This document shows, one piece after another, positions 1-64,000 of a stretch of 64,000 nt of DNA. A program made the translations under genes and the position numbers. Below the pieces are notes generated by a model. The model searched no databases and had not been told where the DNA came from. It was given only the letters and a program-made list of their open reading frames with translations. Positions within the stretch are counted from its first letter, which is position 1. Every line of letters begins with the position of its first letter. Source of the stretch: Candidatus Poribacteria bacterium. GTDB taxonomy: Bacteria; Poribacteria; WGA-4E; WGA-3G. Location of the stretch: assembly GCA_958295945.1 (NCBI GenBank), contig OY282386.1:682001-746000 (forward strand), given 5' to 3'.

Positions 1-250
1 CTGGCCAATATCCATCGTCGCCTTCCATATATGGACCTCCTGTGCGGATTCCATCCATGAGTGAATCTCCACCTTGTGCCCATCCATGTTGGTGACATAT
101 CTCTAAAAAATCTCGTCGTAAATTCAGAATTGAATCTGAATCTATCAACCCCTTAAAGTATAAATACCCATCTTGCTGTGCCCGTTTTTGAAGTTGATCG
201 GGTTGATTTATTAGTTCGTTAGATATTGTAAAAGGTTCTATTCTTGTCAT
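1..250 (-). CDS. Phytanoyl-CoA dioxygenase (PhyH)-like protein, N-terminal part
   Basis: The reading frame runs off the left edge of the window; 83 codons are visible. The start ATG (250-248) has a GGAG ribosome site 6 bases upstream. The visible N-terminus has a helical lead (NQPDQLQKRAQQDGYLYFKGL) and then LRRDFLEIC, the usual opening of PhyH-family 2-oxoglutarate/Fe(II) oxygenases, with the W-AQGGD-LMDGI segment following. The metal-binding HxD...H residues lie outside the window, so activity cannot be judged. Two further PhyH genes lie at 35312 and 39170. The family call rests only on the N-terminal pattern. Confidence 0.6.
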   Translation of the reverse strand, partial: MTRIEPFTISNELINQPDQLQKRAQQDGYLYFKGLIDSDSILNLRRDFLEICHQHGWAQGGDSLMDGIRTGGPYMEGDDGYWP

Positions 251-428
251 ATTCTACTCCAATAGTTTAGGAGGTTTCTATTGTAGATGTTATATGTAAT
301 TATAGCAATTAAACATCAGGAGTGCAAATCATATCAAATGTGTTGGGTTGCTTAAAGTTTTGTGATTTTTTGAAAAATTGTGGATTTTTTGTCAGGATTA
401 GGAATTTCGATTTTGAAAGAAATGTAAG

Positions 429-456
429 AGGCGCAATGAATTGCGCGACTACAACC
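429..456. repeat. Dispersed hairpin repeat (GCGCAAT-ATTGCGC type)
   Basis: GAGGCGCAATGAATTGCGCG followed by ACTAC is a near-perfect palindrome between two genes. The same unit recurs at 22051-22081, near 25151-25178 and, degenerate, near 33862-33880. It looks like a REP/BIME-type dispersed palindrome. Confidence 0.6.
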
Positions 457-499
457 TCGTTTTTCTAAATGTAAAGTGCATTGTTAATTTCAGATTTTA

Positions 500-619
500 C
501 TATAGTCTTCGGAGTTCGTCAGCGAATGCTTCAATTAACGCTTGGACGACATCGTTGGTTTTCATGTATTTTGCGTAGCATTTGACAGCAAATTCATTGT
601 GTTTATCTTGTAATTTCAT
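500..619 (-). CDS. Small 39-aa protein, possible truncated DUF2280-like helix-turn-helix
   Basis: ATG at 619-617 is preceded by AAGGAGA at 7-base spacing, so this start is chosen over an upstream in-frame codon that lacks one. The 39-residue product starts MKLQDKHNEFAV and ends ADELRRL. Its helical layout (KLQDKHxxFxVxxxAxY...VVQALxEAFAxEL) resembles the N-terminus of the phage-linked DUF2280 family. Members of that family are longer, so this is either a short homologue or a remnant. A candidate promoter (TATAAA as complement of 715-720) and an inverted repeat at 651-668 lie upstream. Function unknown. Confidence 0.45.
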   Translation of the reverse strand: MKLQDKHNEFAVKCYAKYMKTNDVVQALIEAFADELRRL

Positions 620-650
620 TGTTTGTCTCCTTCTAAAAAAGTTACGAAAC

Positions 651-668
651 TGTAAGAAATCTCTTACA
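651..668. promoter_or_regulatory. Perfect inverted repeat in the leader of the 39-aa gene
   Basis: TGTAAGA-AATC-TCTTACA is a perfect 7-bp inverted repeat with a 4-base centre, 32 bases upstream of the small gene's start codon. The half-site ACTGTAAGA recurs at about 759-767. It could be an operator or a short leader hairpin; nothing here decides which. Confidence 0.35.
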
Positions 669-1110
669 TGCTGTATAACAGCCAAACTGCCTGTCCCGCC
701 AGTGTCTGTCTGGGTTTATAGCACATAATTTGATGGTAGCAAAATTTGAATTTTGAAAACTGTAAGATTCTTCTGAGATGCTGAGATTTGTCCGTTATTT
801 TTCAATAGAAATGTGTGATGAATTGTCTGAATATTGTGTTCTATATTCGTCATAGTATCCATTTTCTCACTCTTATAAATTTCTCAATAGTGTTAAATAA
901 TATGTCACATACATAATTTAATTCGTATTGTATATATTAACATATAAATCTGCTTATGTCAAATTATTTTTTACGATTTTTCATATTTTTCATTTTTTTG
1001 TTTATTTTTGGATAAATTTCTCACGAAAGTTGCGTGTATAAGTGAATATTAACGACAGAGGTTTGGAGACCTCACCATAAACATCAATTTAAGGAGATCA
1101 ATCCATTTTA

Positions 1111-1254
1111 TTAGTCCCTTCAGTCCCAAATGAAGGTTAAGAAATAAATAAGGTAATTTCCTTGAGAAGTCCGGAGCGGTTAGGAAACCGCTCCTACCGG
1201 GTTTGAGAAAATGAGAATTACCCGTTTAATAAATTAATCTTCATTAGGGACTAT
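1111..1254. repeat. MITE-like element with imperfect terminal inverted repeats
   Basis: The left end TTAGTCCC...AATGAAGGTTAAG and the right end AATCTTCATTAGGGACTA are imperfect inverted copies. They enclose the hairpin GAGCGGTTAGGAAACCGCTC. The right 70 bases, from GGTTAGGAAACCGCTCC through CGTTTAATAAATTAATCTTC, recur at about 1413-1482. A diverged relative of the left arm may lie near 41743-41770. Confidence 0.5.
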
Positions 1255-1611
1255 ATGTTTATTCTTATATGCCGTTCCTACGGAACTCAAGAAGGGTGGG
1301 ATAACGTCTTTCTATAAACATAGCGTCCCTACGGGACTGAAGACATCTATATCAGACAACTATGAACCACTAAATTTCACTTATGCCAGCATACGCGTAT
1401 GGTATTCTGCATTGGTTAGGAAACCGCTCCTGCCGGGTTTGAGAAAATGAGAATTACCCGTTTAATAAATTAATCTTCATAATTGAGCGACTACAAACCA
1501 TCTATTTCTTTATGGTATGTTCTCAATTGGAAATGGTATTATGATTATTCTTCACCATAATTTTCAGAATGTGCTACAATTCCTAACAATCCATTGATGA
1601 GGAGGAATGAT

Positions 1612-2793
1612 ATGCTTAGTATAAAACATATTGAAACATTGACATTGAATGTGCCGTTTTATTGTGATCGTGTCAGTCGGCACATGCACCGTGCTTTAAC
1701 ACACGGTGAACGCGTTTGTGTCTACCGAGTGGAACTTAGTAATTCAGAGATTGGATATGGTGAAAACTTATCTGATGAGTCGGGTAATATTGAACGTCTG
1801 ATTGGACAAAATCCGTTCGCTTGTATGAATGATGATGGTGTTGGCTTCGGTATTCAGATGGCATTGTATGATGCTGTTGGTAAAAGTGTTGGCGTGTCAG
1901 TGTCAGATTTGATCGGACCAAAAGCGCGGGATCGTAGTCCGATTTCATGGTGGGATATTGATATGCCACCTGAGGACTGGGTCGCTGAGGTGCAGGAATC
2001 TGTGAAGCGGGGATATACGTCAGCAAAGCTCAAAGCGCGACCTTGGCGGGATATATATGCACAGGTTGATGCTGTTGGTAATGCTGTGCCTGATAACTAC
2101 CGACTCGATATTGACTTCAACGGTTTCCTGAGAACTGCGGATGATGCAATTCCAGTGCTACAAGAACTGGATAACCATCCGAATGTTGCAATCTACGAAA
2201 GTCCATTTTATCTTGGCACAGATTTAGAAGGAGCAGCAAGATTACAGGAAGCAGTAGAAAAAAGGATTGTAGAACACTGGAATGAATCTTGTCTTCATGC
2301 ACGTTGTTGTGGTGGCTTCGTTGTTGGAGGCGGAGTCAACTCATTACTACGTACGAATGCTCTCTGTGCTTCGTTTGGTCAACCGTTTTGGTTACAGATG
2401 GTTGGTACAGGCATAACTACTGCATATTGTGTCCATCTCGGTGCCGTGCTTTCACAAGCAGAATTACCCGCAATTACATGCCACGAATTGTGGGAATCAG
2501 ATCTGCTTGCGAAACGGCTTGATGTCGTTGATGGGACTATTGAAGTTCCTGATAAACCCGGTTTGGGAGTTGATATAGACGAGGATGCATTAAGAGAATA
2601 TAGTGTTGACTCATCAACACCTACACCACAGCAGTTATTTCATCAGAGTGATTATACTTGTAGAGTACATATTCCAAATCCTGATGGAGGAGAAACAGTC
2701 CACGATTTTGAGAATGAAGGTGTGTATTATCCTGCGTTCAGTGAAGGAGAGTATCCTGGATTTGTTCCAGGGGTTTGGATGGAGGTAGTTTAG
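1612..2793 (+). CDS. Enolase-superfamily (mandelate racemase/muconate-lactonizing-like) enzyme
   Basis: Start chosen at ATG 1612, which follows GAGGAGGAATGAT; an in-frame ATG at 1594 lies inside the ribosome site. The 393-aa product has the two-domain layout of the superfamily: an N-terminal cap, then a barrel with the base pair KLK (K139, K141), metal ligands in DIDFNG (about D169) and IYESPF (E196), and NES at the next strand. These enzymes abstract a proton alpha to a carboxylate on sugar acids or similar compounds; the substrate cannot be read from sequence. The region after NES is rich in Cys and Gly. A strong terminator follows at 2815. Confidence 0.8.
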   Translation: MLSIKHIETLTLNVPFYCDRVSRHMHRALTHGERVCVYRVELSNSEIGYGENLSDESGNIERLIGQNPFACMNDDGVGFGIQMALYDAVGKSVGVSVSDLIGPKARDRSPISWWDIDMPPEDWVAEVQESVKRGYTSAKLKARPWRDIYAQVDAVGNAVPDNYRLDIDFNGFLRTADDAIPVLQELDNHPNVAIYESPFYLGTDLEGAARLQEAVEKRIVEHWNESCLHARCCGGFVVGGGVNSLLRTNALCASFGQPFWLQMVGTGITTAYCVHLGAVLSQAELPAITCHELWESDLLAKRLDVVDGTIEVPDKPGLGVDIDEDALREYSVDSSTPTPQQLFHQSDYTCRVHIPNPDGGETVHDFENEGVYYPAFSEGEYPGFVPGVWMEVV

Positions 2794-2814
2794 GAGTTTT
2801 AGGTGAAATTCCGC

Positions 2815-2850
2815 AATGCTCCAGTTGTGATGTGGCTGGAGCATTTTTTG
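2815..2850 (+). terminator. Rho-independent terminator after the enolase-superfamily gene
   Basis: AATGCTCCAG and CTGGAGCATT form a 10-bp stem around a 10-base loop and run into TTTTTTG. It ends the forward gene 22 bases after its stop. Confidence 0.85.
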
Positions 2851-3016
2851 TTCTTCTCAATCGTGTCAATTTCAGTCTGACCTTTGTTCATCAGAATCTC
2901 GTAAAGCACTGAACATGTGGAGTTGCGGGAATTAGAGATGTTTTGCCGCGTTTTCAGTGCCTTCCGCGATTCTGCATATCGTGGTTGAAAACCACTCCAA
3001 CAATTACTATTTTACG

Positions 3017-3790
3017 TCAACTTTTACTATACATCTCCTGTATCACATCACACATATCCTGAGCATCCGCAAGATATTCATTCATTGTCTTTTCAATAAA
3101 TGTCTCAGGAATACCGTGCATTGCTTCTGCGATAGCACCCGCAATTGCTCCAAGTGTATCAGCATCCGCGCCAAGCGATATTGCATTCCGCACCGCATCT
3201 TCAAAACTCTCCGATTCCAATGCACATGTAATTCCTTGTGGGACAGTTTTTTGGCTAGTCTCGTTGAAAAAGTAATCTGGACGTATTTCGTCAACAGATT
3301 TGGTTAAGTCATAATCGTACTCATCTACAATCACTTTGCGGATGTCTGTTGGAATTTCTCCTTGAAATGCAAGCCAGATAGCATGTGTAGTTGCACGCCC
3401 GCCTTTCATGCCTTCAGGATGATTGTGGGTTATTTCAGTTACTTTATCGGATGCAGCAAGTGCTTCGTCAAGATTATCACGGTTCAGGAATGCAGCGGGA
3501 GAAACACGCATCGCAGCACCGTTACCATAACTATTATATGGTTCAGGCGTATCTTCATGAATCCATTGTGCGAACATACCACCATAACCTTTGCCTGGAT
3601 AATTTTGACACCATTCCTGCATCGTCTCTGCGGGTGGTAGGTCATGTAGTAATATATCTGCTACTGCTATTGTGCAAACTGAATCATCTGTAAAAAAACA
3701 CTCCTGAGTAAAGAATTCAAATTCTTTGGTTTTGATAGGATCCCACTCATATATGGAACCAACAATATCTCCAATAATTGCTCCGATCAT
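3017..3790 (-). CDS. ADP-ribosylglycohydrolase (DraG/ARH-like) family protein
   Basis: The 257-aa protein begins MIGAIIGDIVGSIYEW and has TDD at residues 34-36 and GADADTLGAIAGAIAEA from residue 207, the paired metal-ligand motifs of the ADP-ribosylglycohydrolase fold. Members remove ADP-ribose from proteins or small molecules using two Mg ions; the target here is unknown. The ribosome site GAAGGAGTAATAA precedes ATG at 3790. The gene stands alone and converges on the enolase-superfamily gene. Length and ligand residues look complete. Confidence 0.85.
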   Translation of the reverse strand: MIGAIIGDIVGSIYEWDPIKTKEFEFFTQECFFTDDSVCTIAVADILLHDLPPAETMQEWCQNYPGKGYGGMFAQWIHEDTPEPYNSYGNGAAMRVSPAAFLNRDNLDEALAASDKVTEITHNHPEGMKGGRATTHAIWLAFQGEIPTDIRKVIVDEYDYDLTKSVDEIRPDYFFNETSQKTVPQGITCALESESFEDAVRNAISLGADADTLGAIAGAIAEAMHGIPETFIEKTMNEYLADAQDMCDVIQEMYSKS

Positions 3791-4000
3791 TTATTACTCC
3801 TTCATTTGAATCTATGTATAGTAGTTTTAATTTTTCTATGTTTTATATAAACTTTGACTTAGAGAATTATCTTACTCCCTTGTAATTATGCTATCTTTTT
3901 ATAGATTTGTCTATTTTATTTTTCTCAATCATGAATATGGAACTTGTGATAAAATAATGAATACTAAACGCCATAAATCACTTTAAAATAGGAGAAAGAT

Positions 4001-4840
4001 ATGAGCGAAGAACTTTTTGTTAGTCAAGAATTCACACCAGTCAACGGGTTCACATCAGGGATAGAAGGACCAGCATGTGATGCTGATGGCAACCTTTATG
4101 CCGTCAACTTTGAAAGACAACATACAATTGGGAAAGTTAGACCGGATGGAGAAGCAAGTGTTTTCGTAGAATTGGAAAACGGTAGCATCGGCAACGGTAT
4201 CCGCTTCAATAGTGAAGGTTATATGTTCATAGCAGACTATACAAACCACAATGTTTTGAAAGTAGATATGGATACCCGAGAGATAAGCGTGCACGCACAC
4301 GAACCTGATATGAATCAACCGAATGACCTTGCTATCGGAGCAAATGATATTCTCTATGCGAGTGACCCGAATTGGGGTAATTCTACCGGACAGATTTGGC
4401 GAATTGGGACGAATGGTCGGGTTACATTATTGGAAACAGATATGGGAACTACAAACGGAATTGAGGTGAGTCCAGATGAAAAAACGCTTTATGTCAATGA
4501 ATCTGTGCAACGTAATATCTGGACTTATGACTTGTCTCCTAATGGTGAGGTAAGCAATAAGCGACTATTAATTCAGTTTCCAGATTTTGGTATGGATGGC
4601 ATGCGGTGTGATATTGAGGGTAATCTGTATGTTACTCGACACGGTAAAGGCACGATTGCAAAACTGTCACCTGATGGTGATGTGCTCTTGGAAGTAGAGT
4701 TGACTGGGAAAAATTGCACGAACATTGCATTTGGTGGACCGGATGGGTGCACGTGCTATGTTACGATGGCGGATCGTGGGAATGTTGAGGTATTCCGTGC
4801 CGACAAACCGGGTAGAAGTTGGAAGTTATTCCAACGGTAA
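4001..4840 (+). CDS. SMP-30/gluconolactonase-like beta-propeller protein
   Basis: The 279-aa protein starts at ATG 4001 after AGGAGAAAG. It shows repeated propeller blades (GPACDADGNLYAVNF, NGIRFNSEGYMFIADY, NDLAIGANDILYASD, NGIEVSPDEKTLYVNES, DGMRCDIEGNLYVTRHG) with the Asn and Asp positions expected of calcium-binding SMP-30/gluconolactonase/strictosidine-synthase-like propellers. It probably hydrolyses a sugar lactone or ester. No signal peptide is seen, so it should be cytoplasmic. Monocistronic as far as visible. Confidence 0.8.
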   Translation: MSEELFVSQEFTPVNGFTSGIEGPACDADGNLYAVNFERQHTIGKVRPDGEASVFVELENGSIGNGIRFNSEGYMFIADYTNHNVLKVDMDTREISVHAHEPDMNQPNDLAIGANDILYASDPNWGNSTGQIWRIGTNGRVTLLETDMGTTNGIEVSPDEKTLYVNESVQRNIWTYDLSPNGEVSNKRLLIQFPDFGMDGMRCDIEGNLYVTRHGKGTIAKLSPDGDVLLEVELTGKNCTNIAFGGPDGCTCYVTMADRGNVEVFRADKPGRSWKLFQR

Positions 4841-4865
4841 TTCGTTCTTGATATCTTTTAAAATA

Positions 4866-4894
4866 TTGACAAATTTTGTGATTTGTGATAATCT
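4866..4894 (+). promoter_or_regulatory. Sigma-70 type promoter for the O-methyltransferase gene
   Basis: TTGACA (4866-4871), a 17-base spacer and TAATCT (4889-4894). The -10 box overlaps an alternative GTG start at 4885, so translation should begin at ATG 4909 on a very short leader. Confidence 0.7.
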
Positions 4895-4908
4895 TTCGTA
4901 AATATTTT

Positions 4909-5478
4909 ATGAATGATAAAATCTTTATGCAAGTCTATGAATCTATATTAACCCGTCTTGAAAAAACCGCGAAACAGTATACCAATATCGCTCCAGAAAA
5001 CGGTCAGTTCCTTTCAATTCTCACCCGATCAATTCATGCCAAATACGTTTTTGAAGTAGGTGCCAGCAACGGTTATTCTGCAATTTGGATTGCAGCTGCA
5101 CTTAAGGAAACCAGAGGAAGACTAATTACCTTGGAATCCGACCCAGAACGTGCAAAAGAAGCGCAGTCCAATCTCAGTAAATCAGGCCTTGATGATATTG
5201 TTGAAATCCGTGTTGGGAATGCACTTCAGGAAATACCCAAATGTGATTTTACTTTCGATCTCGCGTTTCTTGACGCTGAGAAAGGTCAATACCTCCAATA
5301 CTTAGAATTAGTGTTGCCAAAAATCCGTTCAGGTGGTTTAATTGTAGCTGATGATACAATTACAATGCGTGATGAGATGTTGGATTATGTGGAATTTGTC
5401 TTTAATACACCACTCTTAGATTCTGTAGATATCCCGTTGGATGATGGGATTATTTTAAGTTATAGAACTAAGAAGTAA
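4909..5478 (+). CDS. Class I SAM-dependent O-methyltransferase
   Basis: The 189-aa product has the SAM-binding motif FEVGASNGYSAIWIA, the acidic strand end TLESDPERA, and LAFLDAEKGQY and GGLIVADDT. This is the layout of family-3 (catechol/caffeoyl-CoA type) O-methyltransferases. It is expected to be cytosolic and metal-dependent, methylating a small molecule that cannot be named. ATG 4909 is chosen because the promoter -10 box sits on the only upstream start; no strong ribosome site is present, which fits a nearly leaderless message. Confidence 0.8.
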   Translation: MNDKIFMQVYESILTRLEKTAKQYTNIAPENGQFLSILTRSIHAKYVFEVGASNGYSAIWIAAALKETRGRLITLESDPERAKEAQSNLSKSGLDDIVEIRVGNALQEIPKCDFTFDLAFLDAEKGQYLQYLELVLPKIRSGGLIVADDTITMRDEMLDYVEFVFNTPLLDSVDIPLDDGIILSYRTKK

Positions 5479-5511
5479 GGTGCTTAAGTTTCGTGGTTAA
5501 TAGGAAAAGGT

Positions 5512-5718
5512 ATGTTCTGTTTGTTGGGTGAAAAATGGTTTGACGATTATTGGATGAATTATGGTAAAATTACAGTCCAGGATGAGACAGGGAAAATAAA
5601 AAAGATTACCAATTTGCACGATTTTGTCGTTTATAGAGGTGGAGACACAAACTTGATCATTCCACGGACAAGAAGAAAGAAGGTGAACCAAATTGAAGGT
5701 TCTCATTCCACCAATTAA
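5512..5718 (+). CDS. Possible small protein upstream of and overlapping the adenine methylase
   Basis: A 68-codon frame opens at ATG 5512 behind AGGAAAAGG and ends 26 bases inside the methylase gene. The C-terminal half is basic (RTRRKKVNQIEG). No family is recognised. Coupling to a DNA methylase would fit a controller or accessory role, but composition alone does not show the frame is translated. Confidence 0.35.
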   Translation: MFCLLGEKWFDDYWMNYGKITVQDETGKIKKITNLHDFVVYRGGDTNLIIPRTRRKKVNQIEGSHSTN

Positions 5719-6610
5719 ATGTCAGGGCATCAAGAGTAAATTAGTGACATGGATAGCAGAAACACACCAATGGAATGGAGATGGCACATGGATTGAACCA
5801 TTTATGGGCTCTGGTGTTGTCGGTTTTAACGCTAAGCCAAGTAGAGCAGTTTTCTGTGATACAAACCCCCATCTTATCTCTTTCTATCAGGGAATTAATA
5901 ACGGAACAATCAATCCACATGTCACACGTGAATTTCTTGTTTCAGAAGGTAATGAATTATCAAAACACGGTGCTGATTACTACTATGAAGTCCGTAACAG
6001 ATTCAATACGGATAAATCTGCGCTTGATTTCTTGTTTCTAAACCGTGCTTGTTTTAACGGATTGATCCGCTTCAATAGGAAAGGTAAATTTAATGTTCCA
6101 TTTGGCCACAAACCTGAACGCTTTTCTAAATCATATATCACAAAAATCGTAAATCAAGTCCATTGGGTATACAAACTTGCCAGTCTTAGTGACTGGACTT
6201 TCATACACCAGGATTTTCGTGACACTTTGGCTACTGCGACCGAAATGGATTTCATATACTGTGATCCTCCCTATGCAGGAAGACATACCGATTACTTTAA
6301 TAGTTGGAGCAGGAAAGATGAAATAACATTGTGCGAGAAACTTAGAAGTTCCGATGCACAATTTATACTTTCAACATGGCATAGCAACGAACATAGAGAA
6401 AATACAGCTATACAAACGTTATGGTCTGAATTCAACGTCATTACTCGTGAACATTATTACCACGTTGGTGCAAGTGAATCTAATAGAAAACCTATGTTGG
6501 AAGCTCTAATTACTAATTTTGAATCTCCAATCACAGATACGAATAATAGCACAAATAATACATATAATCTTGATGATAACATCAAGCAAACATTTCTCTT
6601 TGATAGATAA
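5693..6610 (+). CDS. D12-class DNA adenine-N6 methyltransferase (Dam-like)
   Basis: The homologous frame starts at TTG 5693 with AGAAGG about 10 bases upstream. The 305-aa protein has the D12/alpha-class order: PPIKCQGIKSKL at the N-terminus (SAM/target base), FMGSGVVG (37-44, motif I) and DPPY (191-194, catalytic motif IV). This family methylates adenine, often in GATC, but the recognition site cannot be read from sequence. No restriction endonuclease follows, so it appears to be an orphan methylase. The C-terminal tail is Asn-rich and looks disordered. Confidence 0.85.
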   Translation: MKVLIPPIKCQGIKSKLVTWIAETHQWNGDGTWIEPFMGSGVVGFNAKPSRAVFCDTNPHLISFYQGINNGTINPHVTREFLVSEGNELSKHGADYYYEVRNRFNTDKSALDFLFLNRACFNGLIRFNRKGKFNVPFGHKPERFSKSYITKIVNQVHWVYKLASLSDWTFIHQDFRDTLATATEMDFIYCDPPYAGRHTDYFNSWSRKDEITLCEKLRSSDAQFILSTWHSNEHRENTAIQTLWSEFNVITREHYYHVGASESNRKPMLEALITNFESPITDTNNSTNNTYNLDDNIKQTFLFDR

Positions 6611-6661
6611 GTTATGATATTTGACAGAACAATTAAATGATGCCAATTAGAGGACTCAAAC

Positions 6662-7855
6662 ATTTCACTTAAAACCAAACTATCCCACAAATCCGAACGT
6701 TTCACAGAATCTGTCATTCGTGGCATGACACAGTTATGTTTAAAGCATAATGCGATCAATTTGTCACAAGGCACACCTGCTTATCAACCTCCAGATGATG
6801 TGAAGCAGGCTGCGATTGTAGCCATACAAGATGGATATAACCAGTATAGTATCACTTGGGGAGCACCTGATTTTCGTGAAGCAATTGCACACAAAATGAA
6901 GACATTCAACGGCATTGAAACCGATGCTGCCAAAAATGTAACTGTAACCTGTGGTTCAACAGAAGGCATGCTGTCCGCTCTCCTTGCTATCATCAATCCT
7001 GGAGATGAGGTAATTATATTTGAACCGTTCTATGAAAACTATGGACCGGATACGATTATCTCAGGTGCCAAACCTGTGTATGTAGCACTCCAGGAGACAG
7101 AAACAGAAGATGGAGGAATGCGGTTCATTTATGACAAAAATGATTTGAAAAACGCATTTTCAGCAAAGACAAAAGCGATTATACTTAACACTCCCAATAA
7201 TCCTCTCGGAAAAGTATTTACGCTTGCTGAACTCCAGGAGATAGCTGAACTTTGCTGTGAACACGACTGCATTGCAATTACTGATGAAATATATGAACAT
7301 ATGATATATGACGACAGACCACATATTAGCATTGGCAGTCTACGACAAATGAAGGATAGGACAATCACAGTGTCAGGATTAAGTAAGACTTATTCTATGA
7401 CGGGGTGGCGATTAGGATATGTAGTCGCGCCTGAGATATTATCCAATGCTATACGAAAAATGCATGATTTCCTAACTGTCGGTGCACCACATCCTTTACA
7501 ACGCGCAGGAATAGCTGCCCTCAACTTGCCTTCAAGTTATTACACAGAATTGGTCGAAAAATATGACAGAAACCGCCAAAGACTCGTTAATATATTGAAA
7601 GATGCAGGATTTCGTTGTCATCCACCTGAGGCGGCATACTATATTATGACAGATATTTCAGATTTTGGTTTTCCAGATGATACTGCGTTCGCACATTGGT
7701 TAGTAAAGGAAATTGGTGTCGGTGGAGTGCCTGGATCCAGTTTCTACAGTCGTCCACACCTGGGGAAAACAAAGTTTCGTTTTATGTTTAGCATGTCAGA
7801 TGAGATTTTAGATGCAGCGGGAGATCGTTTGATGAAGATTAAATCTAAAATATGA
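6662..7855 (+). CDS. PLP-dependent class I/II aminotransferase, probable ATT start
   Basis: Homology to aspartate-type aminotransferases begins 21 codons before the first ATG (6725). Residues KSERFTESVIRGMTQL match the usual N-terminus of the family. The frame is open from 6641, and the best start is ATT 6662, seven bases after AGAGGA. The 397-aa protein has substrate/PLP motifs NLSQGTP, GSTEGM, NTPNNPLG, DEIYEHMIYD, and the Schiff-base lysine in SGLSKTYSMTGWRLGY (K242). It probably transaminates an aromatic or aliphatic amino acid in the cytosol. ATT starts are rare; an ATG 6725 start would remove the N-terminal segment. Confidence 0.85.
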   Translation: MSLKTKLSHKSERFTESVIRGMTQLCLKHNAINLSQGTPAYQPPDDVKQAAIVAIQDGYNQYSITWGAPDFREAIAHKMKTFNGIETDAAKNVTVTCGSTEGMLSALLAIINPGDEVIIFEPFYENYGPDTIISGAKPVYVALQETETEDGGMRFIYDKNDLKNAFSAKTKAIILNTPNNPLGKVFTLAELQEIAELCCEHDCIAITDEIYEHMIYDDRPHISIGSLRQMKDRTITVSGLSKTYSMTGWRLGYVVAPEILSNAIRKMHDFLTVGAPHPLQRAGIAALNLPSSYYTELVEKYDRNRQRLVNILKDAGFRCHPPEAAYYIMTDISDFGFPDDTAFAHWLVKEIGVGGVPGSSFYSRPHLGKTKFRFMFSMSDEILDAAGDRLMKIKSKI

Positions 7856-7896
7856 ATGATGTAAATGCTTGAAAACCTACTATTGAGGAAATGACA

Positions 7897-8103
7897 ATGG
7901 ATACCGTCTTTGATAAAGAAACACATGAAATCTATGAAGAAGAGATAAAATCGCTTATTCAGCATGACCCAAAGTATATTACACTTGGACCTGATGAACT
8001 TGAAGCGATTGTGAAAGCATTTGATTTTACATTATCGAATGGACGTGATAAGGTTAGAGCACAAATGCTGTATGATATGGTTCAAGAAAAAAGAGAAAGC
8101 TAA
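7897..8103 (+). CDS. Small acidic protein coupled to the Rad50-like ATPase
   Basis: ATG 7897 is chosen because GAGGAA lies 6-8 bases upstream; the ATG at 7891 is too close. The 68-aa acidic, helical product starts MDTVFDKETHEIYEEEI and is not recognised. Its stop is one base before the ATG of the next gene, so the two are almost certainly translated together. It may be a partner or regulator of the ATPase, but nothing in it shows an activity. Confidence 0.65.
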   Translation: MDTVFDKETHEIYEEEIKSLIQHDPKYITLGPDELEAIVKAFDFTLSNGRDKVRAQMLYDMVQEKRES

Positions 8104-8104
8104 T

Positions 8105-9985
8105 ATGCAATTAGAACGTATCCGTCTCAAGTCCTTCGGTTGTTTTCAACAGCAAGATTTTGAACTATCTGAAGGTATCAACCTTATCTTTGGACCAAAC
8201 TTCAGTGGCAAAAGCACGCTTGTCAATGCTATCTTTTTCACATTAACTGGGAAACCGATAGTTCCGCGAGTTGATGCATCAGCAATTAAGAGTGCAAAAG
8301 CATACAGTGGCACTGCAGGTCTCCAATTCGTAGACGATGGTGAACGATATTTGCTCTTCCGTGGAACAGGTAAACGTTTCCAACTCAGACAAGAAAAAGG
8401 TGAAGAATGGCATATAGTTTTTGATGAAAACCGTATCACTGTCGTGGAGTCAACTTTGAAAGAGCAGTTCGGTTTCTCACACGATAAACTGGCATTAACC
8501 ACATTTCTGCGTGAAGGTGAGATTTCTGAGTTTCTTGGACGTCAACCAGCATCAAGACGCGATATCTTATATGCACTCCTCGGTATTGACAGATTGATAG
8601 AAGTACGAGAACGGTTTATTGATGCACGCCGTCTTGCTAAACGAGAAAGAAAAAGAATCCAATCACATCAAAATAGTCTTAGATTTAATGCACAAAATCC
8701 ACACAAATCTGAGATTGAAAAAATAGAACCAGAATTGAAGAAATTGGAAAAGGAATATAGTAGAGAGAGTGGTGATTCAGAATTAATCGCTGAATGGATT
8801 AAGAATAAACAACAGACACAAGAGGATATAGATATACTTCTTAAGGAACAGAAAGAGACATTAAGCGGATTTCAGAGCATCTCTCATTTGAGAGAAATGA
8901 TCTCTACTGTTGAAACTGCGATTAAGGAATCAAAGGAATTAGAAACGGAACGTGAGGAACTCATCAAAACAATTGGCAGCCTTGATTCCCAAGTTGTAGC
9001 ATTAACAAATGTATGTGACTCACTACGCACTTTGATTGAGAATGATGACAGACATTGTCCAACCTGTCAGCAAAAAGTAGAGAAGGACATTCTTCTAAAG
9101 ATTGTTGAGGAAAAGGAGACAGAGAAATCACAACTATCAACTGAATTAGCGGAAAGTAAGAAATCTCTTACAGAAAAGACTGATAATCTACAAAGTAGGC
9201 AGGAACTTGAACAACGTCTTCAAAACCTAAACACACGTGTATCTCGTTTAGAACAATTAGAAGGTGATATAGAAAAATCACAAAATGAACTTACTGATAT
9301 TACAACACGGCTGAGTGCAAAAGGTGTTGAAAATGATACGGACTTATCAAATGAATCTGATGAAAGTATTTCAGAATCTTTTGAGAATTTAGATAAGACC
9401 CAGTTAAAAGTCCGTATTGACAGTCTACGGCAAAAACTTGAAAAACTCAAACAGGATGAAGCTGTACAGAACGATAGACTAAATCAACTTCAGGCTGTAA
9501 ATTTAGAAGCGGAACAGACTGAAAAGACGACGTTATGTTTAGAACTTGCCTGCGTGGGTGTAGACAAGACCATTGATACGCTTCAACGCCAAATACTTAA
9601 ACCTGTAGAATCAGAATTACAGAGTTGGATTGGACAGATGGAACTTTTTGGTAAAACACACATTGACTTGCAACGTCATCATCTACTTCCTACTTTAAAG
9701 ATAGATGGAGTTGATCGTAGTTTGATGATGCTTAGTGGTAGCGAGAAGATGTTTCTATATCTCTGTTTCAAGGTGGCACTTGCGAAAGTTTTGGGGAATA
9801 CCGGTTTCTTTGTATTTGATGACCCAACGTTACATTTAGATGGAGAGAGGAAGGCGTTGATGGTAGATTTCATCCGTCAACTTGCTGAAGAATATCAGGT
9901 GATTGTTACAAGTTATGATGATGAGGTGCGTGAAGGATTAGAAGGGGCACATCTGATTGAGATGAGGAGAGATATTAATGATTAA
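8105..9985 (+). CDS. Rad50-like SMC-family ATPase with zinc hook
   Basis: The 626-aa product begins MQLERIRLKSFGCFQ and has Walker A GPNFSGKST (30-38), a long charged coiled coil, a zinc-hook CPTC (C318, C321), a descending coiled coil, an ABC signature LSGSEKM near residue 543, and Walker B FFVFDDPTLHLDGE near 569 followed by TSYDDEV. This is the Rad50/SbcC design: two globular ATPase ends joined by an antiparallel coil that dimerises at the hook. It is shorter than SbcC or Rad50, and no Mre11/SbcD nuclease gene is adjacent. A DNA-repair or defence role is inferred from the family. Confidence 0.85.
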   Translation: MQLERIRLKSFGCFQQQDFELSEGINLIFGPNFSGKSTLVNAIFFTLTGKPIVPRVDASAIKSAKAYSGTAGLQFVDDGERYLLFRGTGKRFQLRQEKGEEWHIVFDENRITVVESTLKEQFGFSHDKLALTTFLREGEISEFLGRQPASRRDILYALLGIDRLIEVRERFIDARRLAKRERKRIQSHQNSLRFNAQNPHKSEIEKIEPELKKLEKEYSRESGDSELIAEWIKNKQQTQEDIDILLKEQKETLSGFQSISHLREMISTVETAIKESKELETEREELIKTIGSLDSQVVALTNVCDSLRTLIENDDRHCPTCQQKVEKDILLKIVEEKETEKSQLSTELAESKKSLTEKTDNLQSRQELEQRLQNLNTRVSRLEQLEGDIEKSQNELTDITTRLSAKGVENDTDLSNESDESISESFENLDKTQLKVRIDSLRQKLEKLKQDEAVQNDRLNQLQAVNLEAEQTEKTTLCLELACVGVDKTIDTLQRQILKPVESELQSWIGQMELFGKTHIDLQRHHLLPTLKIDGVDRSLMMLSGSEKMFLYLCFKVALAKVLGNTGFFVFDDPTLHLDGERKALMVDFIRQLAEEYQVIVTSYDDEVREGLEGAHLIEMRRDIND

Positions 9986-10041
9986 CTTACCTCATGATTG
10001 GAAACATCTTAACTTGCCAACATATAGATACAGAATTTAAT

Positions 10042-10070
10042 TTGACATATCTATGTTAATATGTTACAAT
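10042..10070 (+). promoter_or_regulatory. Sigma-70 promoter of the tRNA cluster
   Basis: TTGACA (10042-10047), a 17-base spacer and TACAAT (10065-10070), 40 bases before tRNA-Gly. Confidence 0.75.
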
Positions 10071-10110
10071 AAATTCGCTTTAATGGGCAAAATAAGTCCT
10101 TATAGTCTTT

Positions 10111-10182
10111 GCGGGAGTAGCTCAGCGGTAGAGCTCCACCTTGCCAAGGTGGAGGTCGCGGGTTCAAATCCCGTCTCCCGCT
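10111..10182 (+). tRNA. tRNA-Gly (GCC)
   Basis: Complete cloverleaf: acceptor GCGGGAG pairs with CTCCCGC, the anticodon stem CCACC/GGTGG encloses TTGCCAA (anticodon GCC), and the T-loop GGTTCAAATCC is canonical. The 3' CCA is not encoded. Confidence 0.95.
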
Positions 10183-10226
10183 TTCTCTCAAATTATTTGT
10201 AGGTGCATGTTGAAGCGTGCATATCT

Positions 10227-10298
10227 GGTGGCGTAGCCAAGTGGTAAGGCCGGAGTCTGCAAAACTCCTATTCGTCGGTTCGATTCCGACCGCCACCT
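10227..10298 (+). tRNA. tRNA-Cys (GCA)
   Basis: Acceptor GGTGGCG pairs perfectly with CGCCACC. The anticodon stem GGAGT/ACTCC encloses CTGCAAA (anticodon GCA), and the T-loop GGTTCGATTCC is canonical. CCA is not encoded. The degenerate copy at 11525 differs in the acceptor 5' strand. Confidence 0.95.
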
Positions 10299-10315
10299 CC
10301 ATCATTCTCACTCAA

Positions 10316-10389
10316 GGGCGGTTAGCTCAGGTGGCTAGAGCGTTTGCTTGACATGCAAGAGGTCACAGGTTCAAGTCCTGTACCGCCCA
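10316..10389 (+). tRNA. tRNA-Val (GAC)
   Basis: Acceptor GGGCGGT pairs with ACCGCCC. The anticodon loop TTGACAT gives anticodon GAC, and the T-arm CACAGGTTCAAGTCCTGT is canonical. An identical copy lies at 11617-11690. Confidence 0.95.
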
Positions 10390-10519
10390 TCCTACCTGTT
10401 TTCTACCCAATATTCTGGAAAGTTTCACTCAATTTGTGTTATACTATTGGCTAACTAAATTATTGGTTGACTAAGACATATTTTGTATATTTAACACATT
10501 CTTTTCTGAACACAGTTTA

Positions 10520-10678
10520 TAGTGAAATGTAAAAATACGTGCACACTCCACGGTAGATGCGGTTTCCTAACCAATGTAGAATGCCATACGGGGAATGCCT
10601 GACTATAAGACTGAACAAACACCGGTTCGGTTAGGAAACCGAACCTACCGTAGTGTGTAATAATTATGGTTTTAACTA
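10520..10678. mobile_element. TA-flanked MITE (TAGT...ACTA family), copy 1
   Basis: The element starts TAGTGAAATGTAAAAATA, ends GGTTTTAACTA and is flanked by TA on both sides. The equivalent place in the duplicated segment (about 12862-12872) reads CACAGTTTAAAATCTAAAG with a single TA, which is the empty site. The ends are long imperfect inverted repeats that include CACACT, CGGTAG and GGTTTCCTAACC. No coding capacity. Confidence 0.85.
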
Positions 10679-10703
10679 TAAAATCTAAAGAAGGAGAAAA
10701 TTA

Positions 10704-11306
10704 ATGGCAATCATAACAACCAAAAAGGCATATATTGCTATATTCTTGATGGGAGTTATCGTAGTAATTGCGGGGATATCAGTTTATTCTATAACGCAAT
10801 CTGACACATCTCAAACACCTACTACTATATTCAAAGAATTGACTGAAGCTGATGAAGAAATCGTGAAAGAAAATATCAGATCAAATTTAGAACAACAGAA
10901 AAGGAAATCTACAGAAAAAGTTGAGAAAAAGCAACAATCCTATGTTGATAACGAGCCAAAACAGGATTACAATCCAGAGCATATTTCTAAATCTAAATAT
11001 GAAGCACCTATTGCTAAAGAAACAGAATCAGATGTATCAGAAACAGAAATCCCGGATCTGCAATCTCAGGAAGAGGAAATCCAAGCAAACATTAGCGATA
11101 TAGAAAACTTACATAAGCAATTTGTCCCTAAAGATATAGACTTAGGAAAATTTAAGACTATAAAGATTACAACCGAGACTGAACTGAAAAAGGTGATTGC
11201 AGATTTGAAATCCAGTGGAAATCCGAAGCATCAAGTTATGATAGATTTTTTAGAGAATACTGATATTGATGATAACAAAGTGATAAACGTGCAATATGAA
11301 AAATAG
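10704..11306 (+). CDS. Single-pass membrane-anchored protein of unknown function, paralogue A
   Basis: ATG 10704 follows AAGGAGAAAATTA. The 200-aa product has a short basic N-terminus, one transmembrane helix (about 8-29, AIFLMGVIVVIAGISVYSI), and then a long hydrophilic, Glu/Lys/Gln-rich, probably coiled or disordered domain. The first 50 residues equal those of paralogue B at 12889; the C-terminal third differs. No family recognised. It is probably anchored in the inner membrane with the tail outside. In this copy a MITE sits just upstream and may have altered its promoter. Confidence 0.75.
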   Translation: MAIITTKKAYIAIFLMGVIVVIAGISVYSITQSDTSQTPTTIFKELTEADEEIVKENIRSNLEQQKRKSTEKVEKKQQSYVDNEPKQDYNPEHISKSKYEAPIAKETESDVSETEIPDLQSQEEEIQANISDIENLHKQFVPKDIDLGKFKTIKITTETELKKVIADLKSSGNPKHQVMIDFLENTDIDDNKVINVQYEK

Positions 11307-11449
11307 AGACATTTTGAATTGCATTCTGAAGGTGAGCACATTCTTGAGTTTGAAAAACCTAATCTGTCATACATTGATTGTCTCGGAATTAATGCATATC
11401 CGTGAGAGATGCCACTTGCACATTTAGTTATGGATAATTTCATTGGTGT

Positions 11450-11479
11450 AGGTCGCGGGTTTAAATCCCGTCTCCTGCT
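11450..11479 (+). pseudogene. tRNA-Gly 3' remnant
   Basis: Only the T-arm and acceptor 3' strand of tRNA-Gly remain (AGGTCGCGGGTTTAAATCCC). There are two changes from the intact gene, and no 5' half. It marks the left breakpoint of the tandem duplication. Confidence 0.8.
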
Positions 11480-11524
11480 TTCTCTCAAATTATTTGTAGG
11501 TGCGCTTTCCAAGCGTGTAGATTT

Positions 11525-11596
11525 AGTTGTGTAGCCAAGTGGTAAGGCCGGAGTCTGCAAAACTCCTATTCGTCGGTTCGATTCCGACCGCCACCT
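11525..11596 (+). pseudogene. Degenerate tRNA-Cys copy
   Basis: From TAGCC onward it is identical to tRNA-Cys at 10227, but the acceptor 5' strand is AGTTGTG instead of GGTGGCG. Against CGCCACC this gives two mismatches and one G-U pair, so folding and charging are doubtful. Confidence 0.8.
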
Positions 11597-11616
11597 CCAT
11601 CTTAATCCTACATTAC

Positions 11617-11690
11617 GGGCGGTTAGCTCAGGTGGCTAGAGCGTTTGCTTGACATGCAAGAGGTCACAGGTTCAAGTCCTGTACCGCCCA
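11617..11690 (+). tRNA. tRNA-Val (GAC), second copy
   Basis: Identical to the tRNA-Val at 10316, with intact acceptor pairing and anticodon GAC. Its expression would depend on readthrough from upstream, since the duplicated unit has no copy of the cluster promoter. Confidence 0.92.
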
Positions 11691-11783
11691 TCCTACTTAT
11701 TTCAACCTCTATTTTCTGGACAGTTTAACTCAACTTGTGATATATTATTAGTTAACTAAATTATTGGTTGACTAAGACATATT

Positions 11784-12825
11784 AGACATTATAATGAATT
11801 AAATAGTAGGAGTTTCATAACACCAGGGTCTGAAGTTTAGTCGAAAATTGTGTAAACCACAACAAGTTTCCATAACTAAGTCACAAAACCCTTTCTTCCA
11901 ATTTCTGAGTTTATCTTTGACAATACGGTATCTTTTGACACCACTAATGGCATGTTCAACACGTATGCGTATAGACGCTATCTTTCTATTGATTTCTTTT
12001 TCTTTTTCTCTCAGTTCTCCACCTTTCGGTTTTTTCTTCGGTTGAACGATGTGGACATCAGGAAGAGTGAACCCCTGAAAACCGGTATCTTGATACAAGG
12101 TGCTTCCCGGGGGCACACAATAGCCAACCTGATCAGCTATGTATTTGTCATGGTGTCTTCCTTCAAAAGAGGGTGTCAATAGGACGACTTTGCAGCTTTC
12201 ATTGATAATCAGATTATTTTTTACTGTATGACATTTCTTTTTACCGCTATAATATGCCTTTTGAGTTTCTGGGTCTCTTGGACGTCGTATTCGCCGTTCT
12301 ATACCATCATGAAAAAAAATATTCTTTATCTTGACTTTGACTTGATACCTCACAAGTATCACACGTAGATGTGGGAACTGTTTCCCGAGATGGCAGCTCT
12401 CCAAGTTCTGCTAATGCGGTGTTCAATATCGGTAAAAGCAAGTGAATCCATTTATTCGCAAGAGGTTGAGCCATACCAAAGAGCGTGCCGAATAGAACCT
12501 GTTTCGGAGCTTCATGAAGATAAATTAATATAAATAGCAACATATCTTCATGTGAAGCAAAACAACTATTTTTGTAGGGTTTATATCTCCGTTTTATGCG
12601 CGGTTTTCCATCAAGGGTCCGTGTTTCCATATAAGCTAAAAAACATTTAGAAAAATGAGGTAATAGTTTTGTAAACTCTTCTAAAGTATATCCAGTGAGA
12701 GATAGAAGCGTCCCAGCTTTGTCCTTAATATCTTCAAAAACGATCATGAGAAAACCTCCATTTATAAGATTGTAATTAGAATAACAGAGGTTAACTAAAC
12801 TTGCAACTAAATCATTATAATGTCT
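11784..12825 (-). mobile_element. IS5-type insertion sequence (1042 bp)
   Basis: The terminal inverted repeats are AGACATTATAATGA at 11784 and its complement TCATTATAATGTCT ending at 12825. They are flanked by a 3-bp ATT duplication (11781-11783, 12826-12828). Copy 1 of the duplicated segment keeps the uninterrupted target ACATATTTTGTATATTTAAC. A 3-bp ANT-type duplication fits the ISL2-like subgroup of IS5, as far as I recall that group. One transposase is encoded, split by a frameshift. Confidence 0.9.
11799..12747 (-). CDS. IS5-family DDE transposase in two frames joined at a T8 run
   Basis: ATG 12747 follows GGAGGTTTTCTC. The first frame (helical N-terminal domain; LTGYTLEEF, ASHEDMLLFILIYLHEAP) reaches DKEYFF and stops at 12307. 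The second frame carries the catalytic part: HDGIERRIRRPRD (first Asp), YSGKKKCHTVKNNLI, YQDTGFQGF, and RVEHAISGVKRYRI with the final Glu. The two join at eight T on the coding strand (complement of 12312-12319); dropping one T restores a continuous protein. It is either slippage-dependent or a one-base lesion. Confidence 0.8.
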
Positions 12826-12888
12826 ATTTTGTATATTTAACACATTCTTTTATGAACACAGTTTAAAATCTAAAGAAGGAGAAAATCA

Positions 12889-13494
12889 ATGGCAATCATA
12901 ACAACCAAAAAGGCATATATTGCTATATTCTTGATGGGAGTTATCGTAGTAATTGCGGGGATATCAGTTTATTCTATAACGCAATCTGACACATCTCAAA
13001 CGCCTACTACGATATTCAAAGAATTAACTGAAGCTGAAGAAGAAATCGTGAAAGAAAATATCAGAACAAATATAGAACAACAGAAAAGGATGGAAACAGA
13101 AAGAGTAAAGAAAAAGCGACCTTCCTATGCTGATAACATGCCTATTAAGAATAATAGCAAAGGTGAAAAACCTGGACATACTTATGAAGCACCTGCTCCT
13201 ATTGTAACAAAAGCAGATGCATCAGATACAGTAACATCCGATCTACAATCTCAGTCAGACGAAATTCAGGCAAACATGGCTGACATAGAACATTTACATA
13301 AACAATTTGCTCCTAAAGGTGTAGACTGGAGTAATGCAAAATCTATAGAAATTAACTCACAGGATGATCTAAAAAAGGTTCTTGCAGAATTTAAAGCATC
13401 TGGTAAGTTAACTGATAAAAACATCATCCAAATTAAAAAGAGTGTCAATGTAGGTGATGGCAAAAGGGTAGAGGTGGAAATAGATGATAAATAA
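12889..13494 (+). CDS. Single-pass membrane-anchored protein of unknown function, paralogue B
   Basis: The 201-aa paralogue of the 10704 gene starts at ATG 12889 after AAGGAGAAAATCA. It has the same transmembrane helix (about 8-29) and hydrophilic tail. Identity is near complete to about residue 58, then falls; both keep a DLQSQ...EIQAN..DIE.LHKQF segment and a C-terminal half with a short beta/alpha pattern. The IS5-type element lies upstream, between the tRNA copy and this gene, and separates it from the ancestral upstream region. Function unknown. Confidence 0.75.
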   Translation: MAIITTKKAYIAIFLMGVIVVIAGISVYSITQSDTSQTPTTIFKELTEAEEEIVKENIRTNIEQQKRMETERVKKKRPSYADNMPIKNNSKGEKPGHTYEAPAPIVTKADASDTVTSDLQSQSDEIQANMADIEHLHKQFAPKGVDWSNAKSIEINSQDDLKKVLAEFKASGKLTDKNIIQIKKSVNVGDGKRVEVEIDDK

Positions 13495-13576
13495 TTCCAT
13501 TGTATTAATCCAATAATCTTGTTGGAGTGGTTTTCAACCACGATATTTCTTGTTTGAGGGTTCCTAACCCCGACTA

Positions 13577-14822
13577 GTGGAGTGTCTACACTAAAATTAT
13601 AGGTATATTCTTCAATAAAACTTGCCAAACAGACGTATTTCTTTTAGAATGTCCCTAAATACTTCTTTAAGGAATAGTCTCTTGAAAAAGAAATATATAG
13701 TTGAATTAACTGATATTGAGCGTGAAGAACTAAACAAGTATATAAGTAAAGGAGAAAATAAAGCGTATAAGATCAGGCATGCACACATCTTATTGAAATC
13801 CGATGTAAATGGTCCTCGCTGGACTGATAAGCAGATAGCTGAAGCTTACTCGTGTCATGAGCAGACGGTTTACAATGTGCGGCATCGTTTTGTAGAAAAG
13901 GGTTTATCGGGAGCGTTGGATCGAGTGCACCGCAAAACACCTCCGTGTCCTCGAAAGTTGGATGGTGAAGCAGAAGCGCGTCTGATTGCGTTGAGTTGTA
14001 GCGAACCGCCTGAAGGCTATAGCAGGTGGTCCCTTCGTCTTCTTGCTTCGGAATTCGTGAAGCTTGAAATCGTTGAGAGTATTTGTTCTGAAACAGTGCG
14101 CCAGACGCTAAAAAAAACGAACTAAAGCCACACCTGGTGGAACAATGGGTAATCCCACCCACCGAAAATGCTGAGTTTGTCGCAGCAATGGAAGAAGTGC
14201 TTGATCTCTATCAGAAACCTTTAGACACAGATGTGCCGGTTGTGAATATGGATGAACAACCTGTAACGTTGAGGGATGATATTCGCGAGCCGTGCCCCCT
14301 CAAACCGGGTCAAGTCAAGCGTGTAGATAATGAATATAGACGCAATGGCACAGCACAACTTTTCATATTCACAGAAGCACTAACGGGGTGGAGAGGCGTG
14401 TCTGTGCGTGAGCGTCGGACTGCGGTGGATTGGGCACAAGAGGTAAAGGTGCTATTAGACGAGGTGTATCCGAAAGCAAAACGAGTGATTTTAGTTTGTG
14501 ATAATCTGAATACACATAAAGTTTCATCCTTGTATAAAGCGTTTCCAGCAGCGGAAGCACGCCGTTTATGTGCTCGTTTAGAAATCGTGTATACGCCCAA
14601 ACATGGAAGTTGGTTGAATATTGCTGAGATAGAACTTAGCGTGCTAACACGACAATGTTTAGGTCGTCGCATCCCTGATATAGAAACACTACGACGAGAG
14701 ACACAAGCTTGGGAAAAAAGACGAAATGGTGAAGCGAAGCAAGTAGACTGGCAATGGACAACGGATGATGCTCGCATCCGATTGAAACGCTTATACCCAC
14801 AATTTTAGTGTGGACAGTCTAC
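13577..14822 (+). mobile_element. IS630-type insertion sequence (1246 bp)
   Basis: The ends GTGGAGTGTCTACACTAAAA (left) and, on the other strand, GTAGACTGTCCACACTAAAA (right) match at 19 of 22 positions and are flanked by TA (13575-13576 and 14823-14824), the IS630/Tc1 target. The host sequence is a hairpin-repeat region (AGTGGTTTTCAACCACG just to the left). Confidence 0.9.
13682..14808 (+). CDS. IS630-family transposase in two frames joined at an A8 run
   Basis: TTG 13682 follows TAAGGAATAG and gives the usual KKKYIVELTDIEREEL start; an ATG at 13649 in the same frame is possible. Frame 1 holds the helix-turn-helix domain (RWTDKQIAEAYSCHEQTVYNV) and ends at 14125. Frame 2 gives the DDE catalytic domain with NMDEQ, LVCDNLNTH and SWLNIAEIE. 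A -1 shift at the eight A residues 14110-14117 joins them as TLKKNELKPHLVEQW, the expected family sequence. Programmed slippage is likely, and both halves look intact. Confidence 0.85.
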
Positions 14823-14876
14823 TAGTGATACCGGTAGGAATGCATATAATTGATGCTAAGTCATGAGGTGAATACA

Positions 14877-16181
14877 ATGGACGATTTACAAACTGTTCAA
14901 ACAGATAACTCTATCCCTGCGAAATTAGTGGAATTAGAATTTTCAGATGGCACACTGCACACAAGGGACGGACCTCATCCGTATCTACAAACAATATTTG
15001 GAGTGAGTGACAAATATCTTAGACGCTTGTTTAATGAAGATCAACTAAACGAATTTAAAACGGATTGCCTTCAAAATATTCGTGGTGATAGGAATTTGAC
15101 AATAGAACAATACATTAACAAATACTACGAATTTGTAAAAAGAGAATATCAAAAACAATATATCGGTGCCGAATCTTCTCTAAATCAATTTATATTTTCC
15201 GATCCTGAAAAACCGAAAGCGTTATGGGGTGACTGCCTTGGTTTTTTGCAGCGTATGGACAGTGAGAGCGTTCAGTTAATGGTCACTTCTCCACCATATT
15301 ATAATGCACGAGATTATTCACAGTGGGAAAACCTGGATGACTACCTGGATGAAATGTCTTGTATTATCAAGGAGTGTTATCGGGTCCTGGACAACCATCG
15401 CCCTTTTGTTTTTAATGTCGGTGATATATTTGATAACGACAATAGACATACCAAATCTACTTGGGGAAAGCGAAGGATTCCTCTGGGAGCATATTTCACC
15501 GCAATATTTGAAGAACACGGTTTCCAATTTGTTGATGACTTCATTTGGGACAAGGGAGAAGTTCAAACACAGCGACATAAAAATGGAGATAGACCTTACC
15601 CTTTATATCAATATCCAGTAAACTGTTATGAACATATTTTTGTCTTCTATAAACATCGATTGGATGAAACGCCTTATCCTTGTCCAATATGCGGATGTTT
15701 GAAAGTCAATGGGAATGCGTACTCCAGAGTGGGTGTCAAATCTTGGGAATGTAAGAATTTAGAATGTTTTGAACGGTCAACAGCTAATCGTGGTAAACGT
15801 TTTTCAGCACGTACGCAGTTAATGACCGGATTGCAACAACAGGAGAATCTTGTTCCTGAGAATTTACTCCAAATGTGGCGGCGCGATATAGTCAAATTCG
15901 CACCAATAATAAAGATAAATAGCAAAGGTCAAAACACTCTTGGTCATACTGCTCCCTTTCCAAACGAAATTCCTGAATACGCAGTAAAAGTTTTCACGGG
16001 TGTGAATGAATCGGTCCTTGATCCTTTTGCTGGTTCGTTTACCACAACAATAGAAGCATTTCGACAAGGACGAAATAGCATTGGAATGGAACTGAATAGG
16101 ACGTTGTTTAGAGATGCCGTGCAAATTCGGTTTTCAAAGGAGCTTAATACGTTACCAGTAGAGTTAGGAGATGGTAAATGA
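14877..16181 (+). CDS. Beta-class (TSPPY) DNA methyltransferase of a restriction-modification-like pair
   Basis: ATG 14877 follows GAGGTGAATACA. The 434-aa protein has TSPPY at 137-141 before the SAM motif DPFAGSFTT (from 382), the permuted order of beta-class N4-cytosine or N6-adenine methylases. An insert near residue 270 carries a zinc-ribbon-like CPICG...CKNLEC. The N-terminal 100 residues form an extra helical domain. It overlaps the next gene by four bases (ATGA), so the two form one unit. The modified base and site are not readable. The gene lies immediately after the IS630 element. Confidence 0.87.
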   Translation: MDDLQTVQTDNSIPAKLVELEFSDGTLHTRDGPHPYLQTIFGVSDKYLRRLFNEDQLNEFKTDCLQNIRGDRNLTIEQYINKYYEFVKREYQKQYIGAESSLNQFIFSDPEKPKALWGDCLGFLQRMDSESVQLMVTSPPYYNARDYSQWENLDDYLDEMSCIIKECYRVLDNHRPFVFNVGDIFDNDNRHTKSTWGKRRIPLGAYFTAIFEEHGFQFVDDFIWDKGEVQTQRHKNGDRPYPLYQYPVNCYEHIFVFYKHRLDETPYPCPICGCLKVNGNAYSRVGVKSWECKNLECFERSTANRGKRFSARTQLMTGLQQQENLVPENLLQMWRRDIVKFAPIIKINSKGQNTLGHTAPFPNEIPEYAVKVFTGVNESVLDPFAGSFTTTIEAFRQGRNSIGMELNRTLFRDAVQIRFSKELNTLPVELGDGK

Positions 16182-16816
16182 ATGAATCAAAAGGTGCCAA
16201 GCGCGTTATTGGACTTTATGGAGAGATGCGATTAGCAATGGAACTCCATAAACGAGGATGGCAGGTTTACAGCGCGTATATTGACGAGAAATATGATTTT
16301 GTCATTTTGAAAAGTTACTGTGAATCCTGCAAAGCATTCAAGAACGCATGGACGCGTGAACAACCTTATGGTAAAAGCACACACAAAACGGTAACCCCGC
16401 TTTGTGAGACATGTAAAAAAGACAGTCTGAAAATGCTTGTCAGATTTATTCAGGTCAAGACTTCAGAAGGAATCACTGGCAAGAAAACAAAATCGGGAGA
16501 CGTAGACAAAAGGTATAGTTTCCAGGCTAAAATTCGCTATCACTTAGCAGATGCCAGAATATTTTACGCGTGGATCCAAGTCTGGGACGAAGATAACGTC
16601 AATTACTACATATTCAAAACTGAAGACGTAGCACTTTTTGATGATTTGCAGATAGCCTCTTATCAGATAACCGATAATCAGAAAACGACACTGAGAATAA
16701 ACAAAGATGGAGAAGTGCTAAATCAGGGAAAGAAATACGATTACAGTGCATTTGAAGATTTCCTCAACAATTTTGATTGTTTGGAAGAGATAATTAATGG
16801 TGATGATTGGAAGTAA
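16178..16816 (+). CDS. Putative restriction endonuclease, PD-(D/E)xK fold with zinc ribbon
   Basis: The 212-aa product overlaps the methylase gene by ATGA. It has an early helix with GEMRLAMEL (E16), YDFVI (D40) and FIQVKTS (Q92, K94), an E...D...QxK arrangement typical of PD-(D/E)xK nucleases. Between D40 and K94 sits a four-cysteine ribbon (C48, C51, C76, C79). A later segment (YHLADARIFYAWIQVW) gives the fold's further strands. With the methylase it would make a type II system: the nuclease cuts unmodified DNA, the methylase protects the host. No named family was recognised; the nuclease call is from motif order and context. Confidence 0.65.
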   Translation: MNESKGAKRVIGLYGEMRLAMELHKRGWQVYSAYIDEKYDFVILKSYCESCKAFKNAWTREQPYGKSTHKTVTPLCETCKKDSLKMLVRFIQVKTSEGITGKKTKSGDVDKRYSFQAKIRYHLADARIFYAWIQVWDEDNVNYYIFKTEDVALFDDLQIASYQITDNQKTTLRINKDGEVLNQGKKYDYSAFEDFLNNFDCLEEIINGDDWK

Positions 16817-16887
16817 CCACACAAGTAGCGGCCTGATAAACAGCCTGCATCCAAGTCAAAAATACAATTGATTGATAGGATAAAACC

Positions 16888-17229
16888 ATGTCCAAAATAG
16901 AAGATTTTGCTTTTTATGGTGCTTCTGGACACCAATATATTTTTCAAGTCTATCCTATTGAAACAGAATTCAAAGATATTGGAGGCGTTTACATCTTCAC
17001 AAGGCGTGAGATAAATACCAGTGGCAATATCATGCATAATCTTTTGTACATTGGTCAGACGATTTCGCTCCCGATCAGACTCAATAGATTACATCATAAA
17101 TGGGAGGCAGTTTTGCGAAATCGGGGTAATTGTGTGTGTGTTTACTCAGAACTGAACAATCGGAATAGAAACAAAATTGAAGATGATCTAATTCGTAAAT
17201 ATCAACCGCCCCTTAATAGTAGATTGTAA
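16888..17229 (+). CDS. GIY-YIG domain protein, coupled to a membrane protein
   Basis: ATG 16888 follows AGGATAAAACC. The 113-aa protein is essentially one GIY-YIG domain: GVYIF (33-37), LLYIGQT (52-58), an Arg-rich helix (PIRLNRLHH, R64), a conserved Glu in NKIEDDLIRKYQPPLN (E98) and the closing Asn. Family members are single-domain nucleases or nuclease-derived binding proteins. Its stop TAA shares a base with the ATG of the next gene (TAATG), a sign of coupled translation. A second, diverged GIY-YIG gene at 42507 sits beside a homologue of that same membrane protein. Confidence 0.75.
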   Translation: MSKIEDFAFYGASGHQYIFQVYPIETEFKDIGGVYIFTRREINTSGNIMHNLLYIGQTISLPIRLNRLHHKWEAVLRNRGNCVCVYSELNNRNRNKIEDDLIRKYQPPLNSRL

Positions 17230-17735
17230 TGAAAAGTTTTACTAGACGTTACTGGCGATTCATTGTCCGTTTATGGGGCAATATGAATCGTTTTGGGCAG
17301 TTCGTGAGAAGTTTTTGGCGTAAAAACAAAGCAGGTGTTGCTCTGTCTTTACTTACAGTTGTGGTTGGCGTTTACACATACATTATTGTAAATTCCCAAG
17401 TAGGACAGACATGGAAACAAGATATAGCAGATATTTCTACTTTTGTCCCTGTTGCTGGGGTAATTGTAGGTGCAATAATAGGAGTTATTGATTTTATTAT
17501 GTTTTTATCTGATTGGTATAGCGAACTACAACAGAAACGAATTAAGGAAGCTGAAGCTGAAGGTCTTGCTAAAGGAACGGCAAAATATTACGCTGCGGTT
17601 AAAGATTGGAATGACCGCAGAATTGAGGCGGAAAACAAAGGTGAGGATTTTGACGAACCTATGCCAACTCCGCAGAATATACAAGAAGCAACCCCTGTTG
17701 AACAAACTGATGATGACCATGCTGTTGATGATTAA
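17229..17735 (+). CDS. Two-helix membrane protein with AEG linker and WNDRRIEAE tail
   Basis: The 168-aa product starts at ATG 17229, overlapping the GIY-YIG stop codon. It has a basic N-terminus, helices at about 36-54 and 72-94, then LSDWYSELQQKR, a charged AEAEGLAKG linker and the tail WNDRRIEAENKGEDFDEPMP. The stretch FVPVAGV...DFIMFLSDWY..L..KR matches the protein at 41807-42316, and the linker and tail match the one at 51005-51496. No known family is recognised. It is an inner-membrane protein with a cytoplasmic charged tail by the positive-inside pattern. Confidence 0.75.
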   Translation: MKSFTRRYWRFIVRLWGNMNRFGQFVRSFWRKNKAGVALSLLTVVVGVYTYIIVNSQVGQTWKQDIADISTFVPVAGVIVGAIIGVIDFIMFLSDWYSELQQKRIKEAEAEGLAKGTAKYYAAVKDWNDRRIEAENKGEDFDEPMPTPQNIQEATPVEQTDDDHAVDD

Positions 17736-17777
17736 ACTACAGGAAACACAGAAACGTAGGTTTAACTTATTGGTGTG

Positions 17778-18734
17778 ATGGCGGAAATGAAAAAAGACTT
17801 GAAACCGATTGACATGTCTTCTGTGAAGACATACCCACTTAAAGAACGTATCAACAAAGTTTCTGTTAACGATTTTGCGACACTCCCAGACTTAAAAGTG
17901 GAGCTTACTCCGTTTTTGGCATCCCTGCCAAAGATTCTCAAAGGACAAGATTTTACTGAACTCATTGACAAGATTGTTGCTGCACATCAACGGAAAAAGG
18001 CAGTAATTGTAATGATGGGTGGACATGTCATTAAGTGCGGTTTAACACCGCTATTGATCGCATTGGTTGAACGCGGAGTCATTACAGGTTTCGCATTCAA
18101 TGGTGCAAGCAGCATACACGATTTTGAAATTGCACTCATCGGTGAAACCTCTGAAGATGTTTCTGAATACCTAAAAACCGGTCAATTCGGCATGTGGGAG
18201 GAAACGGGAAGGTTCATGAATGAAGCGATCCAAAATGCTGCAGATACTGGCATCGGAATGGGGGAGGCATTAGGGAAGAAGTTGATAGCGATAGACGCAC
18301 CATACAACGATTACAGTCTCCTCGCGGCAGGTATTCAACACAACATTCCGATTACAGTGCATGTTGCGATTGGCACGGATATTATACATCAACATCCATC
18401 GGCAAACGGTGCTGCTATTGGTGAAGCAAGTTTTACCGACTTTCGTCTGTTGACACAACTTGTTACGGAGTTAGAAGATGGTGGGGTCGTGCTTAACTTC
18501 GGTTCGGCTGTTATATTACCAGAGGTATTTCTGAAAGCTGTGACAATTGCAAGGAATTTAGGGCATACTGTGTCTAACTTCACTGCTGCCGACTTTGATA
18601 TGCTTCAGCAATATCGTGCTGTGGAGAATGTCGTCAAACGACCGACTGAGATGGGTGGGAAAGGATACACGTTCACCGGACATCATGAGTTGATGATACC
18701 GCTTTTGGTGCAGTCGGTTCTTGCTCGGCTGTAG
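17778..18734 (+). CDS. Deoxyhypusine synthase-like protein
   Basis: The chosen ATG is 17778; a GTG just before it and an ATG at 17787 are also possible because the ribosome site is weak. The 318-aa protein has the family's Rossmann-type motifs: VIVMMGGHVIKCGLTPLLI, FNGASSIHDFEIALIGETSEDV, GMWEETGRFMN and LNFGSAVILPEVFLKA. Eukaryotic and archaeal deoxyhypusine synthase moves the aminobutyl group of spermidine onto eIF5A. Bacterial relatives often act on free polyamines, and some have unknown roles. The catalytic lysine motif of true synthases is not obvious, so function is uncertain. Confidence 0.7.
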   Translation: MAEMKKDLKPIDMSSVKTYPLKERINKVSVNDFATLPDLKVELTPFLASLPKILKGQDFTELIDKIVAAHQRKKAVIVMMGGHVIKCGLTPLLIALVERGVITGFAFNGASSIHDFEIALIGETSEDVSEYLKTGQFGMWEETGRFMNEAIQNAADTGIGMGEALGKKLIAIDAPYNDYSLLAAGIQHNIPITVHVAIGTDIIHQHPSANGAAIGEASFTDFRLLTQLVTELEDGGVVLNFGSAVILPEVFLKAVTIARNLGHTVSNFTAADFDMLQQYRAVENVVKRPTEMGGKGYTFTGHHELMIPLLVQSVLARL

Positions 18735-18750
18735 ACTGAAACACAGACAT

Positions 18751-18978
18751 CTACACAGAACGTTTTTTATCAAGCATATCCCGAACAGACTTCAGGCACT
18801 TCTTATTTGAATCATCGCAACGATTTAATTTAGATTTCATCTCACCTAACAAATCGCGAAGAGATTTTAAATGCGGCAACGATGGAGTTTTCAAATACTC
18901 ACTTAAGAGTTCTTTTCTTGTAGCACTATCCATTTCATTTTCAGTGTCTACAATTTTACGATAATCAGAATATTCCAT
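18751..18978 (-). CDS. Small charged protein of unknown function (75 aa)
   Basis: ATG 18978 is preceded by GGAGGTATAAAAT, a strong ribosome site. The 75-residue product is helical, with two cysteines (NRCDDSNKKCLKSV) and a basic end. It converges on the deoxyhypusine-synthase-like gene and is first after the CYTH gene on the reverse strand. No family recognised. Confidence 0.6.
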   Translation of the reverse strand: MEYSDYRKIVDTENEMDSATRKELLSEYLKTPSLPHLKSLRDLLGEMKSKLNRCDDSNKKCLKSVRDMLDKKRSV

Positions 18979-19014
18979 ATTTTATACCTCCATTGATGCT
19001 AAGAGTGGTGCAAT

Positions 19015-19548
19015 TTATACCTGTTCCTTTTCTCTTATTTTCTCTTTCGGGAGTTCACTATATGAAACAGCAATCGGTTCTGCTGTCTCCAAGCCAAGTG
19101 TGTTTTTTACGTGATTATGTTCCTGATTAGCATCAGCATCGGATTGTCCTTGAAATACCGTTTCTAATTCAACAAATTCACCTAAATCTTCGACAGTATC
19201 AAGGTGTATTCTGGTATTTTGATACATCCAAAGCACTCGCTGTTTTTTTATTATTGTCTTAACGCCTAAAGCAGCTGTCAAGAGTTCTCTTAATACAGAG
19301 GATTCATCAACTTTACAAAGTTGATATATACTGTAACGAGATTCCAATGTGTTCGGACGCTCATAATAAATAAGCCATCCTTCATCGGACGTGTCGGTCT
19401 CGCGTAGCTTTAATCTCCCTTTCGGATTGTGAAAATACGTGTCTACTTGATTTATAGTTTCCTGTCGCTTTGCCTTCAAGTCTGCTAACTTCGGTAGAAG
19501 CAGATCAAGCGACTCATATCGCACTTTGAACTCTAAGTTTTTGGCCAT
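19015..19548 (-). CDS. CYTH-domain protein (class IV adenylate cyclase/triphosphatase-like)
   Basis: ATG 19548 is preferred to an upstream TTG. The 177-aa product has the CYTH tunnel-fold strands: NLEFKVRY at the N-terminus, QVDTYF, GRLKLRE, GWLIYYERP and IHLDTVEDLGEFVELE. The first Glu of the signature ExExK is replaced by Asn (N-x-E-x-K), so metal or triphosphate binding may be changed. Relatives hydrolyse triphosphates (often tripolyphosphate or ThTP) or make cAMP. It lies between two other reverse-strand genes that may form a small cluster. Confidence 0.75.
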   Translation of the reverse strand: MAKNLEFKVRYESLDLLLPKLADLKAKRQETINQVDTYFHNPKGRLKLRETDTSDEGWLIYYERPNTLESRYSIYQLCKVDESSVLRELLTAALGVKTIIKKQRVLWMYQNTRIHLDTVEDLGEFVELETVFQGQSDADANQEHNHVKNTLGLETAEPIAVSYSELPKEKIREKEQV

Positions 19549-19593
19549 TATCAATCTATTTTGATGTAATTAAAATCAATAGGTTTAGGAATT

Positions 19594-20205
19594 CTATTCA
19601 GCGATATCATCAAAACCCATAATATCTTCTTCAGTTTGATAACTATTGACACAAGATTTATTGCATCTTTCACCGTGTGCTTGTAATGAACATACACGAT
19701 GCCCCATCCTTAAGGAACTTACCAAACAGGTTCTGAGTTGTTCTGTGTCAAAATTGCGTCCCACTAAGAAACTATAACTACCCATCCGCATTAACTCACG
19801 CGCTCTGTCATCATTTGAAACAATGGAGATAACTCGGATGCCAGGTTGATACCTTCTCACATACGAAAAGATAGTAGAACGTCGGTAACGTGTAAAGTCC
19901 ACGATAATCAGTTCATATTTTTGCAATCTCAGCATGCCGACAGCTCTTGAACTTCCTTCAGCTACATCACACCGATAATTTTCTGATTCAAGGATACCTC
20001 TAATTCTTTCTTGCAAATCATCATTATAGGTAATAATCAAGATTTGACCATTTAATTTGGATATCCCCTTTTTCTCCTGAATGTCAAGTGGGATGAGTGC
20101 CTGACGCACTTGCCACCGCAAGCGTCCGCGCGCTTCACGAACCTGTTGCTCAACCTTATCAAGTTTCTCTTCCATTTCAGGACGACGTCTTCTTGATCTA
20201 CGCAT
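19594..20205 (-). CDS. Receiver-like domain protein with basic N-terminus
   Basis: The 203-aa protein starts with MRRSRRRRPEMEEKL and a short coiled coil. Residues about 54-165 match a response-regulator receiver fold: ILIITYNDDLQERI, YELIIVDFTRYR (phospho-acceptor-like Asp) and VISIVSNDD. The conserved Lys near the end is absent (SFLVGRNF), so it may be a pseudo-receiver. No output domain is seen. The C-terminal 30 residues include HGERCNKSC. No clear ribosome site. It may be transcribed with the CYTH gene. Confidence 0.55.
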   Translation of the reverse strand: MRRSRRRRPEMEEKLDKVEQQVREARGRLRWQVRQALIPLDIQEKKGISKLNGQILIITYNDDLQERIRGILESENYRCDVAEGSSRAVGMLRLQKYELIIVDFTRYRRSTIFSYVRRYQPGIRVISIVSNDDRARELMRMGSYSFLVGRNFDTEQLRTCLVSSLRMGHRVCSLQAHGERCNKSCVNSYQTEEDIMGFDDIAE

Positions 20206-20738
20206 TTTACTTAATTAAACCTCATCAATATGTGGACTTCGTATTTCATCAGGAATGCGTATTCAACAACAATTCCTACAAAAGTACATCATCCAACGAT
20301 TTTAAATAACGAAAGATTCTGTAAAAGAATTCAAAAATGATGAAAAAGTTCACTAAACTTTTCAGACTTCTTATTACTTTAGACGGATTAACCCCAATTT
20401 TTGTTGTAAAAAAATGTTAGGTGCTATAAAATAACAGCAATTCTTTGATTAAATAACAACAGTGTACATCTAACTTCATTGTCGGTTACTATATCCATGT
20501 TACACATTATAGACTGATTTGTTCTAAAAAAGATAGAAAAAAATCATAATTTCGCTGTGTGATGTAAATTATAGTAAAAACCATAATTATGGACAGACTA
20601 CGGTAGGTTCGGTTTCCTAACCGAACCGGTGTTTGTTCAATCTCATAGATGCGGTTAGGAAACCGCATCTACCGGAGAGTGTGCACTTATTTTTGCATTT
20701 CACTATAACTCGTGGTTGTACGTATAAAGGATACAATG
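20206..20738. other. Gene-free spacer with a MITE
   Basis: About 360 bases of AT-rich sequence without a convincing gene, then a TAGT...ACTA MITE at 20572-20705. Divergent promoters for the flanking genes are expected here, but none has a strong consensus. Confidence 0.6.
20572..20705. mobile_element. TA-flanked MITE (TAGT...ACTA family), copy 2
   Basis: It starts TAGTAAAAACCATAATTATG, ends GCATTTCACTA and is flanked by TA. It reads as the reverse complement of copy 1: both carry CGGTAGGTTCGGTTTCCTAACC and the partner hairpin GATGCGGTTAGGAAACCGCA. Confidence 0.8.
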
Positions 20739-21785
20739 ATGAGCAACACACTGTCAACCCCGAAAGTTCCAATCCCTACTCATTTTGATGTTGATCAGGT
20801 AGGGCATGTCTGGCGTATTCCATATCAAGAACGATTAGATGATGCACGGGCATGGACACAACGATACCACATCCCTCCTGCTTCTGAGGATTCACTCCGC
20901 ACATGTCTGCTGCTTATTGATGTCCAAAATACATTCTGTATTCCAAAATACGAACTATTCGTCGCTGGTAGATCTGGCAAGGGTGCTGTTGAAGATAGCG
21001 TGCGTTTGTGTCAATTCATTTATCATAATTTACCTCAGATTACTAAAATCGCATGCACATTGGATACGCATACAGCGATGCAGATTTTCCACGAAATCTT
21101 TTGGATCAATGATGCAGGTGAACACCCTATACCACTACAAACCCTGATTACACAGGAAGATATTGAAACTGGAAAATGGCGCGTCAATCCTGCCGTAGTG
21201 GACAGTTTGCGTGGAAATGTTGAACAATATACGTGGTTTAAAAAGTTCGGTGAACATTATGTCAAGACTTTGACTGCCGATGGAAAGTATCCGCTAACGA
21301 TATGGCCCTACCATGCCATGCTTGGTGGGATTGGACATGCAATTGTTTCTGCTGTGGATGAGGCATGTTTTTTTCATGCAATTGCTCGTAACAGTCAGAC
21401 ACATTATGAGCTTAAGGGACGCAATCCGTTAACTGAGAACTACTCTGTGCTGCGGCCTGAAGTGCTACACGATGGAGAAGGAAAACCAATTGCTCAAAAG
21501 AATAAGGACTTTTTGCAAACACTTTTATCTTACGATCGCGTGATTATTGCTGGACAGGCGAAAAGCCACTGTGTTGCTTGGACGGTGAGCGATCTCCTTG
21601 CAGAAATACAACAGACAGATGCTTCGCTTGCTAAAAAAATATACCTGATGGAAGATTTGACATCATCGGTTGTTGTCCCCGGTGTTGTAGATTATACGGA
21701 ATCAGCAGATGTTGCTTTTGCAGAATTCGCTGATGCAGGCATGCACATTGTACAGTCAACTGAACCGGTTGAATATTGGGAATAA
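20739..21785 (+). CDS. Isochorismatase-like cysteine hydrolase
   Basis: Start at ATG 20739, 7 bases after AAAGGA; ATG 20736 is the alternative. The 348-aa product has LLLIDVQNTFC near the N-terminus (nucleophile-activating Asp) and GQAKSHCVAWTVSDLL near the end, which gives the catalytic Cys. It is longer than nicotinamidases (about 200 aa) because of insertions around the metal site, with WPYHAMLGGIGHAI in the middle. It probably hydrolyses an amide or related bond. The following small gene is 14 bases downstream with its own strong ribosome site. Confidence 0.75.
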   Translation: MSNTLSTPKVPIPTHFDVDQVGHVWRIPYQERLDDARAWTQRYHIPPASEDSLRTCLLLIDVQNTFCIPKYELFVAGRSGKGAVEDSVRLCQFIYHNLPQITKIACTLDTHTAMQIFHEIFWINDAGEHPIPLQTLITQEDIETGKWRVNPAVVDSLRGNVEQYTWFKKFGEHYVKTLTADGKYPLTIWPYHAMLGGIGHAIVSAVDEACFFHAIARNSQTHYELKGRNPLTENYSVLRPEVLHDGEGKPIAQKNKDFLQTLLSYDRVIIAGQAKSHCVAWTVSDLLAEIQQTDASLAKKIYLMEDLTSSVVVPGVVDYTESADVAFAEFADAGMHIVQSTEPVEYWE

Positions 21786-21799
21786 TCGGAGGAATAATT

Positions 21800-21985
21800 A
21801 TGTCTACTATACAGACACTCACGTTTCAATCAACTGATGGGGAATTAGCCGTCCCAACGATGCAGAACTGGCATATCGTATGTCCAGATAAGGCAACTGT
21901 TTCTGAAAGATATGCCGCAGAGGAATTCCAAAAATGGTTCAATCAAGTTACTCAGCTGGTGTTACCGTTTGGAACATCCGATTAG
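21800..21985 (+). pseudogene. N-terminal fragment of a DUF4838/glucuronidase-N-like protein
   Basis: ATG 21800 follows CGGAGGAATAATT. Only 61 codons remain before a stop. The segment NWHIVCPDKATVSERYAAEEFQKWF resembles the leading alpha/beta domain of DUF4838 or alpha-glucuronidase N-terminal families, in which hundreds of residues follow. The strong ribosome site and close spacing to the isochorismatase gene suggest a formerly coupled gene that was cut short. Confidence 0.5.
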
Positions 21986-22050
21986 AGCAAAGTGAAACAA
22001 TAATTGTTAACTTCAGAAGAGAAATTGAATTTTGAGAGTATTACTTGTTC

Positions 22051-22081
22051 GTAGTCGCGCAATTTATTGCGCCTCTTTTTT
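22051..22081 (+). terminator. Hairpin repeat that could act as a terminator
   Basis: GCGCAATTTATTGCGC (22057-22072) is a perfect palindrome followed by CTCTTTTTT. It is a member of the dispersed palindrome family at 429-456 and would stop transcription from the isochorismatase unit. Confidence 0.6.
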
Positions 22082-22088
22082 CCAACTA

Positions 22089-22187
22089 TGGTGAAGTATA
22101 AAAATATATCTACACTTTCTATCTACGGTAGGCGAGGTTTCCTAACCTCGCCTATGCAGAGTGTTCAAGTCCTTTCAAAATCTACTA
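22089..22187. mobile_element. TA-flanked MITE (TAGT...ACTA family), copy 3, diverged
   Basis: It begins TGGTGAAGTATAAAAATATA and ends TCAAAATCTACTA, with TA on both sides. The cargo hairpin is GGCGAGGTTTCCTAACCTCGCC. The right end matches copy 4 at 32498-32608. Confidence 0.6.
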
Positions 22188-22263
22188 TAATTGGGTATAA
22201 GTTACCACCTATGTAGGTAGATGAAATCTGGTTCCTGGAGAATGGCATCAGGAGAATTAACAG

Positions 22264-25044
22264 ATGTTTGATTTCCGAACTCCCCTTTTCCTAATTCTAC
22301 TTGCTACAGTCCCAATTCTAATCTATATTCAGTTACGCACAAGTGTTATCGCCGCGAAGTGGCGAAAACGTGCAACATTCCTCATAAGAGTTGCTGCACT
22401 GCTATGCCTTATCTTTGCCTTAGCAAATCTTCATCGAACTGACCGAGAGCAACGTCTTGCGGTAGCATTCCTGATTGATACATCTGACAGCATTGCCCCA
22501 TCCCAACAAGAAGTCGTTATAAATCAGATAAATGATGCAATAACAAAGTTGAAACCGACTGACCAATATGCGGTAATCAGCTATGCTAAAGAACCATCCA
22601 TTATAATTGGAATGGGAGCAACAGATCAACAACCATCACTCATATCAAGTCTTATGGAATCGTCTGCTGATACGGATGGTACTGATATTATCACAGCTCT
22701 CAGGCGATCACTTGAACTGTTGCCGGACAATTATCACCGTCGGATTGTCCTATTTAGCGATGGGATCAATAATTCCGGCAATGCCTCTATCAAAGATTAC
22801 TTGCCGTTGTTTAAATCAAGTGACGTAGGAATAATGTCTGTTCCTCTACAAACAGTTCAGGATGCAATCAGAGTTCAAGAACTTCAATTGCCGAACAAGG
22901 TTCGGAAAGGGCAGCAATTTGCCATGCAGGCAATCGTTGAAACAGATGGCAGTATTCCGAATGTCCCCACGACACTGTACCACAACGGTGTGCCATATCC
23001 AGATACTGAATTCACCCTGCAAAAAGGTAAAAATGTACTGCCACTACCTTCTCAAACATTATCGGAAGATGGTGCACACACATTTCACCTGAAATTAAAC
23101 ATCCGCGATGAGATACTTGAAAATAATCAAGCTTATGGCGTGGTGCGGATTCAGGACAAACCGAATGTTCTATATGTAGAAGATGATTTGGAACATGCAG
23201 ATAGTCTAAAGACGGTGCTTGAAGAGAACGGTTTTGTGGTCAATGTGATTCCTACTGCTGAAATACCGACAGAACTGGTATTGCTTCAACAGAACGATGT
23301 CCTAATACTGAGCAATGTTTCTGTAGACGCACTTTCATCGGAACAATTGGATATTATTGAACCGTATGTGCGTGACCTTGGACACGGGTTAGTGGCTATT
23401 GGTGGTGACGTTGCATTCGGTGCTGGGGGTTGGACGGATACTGCATTAGAACGGGTTCTCCCTGTAGAAATGACACCGCGTGAACGTCAAGAGGCTGTGG
23501 CACTTGTGTTTGTCATTGATACATCGGGTAGCATGGCGAACTATGTCAATTCACAGCAAAAGATTGAACTTGCTATAGAAGCAATACACGCAGGTATTCA
23601 GAATCTGGAAGAGGAGGATCAGGCTGCGATTCTCAGTTTTGATGTCAATCAACGAGATATTTCTCCACTCACATCAGACCATGACGCGTTGATACGGGCA
23701 GTAGGTAGATTAAAACCGACAGGTGGCACAACTGCGATGGATGCGGCAGTTGAAACAGCAGGAACAATACTCAAAACTGCTGAGGCAAAACTAAGGCATA
23801 TTATACTATTATCAGATGTAAAGTCGGCTGGGGATCCTACCAGATTTATGGAAACTGTTCAGGAGATTGTTGATGCGCGTATCGGCATCACCGTCATTGG
23901 CATTGGGGATGCAGACGAACAGCTGCTTCAGAAAATTGAGGACGATGGAATAGGTAGATCTGTGCATGTTAAGGATGTACGCGAACTACCAGAGGTATTG
24001 ATGGATGCTGTCCGAGAAACGCAGAGTTATATTGTTCAGGAACCTTTTGAACCAAGCATCCGTAACCAAAATGCTCCAATATTAGAAGGTATTACTGCTT
24101 TACCACAGCTGAATGGATATGTGGCGACGGCTGAGAAAACCGCTGCACAGGTCATCATCAAATCACATAAAGATGAACCTGTGCTTGCAGTTTGGAACTA
24201 CGGATTGGGGAAATCGGTTGCATGGACATCGGATATTAAACCCGCGTGGAGTGAAGATTGGATTTCTTGGACCGACTTCGGTAAGTTTTGGGGACAAGTT
24301 GTGAACTGGACTTTGCCGACTGAAGACTCAGATGTGAACTTTGATCTGGTTGTTTCGTCAACGAATGGCAGTGGGAAGATAGTCATTGATACACAACAGT
24401 CGTCTCCTGCGACTTTTGTGGTGCAGGTTGCTGGTCCGATTGGAGCAAGTTATTCAGTCAAAATGGAACAGGAAAGTTCTACCCGATACACTGGCAACTT
24501 TCAGATGAACGACAGTGGATCTTATATTGTCACAGCAAAACGTGAGGACGATGGAAGCAGACAGACAGAAACGATCTCGCTTTCCTATTCGGCAGAATAC
24601 GCAGATTTTGATGTTAACCACGCATTGCTAAAACAACTTTCCGATGAAATAGGTGGTATCTATGAACCGACTGCAACACAGATCGCTGCCCCTGCTGGTG
24701 ATGCTATTGAAAAGCGGGTATCTTTATCAAGTATGTTGTTGATTATTGCAGTAGTGCTGTTTGTACTAGAGATGATTCTCCGTCGCTTCAGTATAATGAG
24801 TGGATATCTGTCTGAACTTCGTGCACAACTGCGCGGGCAAGCTGAGTCTGTGATACCTGATACTATAACACGACTTACACAGAAGAAAGGAGAAGTACCT
24901 TCAGTCCCTGTTAGTGGTGTCTATTCAACGATGGAGGATGTGTCTCTACGGGAACGGACAACTTCAGAAACGCCTCCTTCAGAACAGGTGGAAGGGACGG
25001 TGGCGCGTTTATTGGCTGCGAAGAGGAGGTCACAATCGGTGTGA
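22264..25044 (+). CDS. Large membrane protein with two von Willebrand factor A domains
   Basis: ATG 22264 follows AGGAGAATTAACAG. The 926-aa protein begins with two membrane helices (about 8-24 and 38-56), the BatA/YfbK-like opening. Then comes a VWA domain with MIDAS DTSDS (near residue 72), an Ig-like linker, a glutamine-amidotransferase-like section (VLYVEDDLEHADSL, GLVAIGGDVAFGAGGW), a second VWA with DTSGS (near 420) and GGTTAMDAA, and a C-terminal helix (about 820-838) followed by a cytoplasmic tail. Such proteins are metal-ion adhesion modules at the envelope; the partner is unknown. It is transcribed alone. Confidence 0.85.
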   Translation: MFDFRTPLFLILLATVPILIYIQLRTSVIAAKWRKRATFLIRVAALLCLIFALANLHRTDREQRLAVAFLIDTSDSIAPSQQEVVINQINDAITKLKPTDQYAVISYAKEPSIIIGMGATDQQPSLISSLMESSADTDGTDIITALRRSLELLPDNYHRRIVLFSDGINNSGNASIKDYLPLFKSSDVGIMSVPLQTVQDAIRVQELQLPNKVRKGQQFAMQAIVETDGSIPNVPTTLYHNGVPYPDTEFTLQKGKNVLPLPSQTLSEDGAHTFHLKLNIRDEILENNQAYGVVRIQDKPNVLYVEDDLEHADSLKTVLEENGFVVNVIPTAEIPTELVLLQQNDVLILSNVSVDALSSEQLDIIEPYVRDLGHGLVAIGGDVAFGAGGWTDTALERVLPVEMTPRERQEAVALVFVIDTSGSMANYVNSQQKIELAIEAIHAGIQNLEEEDQAAILSFDVNQRDISPLTSDHDALIRAVGRLKPTGGTTAMDAAVETAGTILKTAEAKLRHIILLSDVKSAGDPTRFMETVQEIVDARIGITVIGIGDADEQLLQKIEDDGIGRSVHVKDVRELPEVLMDAVRETQSYIVQEPFEPSIRNQNAPILEGITALPQLNGYVATAEKTAAQVIIKSHKDEPVLAVWNYGLGKSVAWTSDIKPAWSEDWISWTDFGKFWGQVVNWTLPTEDSDVNFDLVVSSTNGSGKIVIDTQQSSPATFVVQVAGPIGASYSVKMEQESSTRYTGNFQMNDSGSYIVTAKREDDGSRQTETISLSYSAEYADFDVNHALLKQLSDEIGGIYEPTATQIAAPAGDAIEKRVSLSSMLLIIAVVLFVLEMILRRFSIMSGYLSELRAQLRGQAESVIPDTITRLTQKKGEVPSVPVSGVYSTMEDVSLRERTTSETPPSEQVEGTVARLLAAKRRSQSV

Positions 25045-25206
25045 AATCAATTTTGTCTGAACCAGGATTTCCAGGATTATGTATCTGAAGTTTCAAGGTG
25101 CTCATCTAAAGATAGATGGATCTGATACGGATTAATATGTTCATGAATGTCCGAGGCGCAATGAATTGCGCGACTACGAACGCTTTTTTGATAATAATAA
25201 GTTATT

Positions 25207-25354
25207 ATACCAATTCTATTTATTTTTCTGTCATTCTTTCGTAGGTCGGGTAGAGGCACGAAACCCGACACGTGTTGATTGGGTCTATCATGTCGGGTTT
25301 CGTGCCTCTACCCGACCTACGGAATAATGTTGTCCTATCAATTAGAAATGGTAT
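25207..25354. mobile_element. ATACC...GGTAT MITE carrying a long hairpin
   Basis: The ends ATACCAATTCTA and TAGAAATGGTAT are inverted repeats. Inside, CGTAGGTCGGGTAGAGGCAC and its complement GTGCCTCTACCCGACCTACG form a very long hairpin. Two further elements with the same ends but a different core lie at 32298 and 36279. Confidence 0.65.
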
Positions 25355-25379
25355 TATTTAGAAAAGGTTTGAATAATTA

Positions 25380-25509
25380 TAGTGAACATTGAAAATAATA
25401 CAAAGTCCCTGTAGGAGCGATCTCCGAATCGCGAATTAACTCAGTGATAATCGGGAATCGGAGTTCCCTCCTACATCTCAAAATGTCCCATTAATTCAAA
25501 AGTATACTA
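25380..25509. mobile_element. TAGT...ACTA MITE, copy 5, with a GATCTCCGAATCG-type cargo
   Basis: It starts TAGTGAACATTGAAAATA and ends CAAAAGTATACTA. The left flank is TA, the right flank TT. The cargo begins GTAGGAGCGATCTCCGAATC and ends GGGAATCGGAGTTCCCTCCT. A related cargo occurs near 32413-32435. Confidence 0.5.
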
Positions 25510-25520
25510 TTAAAATAGTA

Positions 25521-25550
25521 AAGGACAGTGTTAAAACACTGTCCTTTTTT
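25521..25550 (-). terminator. Terminator, probably bidirectional
   Basis: AAGGACAGTGTT and AACACTGTCCTT make a 12-bp stem, with TTTT on the forward side and TTTACTATTTTA on the reverse. It lies 26 bases after the reverse-strand gene that ends at 25576. Confidence 0.8.
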
Positions 25551-25575
25551 ATGTAGTTGTTACAAATCTATGTTA

Positions 25576-26841
25576 TTATTTTGCACCTTTGAGTTTGGCC
25601 CAAGTGGTTACGAGTTTTCCAGCAGCTTCAACAGCAGTGCCAACGTCAGAATCAGCGGGTCTGTATGCGGTGTCAAATTCGCCACGAATACCTACGTACA
25701 TACCCCATCCGCCGCCGCGTTCACTGATTTTCACGAGTAACAGATTATCACCTTCATTCAAGTTGACATTGAACTCGTCTTGCCATCTGCTGCGTCCACG
25801 GTTTGTTGCGTTGGTATGAACGACTTCACCGTTTAGCCAGACTTTGACAGAATCATCACTACCAACTGCCATCCCGACACCTTCCATAGCTTCCTCAGCG
25901 ACAAGAGTGATGAGGGCATAAGACGTGATGTCGTCAATAGAGTTATTCTTGTCATTAGCCTCAGGTAGTACGCCTGCATCAATGAGCATCACGTTAATAT
26001 TCCCGTCTCCAGGGAGTTCAATGAGGGTCCAATCATAATCACCAACGCTGTTGCCTTCAGTTGCGCCGTTTTTAGCGACCATCTCTTCGGTAACAGCATC
26101 ATTACTTGCAGCTGCGAGGGAATCGATATCGGTAGAATTTTGTCCACCTTGTCCAGCCTCGGTTGGCGCAATCATCCAAAGCCATTCTCCGGTAATATCC
26201 ACTATCGGAGGAGGAGGAGCTTTATAGACAGCAGTAACATCAGCTTCTATACCGACGTGCATGCCCCATCCGCCGCCGCGCTCACTAACCTTAACAAGTA
26301 ATAGATTATCACCAGCTACAAGGTTAACTTGGAATTCATCTTGCCACATCGAGCGTCCACGGTTTGTTGCATTGGTAAAAACGTTTTCACCGTTGAGCCA
26401 GACTTTAATGGAATCATCACTCCCGGTTTTCATTGTCACATCATTTTGAGCTTCTTCGGATACAAGAGTGATGAGGGCATAAGACGTGATGTCATCAATA
26501 GAGTTATTCTTGTCATTAGCCTCAGGTAGTACGCCTGCATCAATGAGCATCACGTTAATATTCCCGTCTCCAGGGAGTTCAATGAGGGTCCAATCATAAT
26601 CACCGACTGGGTCACCCTCATTTGCACCACCTGATGCCACAGCAGCTTCAGTAACTGCATTTTCACTGGCAACTGCCAGGGAATCAATATCGGTAGAATT
26701 CTGTCCACCTTGTCCAGCCTCGGTTGGCGCAATCATCCAAAGCCACGGTCCAAGAATTTGATCTTGTGCTTCAGCCGTGAGTGCCATGATTGAAAAACTC
26801 ATCAGACACACTAATCCAATTACAATTAATTTCCTGTACAT
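25576..26841 (-). CDS. Secreted protein with two tandem about 190-aa repeats
   Basis: ATG 26841 follows GGAGG; the frame extends 15 codons upstream without support. The 421-aa product has a signal peptide (MYRKLIVIGLVCLMSFSIMA...AEAQ). Two near-identical repeats follow, each with LWMIAPTEAGQGGQNSTDID, GDYDWTLIELPGDGNINVML, TGSDDSIKVWLNGE and LLLVKVSERGGGWGMHVGI. The pattern (SDD-S-KVWLNG..V, then a sheet with WGM) resembles PA14/carbohydrate-binding beta-sandwich domains. It is probably exported and binds glycans; the linker PPPPIVDITG joins the repeats. A single-repeat paralogue lies upstream at 27380-28072. Confidence 0.75.
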   Translation of the reverse strand: MYRKLIVIGLVCLMSFSIMALTAEAQDQILGPWLWMIAPTEAGQGGQNSTDIDSLAVASENAVTEAAVASGGANEGDPVGDYDWTLIELPGDGNINVMLIDAGVLPEANDKNNSIDDITSYALITLVSEEAQNDVTMKTGSDDSIKVWLNGENVFTNATNRGRSMWQDEFQVNLVAGDNLLLVKVSERGGGWGMHVGIEADVTAVYKAPPPPIVDITGEWLWMIAPTEAGQGGQNSTDIDSLAAASNDAVTEEMVAKNGATEGNSVGDYDWTLIELPGDGNINVMLIDAGVLPEANDKNNSIDDITSYALITLVAEEAMEGVGMAVGSDDSVKVWLNGEVVHTNATNRGRSRWQDEFNVNLNEGDNLLLVKISERGGGWGMYVGIRGEFDTAYRPADSDVGTAVEAAGKLVTTWAKLKGAK

Positions 26842-26970
26842 CAAAAAACCTCCATTTAATTTTGCCAATAAAATAAGTAGTAACATTAGTGTCGTTCATC
26901 CTTATGCATATCTATTTCTGATTTACTTTGAAGGATAAATGACTTTATCATAATCATTAGTTCATTAGTG

Positions 26971-27372
26971 TCATAGTGTCCCACTACCTAAAGGTAGGGG
27001 CTTGTGCTTCCTCGCTGACAGCCGATCTGAGCTACGTCTTACGTCTGCTCCACTTTAGGCAGCTAAGCCTGCCTGTTTGATATTTTCCGCTAACGTCGTG
27101 GGTTGGCTCTGTTTCCACCCATTTTACAGCTCTCCTTCCTACCAGAGACGCCGCGCGGCAAGTCTTTCTATTGAAAAACTTCGGGAGGGGTTGCCTCCGC
27201 TCACGCATTCCAGTCTACATTGCTGTATTGGCTTGATATGGACGCTATCCACCAACTTTATAGGTTATTGCGATGTGGCATTACACCTTTTTTCTTTCGC
27301 TGGGCAGTCTGTGTTGCCCGTTCACATATTAGCCATCTACATCCCGCAAGCTAAAGCATGGGAATTTGACGG
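26971..27372 (-). mobile_element. Miniature IS200/IS605-type relic without tnpB
   Basis: On the reverse strand the left end is AATTCCCATGCTTTAGCTTG, which forms the hairpin CCCATGC...GCGGG. The right end is GAAGCACAAGCCC, a CCTTTAGGT hairpin and CTATGAC, matching the TnpB element at 56792-58172. Just before it, GTGGAGCAGACGTAAGACG matches the tnpB 3' end GTGGAGCAGATGTGAGACG. Most of the gene is deleted, but the 3' region, where TnpB guide RNAs normally arise, is kept. Boundaries are approximate. Confidence 0.65.
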
Positions 27373-27379
27373 AATAGTA

Positions 27380-28072
27380 TTAACGTGTTCGTTTAATTTC
27401 TGCCCATCGGGTTGCCAATTTTCCTGTGGATTCAACAGGTAAAAACTTTTCAAAATCCAGATGTGTATCCACATCAGCTTCTATCCCAACGTGCATACCC
27501 CATCCACCGCCACGTTCACTAACTTTCACCATCAGGAGATTCTCCCTTTGCAAGTCAACCTGGAATGTGTCTTGGTATTTTGAACGTCCACGGTTTGTGG
27601 CGTTGGTAAAGACAACTTCACCGTTGAACCAAACTTTTATGGAATCATCACTACCAGTTTTCATCGTCACATTTTCTTTTACTTCGGCAGATTTAAGCAT
27701 AATAAGCGCATAAGACGTTATGTCGTCAACAGAGTTATTCTTGTCATTAGCCTCAGGTAGTACGCCTGCATCAATAAGCATCACGTTAATATTCCCATCT
27801 CCAGGGAGCATAATTTCGGTCCACTTATAATCACCGACCTCACCTCCTTTTTTGGCACCGTTGTTTACGACTTTCTTTTCAGTCACTTTTTCATCACTAG
27901 CAGCCGCAAGCGAGTCAATATTTGTAGAATTCTGTCCACCTTGTCCAGCCTCGGTTGGCGCAACCATCCAGAGATAGGGACCAAGTATTTCCTGTTGAGC
28001 ATCGGCAGTGAGCATCATAATGGAAAAACTCATCAGACAAACCAGTCCTATGACAAATAATTTTCTGAACAT
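27380..28072 (-). CDS. Secreted protein with one repeat domain, paralogue of the 25576 gene
   Basis: ATG 28072 follows GGAGGATATATATAT. The 230-aa product has a signal peptide (MFRKLFVIGLVCLMSFSIM...ADAQ) and a single copy of the domain found twice in the neighbour, with TEAGQGGQNSTNIDS, GDGNINVMLIDAGVLPEAND and SERGGGWGMHVGI. Both genes end in a similar basic tail (KLATRWAEIKRTR here). The duplication is recent: long stretches are identical at protein level and nearly so at DNA level. Same inferred export and ligand-binding role. Confidence 0.75.
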   Translation of the reverse strand: MFRKLFVIGLVCLMSFSIMMLTADAQQEILGPYLWMVAPTEAGQGGQNSTNIDSLAAASDEKVTEKKVVNNGAKKGGEVGDYKWTEIMLPGDGNINVMLIDAGVLPEANDKNNSVDDITSYALIMLKSAEVKENVTMKTGSDDSIKVWFNGEVVFTNATNRGRSKYQDTFQVDLQRENLLMVKVSERGGGWGMHVGIEADVDTHLDFEKFLPVESTGKLATRWAEIKRTR

Positions 28073-28742
28073 ATATATATATCCTCCTTTATAGTTAGAC
28101 ATTATACCGATTTAATCCGATACTCTGTCTGTTACGAACAGCACACATCACACAAAACCGAATGTAACAATAAAAACCCACAACGATCCGAAATGGACGT
28201 GTGGGCACAGCAGCGGTAGAACTACTAACGCTTTCAATGTTGTTTTGTCGTTCTGTGTTGTTATATTTAACAGTGACGTAAGGGGGGGGGGGGGGGACTC
28301 AAAACCGATGTTAAAATAGAACTATCAAGCAAGGCACCAACCCAATCTCCGCGCAGACAATAGATATCTGAAGCGTTTATTTTTGAAAAATGATGGTTCA
28401 TTTGTCGGTTTTTCATTGTTCCTACTCCAAAAGAAAAATCCAAGTCTGAATACTAAAGGACTTAGTAGCGTCCTTTTTCCTCCATATTCCCCACGGACAA
28501 ATAGATTGTCCTATTAAATGCAATTAATGTCAAGTTTTTTGTTTTTTCTAAAAGGACGCAAAATTTTGAGTATAGACAGAAGCCTTGACATTTCTTTTGA
28601 CAGTCCGCAAGTGGACAAATCACATCCATCCCTATCAAATCATAATAATGTCTATTTAATCAGAATAACAAGTAAAATTATAATCTCACTTAACTATAAT
28701 AGCAGATTGTCAAAAAAAGTCAAGACATTAATTGAAAATAAT
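28073..28742. other. Spacer with a 15-base G tract
   Basis: No convincing gene. It contains a reverse-strand TATAAT-like box (complement of about 28106-28111) before the 28072 gene, a run of 15 G (28282-28296), and AT-rich sequence. A forward frame at 28518-28757 looks random in composition. Confidence 0.6.
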
Positions 28743-29048
28743 TTATTTTGCCTTTAACTGTTCCTGAACACTTTCAACCTTATCTTCCATCGTTTGTGCC
28801 TTGTCAATCCGAGTGCCAAACTTGAGGGTTGTTGTAATGCGGGGTGCTCCCATCTCATGCACGACTTCATGACACTGTTTTATCGCATCAAATACGGTAT
28901 CCCATTCACCTTCAATATTAGTACCGTAAGCGTGAAGTTTCGTCTTTAATCCTGCCTCTTTCAATACTTTTTCACACGCGGTGACGTATTTTGAGACAGA
29001 CACACCGACTCCCATAGGAACAACACAGAGATCAGCAATGACTTTCAT
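28743..29048 (-). CDS. MTH1187/UPF0045-family thiamine-binding-type protein
   Basis: ATG 29048 follows AAGGAAATCAC, nine bases after the stop of the aldo/keto reductase. The 101-aa protein matches the MTH1187 family over its full length: DLCVVPMGVGVSVSKYV, LHAYGTNIEGEWDTVFDAI, HEMGAPRITTTLKFGTRID. Members are ferredoxin-like tetramers, several of which bind thiamine or its pyrimidine part. It is likely cytosolic and co-transcribed with the reductase. Confidence 0.85.
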   Translation of the reverse strand: MKVIADLCVVPMGVGVSVSKYVTACEKVLKEAGLKTKLHAYGTNIEGEWDTVFDAIKQCHEVVHEMGAPRITTTLKFGTRIDKAQTMEDKVESVQEQLKAK

Positions 29049-29057
29049 GTGATTTCC

Positions 29058-29996
29058 TTAATTGTCACGCAATTTTCTGATTATTGCTTTGGGTAGCGGG
29101 GCAGACCCGGATGTAGCGACACCGTCATCAACTTGTGCTGGTGTCATCATTCCCGGTGTCACACAACAGACCGCAGGATATGCCAAAATGAACTTGAGTG
29201 CGGCTTGCGGTAGACTTTTCGCTTTTCCTCGGACAACTGATTTTATCTGTTCAACTCTCTCTAAATCTGCGAGGAACTTTTTCCGGGGCCATGTCTTCCG
29301 ATAATCGTTATCAGCAAATACGGTATCCACATTGAGTTTACCAGATAGCAACCCAGATGACAAAGGCTGACGAACAGTTACGGCAATACCTTTTGCTGCT
29401 GCTGTTTCCATCACAGGTTTTGCCATTCCTTGATTTAGGATGTTATATGTGAGCATGAGCGATGAAATACCTGTTTCTGCGATTGCTTTGAGTGCTTGTG
29501 CTTCGTTTCCGAGACATAATCCATAAAAGCGAATTTTTCCTTCAGACTTGAGTTCTGCCATTGTGCCAAATGCTTCATCCCACATCTCTTCAGGTGGAGG
29601 GGCATGAAATTGATAAATATCTAATACATCTCTTTTCAATCGTGTGAGACTTCCCTCCACAGATTGACGGATATATTCACGCGAAGCATTGAATGCAGGC
29701 ACCTTGCCACCTTGACTCATCCACCCGTCGGAGTCCAATTCATATCCGAGTTTCGTTGCGATGACAACCCTATTGCCGAGTGCAGAAAACGCATCGCCTA
29801 AGAGTTTTTCAGCGCGTCCACCACCGTATTGGTCAGCGGTATCGTAATAGGTGACACCTTTTTCGAAAGCGTATCGTAGGAGATCCACGGCTTCCTTTTC
29901 ACCGATGTCTCCCCATTCGCGTCCTCCGAGTTCCCACGTTCCCATGCCGATCTCGGAGACGGTTAAACCCGTTTTACCAAACTTACGCTGTCGCAT
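29058..29996 (-). CDS. Aldo/keto reductase
   Basis: ATG 29996 follows GGAGGGACAAC. The 312-aa protein has the AKR catalytic set: YYDTADQYG (Asp and Tyr), VVIATKLGY (Lys), LDIYQFHAPP (His) and YGLCLGNEAQA, and ends in the NADPH-binding region (LKFILAYPAVCCVTPGMMTP). It reduces an aldehyde or ketone with NADPH in the cytosol; the substrate is unknown. It is first in a two-gene unit with the thiamine-binding-type gene. Confidence 0.88.
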   Translation of the reverse strand: MRQRKFGKTGLTVSEIGMGTWELGGREWGDIGEKEAVDLLRYAFEKGVTYYDTADQYGGGRAEKLLGDAFSALGNRVVIATKLGYELDSDGWMSQGGKVPAFNASREYIRQSVEGSLTRLKRDVLDIYQFHAPPPEEMWDEAFGTMAELKSEGKIRFYGLCLGNEAQALKAIAETGISSLMLTYNILNQGMAKPVMETAAAKGIAVTVRQPLSSGLLSGKLNVDTVFADNDYRKTWPRKKFLADLERVEQIKSVVRGKAKSLPQAALKFILAYPAVCCVTPGMMTPAQVDDGVATSGSAPLPKAIIRKLRDN

Positions 29997-30107
29997 GTTG
30001 TCCCTCCAGATGGTCTTGTAGGATTTTATATGTTTTTTGTTTTTTTGTCAACAAATTTTTTTAGTGATGGATGTGTAAAGTTTTTGCACAAACTGCTCAT
30101 TCTCCAT

Positions 30108-30185
30108 TGTAGGGCGGGGTCTCTGTGCCCCGCCATTCCTTGTCTTGTAATGCAACGGGCGGGCACAGAGACCCGCCCCTACAAT
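30108..30185. repeat. Long hairpin of the GTAGGGGCGGG family
   Basis: GTAGGGCGGGGTCTCTGTGC and GGCACAGAGACCCGCCCCTA form two arms about 30 bases apart. They are preceded by TGTGTAAAGTTTTTGCACA and followed by an AAAACTTTACACA copy in inverse order, so an outer inverted repeat also encloses the hairpin. Confidence 0.6.
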
Positions 30186-30264
30186 TCATGGTGAGAAGTT
30201 AGTGATAAAAACTTTACACACACCAACAATCCTGCGCGCTTACAAACCGCGCCTACGAATGATT

Positions 30265-32130
30265 TCATTTATTTCGTTGTGGTCCGATGCCTGCAGGGGC
30301 GTCTGTTCTGCCTGTTGCATGGAGTACGGCACCTGTTCCGATGGTGGCGAACTGTTCAAGACTTAGTAATAGATAGGCAGTGCTGTCTATACCGTGATGG
30401 TCGCCTTTGATGGCTTCGTCGTCCTTGTCGGTGTATGTTACGTTATCATCATAAACACAACTCAATAACTCATCGGTGACATCTAATGGACGGAATTCTT
30501 GCCGCAAATTCTCGTCGGGTGAATGTACAAGTCTGTTCCGAAAGAAGAAGATTGCAGGTTTTCCTGTTTCGTCTACCTTCAGACGTTGTTTGATCGCATC
30601 AATTTGTGCAATTCTTGATTTTTTTGGCTCCTTGACGGTAAATCGGGCACGTCTGAGGTGCTCAACGCCATCCTGATCTGCACTGTCTACGGCTGCATAC
30701 CGAATGTAGTCTTCATCTTCAGTATTTTCCTCTATCATCTCTATCAGATCGGTTCTTGTGAGACCTGTTTTGTAGATTTCTTTGTATGCATAGAGACGAT
30801 CATCGGGTGATTCTGCCCACCAAATACAACTTGATGGATTACGGTAACCCCAGTCAATGCTGAGATAACGATTCCAATTTTCGTCAAGATCAATGCTGTC
30901 AATGATATGTACATCCGGAGTAAAAGTATCAAATACGAGACCTTCTGCGGATTCCCATTTGCCTTCATAGCCACGTTTATAGCGTAATCCTTCAAGGTTT
31001 TCTAGTCTTGAAACCCGTCGTTGGCCGATTTCTGTTATCTCTCCTGTCTCTTGATTGTAAATTTCAGGATTATCTTTGAAGGACAACTCAAAATATTCCA
31101 CTTTTCCGCTTTTTGTTTGATGGCGTATCCAATGGTTCGGATTGCTTGGATTACAATCTGCTATAAGAAATGCGATTGGCATTGTGCCCGCACGTTCTGA
31201 GACGCGAGCAGTGACTTCTAACCAACTGTCAAATGTGACTAATTCTGCTTGATTGACGAATGCTGCATCAAATTGATCAGATAGTAGGTTACTCGGATTG
31301 TCTAACCCGTTCATGTAGATTTGTGAACCGTTCCAATATTCAAAATAGAGCGGTTGTTGACCGCCGTATTTGACTATTGGGGTTGGGTTTTTATCTATCT
31401 TACTGGTTGGATGGAATCCGAGATACTTTACATACGTTGGAATGATGTTTTTATAGATTCGGTTGAGTACTTTGTGGATAAATGTGAGTCTGGCACCTGG
31501 ATATTTCCGTGCTAACATGTCAATGTATGCGACGCAGCTATAGGTTTTGCCTGCGTCATAGGTGCCACCCGCTATTTTTATGGGGGCATGTGACTTGAAG
31601 AAATCGCACATTTTGGCATGAGGACGAAATCCATCATCATCATTGTATTTGATGATAGGTGTTGGTGCAACTACTGTTATGTTACTGATGAGCTTCTTTG
31701 GTTCATCGTGGACAGGTAGATTCTCCTCAATTTCCTTTATATCGGAATGTAGATGTGTCATTTCAGGTGGATTTTCATCGGGTTGGACATCTTGTTCAAT
31801 AACTTGTGCTTGGACATTTTGCTCGGAATTGTCATCTTTTTTCTCTGCTTTATCGTGTTCCGATTTAGCAATTCCTGCATGGGTGTCGTAACCTTGTCGT
31901 TCGATTCTTTCGCGTTTTATCATGGCGATTTTCGAGTGGACATGTTTGTTTTGTCCACTGATGCATTGTAGAATAGTTTTGAGTCTTTCAGGGTCTCCAT
32001 TTCCTTGTTTGAATTCTTGGTATTCAATATAGAGATCATCCTGCAACTCATTATGGAATTTTTGTTCAGTTTCAAACAAACCTGACTTTTCTGTATTCTC
32101 AATGTTGGGGTTTTGGTTTATGTTTTTCAT
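30265..32130 (-). CDS. Phage-type terminase large subunit-like protein
   Basis: The 621-aa protein has an N-terminal charged region of about 150 residues, then an ATPase part with KIAGGTYDAGKTYS near residue 190 (Walker A-like), FDAAFVNQAEL (Walker B region) and FLIADCNPSNPNHWI, and a C-terminal RNase H-like nuclease with YLSIDWGYRNPS and YAAVDSADQDG. This is the layout of large terminases, which translocate and cut DNA into phage heads. No portal, capsid or small-subunit gene is next to it. The start is uncertain (no strong ribosome site). Confidence 0.75.
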   Translation of the reverse strand: MKNINQNPNIENTEKSGLFETEQKFHNELQDDLYIEYQEFKQGNGDPERLKTILQCISGQNKHVHSKIAMIKRERIERQGYDTHAGIAKSEHDKAEKKDDNSEQNVQAQVIEQDVQPDENPPEMTHLHSDIKEIEENLPVHDEPKKLISNITVVAPTPIIKYNDDDGFRPHAKMCDFFKSHAPIKIAGGTYDAGKTYSCVAYIDMLARKYPGARLTFIHKVLNRIYKNIIPTYVKYLGFHPTSKIDKNPTPIVKYGGQQPLYFEYWNGSQIYMNGLDNPSNLLSDQFDAAFVNQAELVTFDSWLEVTARVSERAGTMPIAFLIADCNPSNPNHWIRHQTKSGKVEYFELSFKDNPEIYNQETGEITEIGQRRVSRLENLEGLRYKRGYEGKWESAEGLVFDTFTPDVHIIDSIDLDENWNRYLSIDWGYRNPSSCIWWAESPDDRLYAYKEIYKTGLTRTDLIEMIEENTEDEDYIRYAAVDSADQDGVEHLRRARFTVKEPKKSRIAQIDAIKQRLKVDETGKPAIFFFRNRLVHSPDENLRQEFRPLDVTDELLSCVYDDNVTYTDKDDEAIKGDHHGIDSTAYLLLSLEQFATIGTGAVLHATGRTDAPAGIGPQRNK

Positions 32131-32297
32131 AATACTGAGTATTATAACCTTTAGTAATATTGGATTGTAGTTTTTGTGGAGGTAGGAACAATGGATTCAT
32201 AATAGGTTTTGGGTGGGATTTTCTGAATCAAGGATTTGCGCGGATGTCTCGGATTACGCGGAGAATGTAAGAACGGCACGCTGAGCGTGCCGTTCTT

Positions 32298-32411
32298 ATA
32301 CCATTTCTAATAGAAAACGCCCCATTATTGTACCACAAACTGCCAGTTTGTGCTGCCATTCAAGAGATTCTTAACAAATGTTAATGGGATAAACATTTAT
32401 AGAAATGGTAT
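32298..32411. mobile_element. ATACC...GGTAT MITE, 114 bp, copy A
   Basis: The ends ATACCATTTCTA and TAGAAATGGTAT are perfect inverted repeats. The core CCACAAACTGCCAGTTTGTG is a second hairpin. Copy B at 36279-36392 has the same length and about ten changes. Confidence 0.75.
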
Positions 32412-32497
32412 TACATTGTAGGAGCGATCTCCGAATCGCGATTTCTTCAGCACCAGCGGGGCGACAGGTGTCCAGCACATCGTGAACAAATCATTTA

Positions 32498-32608
32498 TAG
32501 TAGATCCGGTAATTACCTATACAGTCATCAATTCACAGAAGGCAAACCGTAGGGGCGAGGTCCCCTCGCCCATCTGAAAAAGTGTAAACGTATTTTCAAA
32601 ATCTACTA
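32498..32608. mobile_element. TAGT...ACTA MITE, copy 4, inserted in a CCCCAGCGGGG repeat
   Basis: It starts TAGTAGATCCGGTAATTACC, ends TTTTCAAAATCTACTA and is flanked by TA. It splits a repeat that occurs uninterrupted just downstream (AACAAATCATTTATAGCCCC near 32647-32666). The cargo hairpin is GGGGCGAGGTCCCCTCGCCC. Confidence 0.7.
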
Positions 32609-32750
32609 TATAGCCCCAGCGGGGCGAAATGTGTCCAGCACATCGTGAACAAATCATTTATAGCCCCAGAGGGGCGACAGGTGTCCCATTCAAGAAATAG
32701 GTATGATGTCTGTAATTCTCCTTGTCCAGACTATTATTCAAGTCCTCAAA

Positions 32751-33350
32751 AACTGTCCAAACTATAGTTACTATACTTTGGACAATTTTCATACGTGAGT
32801 TTAGGACAAGAAATTTGTTGGACGACATCTGTTACCCAATTCTGACACAGGACACAAACGCTCTTTGCTCCAGCGGAGCAATATGTTTATAGCCACAGTA
32901 TGGAACAACCTCCCCGCTCCAGCGGAGCGGTATGTATGAATTAACACATAGCACTCCGCTGGAGTGCAGCATTTTTCGTGGGGTTCCCCCGATATGGGAA
33001 ACTCGCTGAAAATAGTTTCTCCGTTGAAGACTCAACTTCCACTGAACAAAAACTGTCCAAACTATAGTTACTATACTTTGGACAATTTTCATACGTGAGT
33101 TTAGGACAAGAAATTTGTTGGACGACATCTGTTACCCAATTCTGACACAGGACACAAACGCTCTTTGCTCCAGCGGAGCAATATGTTTATAGCCACAGTA
33201 TGGAACAACCTCCCCGCTCCAGCGGAGCGGTATGTATGAATTAACACATAGCACTCCGCTGGAGTGCAGCATTTTTCGTGGGGTTCCCCCGATATGGGAA
33301 ACTCGCTGAAAATTGTTTCTCCGTTGAAGACTCAACTTCCGCTGAACAAA
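32751..33350. repeat. Two tandem 300-bp units, almost identical
   Basis: 32751-33050 and 33051-33350 differ at only a few bases (for example 33014 against 33314), and a third unit begins at 33351 for about 19 bases (AACTGTCCAAACTATAGTTA). Each unit holds CTCCAGCGGAGC, CGCTCCAGCGGAGCG and CACTCCGCTGGAGTG palindromes. Short reverse frames repeat with it but have no ribosome site or family match. Confidence 0.9.
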
Positions 33351-33404
33351 AACTGTCCAAACTATAGTTAAAATAAAAAATATGCCAAAAATGTAAAAAT
33401 ATAC

Positions 33405-33433
33405 TTGACTTACGTTATTTTACGGGTTATAAT
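33405..33433 (+). promoter_or_regulatory. Consensus promoter with no recognised gene downstream
   Basis: TTGACT (33405-33410), a 17-base spacer and TATAAT (33428-33433). It starts right after the tandem repeats. The first frame downstream (ATG 33471, 227 codons) has no ribosome site and runs through hairpin repeats, so the product may be non-coding. Confidence 0.6.
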
Positions 33434-34179
33434 ACATGTCACATAAACCTTGACGTCAAGACAGTGAATTATGAAAACAAAACATCTCATGCAAAGAATA
33501 AAGATTATGCCACAAGCAATCTGTCCGTTACATAGAAACACATTTCAAAAAAACACCGAGTCCGTATGCAGTGTGCAACTTTTGACATTAAATACATTCT
33601 ATTTTGCATACGTAAAATGCTGGACAAGTGTCATTCTCGGTCAACCGATTTTACGCGACAAAAGACGAATAGTAAAAGTGTACAAATTAAAAAATTTTTA
33701 TTTTTTTATAAATCCCATACCAACCCTGATACAGACTGCTCTAAAAGCACTTAAAAAAACTGTACAGATGTACGAAATTATATACAATTTCTGTACACTT
33801 TTGATAACGGAAAATTCTATGAAATTAGCAGTAATTCACAGAGAGTGCATTGTCAATGACACGCGCAATTCATTGCACCTCATACATACCCAACATAGAC
33901 GCCAATTTAGCAGCCACAACCCCAATGCCCTATTGTTGGAGGGGTTTGTAACCCGATTTGCATATTTTGGCTCAAAAATCGTGGTTGGAAACCACTCCAA
34001 CAATGCTCAACAGACATTATGCCGATTTAATTGTCCAATGTTGCTTCATTCAAAGGCGTGGCGTGTAGGGGCGGGGTTTCCCCGCCCGACTGGAATACCC
34101 GTGGACGGACGGGGAAACCCCGCCCCTACGATGTTCACAGGAGACGCTGATTAATTCATTATAATGTCTAACAATTAGA

Positions 34180-34208
34180 TTGACATGTTGAACTTGTTCT
34201 GATAGGAT
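34180..34208 (+). promoter_or_regulatory. Promoter of the nucleotide-sugar dehydratase/PhyH pair
   Basis: TTGACA (34180-34185), a 17-base spacer and TAGGAT (34203-34208), 59 bases before ATG 34267. Confidence 0.65.
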
Positions 34209-34266
34209 ATTGTAATTCAATTTAAGTGTTTTGGAAGATTAAATACGTTTGATTTTAGGGATAAGT

Positions 34267-35307
34267 ATGAAATTATTGGTCACGGGTGGAGCAGGATTTA
34301 TCGGGACGAACTTTATCAGATACTGGCTCAAGGAGTATCCGAATGATGATATAGTGAACCTTGATTTGTTGACTTATGCGGGAAATCTCGCCAATCTGAC
34401 AGATATTGTTTTAGCTTATACGGAGCAGTATGTGTTTGTGCATGGTGATATTTGTGATGAGGCAATCGTTTCGGAAGTAATGGAGACACATCAACCAGAT
34501 GTGATTGTGAATTTCGCAGCTGAGTCACATAATAGTCGCGCTATATTGAATCCGCGTGTTTTCTCAGAAACAAATGTGATGGGAACACAAGTCCTATTAG
34601 ATGCTGCGCGTCAATACGATGTTACTCGGTTTCATCATATTTCTACATGTGAGGTATACGGTGAACTTCCCTTGCATTCATCTGATGCATTTTCAGAAAC
34701 TGCACCCTACCGTCCACAAACCCCTTACAACGCATCAAAAGCCGCTGCCGATCATCTTGTCAACGCATATTTCCACAGTTTCGGACTTCCGATCACTATT
34801 TCTAACTGTTCCAATAATTATGGACCTTATCAGCACCCGGAGAAACTGATCCCACTATTTACGACGAATGCAATCCAAGATTTGCCATTGACACTCTATC
34901 GGAGCAGTCATAACCGCAGAGAATGGTTGCATGTTGATGACCACTGCAGTGCAATCGCATCGGTTATTCACAACGGTAAGTTTGGAGAAACCTATAACGT
35001 CGGCAGTGGCGTTGAGAAAAGTATAGAGGAAATAAGCGATTTTATATTGGATGTGCTTGATAAGCCGCAAGACTTGAAAACTTATGTTCCCGATAGACCT
35101 GGACACGATTGCAGATATCTGTTGGATTCCCAAAAAGTAGCACGTGAACTCGGTTGGCAACCAAGAATACCGTTTGAAGAAGGTATGCGAAAAACAATTG
35201 TGTGGTACGTTGAAAATCGTGAATGGTGGAAAAAAATCCGCAAAAAACCTGACACAGAAAACGTTGAAGAAGACAAATGGGAGAAGTTCTCTCTGCAAAA
35301 GAGGTGA
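34267..35307 (+). CDS. dTDP-glucose 4,6-dehydratase-like nucleotide-sugar enzyme
   Basis: ATG 34267 follows TTAGGGATAAGT. The 346-aa extended-SDR protein has NAD-binding TGGAGFIGTNF (residues 6-16), AAESHNSRAI, the YNASK active-site pair (Y154, K158), and NCSNNYGPYQHPEKLIP. In RmlB the catalytic TDE is usual; here it is TCE (127-129), so the conserved Asp is Cys, and the usual AAESHVDRSI is also altered. It may therefore be a 4,6-dehydratase variant or a related epimerase/dehydratase. It acts in making deoxy-sugars for surface glycans. The next gene starts four bases after its stop. Confidence 0.75.
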   Translation: MKLLVTGGAGFIGTNFIRYWLKEYPNDDIVNLDLLTYAGNLANLTDIVLAYTEQYVFVHGDICDEAIVSEVMETHQPDVIVNFAAESHNSRAILNPRVFSETNVMGTQVLLDAARQYDVTRFHHISTCEVYGELPLHSSDAFSETAPYRPQTPYNASKAAADHLVNAYFHSFGLPITISNCSNNYGPYQHPEKLIPLFTTNAIQDLPLTLYRSSHNRREWLHVDDHCSAIASVIHNGKFGETYNVGSGVEKSIEEISDFILDVLDKPQDLKTYVPDRPGHDCRYLLDSQKVARELGWQPRIPFEEGMRKTIVWYVENREWWKKIRKKPDTENVEEDKWEKFSLQKR

Positions 35308-35311
35308 AACG

Positions 35312-36271
35312 ATGAAGCTGACTGATGAACAACATGCAACTTGGGAACGTGACGGAATTATTGTTGTGCCAGATGTTTTTTCACAGGAGGTCGTTTCTGC
35401 TGCATTGGAAGTCGTTGAGCAAAATGCTTATGACGGGTTGTCATATACTGAATATCGTGCAAAATGGGATGATAAACCGGACGAACTCAAAACCGCTTAT
35501 GAAAAAAACAATCCGATGAATCAACTCGCGGGGCCCTTTGCTAAGATTTCGCACTTTCCAACTGGGTTAGAAGCCGTGGACACACTCATTGAGAATGAAA
35601 CTTATCTGAGTATTGCGAAGCAATTGTTAGACACAGAAGAAATCCGTATCAGTTATGGGCAGATTTTTCTCAGAGAAGGGTTGACAGATTCTCGGCATAG
35701 TGAACATCCTTGGCAAGGGTATCACATTGATAACGGGACGAATGCTGCTCTACCACCGCATCCTGATTGGCTGCGTTATGGATATATTCTTTGTAGCATT
35801 ATGTTGCATGATGTTGATTTGGATGGGGCACCAATGCTGATCTGTCCGGGTTCACAAGACCAATTGGATATTGTATGGGAAAAACATCCCGGTAGTGCTG
35901 GTGGACTCGGTATTCCTGACCTGCGTGAGTTTAAGGAGTTGGGAGAACCTGTTCCACTTATTGCGAAGGCAGGGAGTGCGATTTATCGGTCAAGTTATAT
36001 AGTTCATGCTGCACAACCGTTTGCGAACAGAAGCAAACAACGGGTTTGGATGGGATATCACTTCCATCGCGCTGACAATGCCGATTGGTGCAACACGACA
36101 CGACCCATTCCAAGGTCAAGTCCACACTATATGAAGTTTGTTACACAAACAACTCCTGCTGTGAGAAACGTCTTTGGGTGGCCTGCAGTTGGTGATCCGT
36201 ACTACACACCACAGGCATTGGATCGTTTAGCACAAGCATTTCCGGGTATTGATTTGGAACCGTATAGATAG
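35312..36271 (+). CDS. Phytanoyl-CoA dioxygenase (PhyH)-family protein
   Basis: Start ATG 35312 follows GAGGTGAAAC. The 319-aa product starts MKLTDEQHATWERDGIIVVP, the usual PhyH lead. Iron ligands are HID in GYHIDNGT and the distal His in SYIVHAAQPF; an Arg (KQRVWMGYHFHR) can hold 2-oxoglutarate. It hydroxylates an unknown small substrate. It is translated with the nucleotide-sugar dehydratase, so it might modify a sugar nucleotide, but that is inference from position. A MITE follows directly. Confidence 0.82.
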   Translation: MKLTDEQHATWERDGIIVVPDVFSQEVVSAALEVVEQNAYDGLSYTEYRAKWDDKPDELKTAYEKNNPMNQLAGPFAKISHFPTGLEAVDTLIENETYLSIAKQLLDTEEIRISYGQIFLREGLTDSRHSEHPWQGYHIDNGTNAALPPHPDWLRYGYILCSIMLHDVDLDGAPMLICPGSQDQLDIVWEKHPGSAGGLGIPDLREFKELGEPVPLIAKAGSAIYRSSYIVHAAQPFANRSKQRVWMGYHFHRADNADWCNTTRPIPRSSPHYMKFVTQTTPAVRNVFGWPAVGDPYYTPQALDRLAQAFPGIDLEPYR

Positions 36272-36278
36272 AGAAGTT

Positions 36279-36392
36279 ATACCATTTCTAATAGAAAACG
36301 CCGCATTTTTGTACCACAAACTGCCAGTTTGTGCAGTCCTTCAAGACATTCTTAACAAATGCTAATGGGATATACATTTATAGAAATGGTAT
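36279..36392. mobile_element. ATACC...GGTAT MITE, 114 bp, copy B
   Basis: ATACCATTTCTA...TAGAAATGGTAT ends as in copy A at 32298, with the core CCACAAACTGCCAGTTTGTG hairpin. It fills the whole gap between two convergent genes and may act as their terminator. Confidence 0.75.
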
Positions 36393-36396
36393 TATG

Positions 36397-37107
36397 TTAT
36401 TGCGGACACCACGCCATCACTGTTCCGAAACTTGCGAACATGCTGTTTTCGCCACTCGTTAGAATACGGGAGCCTTGAACAACAATCCGCGCGTCTCTAC
36501 TTGTGATCTTGTAGCTAACAGGTGCATCTTTAGCAATCAGTGCTTCACCGTTTGCATGCTTTAGTTTATCCAACCGATAATGCACAGATCTTTGTGCGGG
36601 GACATCAAATTCGCAGGAAACATTGTCCCTTGCGGTATCTTCGTATAGTACTTCTAATAGGCACTGCGTATCAATATCTGATGTGTTAGAGACACATATA
36701 GATTCGTGAGAGAAATAGCCGCCGCCTTCGCTTTCCCATCGCTGTTCATCTACAGTCAATTCTGCCATGTATCCATCTGGCACGACCCATACATAAGCAC
36801 CATCACCATCTGAAGTATAAAATTTCAGGACATCTTGAATTGCTTCAGTGTTTTCAGTAATGTCGTCAAGCGAAATCACGAGAAATCTTGAGTAAAATTC
36901 TATTCCTTTTGATGGCGTATGTTCTTTTAGTTGTCCTGTTATATTCAAGCATAATCTGTTTTCATCCAGCATCTCAAGATGGCTCACACCTTGAGATGCC
37001 AACCAGTCCCCGAACATGTCATTAGCCAAGTTGGTAATAGTGCTAAGATTAGTAATTCCTGCCTGTTTGTATTCTCTAATCGTTGCTAATAATATTCCGT
37101 AGGTCAT
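36397..37107 (-). CDS. Sensory-rhodopsin-transducer-like (ASRT) domain protein with extra N-terminal domain
   Basis: ATG 37107 follows AAGGAGAAATCT. Of 236 residues, the second half (about 118-236) matches the ASRT family: VWVVPDGYMA, HESICVSNTS, VLYEDTARDNV, AQRSVHYRLD, VSYKITSRDARIVVQGSRI and FASFGTVMAW. The family's beta-sandwich was first seen beside a cyanobacterial rhodopsin but is widespread without rhodopsins and is thought to bind a carbohydrate-like ligand. The first 115 residues form an additional helical/sheet domain that I do not recognise. No rhodopsin gene is nearby. Confidence 0.7.
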   Translation of the reverse strand: MTYGILLATIREYKQAGITNLSTITNLANDMFGDWLASQGVSHLEMLDENRLCLNITGQLKEHTPSKGIEFYSRFLVISLDDITENTEAIQDVLKFYTSDGDGAYVWVVPDGYMAELTVDEQRWESEGGGYFSHESICVSNTSDIDTQCLLEVLYEDTARDNVSCEFDVPAQRSVHYRLDKLKHANGEALIAKDAPVSYKITSRDARIVVQGSRILTSGENSMFASFGTVMAWCPQ

Positions 37108-37134
37108 AGATTTCTCCTTGAAGGTTTTTGTTTA

Positions 37135-37467
37135 TTATACCATCCATCGTCCATCAATACCCAGTAGTGCCATTAACACTTGCAATAGGACTATCTCTGC
37201 GTTAGGTCCGACAAACTGGCGATGGGTATCAATGTATGTGCCGTAATCTGCTGCCCACTCACGGAAGTCCGTTTCATATTCCCATCCGTTTGCGGTTTTA
37301 CTGAAATTGGAACGGTCGGGATATGGAAGTTTCTGGTTCAATATCTCGTGTAGTTGTTTAACCGTTGGCATCCATGGGTCAGCGGTGTTTTCTGATACGG
37401 GTTGCAGTGCTTGAATAGTGGGGTGGGTGCACAATTTGAGGTACTGTTTTTTATCTGATGGGTTCAT
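37135..37467 (-). CDS. Hypothetical 110-aa protein
   Basis: ATG 37467 lacks an evident ribosome site. The product starts MNPSDKKQYLKLC and has a Trp-rich middle (NGWEYETDFREWAADYG) and a hydrophobic end (IVLLQVLMALLGIDGRW). No family recognised. It lies between the ASRT-domain gene and the Doc gene on the same strand, perhaps in one transcription unit. Confidence 0.5.
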   Translation of the reverse strand: MNPSDKKQYLKLCTHPTIQALQPVSENTADPWMPTVKQLHEILNQKLPYPDRSNFSKTANGWEYETDFREWAADYGTYIDTHRQFVGPNAEIVLLQVLMALLGIDGRWMV

Positions 37468-37499
37468 AGAATGGGATAGTTTAAAAATCGGTCAGAAGA

Positions 37500-37895
37500 T
37501 TATGTTATAATCCATTGCTGGATGTGTTTTGCAATTGCGTCAATGTCTGTCACGGTACCATCAGCGATTTTTAGGCCGAGTTCAATGATTGAATCATCAA
37601 TGTTTGGTTGAAACGAACAATCATTCAATGCTAAGAATAACAGGGCACTATGCATGCCAATGCGTTTATTTCCATCGAAAAATATATGTCCAGTGATAAT
37701 GTGGTGAGCATATACGGCAGCTTTTTGTAGCAGAGAAGGATATAGTTCTATATTACCAAATTCTGCACTTACTGCTTCAGTCAAGTATTGTAACTGATTT
37801 TCTTTAATTATCTGGAAGTTTCCGACGTGGCCAACAGCAACTACCAGAATATCTTCAATAGTCAGATATTTTATAGGTTGCCTAAGGTCTTCCAT
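37500..37895 (-). CDS. Doc/Fic-family toxin (death-on-curing)
   Basis: The 131-aa protein has the Fic active-site motif HIFFDGNKRIG starting at H70, preceded by a Doc-type helix (KAAVYAHHIITG) and YLTIEDILVVAVGHVG near the N-terminus. Doc proteins inactivate EF-Tu by phosphorylation; related Fic enzymes AMPylate targets. The gene overlaps the upstream TPR gene by 25 bases, a typical antitoxin-toxin arrangement, but no Phd-type antitoxin is present. Doc length is normal, and all motif residues are in place. Confidence 0.85.
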   Translation of the reverse strand: MEDLRQPIKYLTIEDILVVAVGHVGNFQIIKENQLQYLTEAVSAEFGNIELYPSLLQKAAVYAHHIITGHIFFDGNKRIGMHSALLFLALNDCSFQPNIDDSIIELGLKIADGTVTDIDAIAKHIQQWIIT

Positions 37896-38164
37896 GCTCG
37901 CTCGTATTTTTGAAGTATTTCATCAGAGACAACAATTATGTCCAAATTCATTTTTTTGGCATTCTGAATATCTGACCTAGCTTTTTCCCACTCTCCGAGG
38001 CGTAACCACGAACCGCCACGATGGTAGTATGCCTCAGCGTAATCTGGTTTAAGTTTTATTGCTTGGGTATAGTCTTCTATGGCAAGTTCTATCTGACCAT
38101 TTTTGCTGTTTTCTACACCGCTATTGAAATTCTTTTCAGCAAGTTTTTGTTTCTGATCTTCCAT
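37871..38164 (-). CDS. Small TPR protein, putative antitoxin for Doc
   Basis: ATG 38164 follows GGGAGGAACCC. The 97-aa product has about two tetratricopeptide repeats (SKNGQIELAIEDYTQAIKLK and DYAEAYYHRGGSWLRLGEWE) and a short C-terminal helix. It overlaps the Doc toxin gene by 25 bases and is first in the pair. TPR proteins bind partners through their concave face, so a neutralising role is plausible, but no known antitoxin family is recognised. Confidence 0.65.
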   Translation of the reverse strand: MEDQKQKLAEKNFNSGVENSKNGQIELAIEDYTQAIKLKPDYAEAYYHRGGSWLRLGEWEKARSDIQNAKKMNLDIIVVSDEILQKYERAWKTLGNL

Positions 38165-38283
38165 GGGTTCCTCCCTGCCAAGTTTCTTTAGATAATGATA
38201 ACATGTAATAGGTTCATATTCAACTGAATTTCAAAACTTAAAAATTGTCCTTGGTTGTGTAAGCATTTTGGATAATATAGTTC

Positions 38284-38312
38284 TTGAATATCTTACTAAA
38301 CTCCATTATAAT
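38284..38312 (+). promoter_or_regulatory. Promoter of the TIM-barrel isomerase gene
   Basis: TTGAAT (38284-38289), a 17-base spacer and TATAAT (38307-38312), 39 bases upstream of ATG 38351. Confidence 0.7.
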
Positions 38313-38350
38313 TACCATCATAACATAAGACGTAGCAAAGCGAGAAAACA

Positions 38351-39181
38351 ATGAAACTCAGTTGCCTCCCTGTCTCTCTTTATGACGACATATTCAGTGG
38401 AAAAAGTAGTGTTGCAGACTGGATACGGTTTGGTGCTGAATTGGGTTTAGATGGCGTGGATTTTAGCATCAAATTCTTCCCGCTCTGGAATGTCCGATTG
38501 CTTAACTCTGTGTGGCTAACTCTTGCAAGACGCGGTTTAGAGACCTGTATGATTGCGTGTTATTCAGATTTTACGCATCCAGACCCTGCTCAACGCGAAG
38601 AAGAGTTAACCAAACTAAAATCAGACATTGAATTGGCAAAGGAATTGGGGGCAAAATTTGTGCGTGTGACCGCAGGACAAAGTCATCCGGGTATTGAACA
38701 CAAAGCGGCTGTGCGTTGGATTACAGATGGATTTCGGCATGCCCTTGATGAGGCAGAAAAGCAAGGTGTCACGCTCGCTTATGAGAACCATACTAAAGGT
38801 GCACCGTGGCAGTATTGGGATTTCTCGCAACCGTCAGAGATTTTCTTGGAGATACTTGATGCACTTTCGGATACGCCGCTCGGTGTCTGCTTTGATACTG
38901 CTAACCCTCTTGTGTTGAAAGAAGATGTGTTGGGATTGCTTGATAAAGTGATTGATCGCGTTGTCGTGTTGCATGTGTTTGACATGCGCGAAGCGGGTGA
39001 GTTTGAACCTGTGCGTGTCGGTACAGGGGTGTCACCGATTCCCCAGATATTTTCCCGAATGCGGCAAGCGAATTACGACGGTTGGCTTAGCATAGAGGAA
39101 GCCAGTCGTCAGGGGAAACAAGGGTTTGAAGAAGCAGTCCAATATGTCCGACAAACGTGGGAACAAGCATCACCCGCGTGA
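38351..39181 (+). CDS. Sugar-phosphate isomerase/epimerase-like TIM-barrel protein
   Basis: The 276-aa protein fits the AP-endonuclease-2/xylose-isomerase-like barrel: LGLDGVDFSIKFF, FVRVTAGQSHPG, VTLAYENHTKG (Glu and Asn), LGVCFDTANP, VVVLHVFDMR and WLSIEEASRQG, giving the usual Glu-Asp-His-Glu metal set. Members isomerise or epimerise sugars or related polyols. It converges with the next gene, overlapping its 3' end by 12 bases. Substrate unknown. Confidence 0.82.
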   Translation: MKLSCLPVSLYDDIFSGKSSVADWIRFGAELGLDGVDFSIKFFPLWNVRLLNSVWLTLARRGLETCMIACYSDFTHPDPAQREEELTKLKSDIELAKELGAKFVRVTAGQSHPGIEHKAAVRWITDGFRHALDEAEKQGVTLAYENHTKGAPWQYWDFSQPSEIFLEILDALSDTPLGVCFDTANPLVLKEDVLGLLDKVIDRVVVLHVFDMREAGEFEPVRVGTGVSPIPQIFSRMRQANYDGWLSIEEASRQGKQGFEEAVQYVRQTWEQASPA

Positions 39182-40021
39182 TGGTTCACTCATACTTTCA
39201 CGTGCATTGCGTGACAATTCTACCAGATGTCCATCATTTGCCATCACCTGTTCAAGATGTATCTTCCGTTCTGGTGTCCCAGTGTTTAGCATTTTCTCAC
39301 CATATTTTCGATCAATCCAGAACCGAGCGGAACCTGAAATATATGCCTGTAATGCGTCAATTTTCTCATCAGGATAGCGTTGGCAGAGATTCATTGTGAA
39401 CATACGTTGACGTGTTCCACCGCCAAATGCTGCGTGTTTCGTGTTATGATTGAAGAGCACAAGATCCCCCGGTGTTGTTTCAAAGACTACTGCGGGGACA
39501 TCCTTGCCGTGCATTTCCCACATCTCTTGACTTTTCCCAACTTGTTGGCTCAATCCATCAGCATAATTGTCTCCGAACAGATGGCTGCCCGGAATGACGC
39601 GGAGTGCACCTGTGTCACGGGTGAGAGGATCGAGATAGAATGCAATTTTGATGTGCATCGGATCTTCTAAGCGATGTCCGCCATCTGAATGCCATCCAGT
39701 ATCGCCAACATAGAAATTGCCATCGCTTCCCATATAGTTAAAATCGTCTCCAAGCAACGTCTTCGCAATTGTCAGAATACGCGGGTCATCCAACAATGAT
39801 GATAACTCCTCGCTTTGATCAATGAAAGGCACAATACAGGAGCGTGCGGTGCCTTCGTGCGGTTTGCCGTTATGTCCGCCACCACGTTCTTCCCAGACGG
39901 TTTCAAAAGCGTTTTGTATTGCTTCAATCCTGTTTGCCATCAGTTGCGGAAAACTTAGGTAACCAAAGGTTTTGAAGAAATTAATCTCTGAATCGGTGAT
40001 AGTATAATCATGTTGGTTCAT
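39170..40021 (-). CDS. Phytanoyl-CoA dioxygenase (PhyH)-family protein
   Basis: ATG 40021 follows AGGAGGTATCCGCA. The 283-aa product has the metal triad in TGWHSDGGH and NHNTKHAAFGGG, and an Arg in GTRQRMFTMNLC for the co-substrate. A segment GALRVIPGSHLFG is typical of the family. It uses Fe(II), oxygen and 2-oxoglutarate; the target is unknown. Its 3' end overlaps the convergent barrel gene by 12 bases. Confidence 0.85.
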   Translation of the reverse strand: MNQHDYTITDSEINFFKTFGYLSFPQLMANRIEAIQNAFETVWEERGGGHNGKPHEGTARSCIVPFIDQSEELSSLLDDPRILTIAKTLLGDDFNYMGSDGNFYVGDTGWHSDGGHRLEDPMHIKIAFYLDPLTRDTGALRVIPGSHLFGDNYADGLSQQVGKSQEMWEMHGKDVPAVVFETTPGDLVLFNHNTKHAAFGGGTRQRMFTMNLCQRYPDEKIDALQAYISGSARFWIDRKYGEKMLNTGTPERKIHLEQVMANDGHLVELSRNARESMSEPSRG

Positions 40022-40096
40022 TGCGGATACCTCCTTTAGACTCTGTTATTCACATCCTATCACACCTTTTCTTATTCGTCTTTAAAAAATCAGCAT

Positions 40097-41488
40097 CTAC
40101 AAATTCGGTGCTACCATATTACTCGGTACTACGAGTGCGTCAAATTCTTCTGTTGTTAGCGTACCTTCTTCAATTGCCACTTCTCTTAATGTAGATCCAT
40201 CTCGATGCGCCTTCTGTGCAAGTTTTGCTGCTGCATCGTAGCCAATTTTCGGTGTCAATGCTGTTACCAACATCAATGAGGCATCCAGATAACCAGCGAT
40301 TGCTGATCTGTTCGCTTCAATGCCAACAACACAGTGTTCTCTAAACGCATCACACGCATCCGACAGCAACCGAATGGATTGCAGACTATTGAATGCGATT
40401 ACAGGCATAAAAACGTTCAGTTCAAAGTTGCCAGCACTTCCCGCCAGTGAAATAGTTGTGTCGTTGCCGATTACCTGAGCACAAACCATGGTCATCGCTT
40501 CACACTGTGTTGGATTGACTTTGCCGGGCATGATGGAACTCCCGGGTTCATTTTCTGGTAATATCAGTTCACCGATTCCGCATCGTGGACCGCTCCCCAA
40601 CAGACGAATATCGTTTGCGATCTTATACAAGGAACACGCAAATCGTTTCATAGCACCGCTTGTTGATACGAGTGCGTCTCTTGCTCCCATCGCTTCAAAC
40701 TTATTTGGTGCACTTATAAACGGGTGACCGGTTCGTTCTGTAATACAAGATGCCATAGCGTCAGCATAATCTGGATGTGTGTTCAATCCTGTACCAACTG
40801 CTGTACCACCAATCGGTAGTTCATAGAGATGCTGTAGTGTGTTCTGAATTGCTTCTTGTGCATGAGCAACCTGATGTGCATATCCACTGAATACTTGCCC
40901 TAATGTCAAGGGTGTTGCATCCATCAAGTGTGTGCGACCTGTTTTTACTATATCTGAAAATTCCTCTGTTTTATCCTCTAATGCTTGTTGTAATGCTGCG
41001 GCTGCTGGTATCAATCTTTCAACGATTTGCGTAACAACCGCTATGTGTATGGCTGTTGGGAAGACATCGTTTGTTGATTGCGATCGATTCACATGGTCAT
41101 TCGGGTGCACAGGGGATTTCATACCACGACTTCCACCTGCCAGTTCATTGGCACGGTTCGCAATGACTTCATTGATATTCATGTGGGTTTGTGTTCCGCT
41201 GCCTGTCTGCCATATTCGGAGTGGGAACTGGTCTGCAAGTTTACCTTCTGCGACTTCATCTGCGGCTTTGCAGATAAGCTCTGCAATTTCTGATGTAATT
41301 CCACCGAGTTGGACATTGACAGTTGCAGATGCATGTTTTATGATGGCAAGTGAGCGTATGAATGTTGGTGGAAAATGTTCATCACCGATGTCAAAGTTGA
41401 TATAGGCGCGTTGGGTCTGCGCACCCCAATATGCGTCTTCTGGAACTTCTACTGCACCTAAACTATCTTTTTCTATCCGTATGTTCAT
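40097..41488 (-). CDS. fumC: Fumarate hydratase class II
   Basis: ATG 41488 follows AGAGGTCCTTA; the frame opens 23 codons earlier without support. The 463-aa length equals other FumC enzymes. Signatures: [35 protein letters not shown], and the fumarase/aspartase loop [11 protein letters not shown]. It catalyses fumarate to malate in the citric-acid cycle, as a soluble iron-free tetramer. Transcribed alone. Confidence 0.95.
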
Positions 41489-41806
41489 TAAGGACCTCTT
41501 TGTAAAAATTAATGCGTTTTCTGAATTTATTTTAACGGAAAGATGGATACATGTCAAGCGGAGGGTTTATTCATTTATTCAAAGAGACATTCAATGTAGG
41601 TAGAGAGCAGTAATCCTAAAATATCGTATTTATGGGATATGAGTCTATAACATATAGATACAATATGTGGGGTATGGATAAAAATTATTATAGGGTAACG
41701 CAGCTATCTGTCTGAAGCGAAGATAGAACGCGAGAGACCCCTGAAATTAAGTAAGTTATTTTCTTGAGAATGCCAATAATTTGCTCAATTAAGTTAATTT
41801 ACAATA
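41489..41806. other. AT-rich spacer between fumC and a membrane-protein gene
   Basis: No gene is seen in about 320 bases. A stretch near 41743-41770 (AAATTAAGTAAGTTATTTTC) resembles the left arm of the repeat at 1111-1254. Confidence 0.55.
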
Positions 41807-42316
41807 TTATTGAGGATTTTTCGGCGGAGGCGAGGCAGATTCATCGGGAGTGATTTCTTCTGCTTCCTGTTTAACTTCTGATTGATAAGCTGACCAAAAG
41901 ACTGACCACAACTGTCTTTCTGCAGCTTTACCTTCAGCAATCCCTTCCTCTTTAACTTTTTGATCACGCTTTTCTCGTAAGTCTTTATACCAGTCAGATA
42001 ATAACATGATTAAATCAATCTCCAATATATGTATTGCGGTAAAAACTCCCGCAACAGGGATAAATGCTGATATTTCCTTTAATAGATTTTGAAACGACTT
42101 GTATCCATTCCAACCGTTCTCAATTTCATATTCAATAGCGATAGTACCGTGGGAGATGGAGTACACAAAAATTAGTAGAATGGTGACAGCTGCTTTACCT
42201 TTATCCCAATAATCTCTGAGATATTGCCAAAATTCTTCCAGTTTTTGCAACTGCTTTTTCAATCTTCTATCACTCCGAATTTCCTTTCTCTTATATCTCT
42301 TATAAAGATAGCACAT
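41807..42316 (-). CDS. Two-helix membrane protein, paralogue of the 17229 gene
   Basis: The 169-aa product has a long basic, coiled N-terminus (RSDRRLKKQLQKLEEFWQYL), helices at about 43-60 and 84-106, then the conserved block FIPVAGV...LIMLLSDWYKDLREKR and an EEGIAEGKAAE linker. This block matches FVPVAGV...DFIMFLSDWYSELQQKR of the 17229 protein. The WNDRRIEAE tail is not kept; instead it has WSAYQSEVKQEAEE and a Pro-rich end. It lies divergently next to a GIY-YIG gene (42507), just as its paralogue sits beside one. No known family. Confidence 0.7.
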   Translation of the reverse strand: MCYLYKRYKRKEIRSDRRLKKQLQKLEEFWQYLRDYWDKGKAAVTILLIFVYSISHGTIAIEYEIENGWNGYKSFQNLLKEISAFIPVAGVFTAIHILEIDLIMLLSDWYKDLREKRDQKVKEEGIAEGKAAERQLWSVFWSAYQSEVKQEAEEITPDESASPPPKNPQ

Positions 42317-42506
42317 AAAGAACGTCTAAGTCAAACAAATTACAGTCGGGTACGTGAAATGGAGATTTTACTGTGCATAATAATCCAAATATGGTATCAT
42401 GTAATTTTGAATATTATGTAACAATTTTGCATTATACTTGCCTAGCCTTCACAGTAAAAAAGTTGTGGATGATCGGTTAAAATACAGTTGGACATCGGAG
42501 GTAAAC

Positions 42507-42863
42507 ATGAATGTCTATTGGATTAGATGCCAAAACAATGCATGGTGTTCACTCAGTACACTTAATTTGAGTCACGAACACTTTGACAACTTGCGAGGAA
42601 TTTACATTATCTGGTATTGGCAAAATAAAGATAATCCCAGAACGGTCAAGGTTGGTCAAGGAATGATCAGAGAAAGACTAACAGCCCATCGTGCAGATAA
42701 TCGGATTCAAAGTTATGCTGATCGGGGGTTGTACGTTACTTGGACTAATTTACCGCCGCATTTACTTGCTGGTGTGGAAAGGTATCTCGGTGATGCACTT
42801 CAACCTCTTGAAGGTTATTTATTTCCAGATGAACCTCCTATTCCCGTAAATCTTCCTTGGTAA
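42507..42863 (+). CDS. GIY-YIG-like domain protein, second locus
   Basis: ATG 42507 follows CGGAGGTAAAC. The 118-aa product has RGIYIIWY (GIY strand, residues 31-35), TVKVGQG (YIG-like, 47-52), an Arg pair (R55, R57) and a helix with Glu (LLAGVERYLGDALQP, E91). It is diverged from the 16888 protein but has the same domain length and the same type of neighbour, a two-helix membrane protein (here on the opposite strand, 190 bases away). It is likely a nuclease or a nuclease-derived binding domain. Confidence 0.65.
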   Translation: MNVYWIRCQNNAWCSLSTLNLSHEHFDNLRGIYIIWYWQNKDNPRTVKVGQGMIRERLTAHRADNRIQSYADRGLYVTWTNLPPHLLAGVERYLGDALQPLEGYLFPDEPPIPVNLPW

Positions 42864-43034
42864 ACTATTTAAAAGGAAAACTTTATGTAACCACTTTTGC
42901 GTGATTGGAATCCAAATAAAATATCATAATTGAAAATACAGAAATCCTATTGTCCTTTGACGGTAGGCTTTTTGTTTTGAAGAATTTTAAAATATATGTT
43001 TGATCTATATACTAACCCAATTCTACGTTTTTAC

Positions 43035-43063
43035 TTGCTTATGTCCTTAAAACATGTTATATT
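43035..43063 (+). promoter_or_regulatory. Promoter of the 43109 gene
   Basis: TTGCTT (43035-43040), a 17-base spacer and TATATT (43058-43063). Confidence 0.6.
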
Positions 43064-43108
43064 TAAAATCATAGATTTTGAAATAGGACTTTGAAAGAAA
43101 AGGCAAAC

Positions 43109-44191
43109 GTGGAATTATCATTAGTCAATCCTTATCTGACGCAACAACAAGCACCGCCACCTGCACATAGTTATCGTCATGAACAGTGGTGTGACAGAGG
43201 GTATCAACAAGGTCTACATCCTATTTCACCTGACAGTGAATTAGGCACTTGTATCGGTCAAATGGGTTGGGTTGGTGCACATGCTCATGCACACGATTAC
43301 CTATGGGCTTCAGCGGGTAACATGGGGGTGTTATTGTCAGAATCGGTAGATTTGAAATGTCTGATTGACTATGATGAATCGCCACGGTATGCATTGCCTG
43401 CAGCCATTGTCGTTAAAGGGTTGGCGGGTAGGCATGTGTTGTTGACAAAATCGGGTTCTCGTTTAGACCTGATAGGTATAGAGCATCCTGCACTTAATGT
43501 CACCGTCATTGAAGTGGAAGCGGATGGCACGCATTATCGGATGCGTTATGGAACACAAACACAAACAGAGATAGATAACGCATCAGCAACAGAAAATGAC
43601 GCAAGTCGTTGTGTGCCAACCAGTGAGATGTTCCATTATCTACTCATTTTTGAGCAGTTAGAAAATGATGGATTTCATGCATTAGTCCACTTACAACCGA
43701 AGTTTTTGAACCTGATTTCGCGCACTGAACACGGACATCCAGATCGGTTTTATAGTTTCTTGAAAGGGTATGAACCTGAAACACCGATTATTTATGATGC
43801 ATCAGGTGGAATCGGGTTTGTTCAGGAACGGGTGCCTGGAATACCAGAATTATCTTATGAGAGTTTACGACTTTTTGAAAACGGCGCGGCTCCGATGCGG
43901 CATATCCTTTACTGGGTAGGACATGGTACGTTCTCGCGCGGCAAAGACCTTTTAGAAGCATATAAACATGCAGAGTACTTTGAAGCGGTTGCTCGAATGG
44001 CTTGGGAAGCGAATCAAAGACAAGTCTCGGCGGAGGCATATAGCGAAGAAATCGTTAACTGCATCCTTCGTGAGTTCAATGCAAGTCAGAGTCGGTCTTC
44101 AGAAGTGTCTACAGAACTACATGAACCCACAGTAGCATTAGACATTGAACCAGCAGATCGGAAGCCAGAGAACCTATACAACTATCCGTAA
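43109..44191 (+). CDS. Unrecognised 360-aa protein
   Basis: GTG 43109 is 6 bases after AAAGGC and preferred to an upstream TTG (43091). The sequence is globular without signal peptide or membrane segments. Features: GWVGAHAHAHDYLWASAGNMG, LTKSGSRLDLIGIEHPALNV, HALVHLQPKFLNLISRTEHG and a C-terminal helical part with a Ser-rich tail. The His-rich AHAHAHD could bind metal. The family is not recognised, and the neighbours (coiled-coil and CapA-like genes) do not define a pathway. Confidence 0.6.
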   Translation: MELSLVNPYLTQQQAPPPAHSYRHEQWCDRGYQQGLHPISPDSELGTCIGQMGWVGAHAHAHDYLWASAGNMGVLLSESVDLKCLIDYDESPRYALPAAIVVKGLAGRHVLLTKSGSRLDLIGIEHPALNVTVIEVEADGTHYRMRYGTQTQTEIDNASATENDASRCVPTSEMFHYLLIFEQLENDGFHALVHLQPKFLNLISRTEHGHPDRFYSFLKGYEPETPIIYDASGGIGFVQERVPGIPELSYESLRLFENGAAPMRHILYWVGHGTFSRGKDLLEAYKHAEYFEAVARMAWEANQRQVSAEAYSEEIVNCILREFNASQSRSSEVSTELHEPTVALDIEPADRKPENLYNYP

Positions 44192-44248
44192 TATTTTTTG
44201 ACAATATACCGAACTCACACTTTACTAAGATTTGCAGAGGAGATGTTT

Positions 44249-44719
44249 ATGAAAGAACCACAACAACAATTTGTAATGGAAGATACACAAGAAACACAGC
44301 AATCTAAAACGCAAAACTTAGAATCCTATCTGAGAGACAGTATATTTGGAGATGACCTTCGTAAGAATGATGAAAAGTTTGACCAATTGACAAAAGAGAT
44401 AGAAAATACACAACAAAGTATATCTGATGTTGAATCAAGGTTGCTGAAAGAAATCGCAGACGTGAAAGAACAGTACGGTAATATACCTGATAACATAGTT
44501 CAGCGAGTGGATAATCGTATTGACGAACTCATTAGCCGTACTGAGAACGATCTTGAGAAGTTGTCTGTGCTCATAAATGAATTTGCAACTGACTTTCAGG
44601 AACAAATTGACAGAATTCAGACAGAAACACAGGCGTTCCAAAATATTAACAACACTGACCGGGAAGCATTGGCAGATACTTTAATTGCAATTGGCACACA
44701 ACTTAAGAACGAACAATGA
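44249..44719 (+). CDS. Coiled-coil protein coupled to the CapA-like gene
   Basis: ATG 44249 follows GAGGAGATGTTT. The 156-aa product is almost wholly heptad-patterned helix (EIENTQQSISDVESRLLKEI, RVDNRIDELISRTENDLEKL). It overlaps the start of the next gene by four bases (ATGA). No signal peptide or membrane segment. A structural or scaffold role is possible; the family is not recognised. Confidence 0.65.
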   Translation: MKEPQQQFVMEDTQETQQSKTQNLESYLRDSIFGDDLRKNDEKFDQLTKEIENTQQSISDVESRLLKEIADVKEQYGNIPDNIVQRVDNRIDELISRTENDLEKLSVLINEFATDFQEQIDRIQTETQAFQNINNTDREALADTLIAIGTQLKNEQ

Positions 44720-45819
44720 AAACGATTATTTATGTCCTCATTTTTTTCTTTTTATTTTTACAAAGCAGCGTCATATTAGATACTTCTGGTTCCGATGCGG
44801 TAGAGATAACTGTAGTCGCTGTAGGGGATATTACAATTGGCAGCAATTTGACACCTACTATTGAAAAGCATGGGGCGGATGTCTTTTTTGAAGGCACATC
44901 TTCTATCATTCAATCCGCAGATGTCGCAACAGCACCGCTCAATACAAGTATTTCTGAGAGAGGTGAACCAGATGCAAAGCGTGAACTGCGTTTTCGAGCT
45001 GTCCCCGATTTGGCACGTGCAATGGCAAATGCTGGGTTTGATGTGGTTTCCATAGCAACACCGCATATCATGGATTTTGGTGTTCAAGCACTTGAAGATA
45101 CAGTAACCCATTTGGAGTGGTATAACGTCAAACCTATAGGTGCAGGAATTACGCCGACTGCTGCAAATTCCCCAGCGTGGTTAGAGGTTAACTCTAAGAA
45201 AATAGCCGTGCTTGCGTATTTGCGTGGAAATGAATTCAATATGGCTGCGTTGGATGTTGTTGCTTCTGCTGCCTATAGCCAAATGACCCGGGCTGTTCGC
45301 GATGTAGATGATGCGGCTGACCTTGTTATCGTGTGGCTTCACTGGGGAAAAAGTGAAGCGAATACAGACGCACAACAATCGACTATAGGTCGTCAACGGA
45401 TTTTTGCACAAGCACTTATTGATGATGGTGCTGATTTAGTCTTATGCCAACAAATGCATACTTATGGGGGTATTGAACTCTATAATGGAAAACCGATAAT
45501 CTATGGTCTTGCAGACTTTATCTACGACACCTATTCATTACAGTATGCGCGTACAATTATTCCGAAAGTTACATTTGTAGGGGATACGTTAAAATCTATT
45601 GAATTGATCCCTACTTTGGTAGATAATCCGAGTGTCTCATTTCCACAACCGATGGTTATGAAAGAGTATGAACCTATAAAAGATACGGAAAAACGGAAAT
45701 TGGAAGACACCGCCTTAGAGACACTGAAAGACTATCAGCAGCGATGCGCCGCTCTAAAAACCGAGTTGATTATTGAAGGTGAACGCGGTTGGATAAACAG
45801 TGTCAATACACCTCAGTAG
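44716..45819 (+). CDS. CapA-like exported protein with altered metal residues
   Basis: The 367-aa protein begins with a signal peptide or anchor (MKTIIYVLIFFFLFLQSSV). The CapA/PGA-synthesis fold is visible: TVVAVGDITIGSN, ADVATAPLNTSI, GFDVVSIATPHIMDFG, IVWLHWGKS, DLVLCQQMHTYGGIELYNGKP and IIYGLADFIYD. In active relatives the motifs are aNLEgp, SlANNHtlD and GaHpH; here ANNH is ATPH (114-117) and the NLE triad is replaced by LNT, so metal-dependent phosphatase activity may be lost. Translationally coupled to the coiled-coil gene. Confidence 0.7.
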   Translation: MKTIIYVLIFFFLFLQSSVILDTSGSDAVEITVVAVGDITIGSNLTPTIEKHGADVFFEGTSSIIQSADVATAPLNTSISERGEPDAKRELRFRAVPDLARAMANAGFDVVSIATPHIMDFGVQALEDTVTHLEWYNVKPIGAGITPTAANSPAWLEVNSKKIAVLAYLRGNEFNMAALDVVASAAYSQMTRAVRDVDDAADLVIVWLHWGKSEANTDAQQSTIGRQRIFAQALIDDGADLVLCQQMHTYGGIELYNGKPIIYGLADFIYDTYSLQYARTIIPKVTFVGDTLKSIELIPTLVDNPSVSFPQPMVMKEYEPIKDTEKRKLEDTALETLKDYQQRCAALKTELIIEGERGWINSVNTPQ

Positions 45820-45975
45820 GTATGCTTGAATAGCACTGTCCTGATACACTGTAATGACAGACATATTGATTTGAAACCGCTAATAAATCTTATATTGGAA
45901 CGGACTATTTATATTACTATCCATAACAACGAAACGATGTGCATGAGTGGATTCAACAAAGGAGAATAACTAACA

Positions 45976-48459
45976 ATGGAAAATGAACACGAAAACGCCA
46001 CAGAACTGGAAAACATTGAAGATCACGACCACGAGAAAATAGAAGAAGAGATAAAGACGGTAGAAGTACCTATACTTCCAGTAGACGATCTTGTTATTTT
46101 TCCTTATATGCCACCATCTCCTCCGTTTCCACCGCATCACGTTGCCCTGACAGGAAAGATGGTTATGGATGCTATTGACAATGGCGTGGTCTTGAATGGA
46201 GAACGTGTACTCTGCATCTTCCAAACCACTTCAGGACGTAGTCTTGACACAGACCCAGATGCAGTGAAGGACATGCAGATGGACGAATTACGCACTATCG
46301 GCAGTTTAATAGAAATTCCAAAGGTGAAAAAAGATGATGAGGATGTGTTATTTCTTGCTAAAGGACGCTCCCGTGTACAGATCGAGGAGATCCTGCACAC
46401 GGAACCATTTATCAAAGCACGTGTTCGCCTCTTACAGGATGAGGAAGACATTGAAGACGAAGATATTGATACGGATAAGGACTCCGAAGATGAAAACGAG
46501 CAAGATTTAGAATTAGAAGCACTTGTTCGCAGCGTAGACGAAATGTTCCAACGTATTATTGAACTTTCCTCACGTTACCCCGATGAATACGGCATGATTA
46601 CGAAAGGGATAGAGGCACCTGGACGGTTAGCCGATTATATCACCTCGGTTTTAGATCTAAAACCGCAAGAGAAACAACAAGTTCTGGAAACAATTCCAAT
46701 ACCTGAAAGGTTGAACAATCTTGCTGTTATTCTTGCTAAAGAGGTTGACCTTCATGAACTGGAGAGTAAAATTCAATCCGACGCGCAAGCGGTCATCAAT
46801 AAAGGTCAACGCGAATACTATCTACGTGAGCAACTGAAAGCCATTCAGACAGAACTCGGTGAGGCAGATGATTTAGATGCTGACATTGCAGAGATGCGTG
46901 AAAAACTGAAAGAGGCGAAATTGCCACCCAAAGCAGAAAAAGCTGCTAACAAAGAACTTAACCGTCTTTCAAAAATGCAGTCCTTTTCACCAGAATCTGC
47001 TGTCTCACGAAATTATTTGGATTGGTTGCTAAATTTGCCGTGGGCAGTAAGTACAGACGACTCTATTGATTTATCAAATGCGATGGAGATTCTTGATGCA
47101 GATCACTATAACTTGGTGAAAGTCAAAGAGCGTATTGTTGATCATCTTGCAGTAAAGATTCTCAAGTCTGACATGAAGGGACCTATTTTCTGTTTTGTTG
47201 GTCCTCCCGGTGTTGGGAAAACTTCACTCGGTAAGTCTATTGCCAGCGCAATCGGCCGGAAATTTGTCCGCATCTCTTTAGGTGGTATGCACGATGAGGC
47301 TGAAATCCGTGGACATCGACGTACATACATCGGTTCAATGCCTGGACGTATCCTTAAAGGGTTACGGCAAGCAGAATCCAACAATCCAGTTTTTATGCTT
47401 GATGAAATTGACAAGCTCGGTTCAGATTTTCGCGGGGACCCCGCAGCTGCATTACTTGAGGTGCTTGACCCTGAACAGAACAACTCATTCACAGATAACT
47501 ATTTGGATGTCCCGTTTGATCTGTCGCAGATCATGTTCATCACCACAGCGAACCAAATCCATACCATACCGCCACCACTACGTGATCGGATGGAGACAAT
47601 TGAGTTACCCGGTTACACTTCAAACGAGAAGATGCAGATAGCAAAGCAGTATCTTATTCCGCGTCAACTGGCAGAAAACGGAATTTCTGAAGAACAGTTG
47701 GAGATCTCTGATGTAGTGGTAGATAAGGTGATAAGAGATTACACGCGTGAAGCCGGTGTTCGGAATCTGGAACGCGAGCTCGGTACGCTTTGCAGAAAAT
47801 CTGCGCGTCGCGTCGCTGAAGGGGAAACAGACCATACGAATATTGGTCTTGAAGAACTTCCAACCTATCTCGGTCCTCCGAAATTCGATTCTGAAATTGC
47901 TGGTCGAACTGCGGATGTCGGTGTTGCGACAGGACTTTCTGTCACGCCTGCTGGGGGTGAAATCCTGTTTGTTGAGGCAACTGCAACCCAGAAACAAGGT
48001 AGTAAAGCGGATCTTCATGTTACCGGACAGATAGGTGAAGTGATGCAAGAATCCGCTCAAACTGCTTTGACTTTTATTAAGTCACAGGCAGATTCGTTAG
48101 AGTTTAACACGACAACACTCCAAGACGACATTCATATCCATGTGCCTTCGGGGGCTATTCCAAAGGATGGACCTTCTGCGGGTATTACAATCGCAGCTGC
48201 TATCGCCTCAATTGCTACAAAACGAGGAATTGACCCTGAAGTAGCTATGACAGGTGAGTTGACATTAAGAGGAAGAGTTCTACCTATAGGTGGTGTCAAG
48301 GAGAAAATCCTCGCTGCAAAACAAGCCGGAATTAAAAAAGTCATTGTTCCTCAAGCAAATCAAAAGGATTTTGTTGAGATCGCAGAGGACATCAAGGAGG
48401 GACTTGCTTTCCACTTCGTTGAGACTATGAATGATGTCTTTTCAGAAGTCCTTATATAA
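45976..48459 (+). CDS. lon: ATP-dependent protease Lon
   Basis: ATG 45976 follows AAAGGAGAATAACTAACA. The 827-aa length is normal for LonA. Domains: an acidic N-tail, an N-domain (ILPVDDLVIFPYM), a helical linker (REYYLREQLKAIQTELG), AAA+ with GPPGVGKTSLGKSIA and FMLDEIDKLG, and the peptidase with the catalytic Ser in PKDGPSAG (S734) and Lys in GGVKEKI (K775). It degrades damaged and regulatory proteins in the cytosol. The acidic stretch EDIEDEDIDTDKDSEDENE in the N-domain is an unusual insertion. Confidence 0.97.
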   Translation: MENEHENATELENIEDHDHEKIEEEIKTVEVPILPVDDLVIFPYMPPSPPFPPHHVALTGKMVMDAIDNGVVLNGERVLCIFQTTSGRSLDTDPDAVKDMQMDELRTIGSLIEIPKVKKDDEDVLFLAKGRSRVQIEEILHTEPFIKARVRLLQDEEDIEDEDIDTDKDSEDENEQDLELEALVRSVDEMFQRIIELSSRYPDEYGMITKGIEAPGRLADYITSVLDLKPQEKQQVLETIPIPERLNNLAVILAKEVDLHELESKIQSDAQAVINKGQREYYLREQLKAIQTELGEADDLDADIAEMREKLKEAKLPPKAEKAANKELNRLSKMQSFSPESAVSRNYLDWLLNLPWAVSTDDSIDLSNAMEILDADHYNLVKVKERIVDHLAVKILKSDMKGPIFCFVGPPGVGKTSLGKSIASAIGRKFVRISLGGMHDEAEIRGHRRTYIGSMPGRILKGLRQAESNNPVFMLDEIDKLGSDFRGDPAAALLEVLDPEQNNSFTDNYLDVPFDLSQIMFITTANQIHTIPPPLRDRMETIELPGYTSNEKMQIAKQYLIPRQLAENGISEEQLEISDVVVDKVIRDYTREAGVRNLERELGTLCRKSARRVAEGETDHTNIGLEELPTYLGPPKFDSEIAGRTADVGVATGLSVTPAGGEILFVEATATQKQGSKADLHVTGQIGEVMQESAQTALTFIKSQADSLEFNTTTLQDDIHIHVPSGAIPKDGPSAGITIAAAIASIATKRGIDPEVAMTGELTLRGRVLPIGGVKEKILAAKQAGIKKVIVPQANQKDFVEIAEDIKEGLAFHFVETMNDVFSEVLI

Positions 48460-48610
48460 CTTTTTGTGAAACATTTAGAAATAAAACCCTTTAACTGATC
48501 TATGTTGTAGTATCGCTATTCATGTTGACCAGATGTGATACTACAAAACTTCGTAAATATGGTAAGCACAAAAACACTATGTATTCCTTGTTAAAAAAAG
48601 GAGATCTAAT

Positions 48611-50872
48611 ATGAAAAGTGTAAGGTGGAACAAATTAGTTCCAATCCTCATAGTATGTGCTATGACAGCATTTACATATCTGTTGTCTTCACCAATATGT
48701 TGGGGTAATACAGACGACGAAATACAACTTGCTGGTGAAACAGAAGAACGTACGCCGCTCTTTCTCAGAGATGTCGCACCTATCCTTGACAAGATGGGAT
48801 GTTCTGCGGGTCTTTGTCACGGTAAATTCGGCGGTCAAGGAGGTTTAAACTTATCACTACTCACGCTCAATCCAGAGAGTGATTATGAACCTATAGTGCA
48901 TCACAATCGAGGACGACGTATCAATCTGCTTGAACCTGAACAAAGTCTTCTTTATCTCAAACCAACAGGACAGATACCGCATGAAGGTGGTCTGAGATTT
49001 GAACCTAATTCTGATGAAGCAGAAACTATCTTGCAGTGGATCTCGGCTGGTGCACCATTCTCACCCGACGAACCACGACTGGAGAAGCTTGAAATTGAAC
49101 CAAATGATACAACATTTACTTCTGTTGGTGAAACAAGACAGCTGAAAGTACTCGCCTATTTCACTGACGGATCAACGAAAGATGTTACACAACAAGCTGT
49201 TTATGAATCAAAAGATGAACCTGTTGCGACGGTTACAGAATCTGGATTGGTAACAAGCATCCGTTGGGGTGGAACTGCAATTTTAGCAAGATTTTTGGGG
49301 GTTGTTTCCTCTTCTTTCATAACTGTGCCGAGAGAAACTGATGGACAACCTTATCCAGATATCCTTACTAACAATTTTATTGATGATTTTGTTGCAGCAA
49401 AACTAAAAAAATTGAATGTACGACCATCCGAACTCTCTTCCGATGCAGAATTCATGCGCAGAGTCTATCTGGATACAGTTGGGAAACTTCCTACATCTGA
49501 TGAGGTTAAGGAATTCCTTGATGATTCAAAACCTGACAAACGTGGTCGTTTGATAGATTCACTCATGGCTTCAGATGAATGGATTAATTTGCGTACATTG
49601 AAAATGGCGGATATGTTACGTGTTCATCCGCGTCGGTTAGGAAACGGAGAATACGGTGACCGTGGGGCAACACTATTCCACGAGTTTATCCACGATTCTG
49701 TCAAAGAAAATAAACCTTATGATCAGTTTGTTAATCAAATATTAACAGCCACTGGTAGTACATATCAGTATGGACCGACCAACTATTATCGTATTGAACG
49801 CCAACCTGCTGGGAGAGCTGAAACGACTGCTCAGGTGTTTCTCGGTATCCGTCTCAGTTGTGCGCGCTGCCATAAACATCCATTTGACGAATGGACAACA
49901 GATGATTATTGGAACTTTGCGGCATTTACTGGGAAAGTCGGCATCCGAGGCGGAGAACTCTACCAGGAACAGGTAGTTTACAACAATCCGACCGGTAGAG
50001 TCATTAACCAATCGGTTCAAGGAAATCGAGGACAGGTTGCACAACCCACATTCCTCGGCGGAGAGACACTTCCAGAAGCATATAGAGAAAAGGCAATACA
50101 ACACCTCGCTGACTGGATGACAGCGGATTCAAATCCATACTTCGCAAAGGCAACAGTTAACCGTCTGTGGAGTTACTACTTCGGCAGAGGTATTGTTGAT
50201 CCTGTTGACGATATGCGTGCTACGACTCCACCAAGTGTTGAAGGTCTCTTAGACGCATTAGCTGAAGAATTTGTTCGGAGTGAATTTGATACCAAGCATA
50301 TTATCAAGTTGATTCTGAATTCTCGAACATATCAACTTTCTGCAGCACCGAATGAAACGAACGAGTTAGATGATAGATTTTTCTCACGATTTATGCCTCG
50401 TCCCTTGATGGCACAAGTGTTGCTTGATGTCCTAAATGACGTTACGGGATCAAAAGAGAAATATGGTCGTTACCCAGAAGGCATGCGTGCTGTTGAAGTG
50501 CCGCTTCCTGTGAGTTCGCGTTTTCTTAATCTTTTTGGTCGTTCTGATAGGGAGTTCTTAGGGAACTTAGATCCCTTACTTGAACCGACACTCACACAAG
50601 CACTACACATTATCAATTCGCCTTATGTGAACGGAAAGTTGAAAAGTCGAAACGGCACAATTACCAAACTTCTGGAGCCTAAGACCGGTGAAAAGATGCA
50701 ACCGGCTGAATTGGCTACAGAGTTGTATTTAATGACATTGAGTCGTTTACCCACGGATGCGGAACTTGATACGGCTACATCATATCTGGAAAAAGAAGAA
50801 ACGAGACGTGAAGACACAGAAGATCTACTCTGGGCACTTATCTCATCGCGTTCGTTCCTTTTCAATCGGTAA
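48611..50872 (+). CDS. DUF1549/DUF1553 protein with cytochrome-like and Ig-like domains
   Basis: ATG 48611 follows AAAAGGAGATCTAAT. The 753-aa protein has a signal peptide or anchor (about residues 10-35) and a planctomycete-type cytochrome-like region with CSAGLCHGKFGG (CxxxCH). Next come a bacterial Ig-like domain (LKVLAYFTDGSTKDVTQQAV), DUF1549 (NFIDDFVAAKLKKLNV, MRRVYLDTVGKLPT) and DUF1553 (RLSCARCHKHPFDEWT, with CxxCH). Such proteins are exported and abundant in Planctomycetes and Poribacteria; their function is unknown and some may be redox proteins. It is followed by a strong terminator. Confidence 0.85.
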   Translation: MKSVRWNKLVPILIVCAMTAFTYLLSSPICWGNTDDEIQLAGETEERTPLFLRDVAPILDKMGCSAGLCHGKFGGQGGLNLSLLTLNPESDYEPIVHHNRGRRINLLEPEQSLLYLKPTGQIPHEGGLRFEPNSDEAETILQWISAGAPFSPDEPRLEKLEIEPNDTTFTSVGETRQLKVLAYFTDGSTKDVTQQAVYESKDEPVATVTESGLVTSIRWGGTAILARFLGVVSSSFITVPRETDGQPYPDILTNNFIDDFVAAKLKKLNVRPSELSSDAEFMRRVYLDTVGKLPTSDEVKEFLDDSKPDKRGRLIDSLMASDEWINLRTLKMADMLRVHPRRLGNGEYGDRGATLFHEFIHDSVKENKPYDQFVNQILTATGSTYQYGPTNYYRIERQPAGRAETTAQVFLGIRLSCARCHKHPFDEWTTDDYWNFAAFTGKVGIRGGELYQEQVVYNNPTGRVINQSVQGNRGQVAQPTFLGGETLPEAYREKAIQHLADWMTADSNPYFAKATVNRLWSYYFGRGIVDPVDDMRATTPPSVEGLLDALAEEFVRSEFDTKHIIKLILNSRTYQLSAAPNETNELDDRFFSRFMPRPLMAQVLLDVLNDVTGSKEKYGRYPEGMRAVEVPLPVSSRFLNLFGRSDREFLGNLDPLLEPTLTQALHIINSPYVNGKLKSRNGTITKLLEPKTGEKMQPAELATELYLMTLSRLPTDAELDTATSYLEKEETRREDTEDLLWALISSRSFLFNR

Positions 50873-50901
50873 TTGTTATTGCGTATAGAAATACTGTTTT
50901 G

Positions 50902-50951
50902 GGCAGGATAAATGGCTATTGTGATTATTGGCCATTTATTCTGCCTGTTTT
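50902..50951 (+). terminator. Terminator of the DUF1549/1553 gene
   Basis: GGCAGGATAAATGGC and GCCATTTATTCTGCC form a 15-bp stem (one G-T pair) followed by TGTTTTAATTT. Confidence 0.85.
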
Positions 50952-50967
50952 AATTTGCAAATTGTGT

Positions 50968-50996
50968 TTGTTAAATGGCATGATATATGGTATAAT
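50968..50996 (+). promoter_or_regulatory. Promoter giving a nearly leaderless message
   Basis: TTGTTA (50968-50973), a 17-base spacer and TATAAT (50991-50996). The ATG at 51005 is only 8 bases beyond the -10 box, so the transcript should start at or just before it. Confidence 0.7.
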
Positions 50997-51004
50997 TGAA
51001 AACT

Positions 51005-51496
51005 ATGTCAAGCAATGTTAATGAAAACGATTTTGTGTCTTTAGTTAGAATATCTCGTAAATGGTTTAATCTATTTGTATGGTTGTTTTCAACTTTAATA
51101 ATTGCGAATATTTTGGTAGAATTGCTGACTGATTGGGCTTGGAAAGATTTAGGGGAAACAACGTCAACACGAACAGCAAATTTAATGGCGTTAATAGTTG
51201 GTTGGTTTTTTATTACATCACATATATGGGAGGTAGTCATGTTAGGGTATGCAAAGATGTTTAAGGATAGGGTTTTTGCCGAGGGGAAGGCTGTTGGCAT
51301 AGCCGAGGGGAAAGTTGAAGGTATAGCTGAGGGGAAAGTTGAAGGTATAGCTGAGGGGAAAGTTGAAGGTATAGCTGAACAGTACCACCTTGTCCTTGAA
51401 TGGAATCGTAGGAGAATACAGGCAGAAAAGGAAGGCAGGGAATTTTCAGAACCTATACCTACTCCAGAAGATACCTTAAATTCCGATAAGTCTTGA
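51005..51496 (+). CDS. Membrane protein with perfect AEGKVEGI repeats, third paralogue
   Basis: The 163-aa product starts at ATG 51005 with an apparently leaderless transcript. It has two helices (about 21-41 and 60-82), then AEGKAVGI and three AEGKVEGI repeats, and the tail WNRRRIQAEKEGREFSEPIP. The tail matches WNDRRIEAENKGEDFDEPMP of the 17229 protein. The repeats are encoded by a 24-bp tandem repeat, nearly identical at DNA level. No GIY-YIG gene is adjacent here. Family unknown; cytoplasmic charged tail inferred. Confidence 0.7.
   Translation: MSSNVNENDFVSLVRISRKWFNLFVWLFSTLIIANILVELLTDWAWKDLGETTSTRTANLMALIVGWFFITSHIWEVVMLGYAKMFKDRVFAEGKAVGIAEGKVEGIAEGKVEGIAEGKVEGIAEQYHLVLEWNRRRIQAEKEGREFSEPIPTPEDTLNSDKS
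51280..51375 (+). repeat. 24-bp in-frame tandem repeat
   Basis: Units of 24 bases of the form GCTGAGGGGAAAGTTGAAGG plus TATA occur four times in phase (the first with GCTGTTGGC). Copy-number change by slippage would lengthen or shorten the protein linker without changing frame. Confidence 0.8.
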
Positions 51497-51607
51497 CACA
51501 GAAAACGTGTATGTTATTGTAAATCATGCATGATTTTTCTTCATTTTGCAAGTCTGAGTCGGATTATAACGGACTTGAAATGTGCAGTGCAATCAGGAGA
51601 AACATAT

Positions 51608-52825
51608 ATGAACAGCAGTCCAGCATATAATCTGTTAGCCGAAACATTAGAAAAACAAGGCATCCAAATAGAGACAGTAAAGTCATTCCTCAAACGTCAA
51701 CATATTGAGACACCTTCGTGGGGGTACGGAAATTCTGGTACCCGTTTCGGTGTTTTTGAACAACCTGGTGCAGCGAGGAATGCAGCGGAACGTTTAGAAG
51801 ATGCAGCCACCGTTCATAGATTTACCGGCGTTGCTCCAACTGTCGCGCTACATATCCCTTGGGACAAAACTGATGATTGGGGTGCATTGAAACAATATGC
51901 TGCAGATCTTGGAATCGGAATCGGAGCAATCAATCCCAATGTCTTTCAAGACCAAGTGTATAAACTTGGTAGTGTATGCAATCCAGAAGTGGAGATACGT
52001 CGTCTCGCTATTGATCATATGTTAGAGTGCGTAGACATCATGAATAAAACGGGATCTGACCTGTTGAGTTTGTGGTTCGCTGATGGTACTAACTTTCCTG
52101 GGCAAGCGAATTTCAGGAGACGTAAACAGTGGATGACAGAAGCGTTAAGTGAAGTCTACGATGCATTGCCCGATGCTACACGTATGCTGATTGAATATAA
52201 GTTCTTTGAACCAGCATTTTATCACACCGATTTAGCAGATTGGGGTACTGCTTACCTGATGGCAAACAAACTCGGTCCTAAAGCGCAAGTACTGGTCGAT
52301 CTTGGACACCATCCACAAGGTACTAATATTGAGTTCATTGTTGCATATCTAATTGACGAAGGTAAACTTGGTGGATTTCACTTCAACTGCAGAAAATATG
52401 CTGACGACGATCTCACGGTAGGATCTATCAATCCACAGGAACTTTTCCTCATCTACACTGAACTTGTTGCCGCAGAACTTGATCCTGACACTGAAACTGA
52501 TATCGCCTATATGATTGACCAGAGTCACAACTTGAAGCCGAAGGTAGAAGCGAGTATCCAATCCGTGTGTAACTTACAGAAAGCGTATGCAAAAGCATTG
52601 TTAGTTGACCGAGAAGCATTGGCTGAAGCACAAGATGTTGCTGACCTTGTTGAAGCAGAGAGTATCCTACAACGTGCGTATGAAACAGATGTGAATCCAT
52701 TACTGGAACAAGTTCGGTTGGAGATGGACCGAGACCCACATCCACTCACTGCATATCGGAAGAGTGGTTACTACGAAAAGATAAGCAAAGTGCGTGTCGG
52801 TGGTGAGAGCCAAGGTTGGGCATGA
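51608..52825 (+). CDS. rhaI: L-rhamnose isomerase-type sugar isomerase
   Basis: ATG 51608 follows AGGAGAAACATAT. The 405-aa TIM-barrel protein has [28 protein letters not shown] (Glu ligand), [30 protein letters not shown] and [13 protein letters not shown], the set of the RhaI (Pseudomonas-type) rhamnose/broad-sugar isomerase family. It interconverts L-rhamnose and L-rhamnulose, or other aldose/ketose pairs. Its stop overlaps the next start by four bases, first gene of a four-gene unit. Confidence 0.8.
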
Positions 52826-53796
52826 GGAACATAAAAATAGGCATTGTTGGCTCAGGAGGTATGGCACGGAACCATCTTTCACGATTATCATCTTTAGAAA
52901 CAGCAAAAGTAGTTGCGATTTCCTCCAGAAACGAACAAACAGGAAAACAACTTGCGACTGAATCGGCTGCTACGTTTATCTCTGATTGGAACCAACTGGT
53001 TGAACAAGACGATATTGATGCTGTTGTGATTTGTACTCATAACAACAGCCATGGTGAAATTGCCATCGCTGCTTTGCAAGCAGACAAGCATGTTTTTGTG
53101 GAATATCCGCTTGCGAACAGTGTTGATGAAGGTGAGATGGTTTTGCATCTTGCCAAAACGCGCGGTCGTGTCCTTCGAGTTTCCCATCCTGAAGTTGTAT
53201 CAAATACCCACGCTGCACTCAAGCAAAAGGCTTCTGAATTGGGTGATTTGCTTTTCACATCATTTGTTCGGTTAACTCCAGGTCGTGGTGCGCGTCCTGA
53301 AATCCTTTTCAACCTGCTAGTCTCAGGAATACCTGCTCACTTCTTTGTCTACCATATTTATCCTATAGTTGATATGTTCGGTGATGCGAAATGGGTGCAT
53401 GGTGGTGCGAGTTACGAAGGATTAACCGATTCTGGACAATATGAACGTTTTGTGAATACCATCACCGTTGAATTCAAACAAGGTGGCATCGGACAGTGGA
53501 GTTGGACAGGAGGCATTGTCATAAACACGGCAGAGCAGCATGAACGATATGTTCTCACCGAAGGCACATTATCCGATGATGGAAACGGCTGGAGATGTTC
53601 AACACCGAGAGAAGTTACGGATTTGACAATTCCAAATACCCGTCAACCCTCAATTCAGGAACTTTGGATATCTGAAATTCAGAATTCTGCACAGCACGAA
53701 CCTTGTTTAGTTGATGCAGAGGTTGCACTCTCTGCAATTCGGATTAGCCTTGCCACAGCAGAATCAATAGAAGAAAATAGACAGATAAAATTATGA
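52822..53796 (+). CDS. Gfo/Idh/MocA-family oxidoreductase
   Basis: ATG 52822 overlaps the isomerase stop (ATGA). The 324-aa protein has the N-terminal NAD(P)-binding [13 protein letters not shown] and the C-terminal sheet domain typical of the family. [11 protein letters not shown] replaces the usual EKPxA, so the conserved Lys is Tyr, unusual and possibly affecting catalysis. It probably oxidises or reduces a sugar or its derivative in the same pathway as its neighbours. It overlaps rpiA by four bases. Confidence 0.82.
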
Positions 53797-54467
53797 ACGT
53801 TGAGCACCTAAAAAAGATTGCAGCTGAAAAAGCCACCGAAGAAATCCGAGAGGGTATGGTTGTCGGATTAGGTACGGGTTCAACTGTATTTTACGCACTA
53901 TTGAAGATTGGAACGATGGTTCGAGATGGACTCAATATCATCGGGGTTCCGACATCTTCAGGCACTGAGCAAATCGCTACTGAACAAGGCATTCCACTTT
54001 CCACACTTGCTGCACATTCTACTATAGAATTAACCATTGATGGTGCTGACGAAGTAGATGCACACCTAAACTTAATTAAGGGTGGTGGTGCAGCACTTGT
54101 CAGAGAGAAGATAATTGCTAACGCTTCAAGACGAATCCTGATTGTCGTTGATGAAAGCAAGGTGTCGCAGGTACTCGGTACTTCGTTCGCTTTACCTGTT
54201 GAGATCGTGCAATTCGGATGGGAAGTAACGAAGCGAGAAGTTGATAAAGTCTGCGGACAATCAGAAATGCGCGGTGGCGTTCAAAATCCGTTGATTACGG
54301 ATAACGGAAACTATATCTTGGACTGTCATTTTGATGGTATCCCTGAACCAGAGAAGGTTGAATTGCAGTTGAACAATATTCCCGGTGTCGTTGAAAACGG
54401 CATTTTTGTAGATCGTGCGGATAAGGTTATTATCGGAACACCTGATGGTATCCGCTATATGGAGTAA
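53793..54467 (+). CDS. rpiA: Ribose-5-phosphate isomerase A
   Basis: The 224-aa product matches RpiA over its full length: VGLGTGSTVFYAL, VPTSSGTEQIA, LTIDGADEVDAHLNLIKGGGAALVREKIIA, VVDESKV and VDRADKVIIGTPDGI. It interconverts ribose-5-phosphate and ribulose-5-phosphate in the pentose phosphate pathway. It overlaps the oxidoreductase gene by ATGA and is followed by the outer-membrane gene after 5 bases, so all are one unit. Confidence 0.95.
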   Translation: MNVEHLKKIAAEKATEEIREGMVVGLGTGSTVFYALLKIGTMVRDGLNIIGVPTSSGTEQIATEQGIPLSTLAAHSTIELTIDGADEVDAHLNLIKGGGAALVREKIIANASRRILIVVDESKVSQVLGTSFALPVEIVQFGWEVTKREVDKVCGQSEMRGGVQNPLITDNGNYILDCHFDGIPEPEKVELQLNNIPGVVENGIFVDRADKVIIGTPDGIRYME

Positions 54468-54472
54468 GATCT

Positions 54473-55294
54473 ATGTCCAAACATCTGATGTTGTTAATTT
54501 TGCTGTTTACTATTTTCTGCATGTTTTCAACTGACGTTAGTAGTGAAATCTTTAGTGATAGTGGATTGGTGGATATTCCGACAGGTGAAGTGCTAAAACA
54601 CGGGATTTTTGGGGTAGGAGTATACGCTCCTTTCCAGGATATATCAGAATTCCAACGCAATACTGTCATTTTTCGTGTCAGCTTCGGTATGTTTGATAGG
54701 GTAGAATTTGGAGCGACACATATATTACCTCATAGTAATGATGCTTCTCGTTCGTTTTTAGCCCATTTAAAAGCACACATTGTAACTGAATCTGGATTAA
54801 TTCCAAATGTTGCGTTAGGAATAGAGAATCTCGGTGATAAAGTTAGTTATAAGTGGAACACCTACGAACCGCAATCATCATATCTTGTCATCAGCAAAAC
54901 GTTCAACCTGCCACGTATCCATCTGATATCGGGTCATATCGGTATTGGCAACAACCGGTTTGCTACTGATGATCGTCCTGTTGGATTTTTCGCAGGTGTA
55001 AGCACAGAAATATCTCCTGCTTTTGCCAGAGGCGATATAGGGTTCAATCTGGAATATGATGGGGTCGGTGTTAACGCTGGTGTTCGCCATACTGCCAATA
55101 GTGGATTTCAGATTGCTGCTGGTGTTGAGACATTGAACAACCCTGATGAAATCAGATATCTCCTGTCAATTTCGTGGTCAAATGCAAAAATGCTGGAACA
55201 GATTGACGGTGTCAAAAGATTGGCAAGGCAAGCAGCAAAACTTGCAAGCCAAGCAAGAAGGCAAACAGAAAGTTCTGAGGAAACGACAGAGTAG
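54473..55294 (+). CDS. Exported YjbH-like outer-membrane beta-barrel protein
   Basis: ATG 54473 follows GGAGTAAGATCT at the end of rpiA. The 273-aa protein has a signal peptide (MSKHLMLLILLFTIFCMFST). The body has alternating aromatic strands (GIFGVGVYAPFQ, VIFRVSFGMFDRVEFGATH, GDIGFNLEYDGVGVNAGV), as in YjbH-type lipoprotein/barrel proteins. The last 40 residues are Lys/Ala/Gln-rich and helical (LARQAAKLASQARRQ), which could lie in the periplasm. Its position in a sugar operon hints at envelope sugar handling, but that is weak. Confidence 0.65.
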   Translation: MSKHLMLLILLFTIFCMFSTDVSSEIFSDSGLVDIPTGEVLKHGIFGVGVYAPFQDISEFQRNTVIFRVSFGMFDRVEFGATHILPHSNDASRSFLAHLKAHIVTESGLIPNVALGIENLGDKVSYKWNTYEPQSSYLVISKTFNLPRIHLISGHIGIGNNRFATDDRPVGFFAGVSTEISPAFARGDIGFNLEYDGVGVNAGVRHTANSGFQIAAGVETLNNPDEIRYLLSISWSNAKMLEQIDGVKRLARQAAKLASQARRQTESSEETTE

Positions 55295-55366
55295 AAGTAT
55301 CTTAGGATAACGACTTGTGCCAGTTAACTATTTGTTTTTAAAGCTTTCACATGTATTAGGTTTTTA

Positions 55367-55451
55367 GGACACACATATCGTCCCTACGGGACTAAAGAAG
55401 GTGTACTATGCCGTTTTCTATAAACATATCGTCCCTACGGGACTAAAGACC
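55367..55451. repeat. Two CGTCCCTACGGGACTAAAG hairpin units
   Basis: ATATCGTCCCTACGGGACTA followed by AAG occurs at about 55376-55398 and 55428-55450. It is related to the unit near 1313-1334 (GCGTCCCTACGGGACTGAAG). GTCCC/GGGAC gives a short stem. Confidence 0.75.
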
Positions 55452-55572
55452 GTTCAAAGAAAAAGAAATGTCCTTAAACATCCTGTTTACGTGAAACTAT
55501 ATTTAACATTTAGTTATTTAGCACAACTCGTTAGGATAATATAGTTCAACAACATTTAACTGTTTTAGTTTG

Positions 55573-56487
55573 CTACTTTGCCTCAATAGATTCCATAACT
55601 TCTTGTAATGACTTGAGCAATTCCGTGGAGAAATCTTGAGGTGGCACAAGTATAATCTCAATCCGTCTATTTTTTGCTTTTGCCTCCGCAGTCTCAGCAG
55701 TGTCTATCGGTTGATAGAACGCATATCCCGTTCCCGATAAACGCTTCGGATCAATTTTAGCATTTTCCTGCAAATATTTCACCGCAGAAATTGAACGTTG
55801 GGTTGATAAGTCCCAGTTTCGCAATTCATCGCCTGCAATAGGGTTGTTGTCTGTATGTCCTTCAACATGAATGGCATAATCCGCATAATCTTTGTTGAGT
55901 AACACCTCTTCAGCAATTGCGTCAAGAAGTTCTTTCCCCTCTTTACTAAGGATTGCACTTCCAGTTTCAAACAGGATTTTTCCCTTTACATCAAGTGTCA
56001 ATCGTCCTGCTTCATCTAACACTGCGCCGACTGAGTCTTTGAATCTATCTTGGATTGCGGCAATTGAACGTTGGGATTGCTTGCGTATCCGTTGTAGTTC
56101 AAATTCAATCTTGTTAAGTTGTGCTCTGAGACCTTCCTTTTCACTTTCAAGTTTACTCTTGTCCTGTTGGAGTTTGTTCCGATCAGCAGCGATTTTTCGC
56201 GCAGCTTCACTTGCATTCTCCAATATCTCTTTTGTTTGGGTTAATTCAGATTGTGTATCTTTTAGTGTTTTCTCAGTTTCAGCTAACTTCTTTTCCAATC
56301 CTGTTTTTGCAGTCTCGGTTTTTTGTAGCGTTGCTTGAGTCGTCTCTAAGTTAGTTTTAGTAGTAGACAGGTCTGATTCTGTCTGCTTGAGTTTGTCAGA
56401 TGTTGTATATAACAGTATCGCAAGAACGATGGCTGCAATTACACTAACCGCTATGGCAACAACTGCTGCAATCCCTTTTTTGTTCAT
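55573..56487 (-). CDS. OmpA-family peptidoglycan-binding protein with coiled coil
   Basis: ATG 56487 follows AAGGAGGATAACA. The 304-aa product has a single helix (about 7-30, AAVVAIAVSVIAAIVLAIL), a coiled coil of about 100 residues and a C-terminal OmpA/MotB domain with GKILFETGSAILSKEG, VEGHTDNNPI and AKNRRIEIIL (Arg pair for peptidoglycan). It is anchored in the inner membrane and reaches the cell wall. Flanked downstream on the same strand by a reverse spacer, and preceded by an RNHCP gene two bases away. Confidence 0.85.
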   Translation of the reverse strand: MNKKGIAAVVAIAVSVIAAIVLAILLYTTSDKLKQTESDLSTTKTNLETTQATLQKTETAKTGLEKKLAETEKTLKDTQSELTQTKEILENASEAARKIAADRNKLQQDKSKLESEKEGLRAQLNKIEFELQRIRKQSQRSIAAIQDRFKDSVGAVLDEAGRLTLDVKGKILFETGSAILSKEGKELLDAIAEEVLLNKDYADYAIHVEGHTDNNPIAGDELRNWDLSTQRSISAVKYLQENAKIDPKRLSGTGYAFYQPIDTAETAEAKAKNRRIEIILVPPQDFSTELLKSLQEVMESIEAK

Positions 56488-56489
56488 TG

Positions 56490-56786
56490 TTATCCTCCTT
56501 GTAAACTGAGTATTACCTCAAAACTATCATTTTTTGATGTCTTATTGTTCTTTGATGTTCCGCACACGGTACAGCGATGAATCAGGATGTATTCACCTTT
56601 TTTCATTGTAAATCCTACCGGTTCCATCAGTCCTTTACAACTTTCAGCGCGATCCCCCGGATTAATATCTACATGTTGACTCCATAGACATTCTGGACAG
56701 TGATTGGTGTATCCATCCCCCTTTACAAACACCTCGCAATTGTCGCATGTAAAATCTTCAATGTGTCGTTGGAATTTCTTGTTCAT
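56490..56786 (-). CDS. RNHCP-family zinc-binding small protein
   Basis: ATG 56786 is chosen over an upstream TTG. The 98-aa product matches the RNHCP family: FTCDNCEVFV, GYTNHCPECLWSQHVD, GDRAESCKGLMEP and HRCTVCGTSKNN, giving four CxxC-type zinc sites. The signature Arg is Thr (TNHCP). It lies two bases upstream of the OmpA-type gene. A TnpB element inserted just beyond its start may have displaced the native promoter. Function unknown. Confidence 0.75.
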   Translation of the reverse strand: MNKKFQRHIEDFTCDNCEVFVKGDGYTNHCPECLWSQHVDINPGDRAESCKGLMEPVGFTMKKGEYILIHRCTVCGTSKNNKTSKNDSFEVILSLQGG

Positions 56787-56973
56787 CAATCTTCGGGCAG
56801 GAGACCCAATCCTTTAGGTTTGGGAGGAATGCCCGTTCCTATATTTTTCTTGACAAACTATGTCATATATGTTACGATATTCTCAGCATTGTTGGTAGAG
56901 AATACGATCCACCTTGCTTGAGGTGGTCTCCACCAAAACCGAATCGTGTCGGAAGCAATACTTGAGTAAAACA

Positions 56974-58095
56974 ATGCGCACCTACAAATACAAGATACGC
57001 AATCACAAAAAGAACAAACGCTTCGGCAATCTGCTTGATGATCTTTGTGATGTGCACAACCACTTTTTGCGTTTGGAAAAACGTTATTACCGCAGATACG
57101 AAAAATACGCTGGTAGATATAGGCTGCAACCGCATCTTACCAAGTTGCTCAAGACGACCAAGAAACATTGGGCTTGGATACCGCGTGACACTTTGGATGC
57201 TGCGATTATTCGCATAGATGCTGCATATCAACGCTTCTTTGCTGGTCAAGGTGGACTTCCTAAATTCAAACGTAAATATCGTTATCGTTCTGCGAAGTTT
57301 CAAACAGGCTACAAACTTGAAAATGGTCGTGTGTGTATCTCTTTCAAGTCGTGGAATGACACCACACAATCTCTGAAATTCAATCGTCGCTGGTTTTCTT
57401 TTCACCAACACCGAGACTGGCACGGCACTGTCCGCTATGTCCAAATACTCCGTGATAGTGCCGGTGAATACTGGCTTTACATTGTCACCGATGATACTTC
57501 TACCGAACCTATGCAACAAACAGGTGAGAGCGTAGGTATAGACTTCGGGTTGAAAACATTTTTGACATTGAGCATTGGTGAAAAGATACAAGCACCAGAA
57601 TTCTTGAAACAATCTTTGAAACACCTTCGCAAACTGAATAAAGCTGTGAGTCGTAAAGTCAAAGGGTCTAACAATTGGTATCGCGCTATTAGAGAACTCG
57701 CACGGCATTATATCAAAATAGCAAACCAACGGCTTGACTGGCAGTGGAAACTTGCTACAGACTTGTGCAGAAGGTTTGATACGATTGCTGCTGAAACGTT
57801 GAACCTTAATGGCATGAAGCGGTTGTGGGGACGTAAAGTCTCCGATCTCGGATTTTACCAGTTTATTCAATTGTTGGCATTCAAATGTTTCAAACATCAT
57901 AAAGTATTCTTTCAAGTCGGACAATGGACACCTACTACAAAACCTTGTAGCAACTGCGGAGATAAAAACGACACTCTTTCTCTCAATGATAGACAGTGGA
58001 CATGTTCACAATGTAATTCCGAACATGATAGAGACATAAACGCTGCTATCAACATATTACGGGCTGCTTATGATCCCGTTGTGGAGCAGATGTGA
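56974..58095 (+). CDS. tnpB: TnpB RNA-guided nuclease
   Basis: ATG 56974 is chosen; the frame opens 20 codons upstream without a ribosome site. The 373-aa protein has the full TnpB plan: N-terminal wedge domain, RuvC motifs GIDFGLKTFLTL (D190), AAETLNLNG (E274) and HDRDINAAINIL (D354), and a zinc finger CSNC...CSQC (C325, C328, C344, C347). All three catalytic acids are present, so it should be active. TnpB cuts DNA under guidance of a transcript from the element's 3' end. No TnpA accompanies it. Confidence 0.9.
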   Translation: MRTYKYKIRNHKKNKRFGNLLDDLCDVHNHFLRLEKRYYRRYEKYAGRYRLQPHLTKLLKTTKKHWAWIPRDTLDAAIIRIDAAYQRFFAGQGGLPKFKRKYRYRSAKFQTGYKLENGRVCISFKSWNDTTQSLKFNRRWFSFHQHRDWHGTVRYVQILRDSAGEYWLYIVTDDTSTEPMQQTGESVGIDFGLKTFLTLSIGEKIQAPEFLKQSLKHLRKLNKAVSRKVKGSNNWYRAIRELARHYIKIANQRLDWQWKLATDLCRRFDTIAAETLNLNGMKRLWGRKVSDLGFYQFIQLLAFKCFKHHKVFFQVGQWTPTTKPCSNCGDKNDTLSLNDRQWTCSQCNSEHDRDINAAINILRAAYDPVVEQM

Positions 58096-58172
58096 GACGG
58101 ATGTTCTCTTTGGAGAACAACGCTAACTGCTACGAAGCACAAGCCCAATCCTTTAGGTTTGGGTGCTATGAC
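58081..58172 (+). ncRNA. Predicted guide RNA (omega-RNA) end of the TnpB element
   Basis: From the last tnpB codons, GTGGAGCAGATGTGAGACG, through GAAGCACAAGCCC and the terminal hairpin CCCAATCCTTTAGGTTTGGG to CTATGAC. The same layout survives in the tnpB-less relic (GTGGAGCAGACGTAAGACG, GAAGCACAAGCCC), so selection or shared origin kept it. By TnpB biology the guide would be the flank after 58172, TGGTTATTCTCTTAAGAGTC. The exact RNA 5' end cannot be seen. Confidence 0.55.
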
Positions 58173-58175
58173 TGG

Positions 58176-58772
58176 TTATTCTCTTAAGAGTCTGAGTCGT
58201 TCCAAAGTGCGTTTTAGACTTGGAGAAACGGTGGCTGCGCGTTCTAGATCCCAATGGTCTCTGACAAACGAACTCAATCTGGTGTTATAACCATAACTGA
58301 AAGGAATTCCTGATCCTTGTTGCGGTATCAACTCATTTCGCAATTTTCTTTTTTTGCTCATTCGTGCAAGTGAAACGAGGAATTCTTTAGGATTAAGTAT
58401 CTCATCTGTGGCCCTTGGAATACGATGGATAGGGATTGATAAGAAGTTTGCAATCCCTATCCTATCTGCTATCACCCACGATTCTACTTCCATTACTGCT
58501 ACGCGAAATATTAATCTTGGATGAAGTGGACCTTTAATCCAAGAGCGAATGAGTCTTGGAGGACAATTCTTTGGTGAATCTAAGTCAGTCAACAAGAATA
58601 TATCCATCCCATTGGCTGCCCTATTCAGTTCTAGTGCTTTTTCCCGAAGGTATGCATTACCACCTTCCCTTATTGTATCAGTGATTTTGATAGCAAAACT
58701 ATTTAGAATTTTTGTTGCGATTGCCTCACTGAGTTCATCCTCAACGGCAAGGATTATGTTGTCTAAAATCAT
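58176..58772 (-). CDS. TOPRIM-like protein paired with the AAA ATPase
   Basis: The 198-aa product overlaps the ATPase gene by ATGA, so the pair is one operon. Motifs: LAVEDELSEAIATKIL (Glu-rich TOPRIM opening), IFLLTDLDSP (DxD) and VAVMEVESWVIADRIGI, which recalls DUF4276/TOPRIM-type nuclease partners of overcoming-lysogenization-like ATPases. The C-terminal half is basic. A nuclease or toxin activated by the ATPase is the likely role. Family name is uncertain. Confidence 0.6.
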   Translation of the reverse strand: MILDNIILAVEDELSEAIATKILNSFAIKITDTIREGGNAYLREKALELNRAANGMDIFLLTDLDSPKNCPPRLIRSWIKGPLHPRLIFRVAVMEVESWVIADRIGIANFLSIPIHRIPRATDEILNPKEFLVSLARMSKKRKLRNELIPQQGSGIPFSYGYNTRLSSFVRDHWDLERAATVSPSLKRTLERLRLLRE

Positions 58773-59923
58773 TCAACTAAACTCAACATTTCAACTTTTT
58801 CCGATCTGGTCCGTGAAAGTACAACTTCACCGATTGTAAACCCATTTTCAAGGAGTGCTCCAACTTCAACGAAATCAGAGAAAGGCATTACTGTCGTTCC
58901 TTCATTAGCAGGTAAGAGTAAATGGACTTCACTACTATCAATACATCCTTCCTTTAGAAGTACATCGCTTTGTGTACTAACTAACATCTGACATTGCCTA
59001 TCTCTCCCCATCCGAGAAATCAAAGGTGCAAGTTGAGCAACAATTCCGAGATTCAATGAAAGTTCTGGTTCTTCTAACAATACAATTGAATCGTTTTCAA
59101 GAAGGGACCACATCAATCCAATAAGTCTAAGCATTCCATCAGAGAATTGCTCTTCTTGATGTACTGCCTGAGTTGAATTCCAATGTTCATAACGTGCTTG
59201 TAAATGTGGGTGTCCTGTGTTTTTGTCGTGAACGAATTCTAACTTTTCTAACTGTGGTATGGCAATTTTAAGTGTATGTTCAATCTTTTTAAGACGGGAC
59301 CGACGGGTGCTTGGATGTACACTTGCGACTCTATGAAGAAATCCCTGTCCAAACGGATCGTCTTCAATAATTTTTCCCTGAATCTTATCCGCATATCGGA
59401 TAAATTGCGGTACTAAATGGAGGTATGTGATATTTCTAAGGAATTTGCCAATTTCACGGAATTTTGCATTCGTAGCACTTTGTTCAAGTGCGGTTTGGGT
59501 GAGACGATCAGGGTCTTCGGTATCATCAGCATCAGGTCTATCCAGGAGTAGTTGATCTTCTTGCCAAACCCGTTCATGCGTGAGATATGCATCACAGTCT
59601 TCGCGAGTCTCACGTCGGAATCCTATGCCGTACCGCCATGTTGCAGATGAACAAGATGTTTCCGCGATATGGATTTCAAGAGCGACCTCTGTAACATTTT
59701 GAGTAGCTAAACACTGAATATTGGAGACCCCACCCCGATCCTTAACTGCTTTCTGAAATCCGCCACCATCCACTTTGACGATATCGCGTAGGAAACGGAA
59801 AATGTCCAACAGATTTGATTTACCAGAAGCGTTTGGTCCAACGATAAATTGGCGTTCTCTGAGAGGAACATCTATCAGTTGAAAATTTCGCCAGTTTTTG
59901 GCAATAAGTTTATTGATAATCAT
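58769..59923 (-). CDS. AAA15-type ATPase of a two-gene defence-like pair
   Basis: ATG 59923 follows AAAGGATCTTGTCATC. The 384-aa protein has Walker A GPNASGKSN (29-37), a signature-like FSDGMLRLIGLM, Walker B SIVLLEEPELSLN and VSTQSDVLL (H-loop position). This is the RecF/SMC-like AAA15/AAA21 layout. In the PARIS, OLD and Gabija-type systems such an ATPase controls a TOPRIM or DUF partner. Here the partner overlaps it. The trigger and the effect are unknown. Confidence 0.75.
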   Translation of the reverse strand: MIINKLIAKNWRNFQLIDVPLRERQFIVGPNASGKSNLLDIFRFLRDIVKVDGGGFQKAVKDRGGVSNIQCLATQNVTEVALEIHIAETSCSSATWRYGIGFRRETREDCDAYLTHERVWQEDQLLLDRPDADDTEDPDRLTQTALEQSATNAKFREIGKFLRNITYLHLVPQFIRYADKIQGKIIEDDPFGQGFLHRVASVHPSTRRSRLKKIEHTLKIAIPQLEKLEFVHDKNTGHPHLQARYEHWNSTQAVHQEEQFSDGMLRLIGLMWSLLENDSIVLLEEPELSLNLGIVAQLAPLISRMGRDRQCQMLVSTQSDVLLKEGCIDSSEVHLLLPANEGTTVMPFSDFVEVGALLENGFTIGEVVLSRTRSEKVEMLSLVE

Positions 59924-60053
59924 GATGACAAGATCCTTTACAATTGATATGTCCGTGACCGTGATATGAAAATGATAACATATTGAGAGGATAGATTCCA
60001 ATCTAAAACTCCGTAGAAATAACGGTAAAATGATATGATTTGTATCAAAATCT

Positions 60054-62084
60054 TTACCTGTCTATAAACGGCTTTAAGTCCCAAAGCAGGACGGTACCAT
60101 CAAAACTACCACTCACAAGGATCGTGCCATCTGGTGAAAACTCCAGAAATTCATTATCAGTTGTATGGCCCCAGAAGGTATGGATATTTTCACCAGTAGA
60201 GACATCCCATAGTCGGACTGCCATTTTCTCCATTCCTTCCTGCCACCAAGTGCCAGATGCAAGATATCGTCCACATAGAGAAAAACCGAGAGTATAAAGT
60301 TTATGACTGCCTTCAGGTTGCGGTATTACACGTGTTATTGTTATTTTTTCAGCACACCATAGATAGATTTTACCAAACATTCCGCCAGCAATCATACTGC
60401 CGCACGGAGAAAAAGCTAATGCTCTTGTTGTTATAGGTTTTTCTAAAGGTAACGTAGTTACTTCTTCGCCTGTCTCACAGTTCCATATCCGCACTGTTTT
60501 ATCACCTGATCCGCTCACGAGACTTTTTCCATCTGGTGAAAATGCTAATGACCAAACATGATCGGTATGTCCTATAAATTGTCTTGGTATTTCACTGTGC
60601 TTAAGATCCCAAAAATAGATTATACCGCCTTTACCTGAAAAAGCTATACTTTCATCTGAAAATGTAAAAGTATCATTTCCTAACTGAATAGGAGGTGTAA
60701 ATTCAGCGATTGGAATAGCGTCTGATTTACTAATCTTAATCACCCTATAGACATTGTGGTTGTGGTTCCAGTCAACAACGAGTATATCCCCTGCCGGTAA
60801 AAAAGTAAAAGATTTAATACCTTCATTAAATTCACTCGGGTAAGATATTGTCTGTGTCTGATTGCTTTTAATATCCCATAAGGCAATATATCGTGTATGT
60901 CCTCGGATGGCAAGTTCTTCTCCATTAGTAAACTTAACAGGACGCGGAAAACAGATCGGTTCGGTGAGTGTTGAAAAGGTGAGTGTCTTTTTGGATATGG
61001 CTTGTCTATTAGATAAGGTGTGGGCAATCGCTAACTTCGGACATTTAGAAAACCACTTATATCCAATACTTTCAACGGGTAGTTCATAAGATTGTAGTTT
61101 TTCACGCTGTTCTATGTTCCATACTTCAATTATTTCACGCTTAAATACGGTCGCAAGTAGCGTTCCATCCGATAAATAATAAGGAATTACACGTGACTTT
61201 TCATAGTCAGTAAAAGATTTAGCCAGACAACCTTTCGTTAGATTCCATATATTTAGCGAACCATATCTATCACATGTTACCATATATTCATTACACGGTG
61301 AAAATCTGATAGAGTTTACCAAATGTTGGTGGTCCTTAAAGTACGCAATGCGTTCACCTATTCCTATATCCCACACTGAAACATCGCTTGTACCGCGAAC
61401 AGGCTTAGAATCAGGTATTTTATATGGATTCTGACTAGCTAAAAAACGACTGTCTGGAGAGAAAGCAAAATTCCTCCCAGAAAATTTAGCGGTTATTGAT
61501 CCTGTGAGAGGATCCCACAAGTAAGTTTGATCACTTATTGTGGATGCGACGTGTTGTCCATCTGGCGAAAATCGGAGTTTAGAAATTTGATATGCCTGCA
61601 CATCATTTGTTTCTTGTTCCATTTGAGCGATGCATTCACCACTTTGAACATCAAGAACTTCAATATTATTATCAACATTCACGATGCAAATCCAACAACT
61701 GTCTGGAGAAAATGTTAAATGTCCCTTAGCATGTTGATTTATTTGTGATATACATTCACCACTCTGAATGTCTCGGACTTTTATAATACCGTCCCAATTG
61801 CAAAATGCAATCAGTGTGCCGTCAGGTGAAATTTCAACGATGGAGATCAATCCCCGTTCTGTTTCCCACAATGCAATGGGTGTCATTGAAGCCACGTCAT
61901 ACCACCAGAGTCCTATACGTGTGCCGACAGCGAAACATGTTTCATCAGGAGAAAGGGCTATCTCACGAGGACCAGTAGGATCTTGGTATCCTCTTCCTAA
62001 TCGTGCAATTGCACTTTCAGGTAATGCCCAACTTTTTCCTGTGGGATCATCTGGTACAACATTAAATGGTGCAGGTTTTGGCAT
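60054..62084 (-). CDS. WD40-repeat beta-propeller protein, first of a tandem pair
   Basis: ATG 62084 follows GGAGACAACACT. The 676-aa protein consists of WD40-type blades: LSPDETCFAVGTRIGLWWYD, ISPDGTLIAFCNWDGIIKV, FSPDGKSLVSGSGDKTVRIW, FSLCGRYLASGTWWQ and FSPDGTILVSGSFDGTVLLW. About 12-14 blades would give two seven-bladed rings. WD40 proteins are scaffolds; the partner is not known. No catalytic domain or signal peptide is seen. A close paralogue follows upstream (62124). Confidence 0.85.
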   Translation of the reverse strand: MPKPAPFNVVPDDPTGKSWALPESAIARLGRGYQDPTGPREIALSPDETCFAVGTRIGLWWYDVASMTPIALWETERGLISIVEISPDGTLIAFCNWDGIIKVRDIQSGECISQINQHAKGHLTFSPDSCWICIVNVDNNIEVLDVQSGECIAQMEQETNDVQAYQISKLRFSPDGQHVASTISDQTYLWDPLTGSITAKFSGRNFAFSPDSRFLASQNPYKIPDSKPVRGTSDVSVWDIGIGERIAYFKDHQHLVNSIRFSPCNEYMVTCDRYGSLNIWNLTKGCLAKSFTDYEKSRVIPYYLSDGTLLATVFKREIIEVWNIEQREKLQSYELPVESIGYKWFSKCPKLAIAHTLSNRQAISKKTLTFSTLTEPICFPRPVKFTNGEELAIRGHTRYIALWDIKSNQTQTISYPSEFNEGIKSFTFLPAGDILVVDWNHNHNVYRVIKISKSDAIPIAEFTPPIQLGNDTFTFSDESIAFSGKGGIIYFWDLKHSEIPRQFIGHTDHVWSLAFSPDGKSLVSGSGDKTVRIWNCETGEEVTTLPLEKPITTRALAFSPCGSMIAGGMFGKIYLWCAEKITITRVIPQPEGSHKLYTLGFSLCGRYLASGTWWQEGMEKMAVRLWDVSTGENIHTFWGHTTDNEFLEFSPDGTILVSGSFDGTVLLWDLKPFIDR

Positions 62085-62123
62085 AGTGTTGTCTCCATAA
62101 AAAGTTTATGTATATAGTACTTA

Positions 62124-63971
62124 TCAGCCTTTAGAATTGATGTAAGGTTTCACATCCCACAGTAGGATTGTTCCATCAAAACTTCCACTTGCCAGAAGCG
62201 TGCCATCTGGTGAAAATGCAAGCGATTGCACGTCTGTTGTATGTCCCCAGAAGGTGTGGATATTCTCGCCTGTAGAAACGTCCCATAGCCGGACTGCCAT
62301 TTTTTTCATGCCTTTTTGCCACCAGGTACCAGAAGCGATATATCTACCGCATGGGGAAAAAGCTATGGCATAGGGTTTTATACTGTCCTTAGATTGTGGT
62401 ATGGAATCCACTGGTATTGGTTCCTCAATGTTCCATAGACGAATTTCCCCGTAAAGTCCAGTAGCAATAATATTACCACATGGAGAAACTGTTATTGAAT
62501 AGGTACGTGAATCTTTCTTTTTGGACCAATCAATAGAGTTATAACGTGAATCTCCCTTTAATGTTTCCCATGCTTGTTTCTGCTCTGTTTTCTGGTCAGA
62601 AGTTAATGTTGCAAAAGCCTTCTTCCGTGCAGCATCTGAATACATAGCACGTTTTATTTTAGCGTGTAACTCTGCAATGAAACCTTGTTGATCTCGCTGT
62701 GGCACTTCCCATAAAGAGATCTCTCCACCACAACTTTTACTCACAATTGTTTGTCCATCTTGAGAAAATCTCATTGAGGCCAAATCAGAATCCGTTCGAG
62801 GCAAAAATGTAGGTTCACGAAGTCCTACCCATGAGTTCGTCTTGTCATTATCTACTGAATTGTTGTGGAGTGTCCATGTGACTGCTAACTCAGGACATTT
62901 CGCTAACCAAGCCAATCCGATGCTTCCAGGCATACGTTCTATTGATTGTAACTTTTCACGAAGTTCTACATCCCATACTTCTACAGTATCAGTTTCATCA
63001 GGAAACACAACTGCCAATAGCTTTCCTTCCAATGAATATGATGGTGCTAATCGAGTCATCCTAAATTCTAAATCGTAGGATTTAAGACCCCATTCATTCA
63101 TGTTCCACCGTTTTGAATCAATTCTGCTATGTGTCCAATCATCTATACATGTGCCTTTTGCAAGTTCCCATACACGTAAACTTCCACCTCTGTCGGCAGA
63201 TACAAGGAACTGACCGCATGGAGCAAACGTGACAACATCTATCCATTGTTCATGTGCTTCGAAATATGCAACGCGTTCGTTTGTTGCTATGTCCCAAACT
63301 GAAATGAACCTTTGATGTAAATCATCATCGTCATTAGCAGTTTCGTCTGGACACGCGCATGCAATCAATCTGCTATCAGGTGAAAACGCGAACTTGTTAC
63401 CTGGGAACTTGCCAATTAACTCGCCTGTCACAGGATCCCAGACAGCGGTCTGTGAACCGTCTCGTGAAAGTGTATGTGATCCGTTGTCAGGGTTAATTGG
63501 CCTTTCTGTTTCAGCAAGGTATTGTCCATCGGGAGAAAATTCTACGCCTTCCGTGATATTGAACTCTCCAGCAAATGGCTTTAATTTCATCTGCGTGAGA
63601 CACTTCCCTTGCTGGATATCTAATACTTCAATACCTTCCTTCCACGGAGCTGTGACAACGTATCGGCCATCAGGTGAAAAAGCGAGAAATTTAACAAATG
63701 AATATAATTGGTACCGTTGCATCTGTGAGATACACTCTCCGCTTTCTATATCCAATAACTTTACGACACCATCCCAATTGACAAATGCAACTGATTCGCC
63801 ATCAGGGGAAATATTCACGGTTGAAATCAGCCCGCGTTCCGTTTCCCACAAGGCAATAGGAGACATTGACGCTACATCATACCACCACAATCCCATGCCA
63901 GTTCCAGCAACGAAATATGTTCCATCCGGGGAAAGTGCTATACTATCTAAATTTGGACAGGACTTACGCAT
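62124..63971 (-). CDS. WD40-repeat protein, second of the tandem pair
   Basis: The 615-aa protein starts at ATG 63971; an in-frame stop lies about 24 bases before it, so it is complete. Blades match the neighbour closely: LSPDGTYFVAGTGMGLWWYD, ISPDGESVAFVNWDGVVKLL, LAFSPDGTLLASGSFDGTIL. It lacks the neighbour's first 35 residues (PDDPTGKSWALPESA). No strong ribosome site is visible. The segment KRAMYSDAARKKAFATLTSD is an insertion between blades not found in the neighbour. Probably a duplicate scaffold. Confidence 0.82.
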   Translation of the reverse strand: MRKSCPNLDSIALSPDGTYFVAGTGMGLWWYDVASMSPIALWETERGLISTVNISPDGESVAFVNWDGVVKLLDIESGECISQMQRYQLYSFVKFLAFSPDGRYVVTAPWKEGIEVLDIQQGKCLTQMKLKPFAGEFNITEGVEFSPDGQYLAETERPINPDNGSHTLSRDGSQTAVWDPVTGELIGKFPGNKFAFSPDSRLIACACPDETANDDDDLHQRFISVWDIATNERVAYFEAHEQWIDVVTFAPCGQFLVSADRGGSLRVWELAKGTCIDDWTHSRIDSKRWNMNEWGLKSYDLEFRMTRLAPSYSLEGKLLAVVFPDETDTVEVWDVELREKLQSIERMPGSIGLAWLAKCPELAVTWTLHNNSVDNDKTNSWVGLREPTFLPRTDSDLASMRFSQDGQTIVSKSCGGEISLWEVPQRDQQGFIAELHAKIKRAMYSDAARKKAFATLTSDQKTEQKQAWETLKGDSRYNSIDWSKKKDSRTYSITVSPCGNIIATGLYGEIRLWNIEEPIPVDSIPQSKDSIKPYAIAFSPCGRYIASGTWWQKGMKKMAVRLWDVSTGENIHTFWGHTTDVQSLAFSPDGTLLASGSFDGTILLWDVKPYINSKG

Positions 63972-64000
63972 TTTTATAAAATGGTGTATACTATTCTATT

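Follow-up and report, generated by a model that had tools for sequence, protein, structure and literature searches.

A GIY-YIG gene overlapping a two-helix membrane-protein gene in Candidatus Poribacteria: a candidate membrane-tethered nuclease pair

What might a single-domain GIY-YIG protein and a small membrane protein encoded by overlapping genes do together? This question is raised by a locus in a window (the whole stretch analysed) of 64,000 nucleotides from a Candidatus Poribacteria bacterium whose genome is a single contig of 5.34 Mb. A preliminary description of this DNA had placed the two genes at 16888-17735 with one base common to the stop and start codons, and the open reading frames bear this out: the stop codon TAA of the first gene (17227-17229) gives its last A to the ATG of the second. 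We call the two products GIY-K and MEMB-K. The features of this region are as follows.

14850-16181, + strand: type II DNA methyltransferase (N6_N4_Mtase; Pfam 2.2e-32, PADLOC MTase_II 1.9e-82)
16178-16816, + strand: probable restriction endonuclease directly upstream of GIY-K (PD-(D/E)XK-like motif by eye; no Pfam or PADLOC match)
16888-17229, + strand: GIY-K, single-domain GIY-YIG protein of 113 aa (active-site set Y35, Y54-x-G56, R64, E98 and N110)
17229-17735, + strand: MEMB-K, two-helix open reading frame of 168 aa with a basic N-terminus and an AEG-type helical tail

The overlapping pair and its linkage

The GIY-YIG fold proposed for GIY-K is confidently predicted (AlphaFold2 pLDDT 95.0, pTM 0.87). 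In a Foldseek search of the PDB, UvrC GIY-YIG domains take all of the top seven places, each with a probability of 1.00, although at E-values of 0.006 or worse, the domain being small. The closest solved fold is the N-terminal GIY-YIG domain of UvrC (1ycz, 1yd3), whose YIG, R, E and N positions were aligned with those of GIY-K by an hmmsearch profile search, and Y35, Y54, G56, R64 and H69 are invariant across 21 relatives. GIY-K thus has both the fold and the motif set of the GIY-YIG superfamily. Unlike UvrC, it stands alone as a domain, has an additional beta part at its N-terminus and lacks a UvrC context, and its matches to Pfam GIY_YIG_2 (PF20815, E 2.6e-4) and GIY-YIG (PF01541, E 0.01) are weak, both being below the curated cut-off. 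Judging from the model and the alignment, the fold and active-site residues of GIY-K are intact, and the protein is presumably a nuclease. A GIY-YIG homing endonuclease was considered and rejected: GIY-K is a single domain of 113 aa, and no recognition domain, intron or split host gene was seen.

The MEMB-K model is all-helical and of low confidence (pTM 0.29), and a fold search with it gave no meaningful match. Two hydrophobic segments are found in its close relatives. In MEMB-K itself the two hydrophobic helices and the AEG-type tail are followed by a W-N-D-R-R-x-E-A-E box and an acidic end, and by positive-inside reasoning the topology is probably N-in/C-in. NCBIfam and PHROGs contain no named family for GIY-K, for MEMB-K or for GIYB, the second GIY-YIG protein considered below.

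To define the distribution of the pair, 85 genomes of the phylum Poribacteria, most of them draft metagenome assemblies, were searched. GIY-K occurs at 10 loci (the window, L124, L130, L131, L132, L133, L134, the decayed L137, L153 and L203), and at all 10 of them MEMB-K or a remnant of it lies directly downstream. Six pairs are intact (window and L130-L134); these come from two genera, in four or more genomic contexts, and every one of them overlaps by 1 or 4 bases (TAATG or ATGA). Neither an intact MEMB-K without GIY-K nor a GIY-K without MEMB-K or its remnant was found among the 85 genomes, the sole MEMB-K outside a pair being a relic in genome G083 that has lost its 5' part. Both partners are also set apart in phylogeny. 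The MEMB-partnered GIY genes form one clade in the protein tree (SH-aLRT 98), and the GIY-partnered MEMB genes form a single clade (support 100) that is nested among the lone copies and has a long branch; across all 85 genomes, identity within MEMB-K is at least 67%, and the next MEMB protein reaches at most 53%. Both genes are under purifying selection, with a median dN/dS of 0.20 (GIY-K) and 0.19 (MEMB-K); since dS is similar, the constraint on the two is comparable.

A second pairing and the wider membrane-protein family

The window contains a second GIY-YIG/membrane-protein pair and a third membrane-protein gene.

41807-42316, - strand: MEMB protein of pair 2, 169 aa, in a separate MEMB clade (support 100 with L161 in the tree)
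42317-42506: spacer between the diverging genes of pair 2, containing AATATGGTATCAT, which is conserved in L161 (by eye)
42507-42863, + strand: GIYB, diverged GIY-YIG protein of 118 aa, in which the YIG tyrosine is replaced (TVKVG)
50996-51496, + strand: lone MEMB paralogue, the third in the window, with an expanded AEG tail and no GIY-YIG neighbour

The head-to-head arrangement described for 41807-42863 agrees with the open reading frames, except that the GIY-YIG start has been moved: 42507 is preferred to 42438, because an RBS-like GGAGGT precedes it and the homologues start there. GIYB read from this start shows the GIY-YIG motif pattern with the YIG tyrosine missing, and has no Pfam match at E<=1. 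The loss of this tyrosine makes nuclease activity of pair 2 doubtful. The membrane proteins of the two pairs are homologous (33% identical) and have in common the block F-PVAGV...IM-LSDWY--L--KR with the AEG part, as had been noticed from the window alone, and also a tail region with a conserved tryptophan.

The head-to-head arrangement of pair 2 is found again in another genus (genome G059, locus L161), with 67% DNA identity over both genes and the spacer; the homology stops at the gene ends, and the genes outside differ. Its MEMB clade (support 100) is not sister to MEMB-K, and GIYB is a different GIY-YIG subtype from GIY-K, so that the MEMB family has been joined to GIY-YIG genes twice, independently and in two layouts. 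This double pairing is the best argument that the association has a functional meaning, subject to the caveat that GIYB lacks the YIG tyrosine.

At the level of the family, pairing is the exception. MEMB matches were found in 62 of the 85 genomes, all of them in a single order; one genome can have as many as 33. The genome of the window itself has 16, which correspond to about 11 genes and some fragments, along with six related GIY-YIG genes, but only two adjacent pairs, most of its MEMB matches having no GIY-YIG gene beside them. When about 30 of the top MEMB loci were read with their flanks, nearly all lone copies lay between housekeeping genes. Holding a GIY-YIG protein is, therefore, not the basic job of MEMB, and a universal GIY-YIG/MEMB pair is ruled out, since lone MEMB genes and other GIY-YIG neighbours are common. 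At 198-208 kb of the same genome (L023:8268-11660 and 18140-18628), about seven MEMB genes and fragments form a tandem array without GIY-YIG, in which two types alternate and the number of AEG repeats varies. The AEG tail of a lone paralogue matches weakly the FliH repeat region, suggesting a glycine-spaced packing helix.

The preliminary description had proposed a functional unit and had suggested a survey of the neighbours of both proteins, with wide separate occurrence counting against it. At the family level separate occurrence is indeed widespread, with lone MEMB genes and with other GIY-YIG subtypes that have other neighbours, and pairing is not a family-wide rule. For the GIY-K/MEMB-K subtype, adjacent in two genera and with no intact unpartnered copy in the 85 genomes, the pair stands, and the linkage at all 10 loci, the overlap, the cassette borders given below, the selection and the clades together argue for a unit; the case for pair 2, known from two genomes only, is weaker. 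The linkage of GIY-K and MEMB-K is more than chance, given these 10 loci and the recurrence of pair 2 in a second genus. The dependence is one-way: GIY-K is tied to MEMB-K, whereas many MEMB copies stand alone.

Surroundings and proposed role of the pair

Cassette copies in unlike contexts are homologous at the DNA level from a point near -175 until shortly after the MEMB stop codon; in the window and L133 the homology begins nearer, at -38 to -61. The two genes have been dispersed as a unit. A promoter-like sequence and a structured leader are present in those copies whose 5' part is long. For counting contexts, L130, L132 and L137 were treated as one orthologous site and L203 as the orthologue of the window site, which gives eight contexts, seven of them containing GIY-K and one the G083 relic. 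A defence-type gene lies within about 1.3 kb in five of these eight: a type II methyltransferase (window and L203), a D12 methyltransferase (L124), a type III methyltransferase (L131), a ZorD-like helicase-nuclease (L134) and a ResIII/DEAD helicase (L153). Three contexts are metabolic. By comparison, 20 lone-MEMB loci with 44 neighbour proteins gave no PADLOC match to restriction-modification or Zorya models. The difference gives a Fisher p of 0.022 when any PADLOC match is counted and 0.003 for methyltransferases and ZorD only, for eight contexts that were grouped after inspection. The RT-Protease_XI and dCTPase matches at the control loci are probably off-target matches to a protease and a deaminase.

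The closest functional analogue that we can name is SNIPE (PD-lambda-1), an inner-membrane-anchored GIY-YIG nuclease that cuts phage DNA during injection and that consists of a single chain with a TM segment, DUF4041 and GIY-YIG (PMC13190303). Without its TM segment SNIPE attacks the chromosome and is toxic to the host, and a predicted TM segment is missing in about a third of its homologues (PMC13190303). The cassette resembles SNIPE in combining a membrane part (here a proposed tether) with a GIY-YIG nuclease, in the helical segment between them and in the defence setting; GIY-K, in particular, has a GIY-YIG domain with the catalytic residues, as judged from its fold and sequence. It differs in consisting of two proteins, in having two TM helices, in the nuclease gene coming first and in its GIY-YIG subtype. 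Pfam scans found no DUF4041 in GIY-K or MEMB-K, and PF13250 has no match in the whole genome of the window; no GIY-K/MEMB-K fusion was seen, anchor and nuclease being on separate open reading frames. Since DUF4041 is missing and the chains are separate, membership in SNIPE is ruled out. The statement that no named system has this pair holds within the open-licence literature searched.

With the two ingredients of SNIPE on two chains encoded by overlapping genes, a membrane-tethered nuclease is the most likely role. The two genes would form a translationally coupled cassette. MEMB-K would sit in the inner membrane through its two helices, with the helical AEG tail in the cytoplasm, and would keep GIY-K at the membrane. 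The tethered GIY-K would then cut incoming DNA, which would most likely be that of phages, and the tethering would keep the nuclease off the chromosome. This would be a SNIPE-like action with tether and nuclease on separate chains, in a system that is no member of SNIPE. By analogy with SNIPE we consider this reading plausible, at somewhat under an even chance. From comparative evidence we infer the contact between GIY-K and MEMB-K, the topology, the nuclease activity, the incoming DNA as target and the protection against phage. The lack of a recognition domain such as DUF4041, by which foreign DNA could be picked, counts against a SNIPE-like role, as do the three metabolic contexts and the prevalence of lone MEMB genes. 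With respect to the earlier suggestion of a defence or DNA-uptake module, the defence part is favoured by gene context only, and the uptake part found no support.

The distribution of the cassette bears on the main alternative, in which the GIY-YIG protein promotes movement of the cassette by making breaks, the membrane gene being either a passenger or an anchor for cargo. The cassette is missing from most genomes and often decayed (L124, L137, L153, L203 and L237), it occupies at least seven unlike places, and its leader RNA is also found in front of TnpB genes. Absence and decay count against the tethered-nuclease reading, as selfish or intermittently selected genes would show them too. Selfish dispersal is, however, rendered unlikely by several observations: the 113-aa GIY-K has no DNA-recognition domain, lone MEMB copies have spread without any GIY-YIG, purifying selection is equal on GIY-K and MEMB-K, and no conserved right end is seen past the MEMB stop codon. 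As for spread beyond the phylum, a GIY profile scan of genome contigs found only Poribacteria and one relative in Lindowbacteria (43% identity), which has no MEMB neighbour, and there was no match in phage records (both proteins), plasmids (GIY-K) or viral contigs (GIY profile).

A toxin-antitoxin or abortive-infection system, with MEMB-K as a two-helix membrane effector triggered or restrained by the GIY-YIG protein, would also account for the overlapping two-gene layout, the patchy distribution, the decay of both partners and the defence neighbours. We regard it as quite unlikely, because MEMB is mostly lone with up to 33 matches per genome, which is not expected of an unrestrained toxin, and because GIY-K keeps a full nuclease active site; the likeness to type II toxin-antitoxin systems is in the two-gene layout only. 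Improbable, too, is an accessory role in which GIY-K and MEMB-K assist the neighbouring restriction-modification enzymes. The order methyltransferase-endonuclease-GIY-MEMB is kept in the window and in L203, the leader RNA of L203 lies in front of the methyltransferase, and type III and D12 methyltransferases adjoin other copies; but these partners are of unrelated types, and three contexts have none. Finally, membrane-linked processing of DNA from outside is suggested by the membrane-plus-nuclease architecture only and is very improbable, no competence genes having been noticed near any cassette copy.

SNIPE has shown that, by anchoring a nuclease at the membrane, a cell can distinguish incoming DNA from its own. 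If the tethered-nuclease reading is true, a split and independently assembled form would show membrane tethering to be a general strategy with tether and cutter as exchangeable modules, and the pair would offer, with just two proteins, a simple system for turning membrane recruitment on and off in experiments. SNIPE-like genes (DUF4041 with a C-terminal GIY-YIG region) were observed in 8 of the 85 Poribacteria genomes (L238-L241 and four more), so that both forms coexist in the phylum; in three of the four such genes read, a hydrophobic segment lies ahead of DUF4041. Two genomes (G031 and G058) have both a SNIPE-like gene and GIY-K/MEMB.

The leader RNA and the other GIY-YIG genes

Most GIY-K cassettes are preceded by a motif of 65-70 nt that forms two hairpins and a strongly covarying pseudoknot and directly follows a sigma70-like promoter. 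A search model based on eight copies finds it in 50 of the 85 genomes. In most of 30 loci its start lies about 40 bases downstream of where a near-consensus -35 box begins, so that the leader starts at the expected transcript start. The pseudoknot, in which the bulge of hairpin 1 pairs with the loop of hairpin 2, was not part of the search model; its positions are 97.3% paired, and it has 59 double-change cells against a mean of 16.9 after shuffling (0 of 500 shuffles as high), and slid versions are at most 48% paired. The motif has no match in Rfam 15. We conclude that it is a new RNA structure, which is directly testable and separate from the question of the cassette.

Besides GIY-K cassettes, the leader precedes the L203 restriction-modification methyltransferase, TnpB, a GIY-YIG gene (L213) and other genes. 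One copy and the gene that it fronts are in the window (other copies: L207-L236).

56890-56956, + strand: leader RNA copy fronting TnpB
56914-58095, + strand: TnpB-family RNA-guided endonuclease gene led by the leader RNA (NCBIfam guided_TnpB, 221 bits, cut-off 100)

The hairpin in front of TnpB raised the possibility of IS200/605-type mobility of the cassette, which was rejected, as there is no conserved right end and the motif lies right behind a promoter. In the window, transposase-like ORFs (by eye; 13622-14808) lie directly upstream of the methyltransferase, where L203 has its promoter and leader RNA (L203:8583-8734); an insertion may, therefore, have displaced the leader in the window. 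At several places, closely spaced leader copies are about 84 bases apart. At L210/L079 (G048:C93), the leader is followed by a 137-aa protein with one TM segment, a 72-aa protein and a GIYB-type gene. On a broader view, it is possible, and here tentatively proposed, that a two-gene, membrane-tethered GIY-YIG defence module arose at least twice in Poribacteria through recruitment of different GIY-YIG nucleases by the lineage-specific MEMB family, and that a mobile promoter, together with this new pseudoknotted 5'-leader RNA, drives the expression of several copies.

The related GIY-YIG genes of Poribacteria fall into subtypes, each with different fixed neighbours. These sister subtypes resemble GIY-K in having fixed neighbours, but their partners are other than MEMB. 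For example, a family that we call "MPYQESP" (phrog_34615, E 7.5e-24; no Pfam family; L031:5506-6462) recurs immediately behind another GIY-YIG subtype, and likewise behind two GIYB genes (downstream in L120, L122, L126-L129 and L160), a possible second GIY-YIG two-gene unit with the nuclease subtype exchanged. A third subtype occupies one fixed place at nine loci (L145-L147, L149-L152, L155 and L156), in most cases preceded by a HicB-like gene and in all cases followed by a histone-deacetylase-type gene, and another has an FRG-like/dehydrogenase locus as its neighbour (all names by eye).
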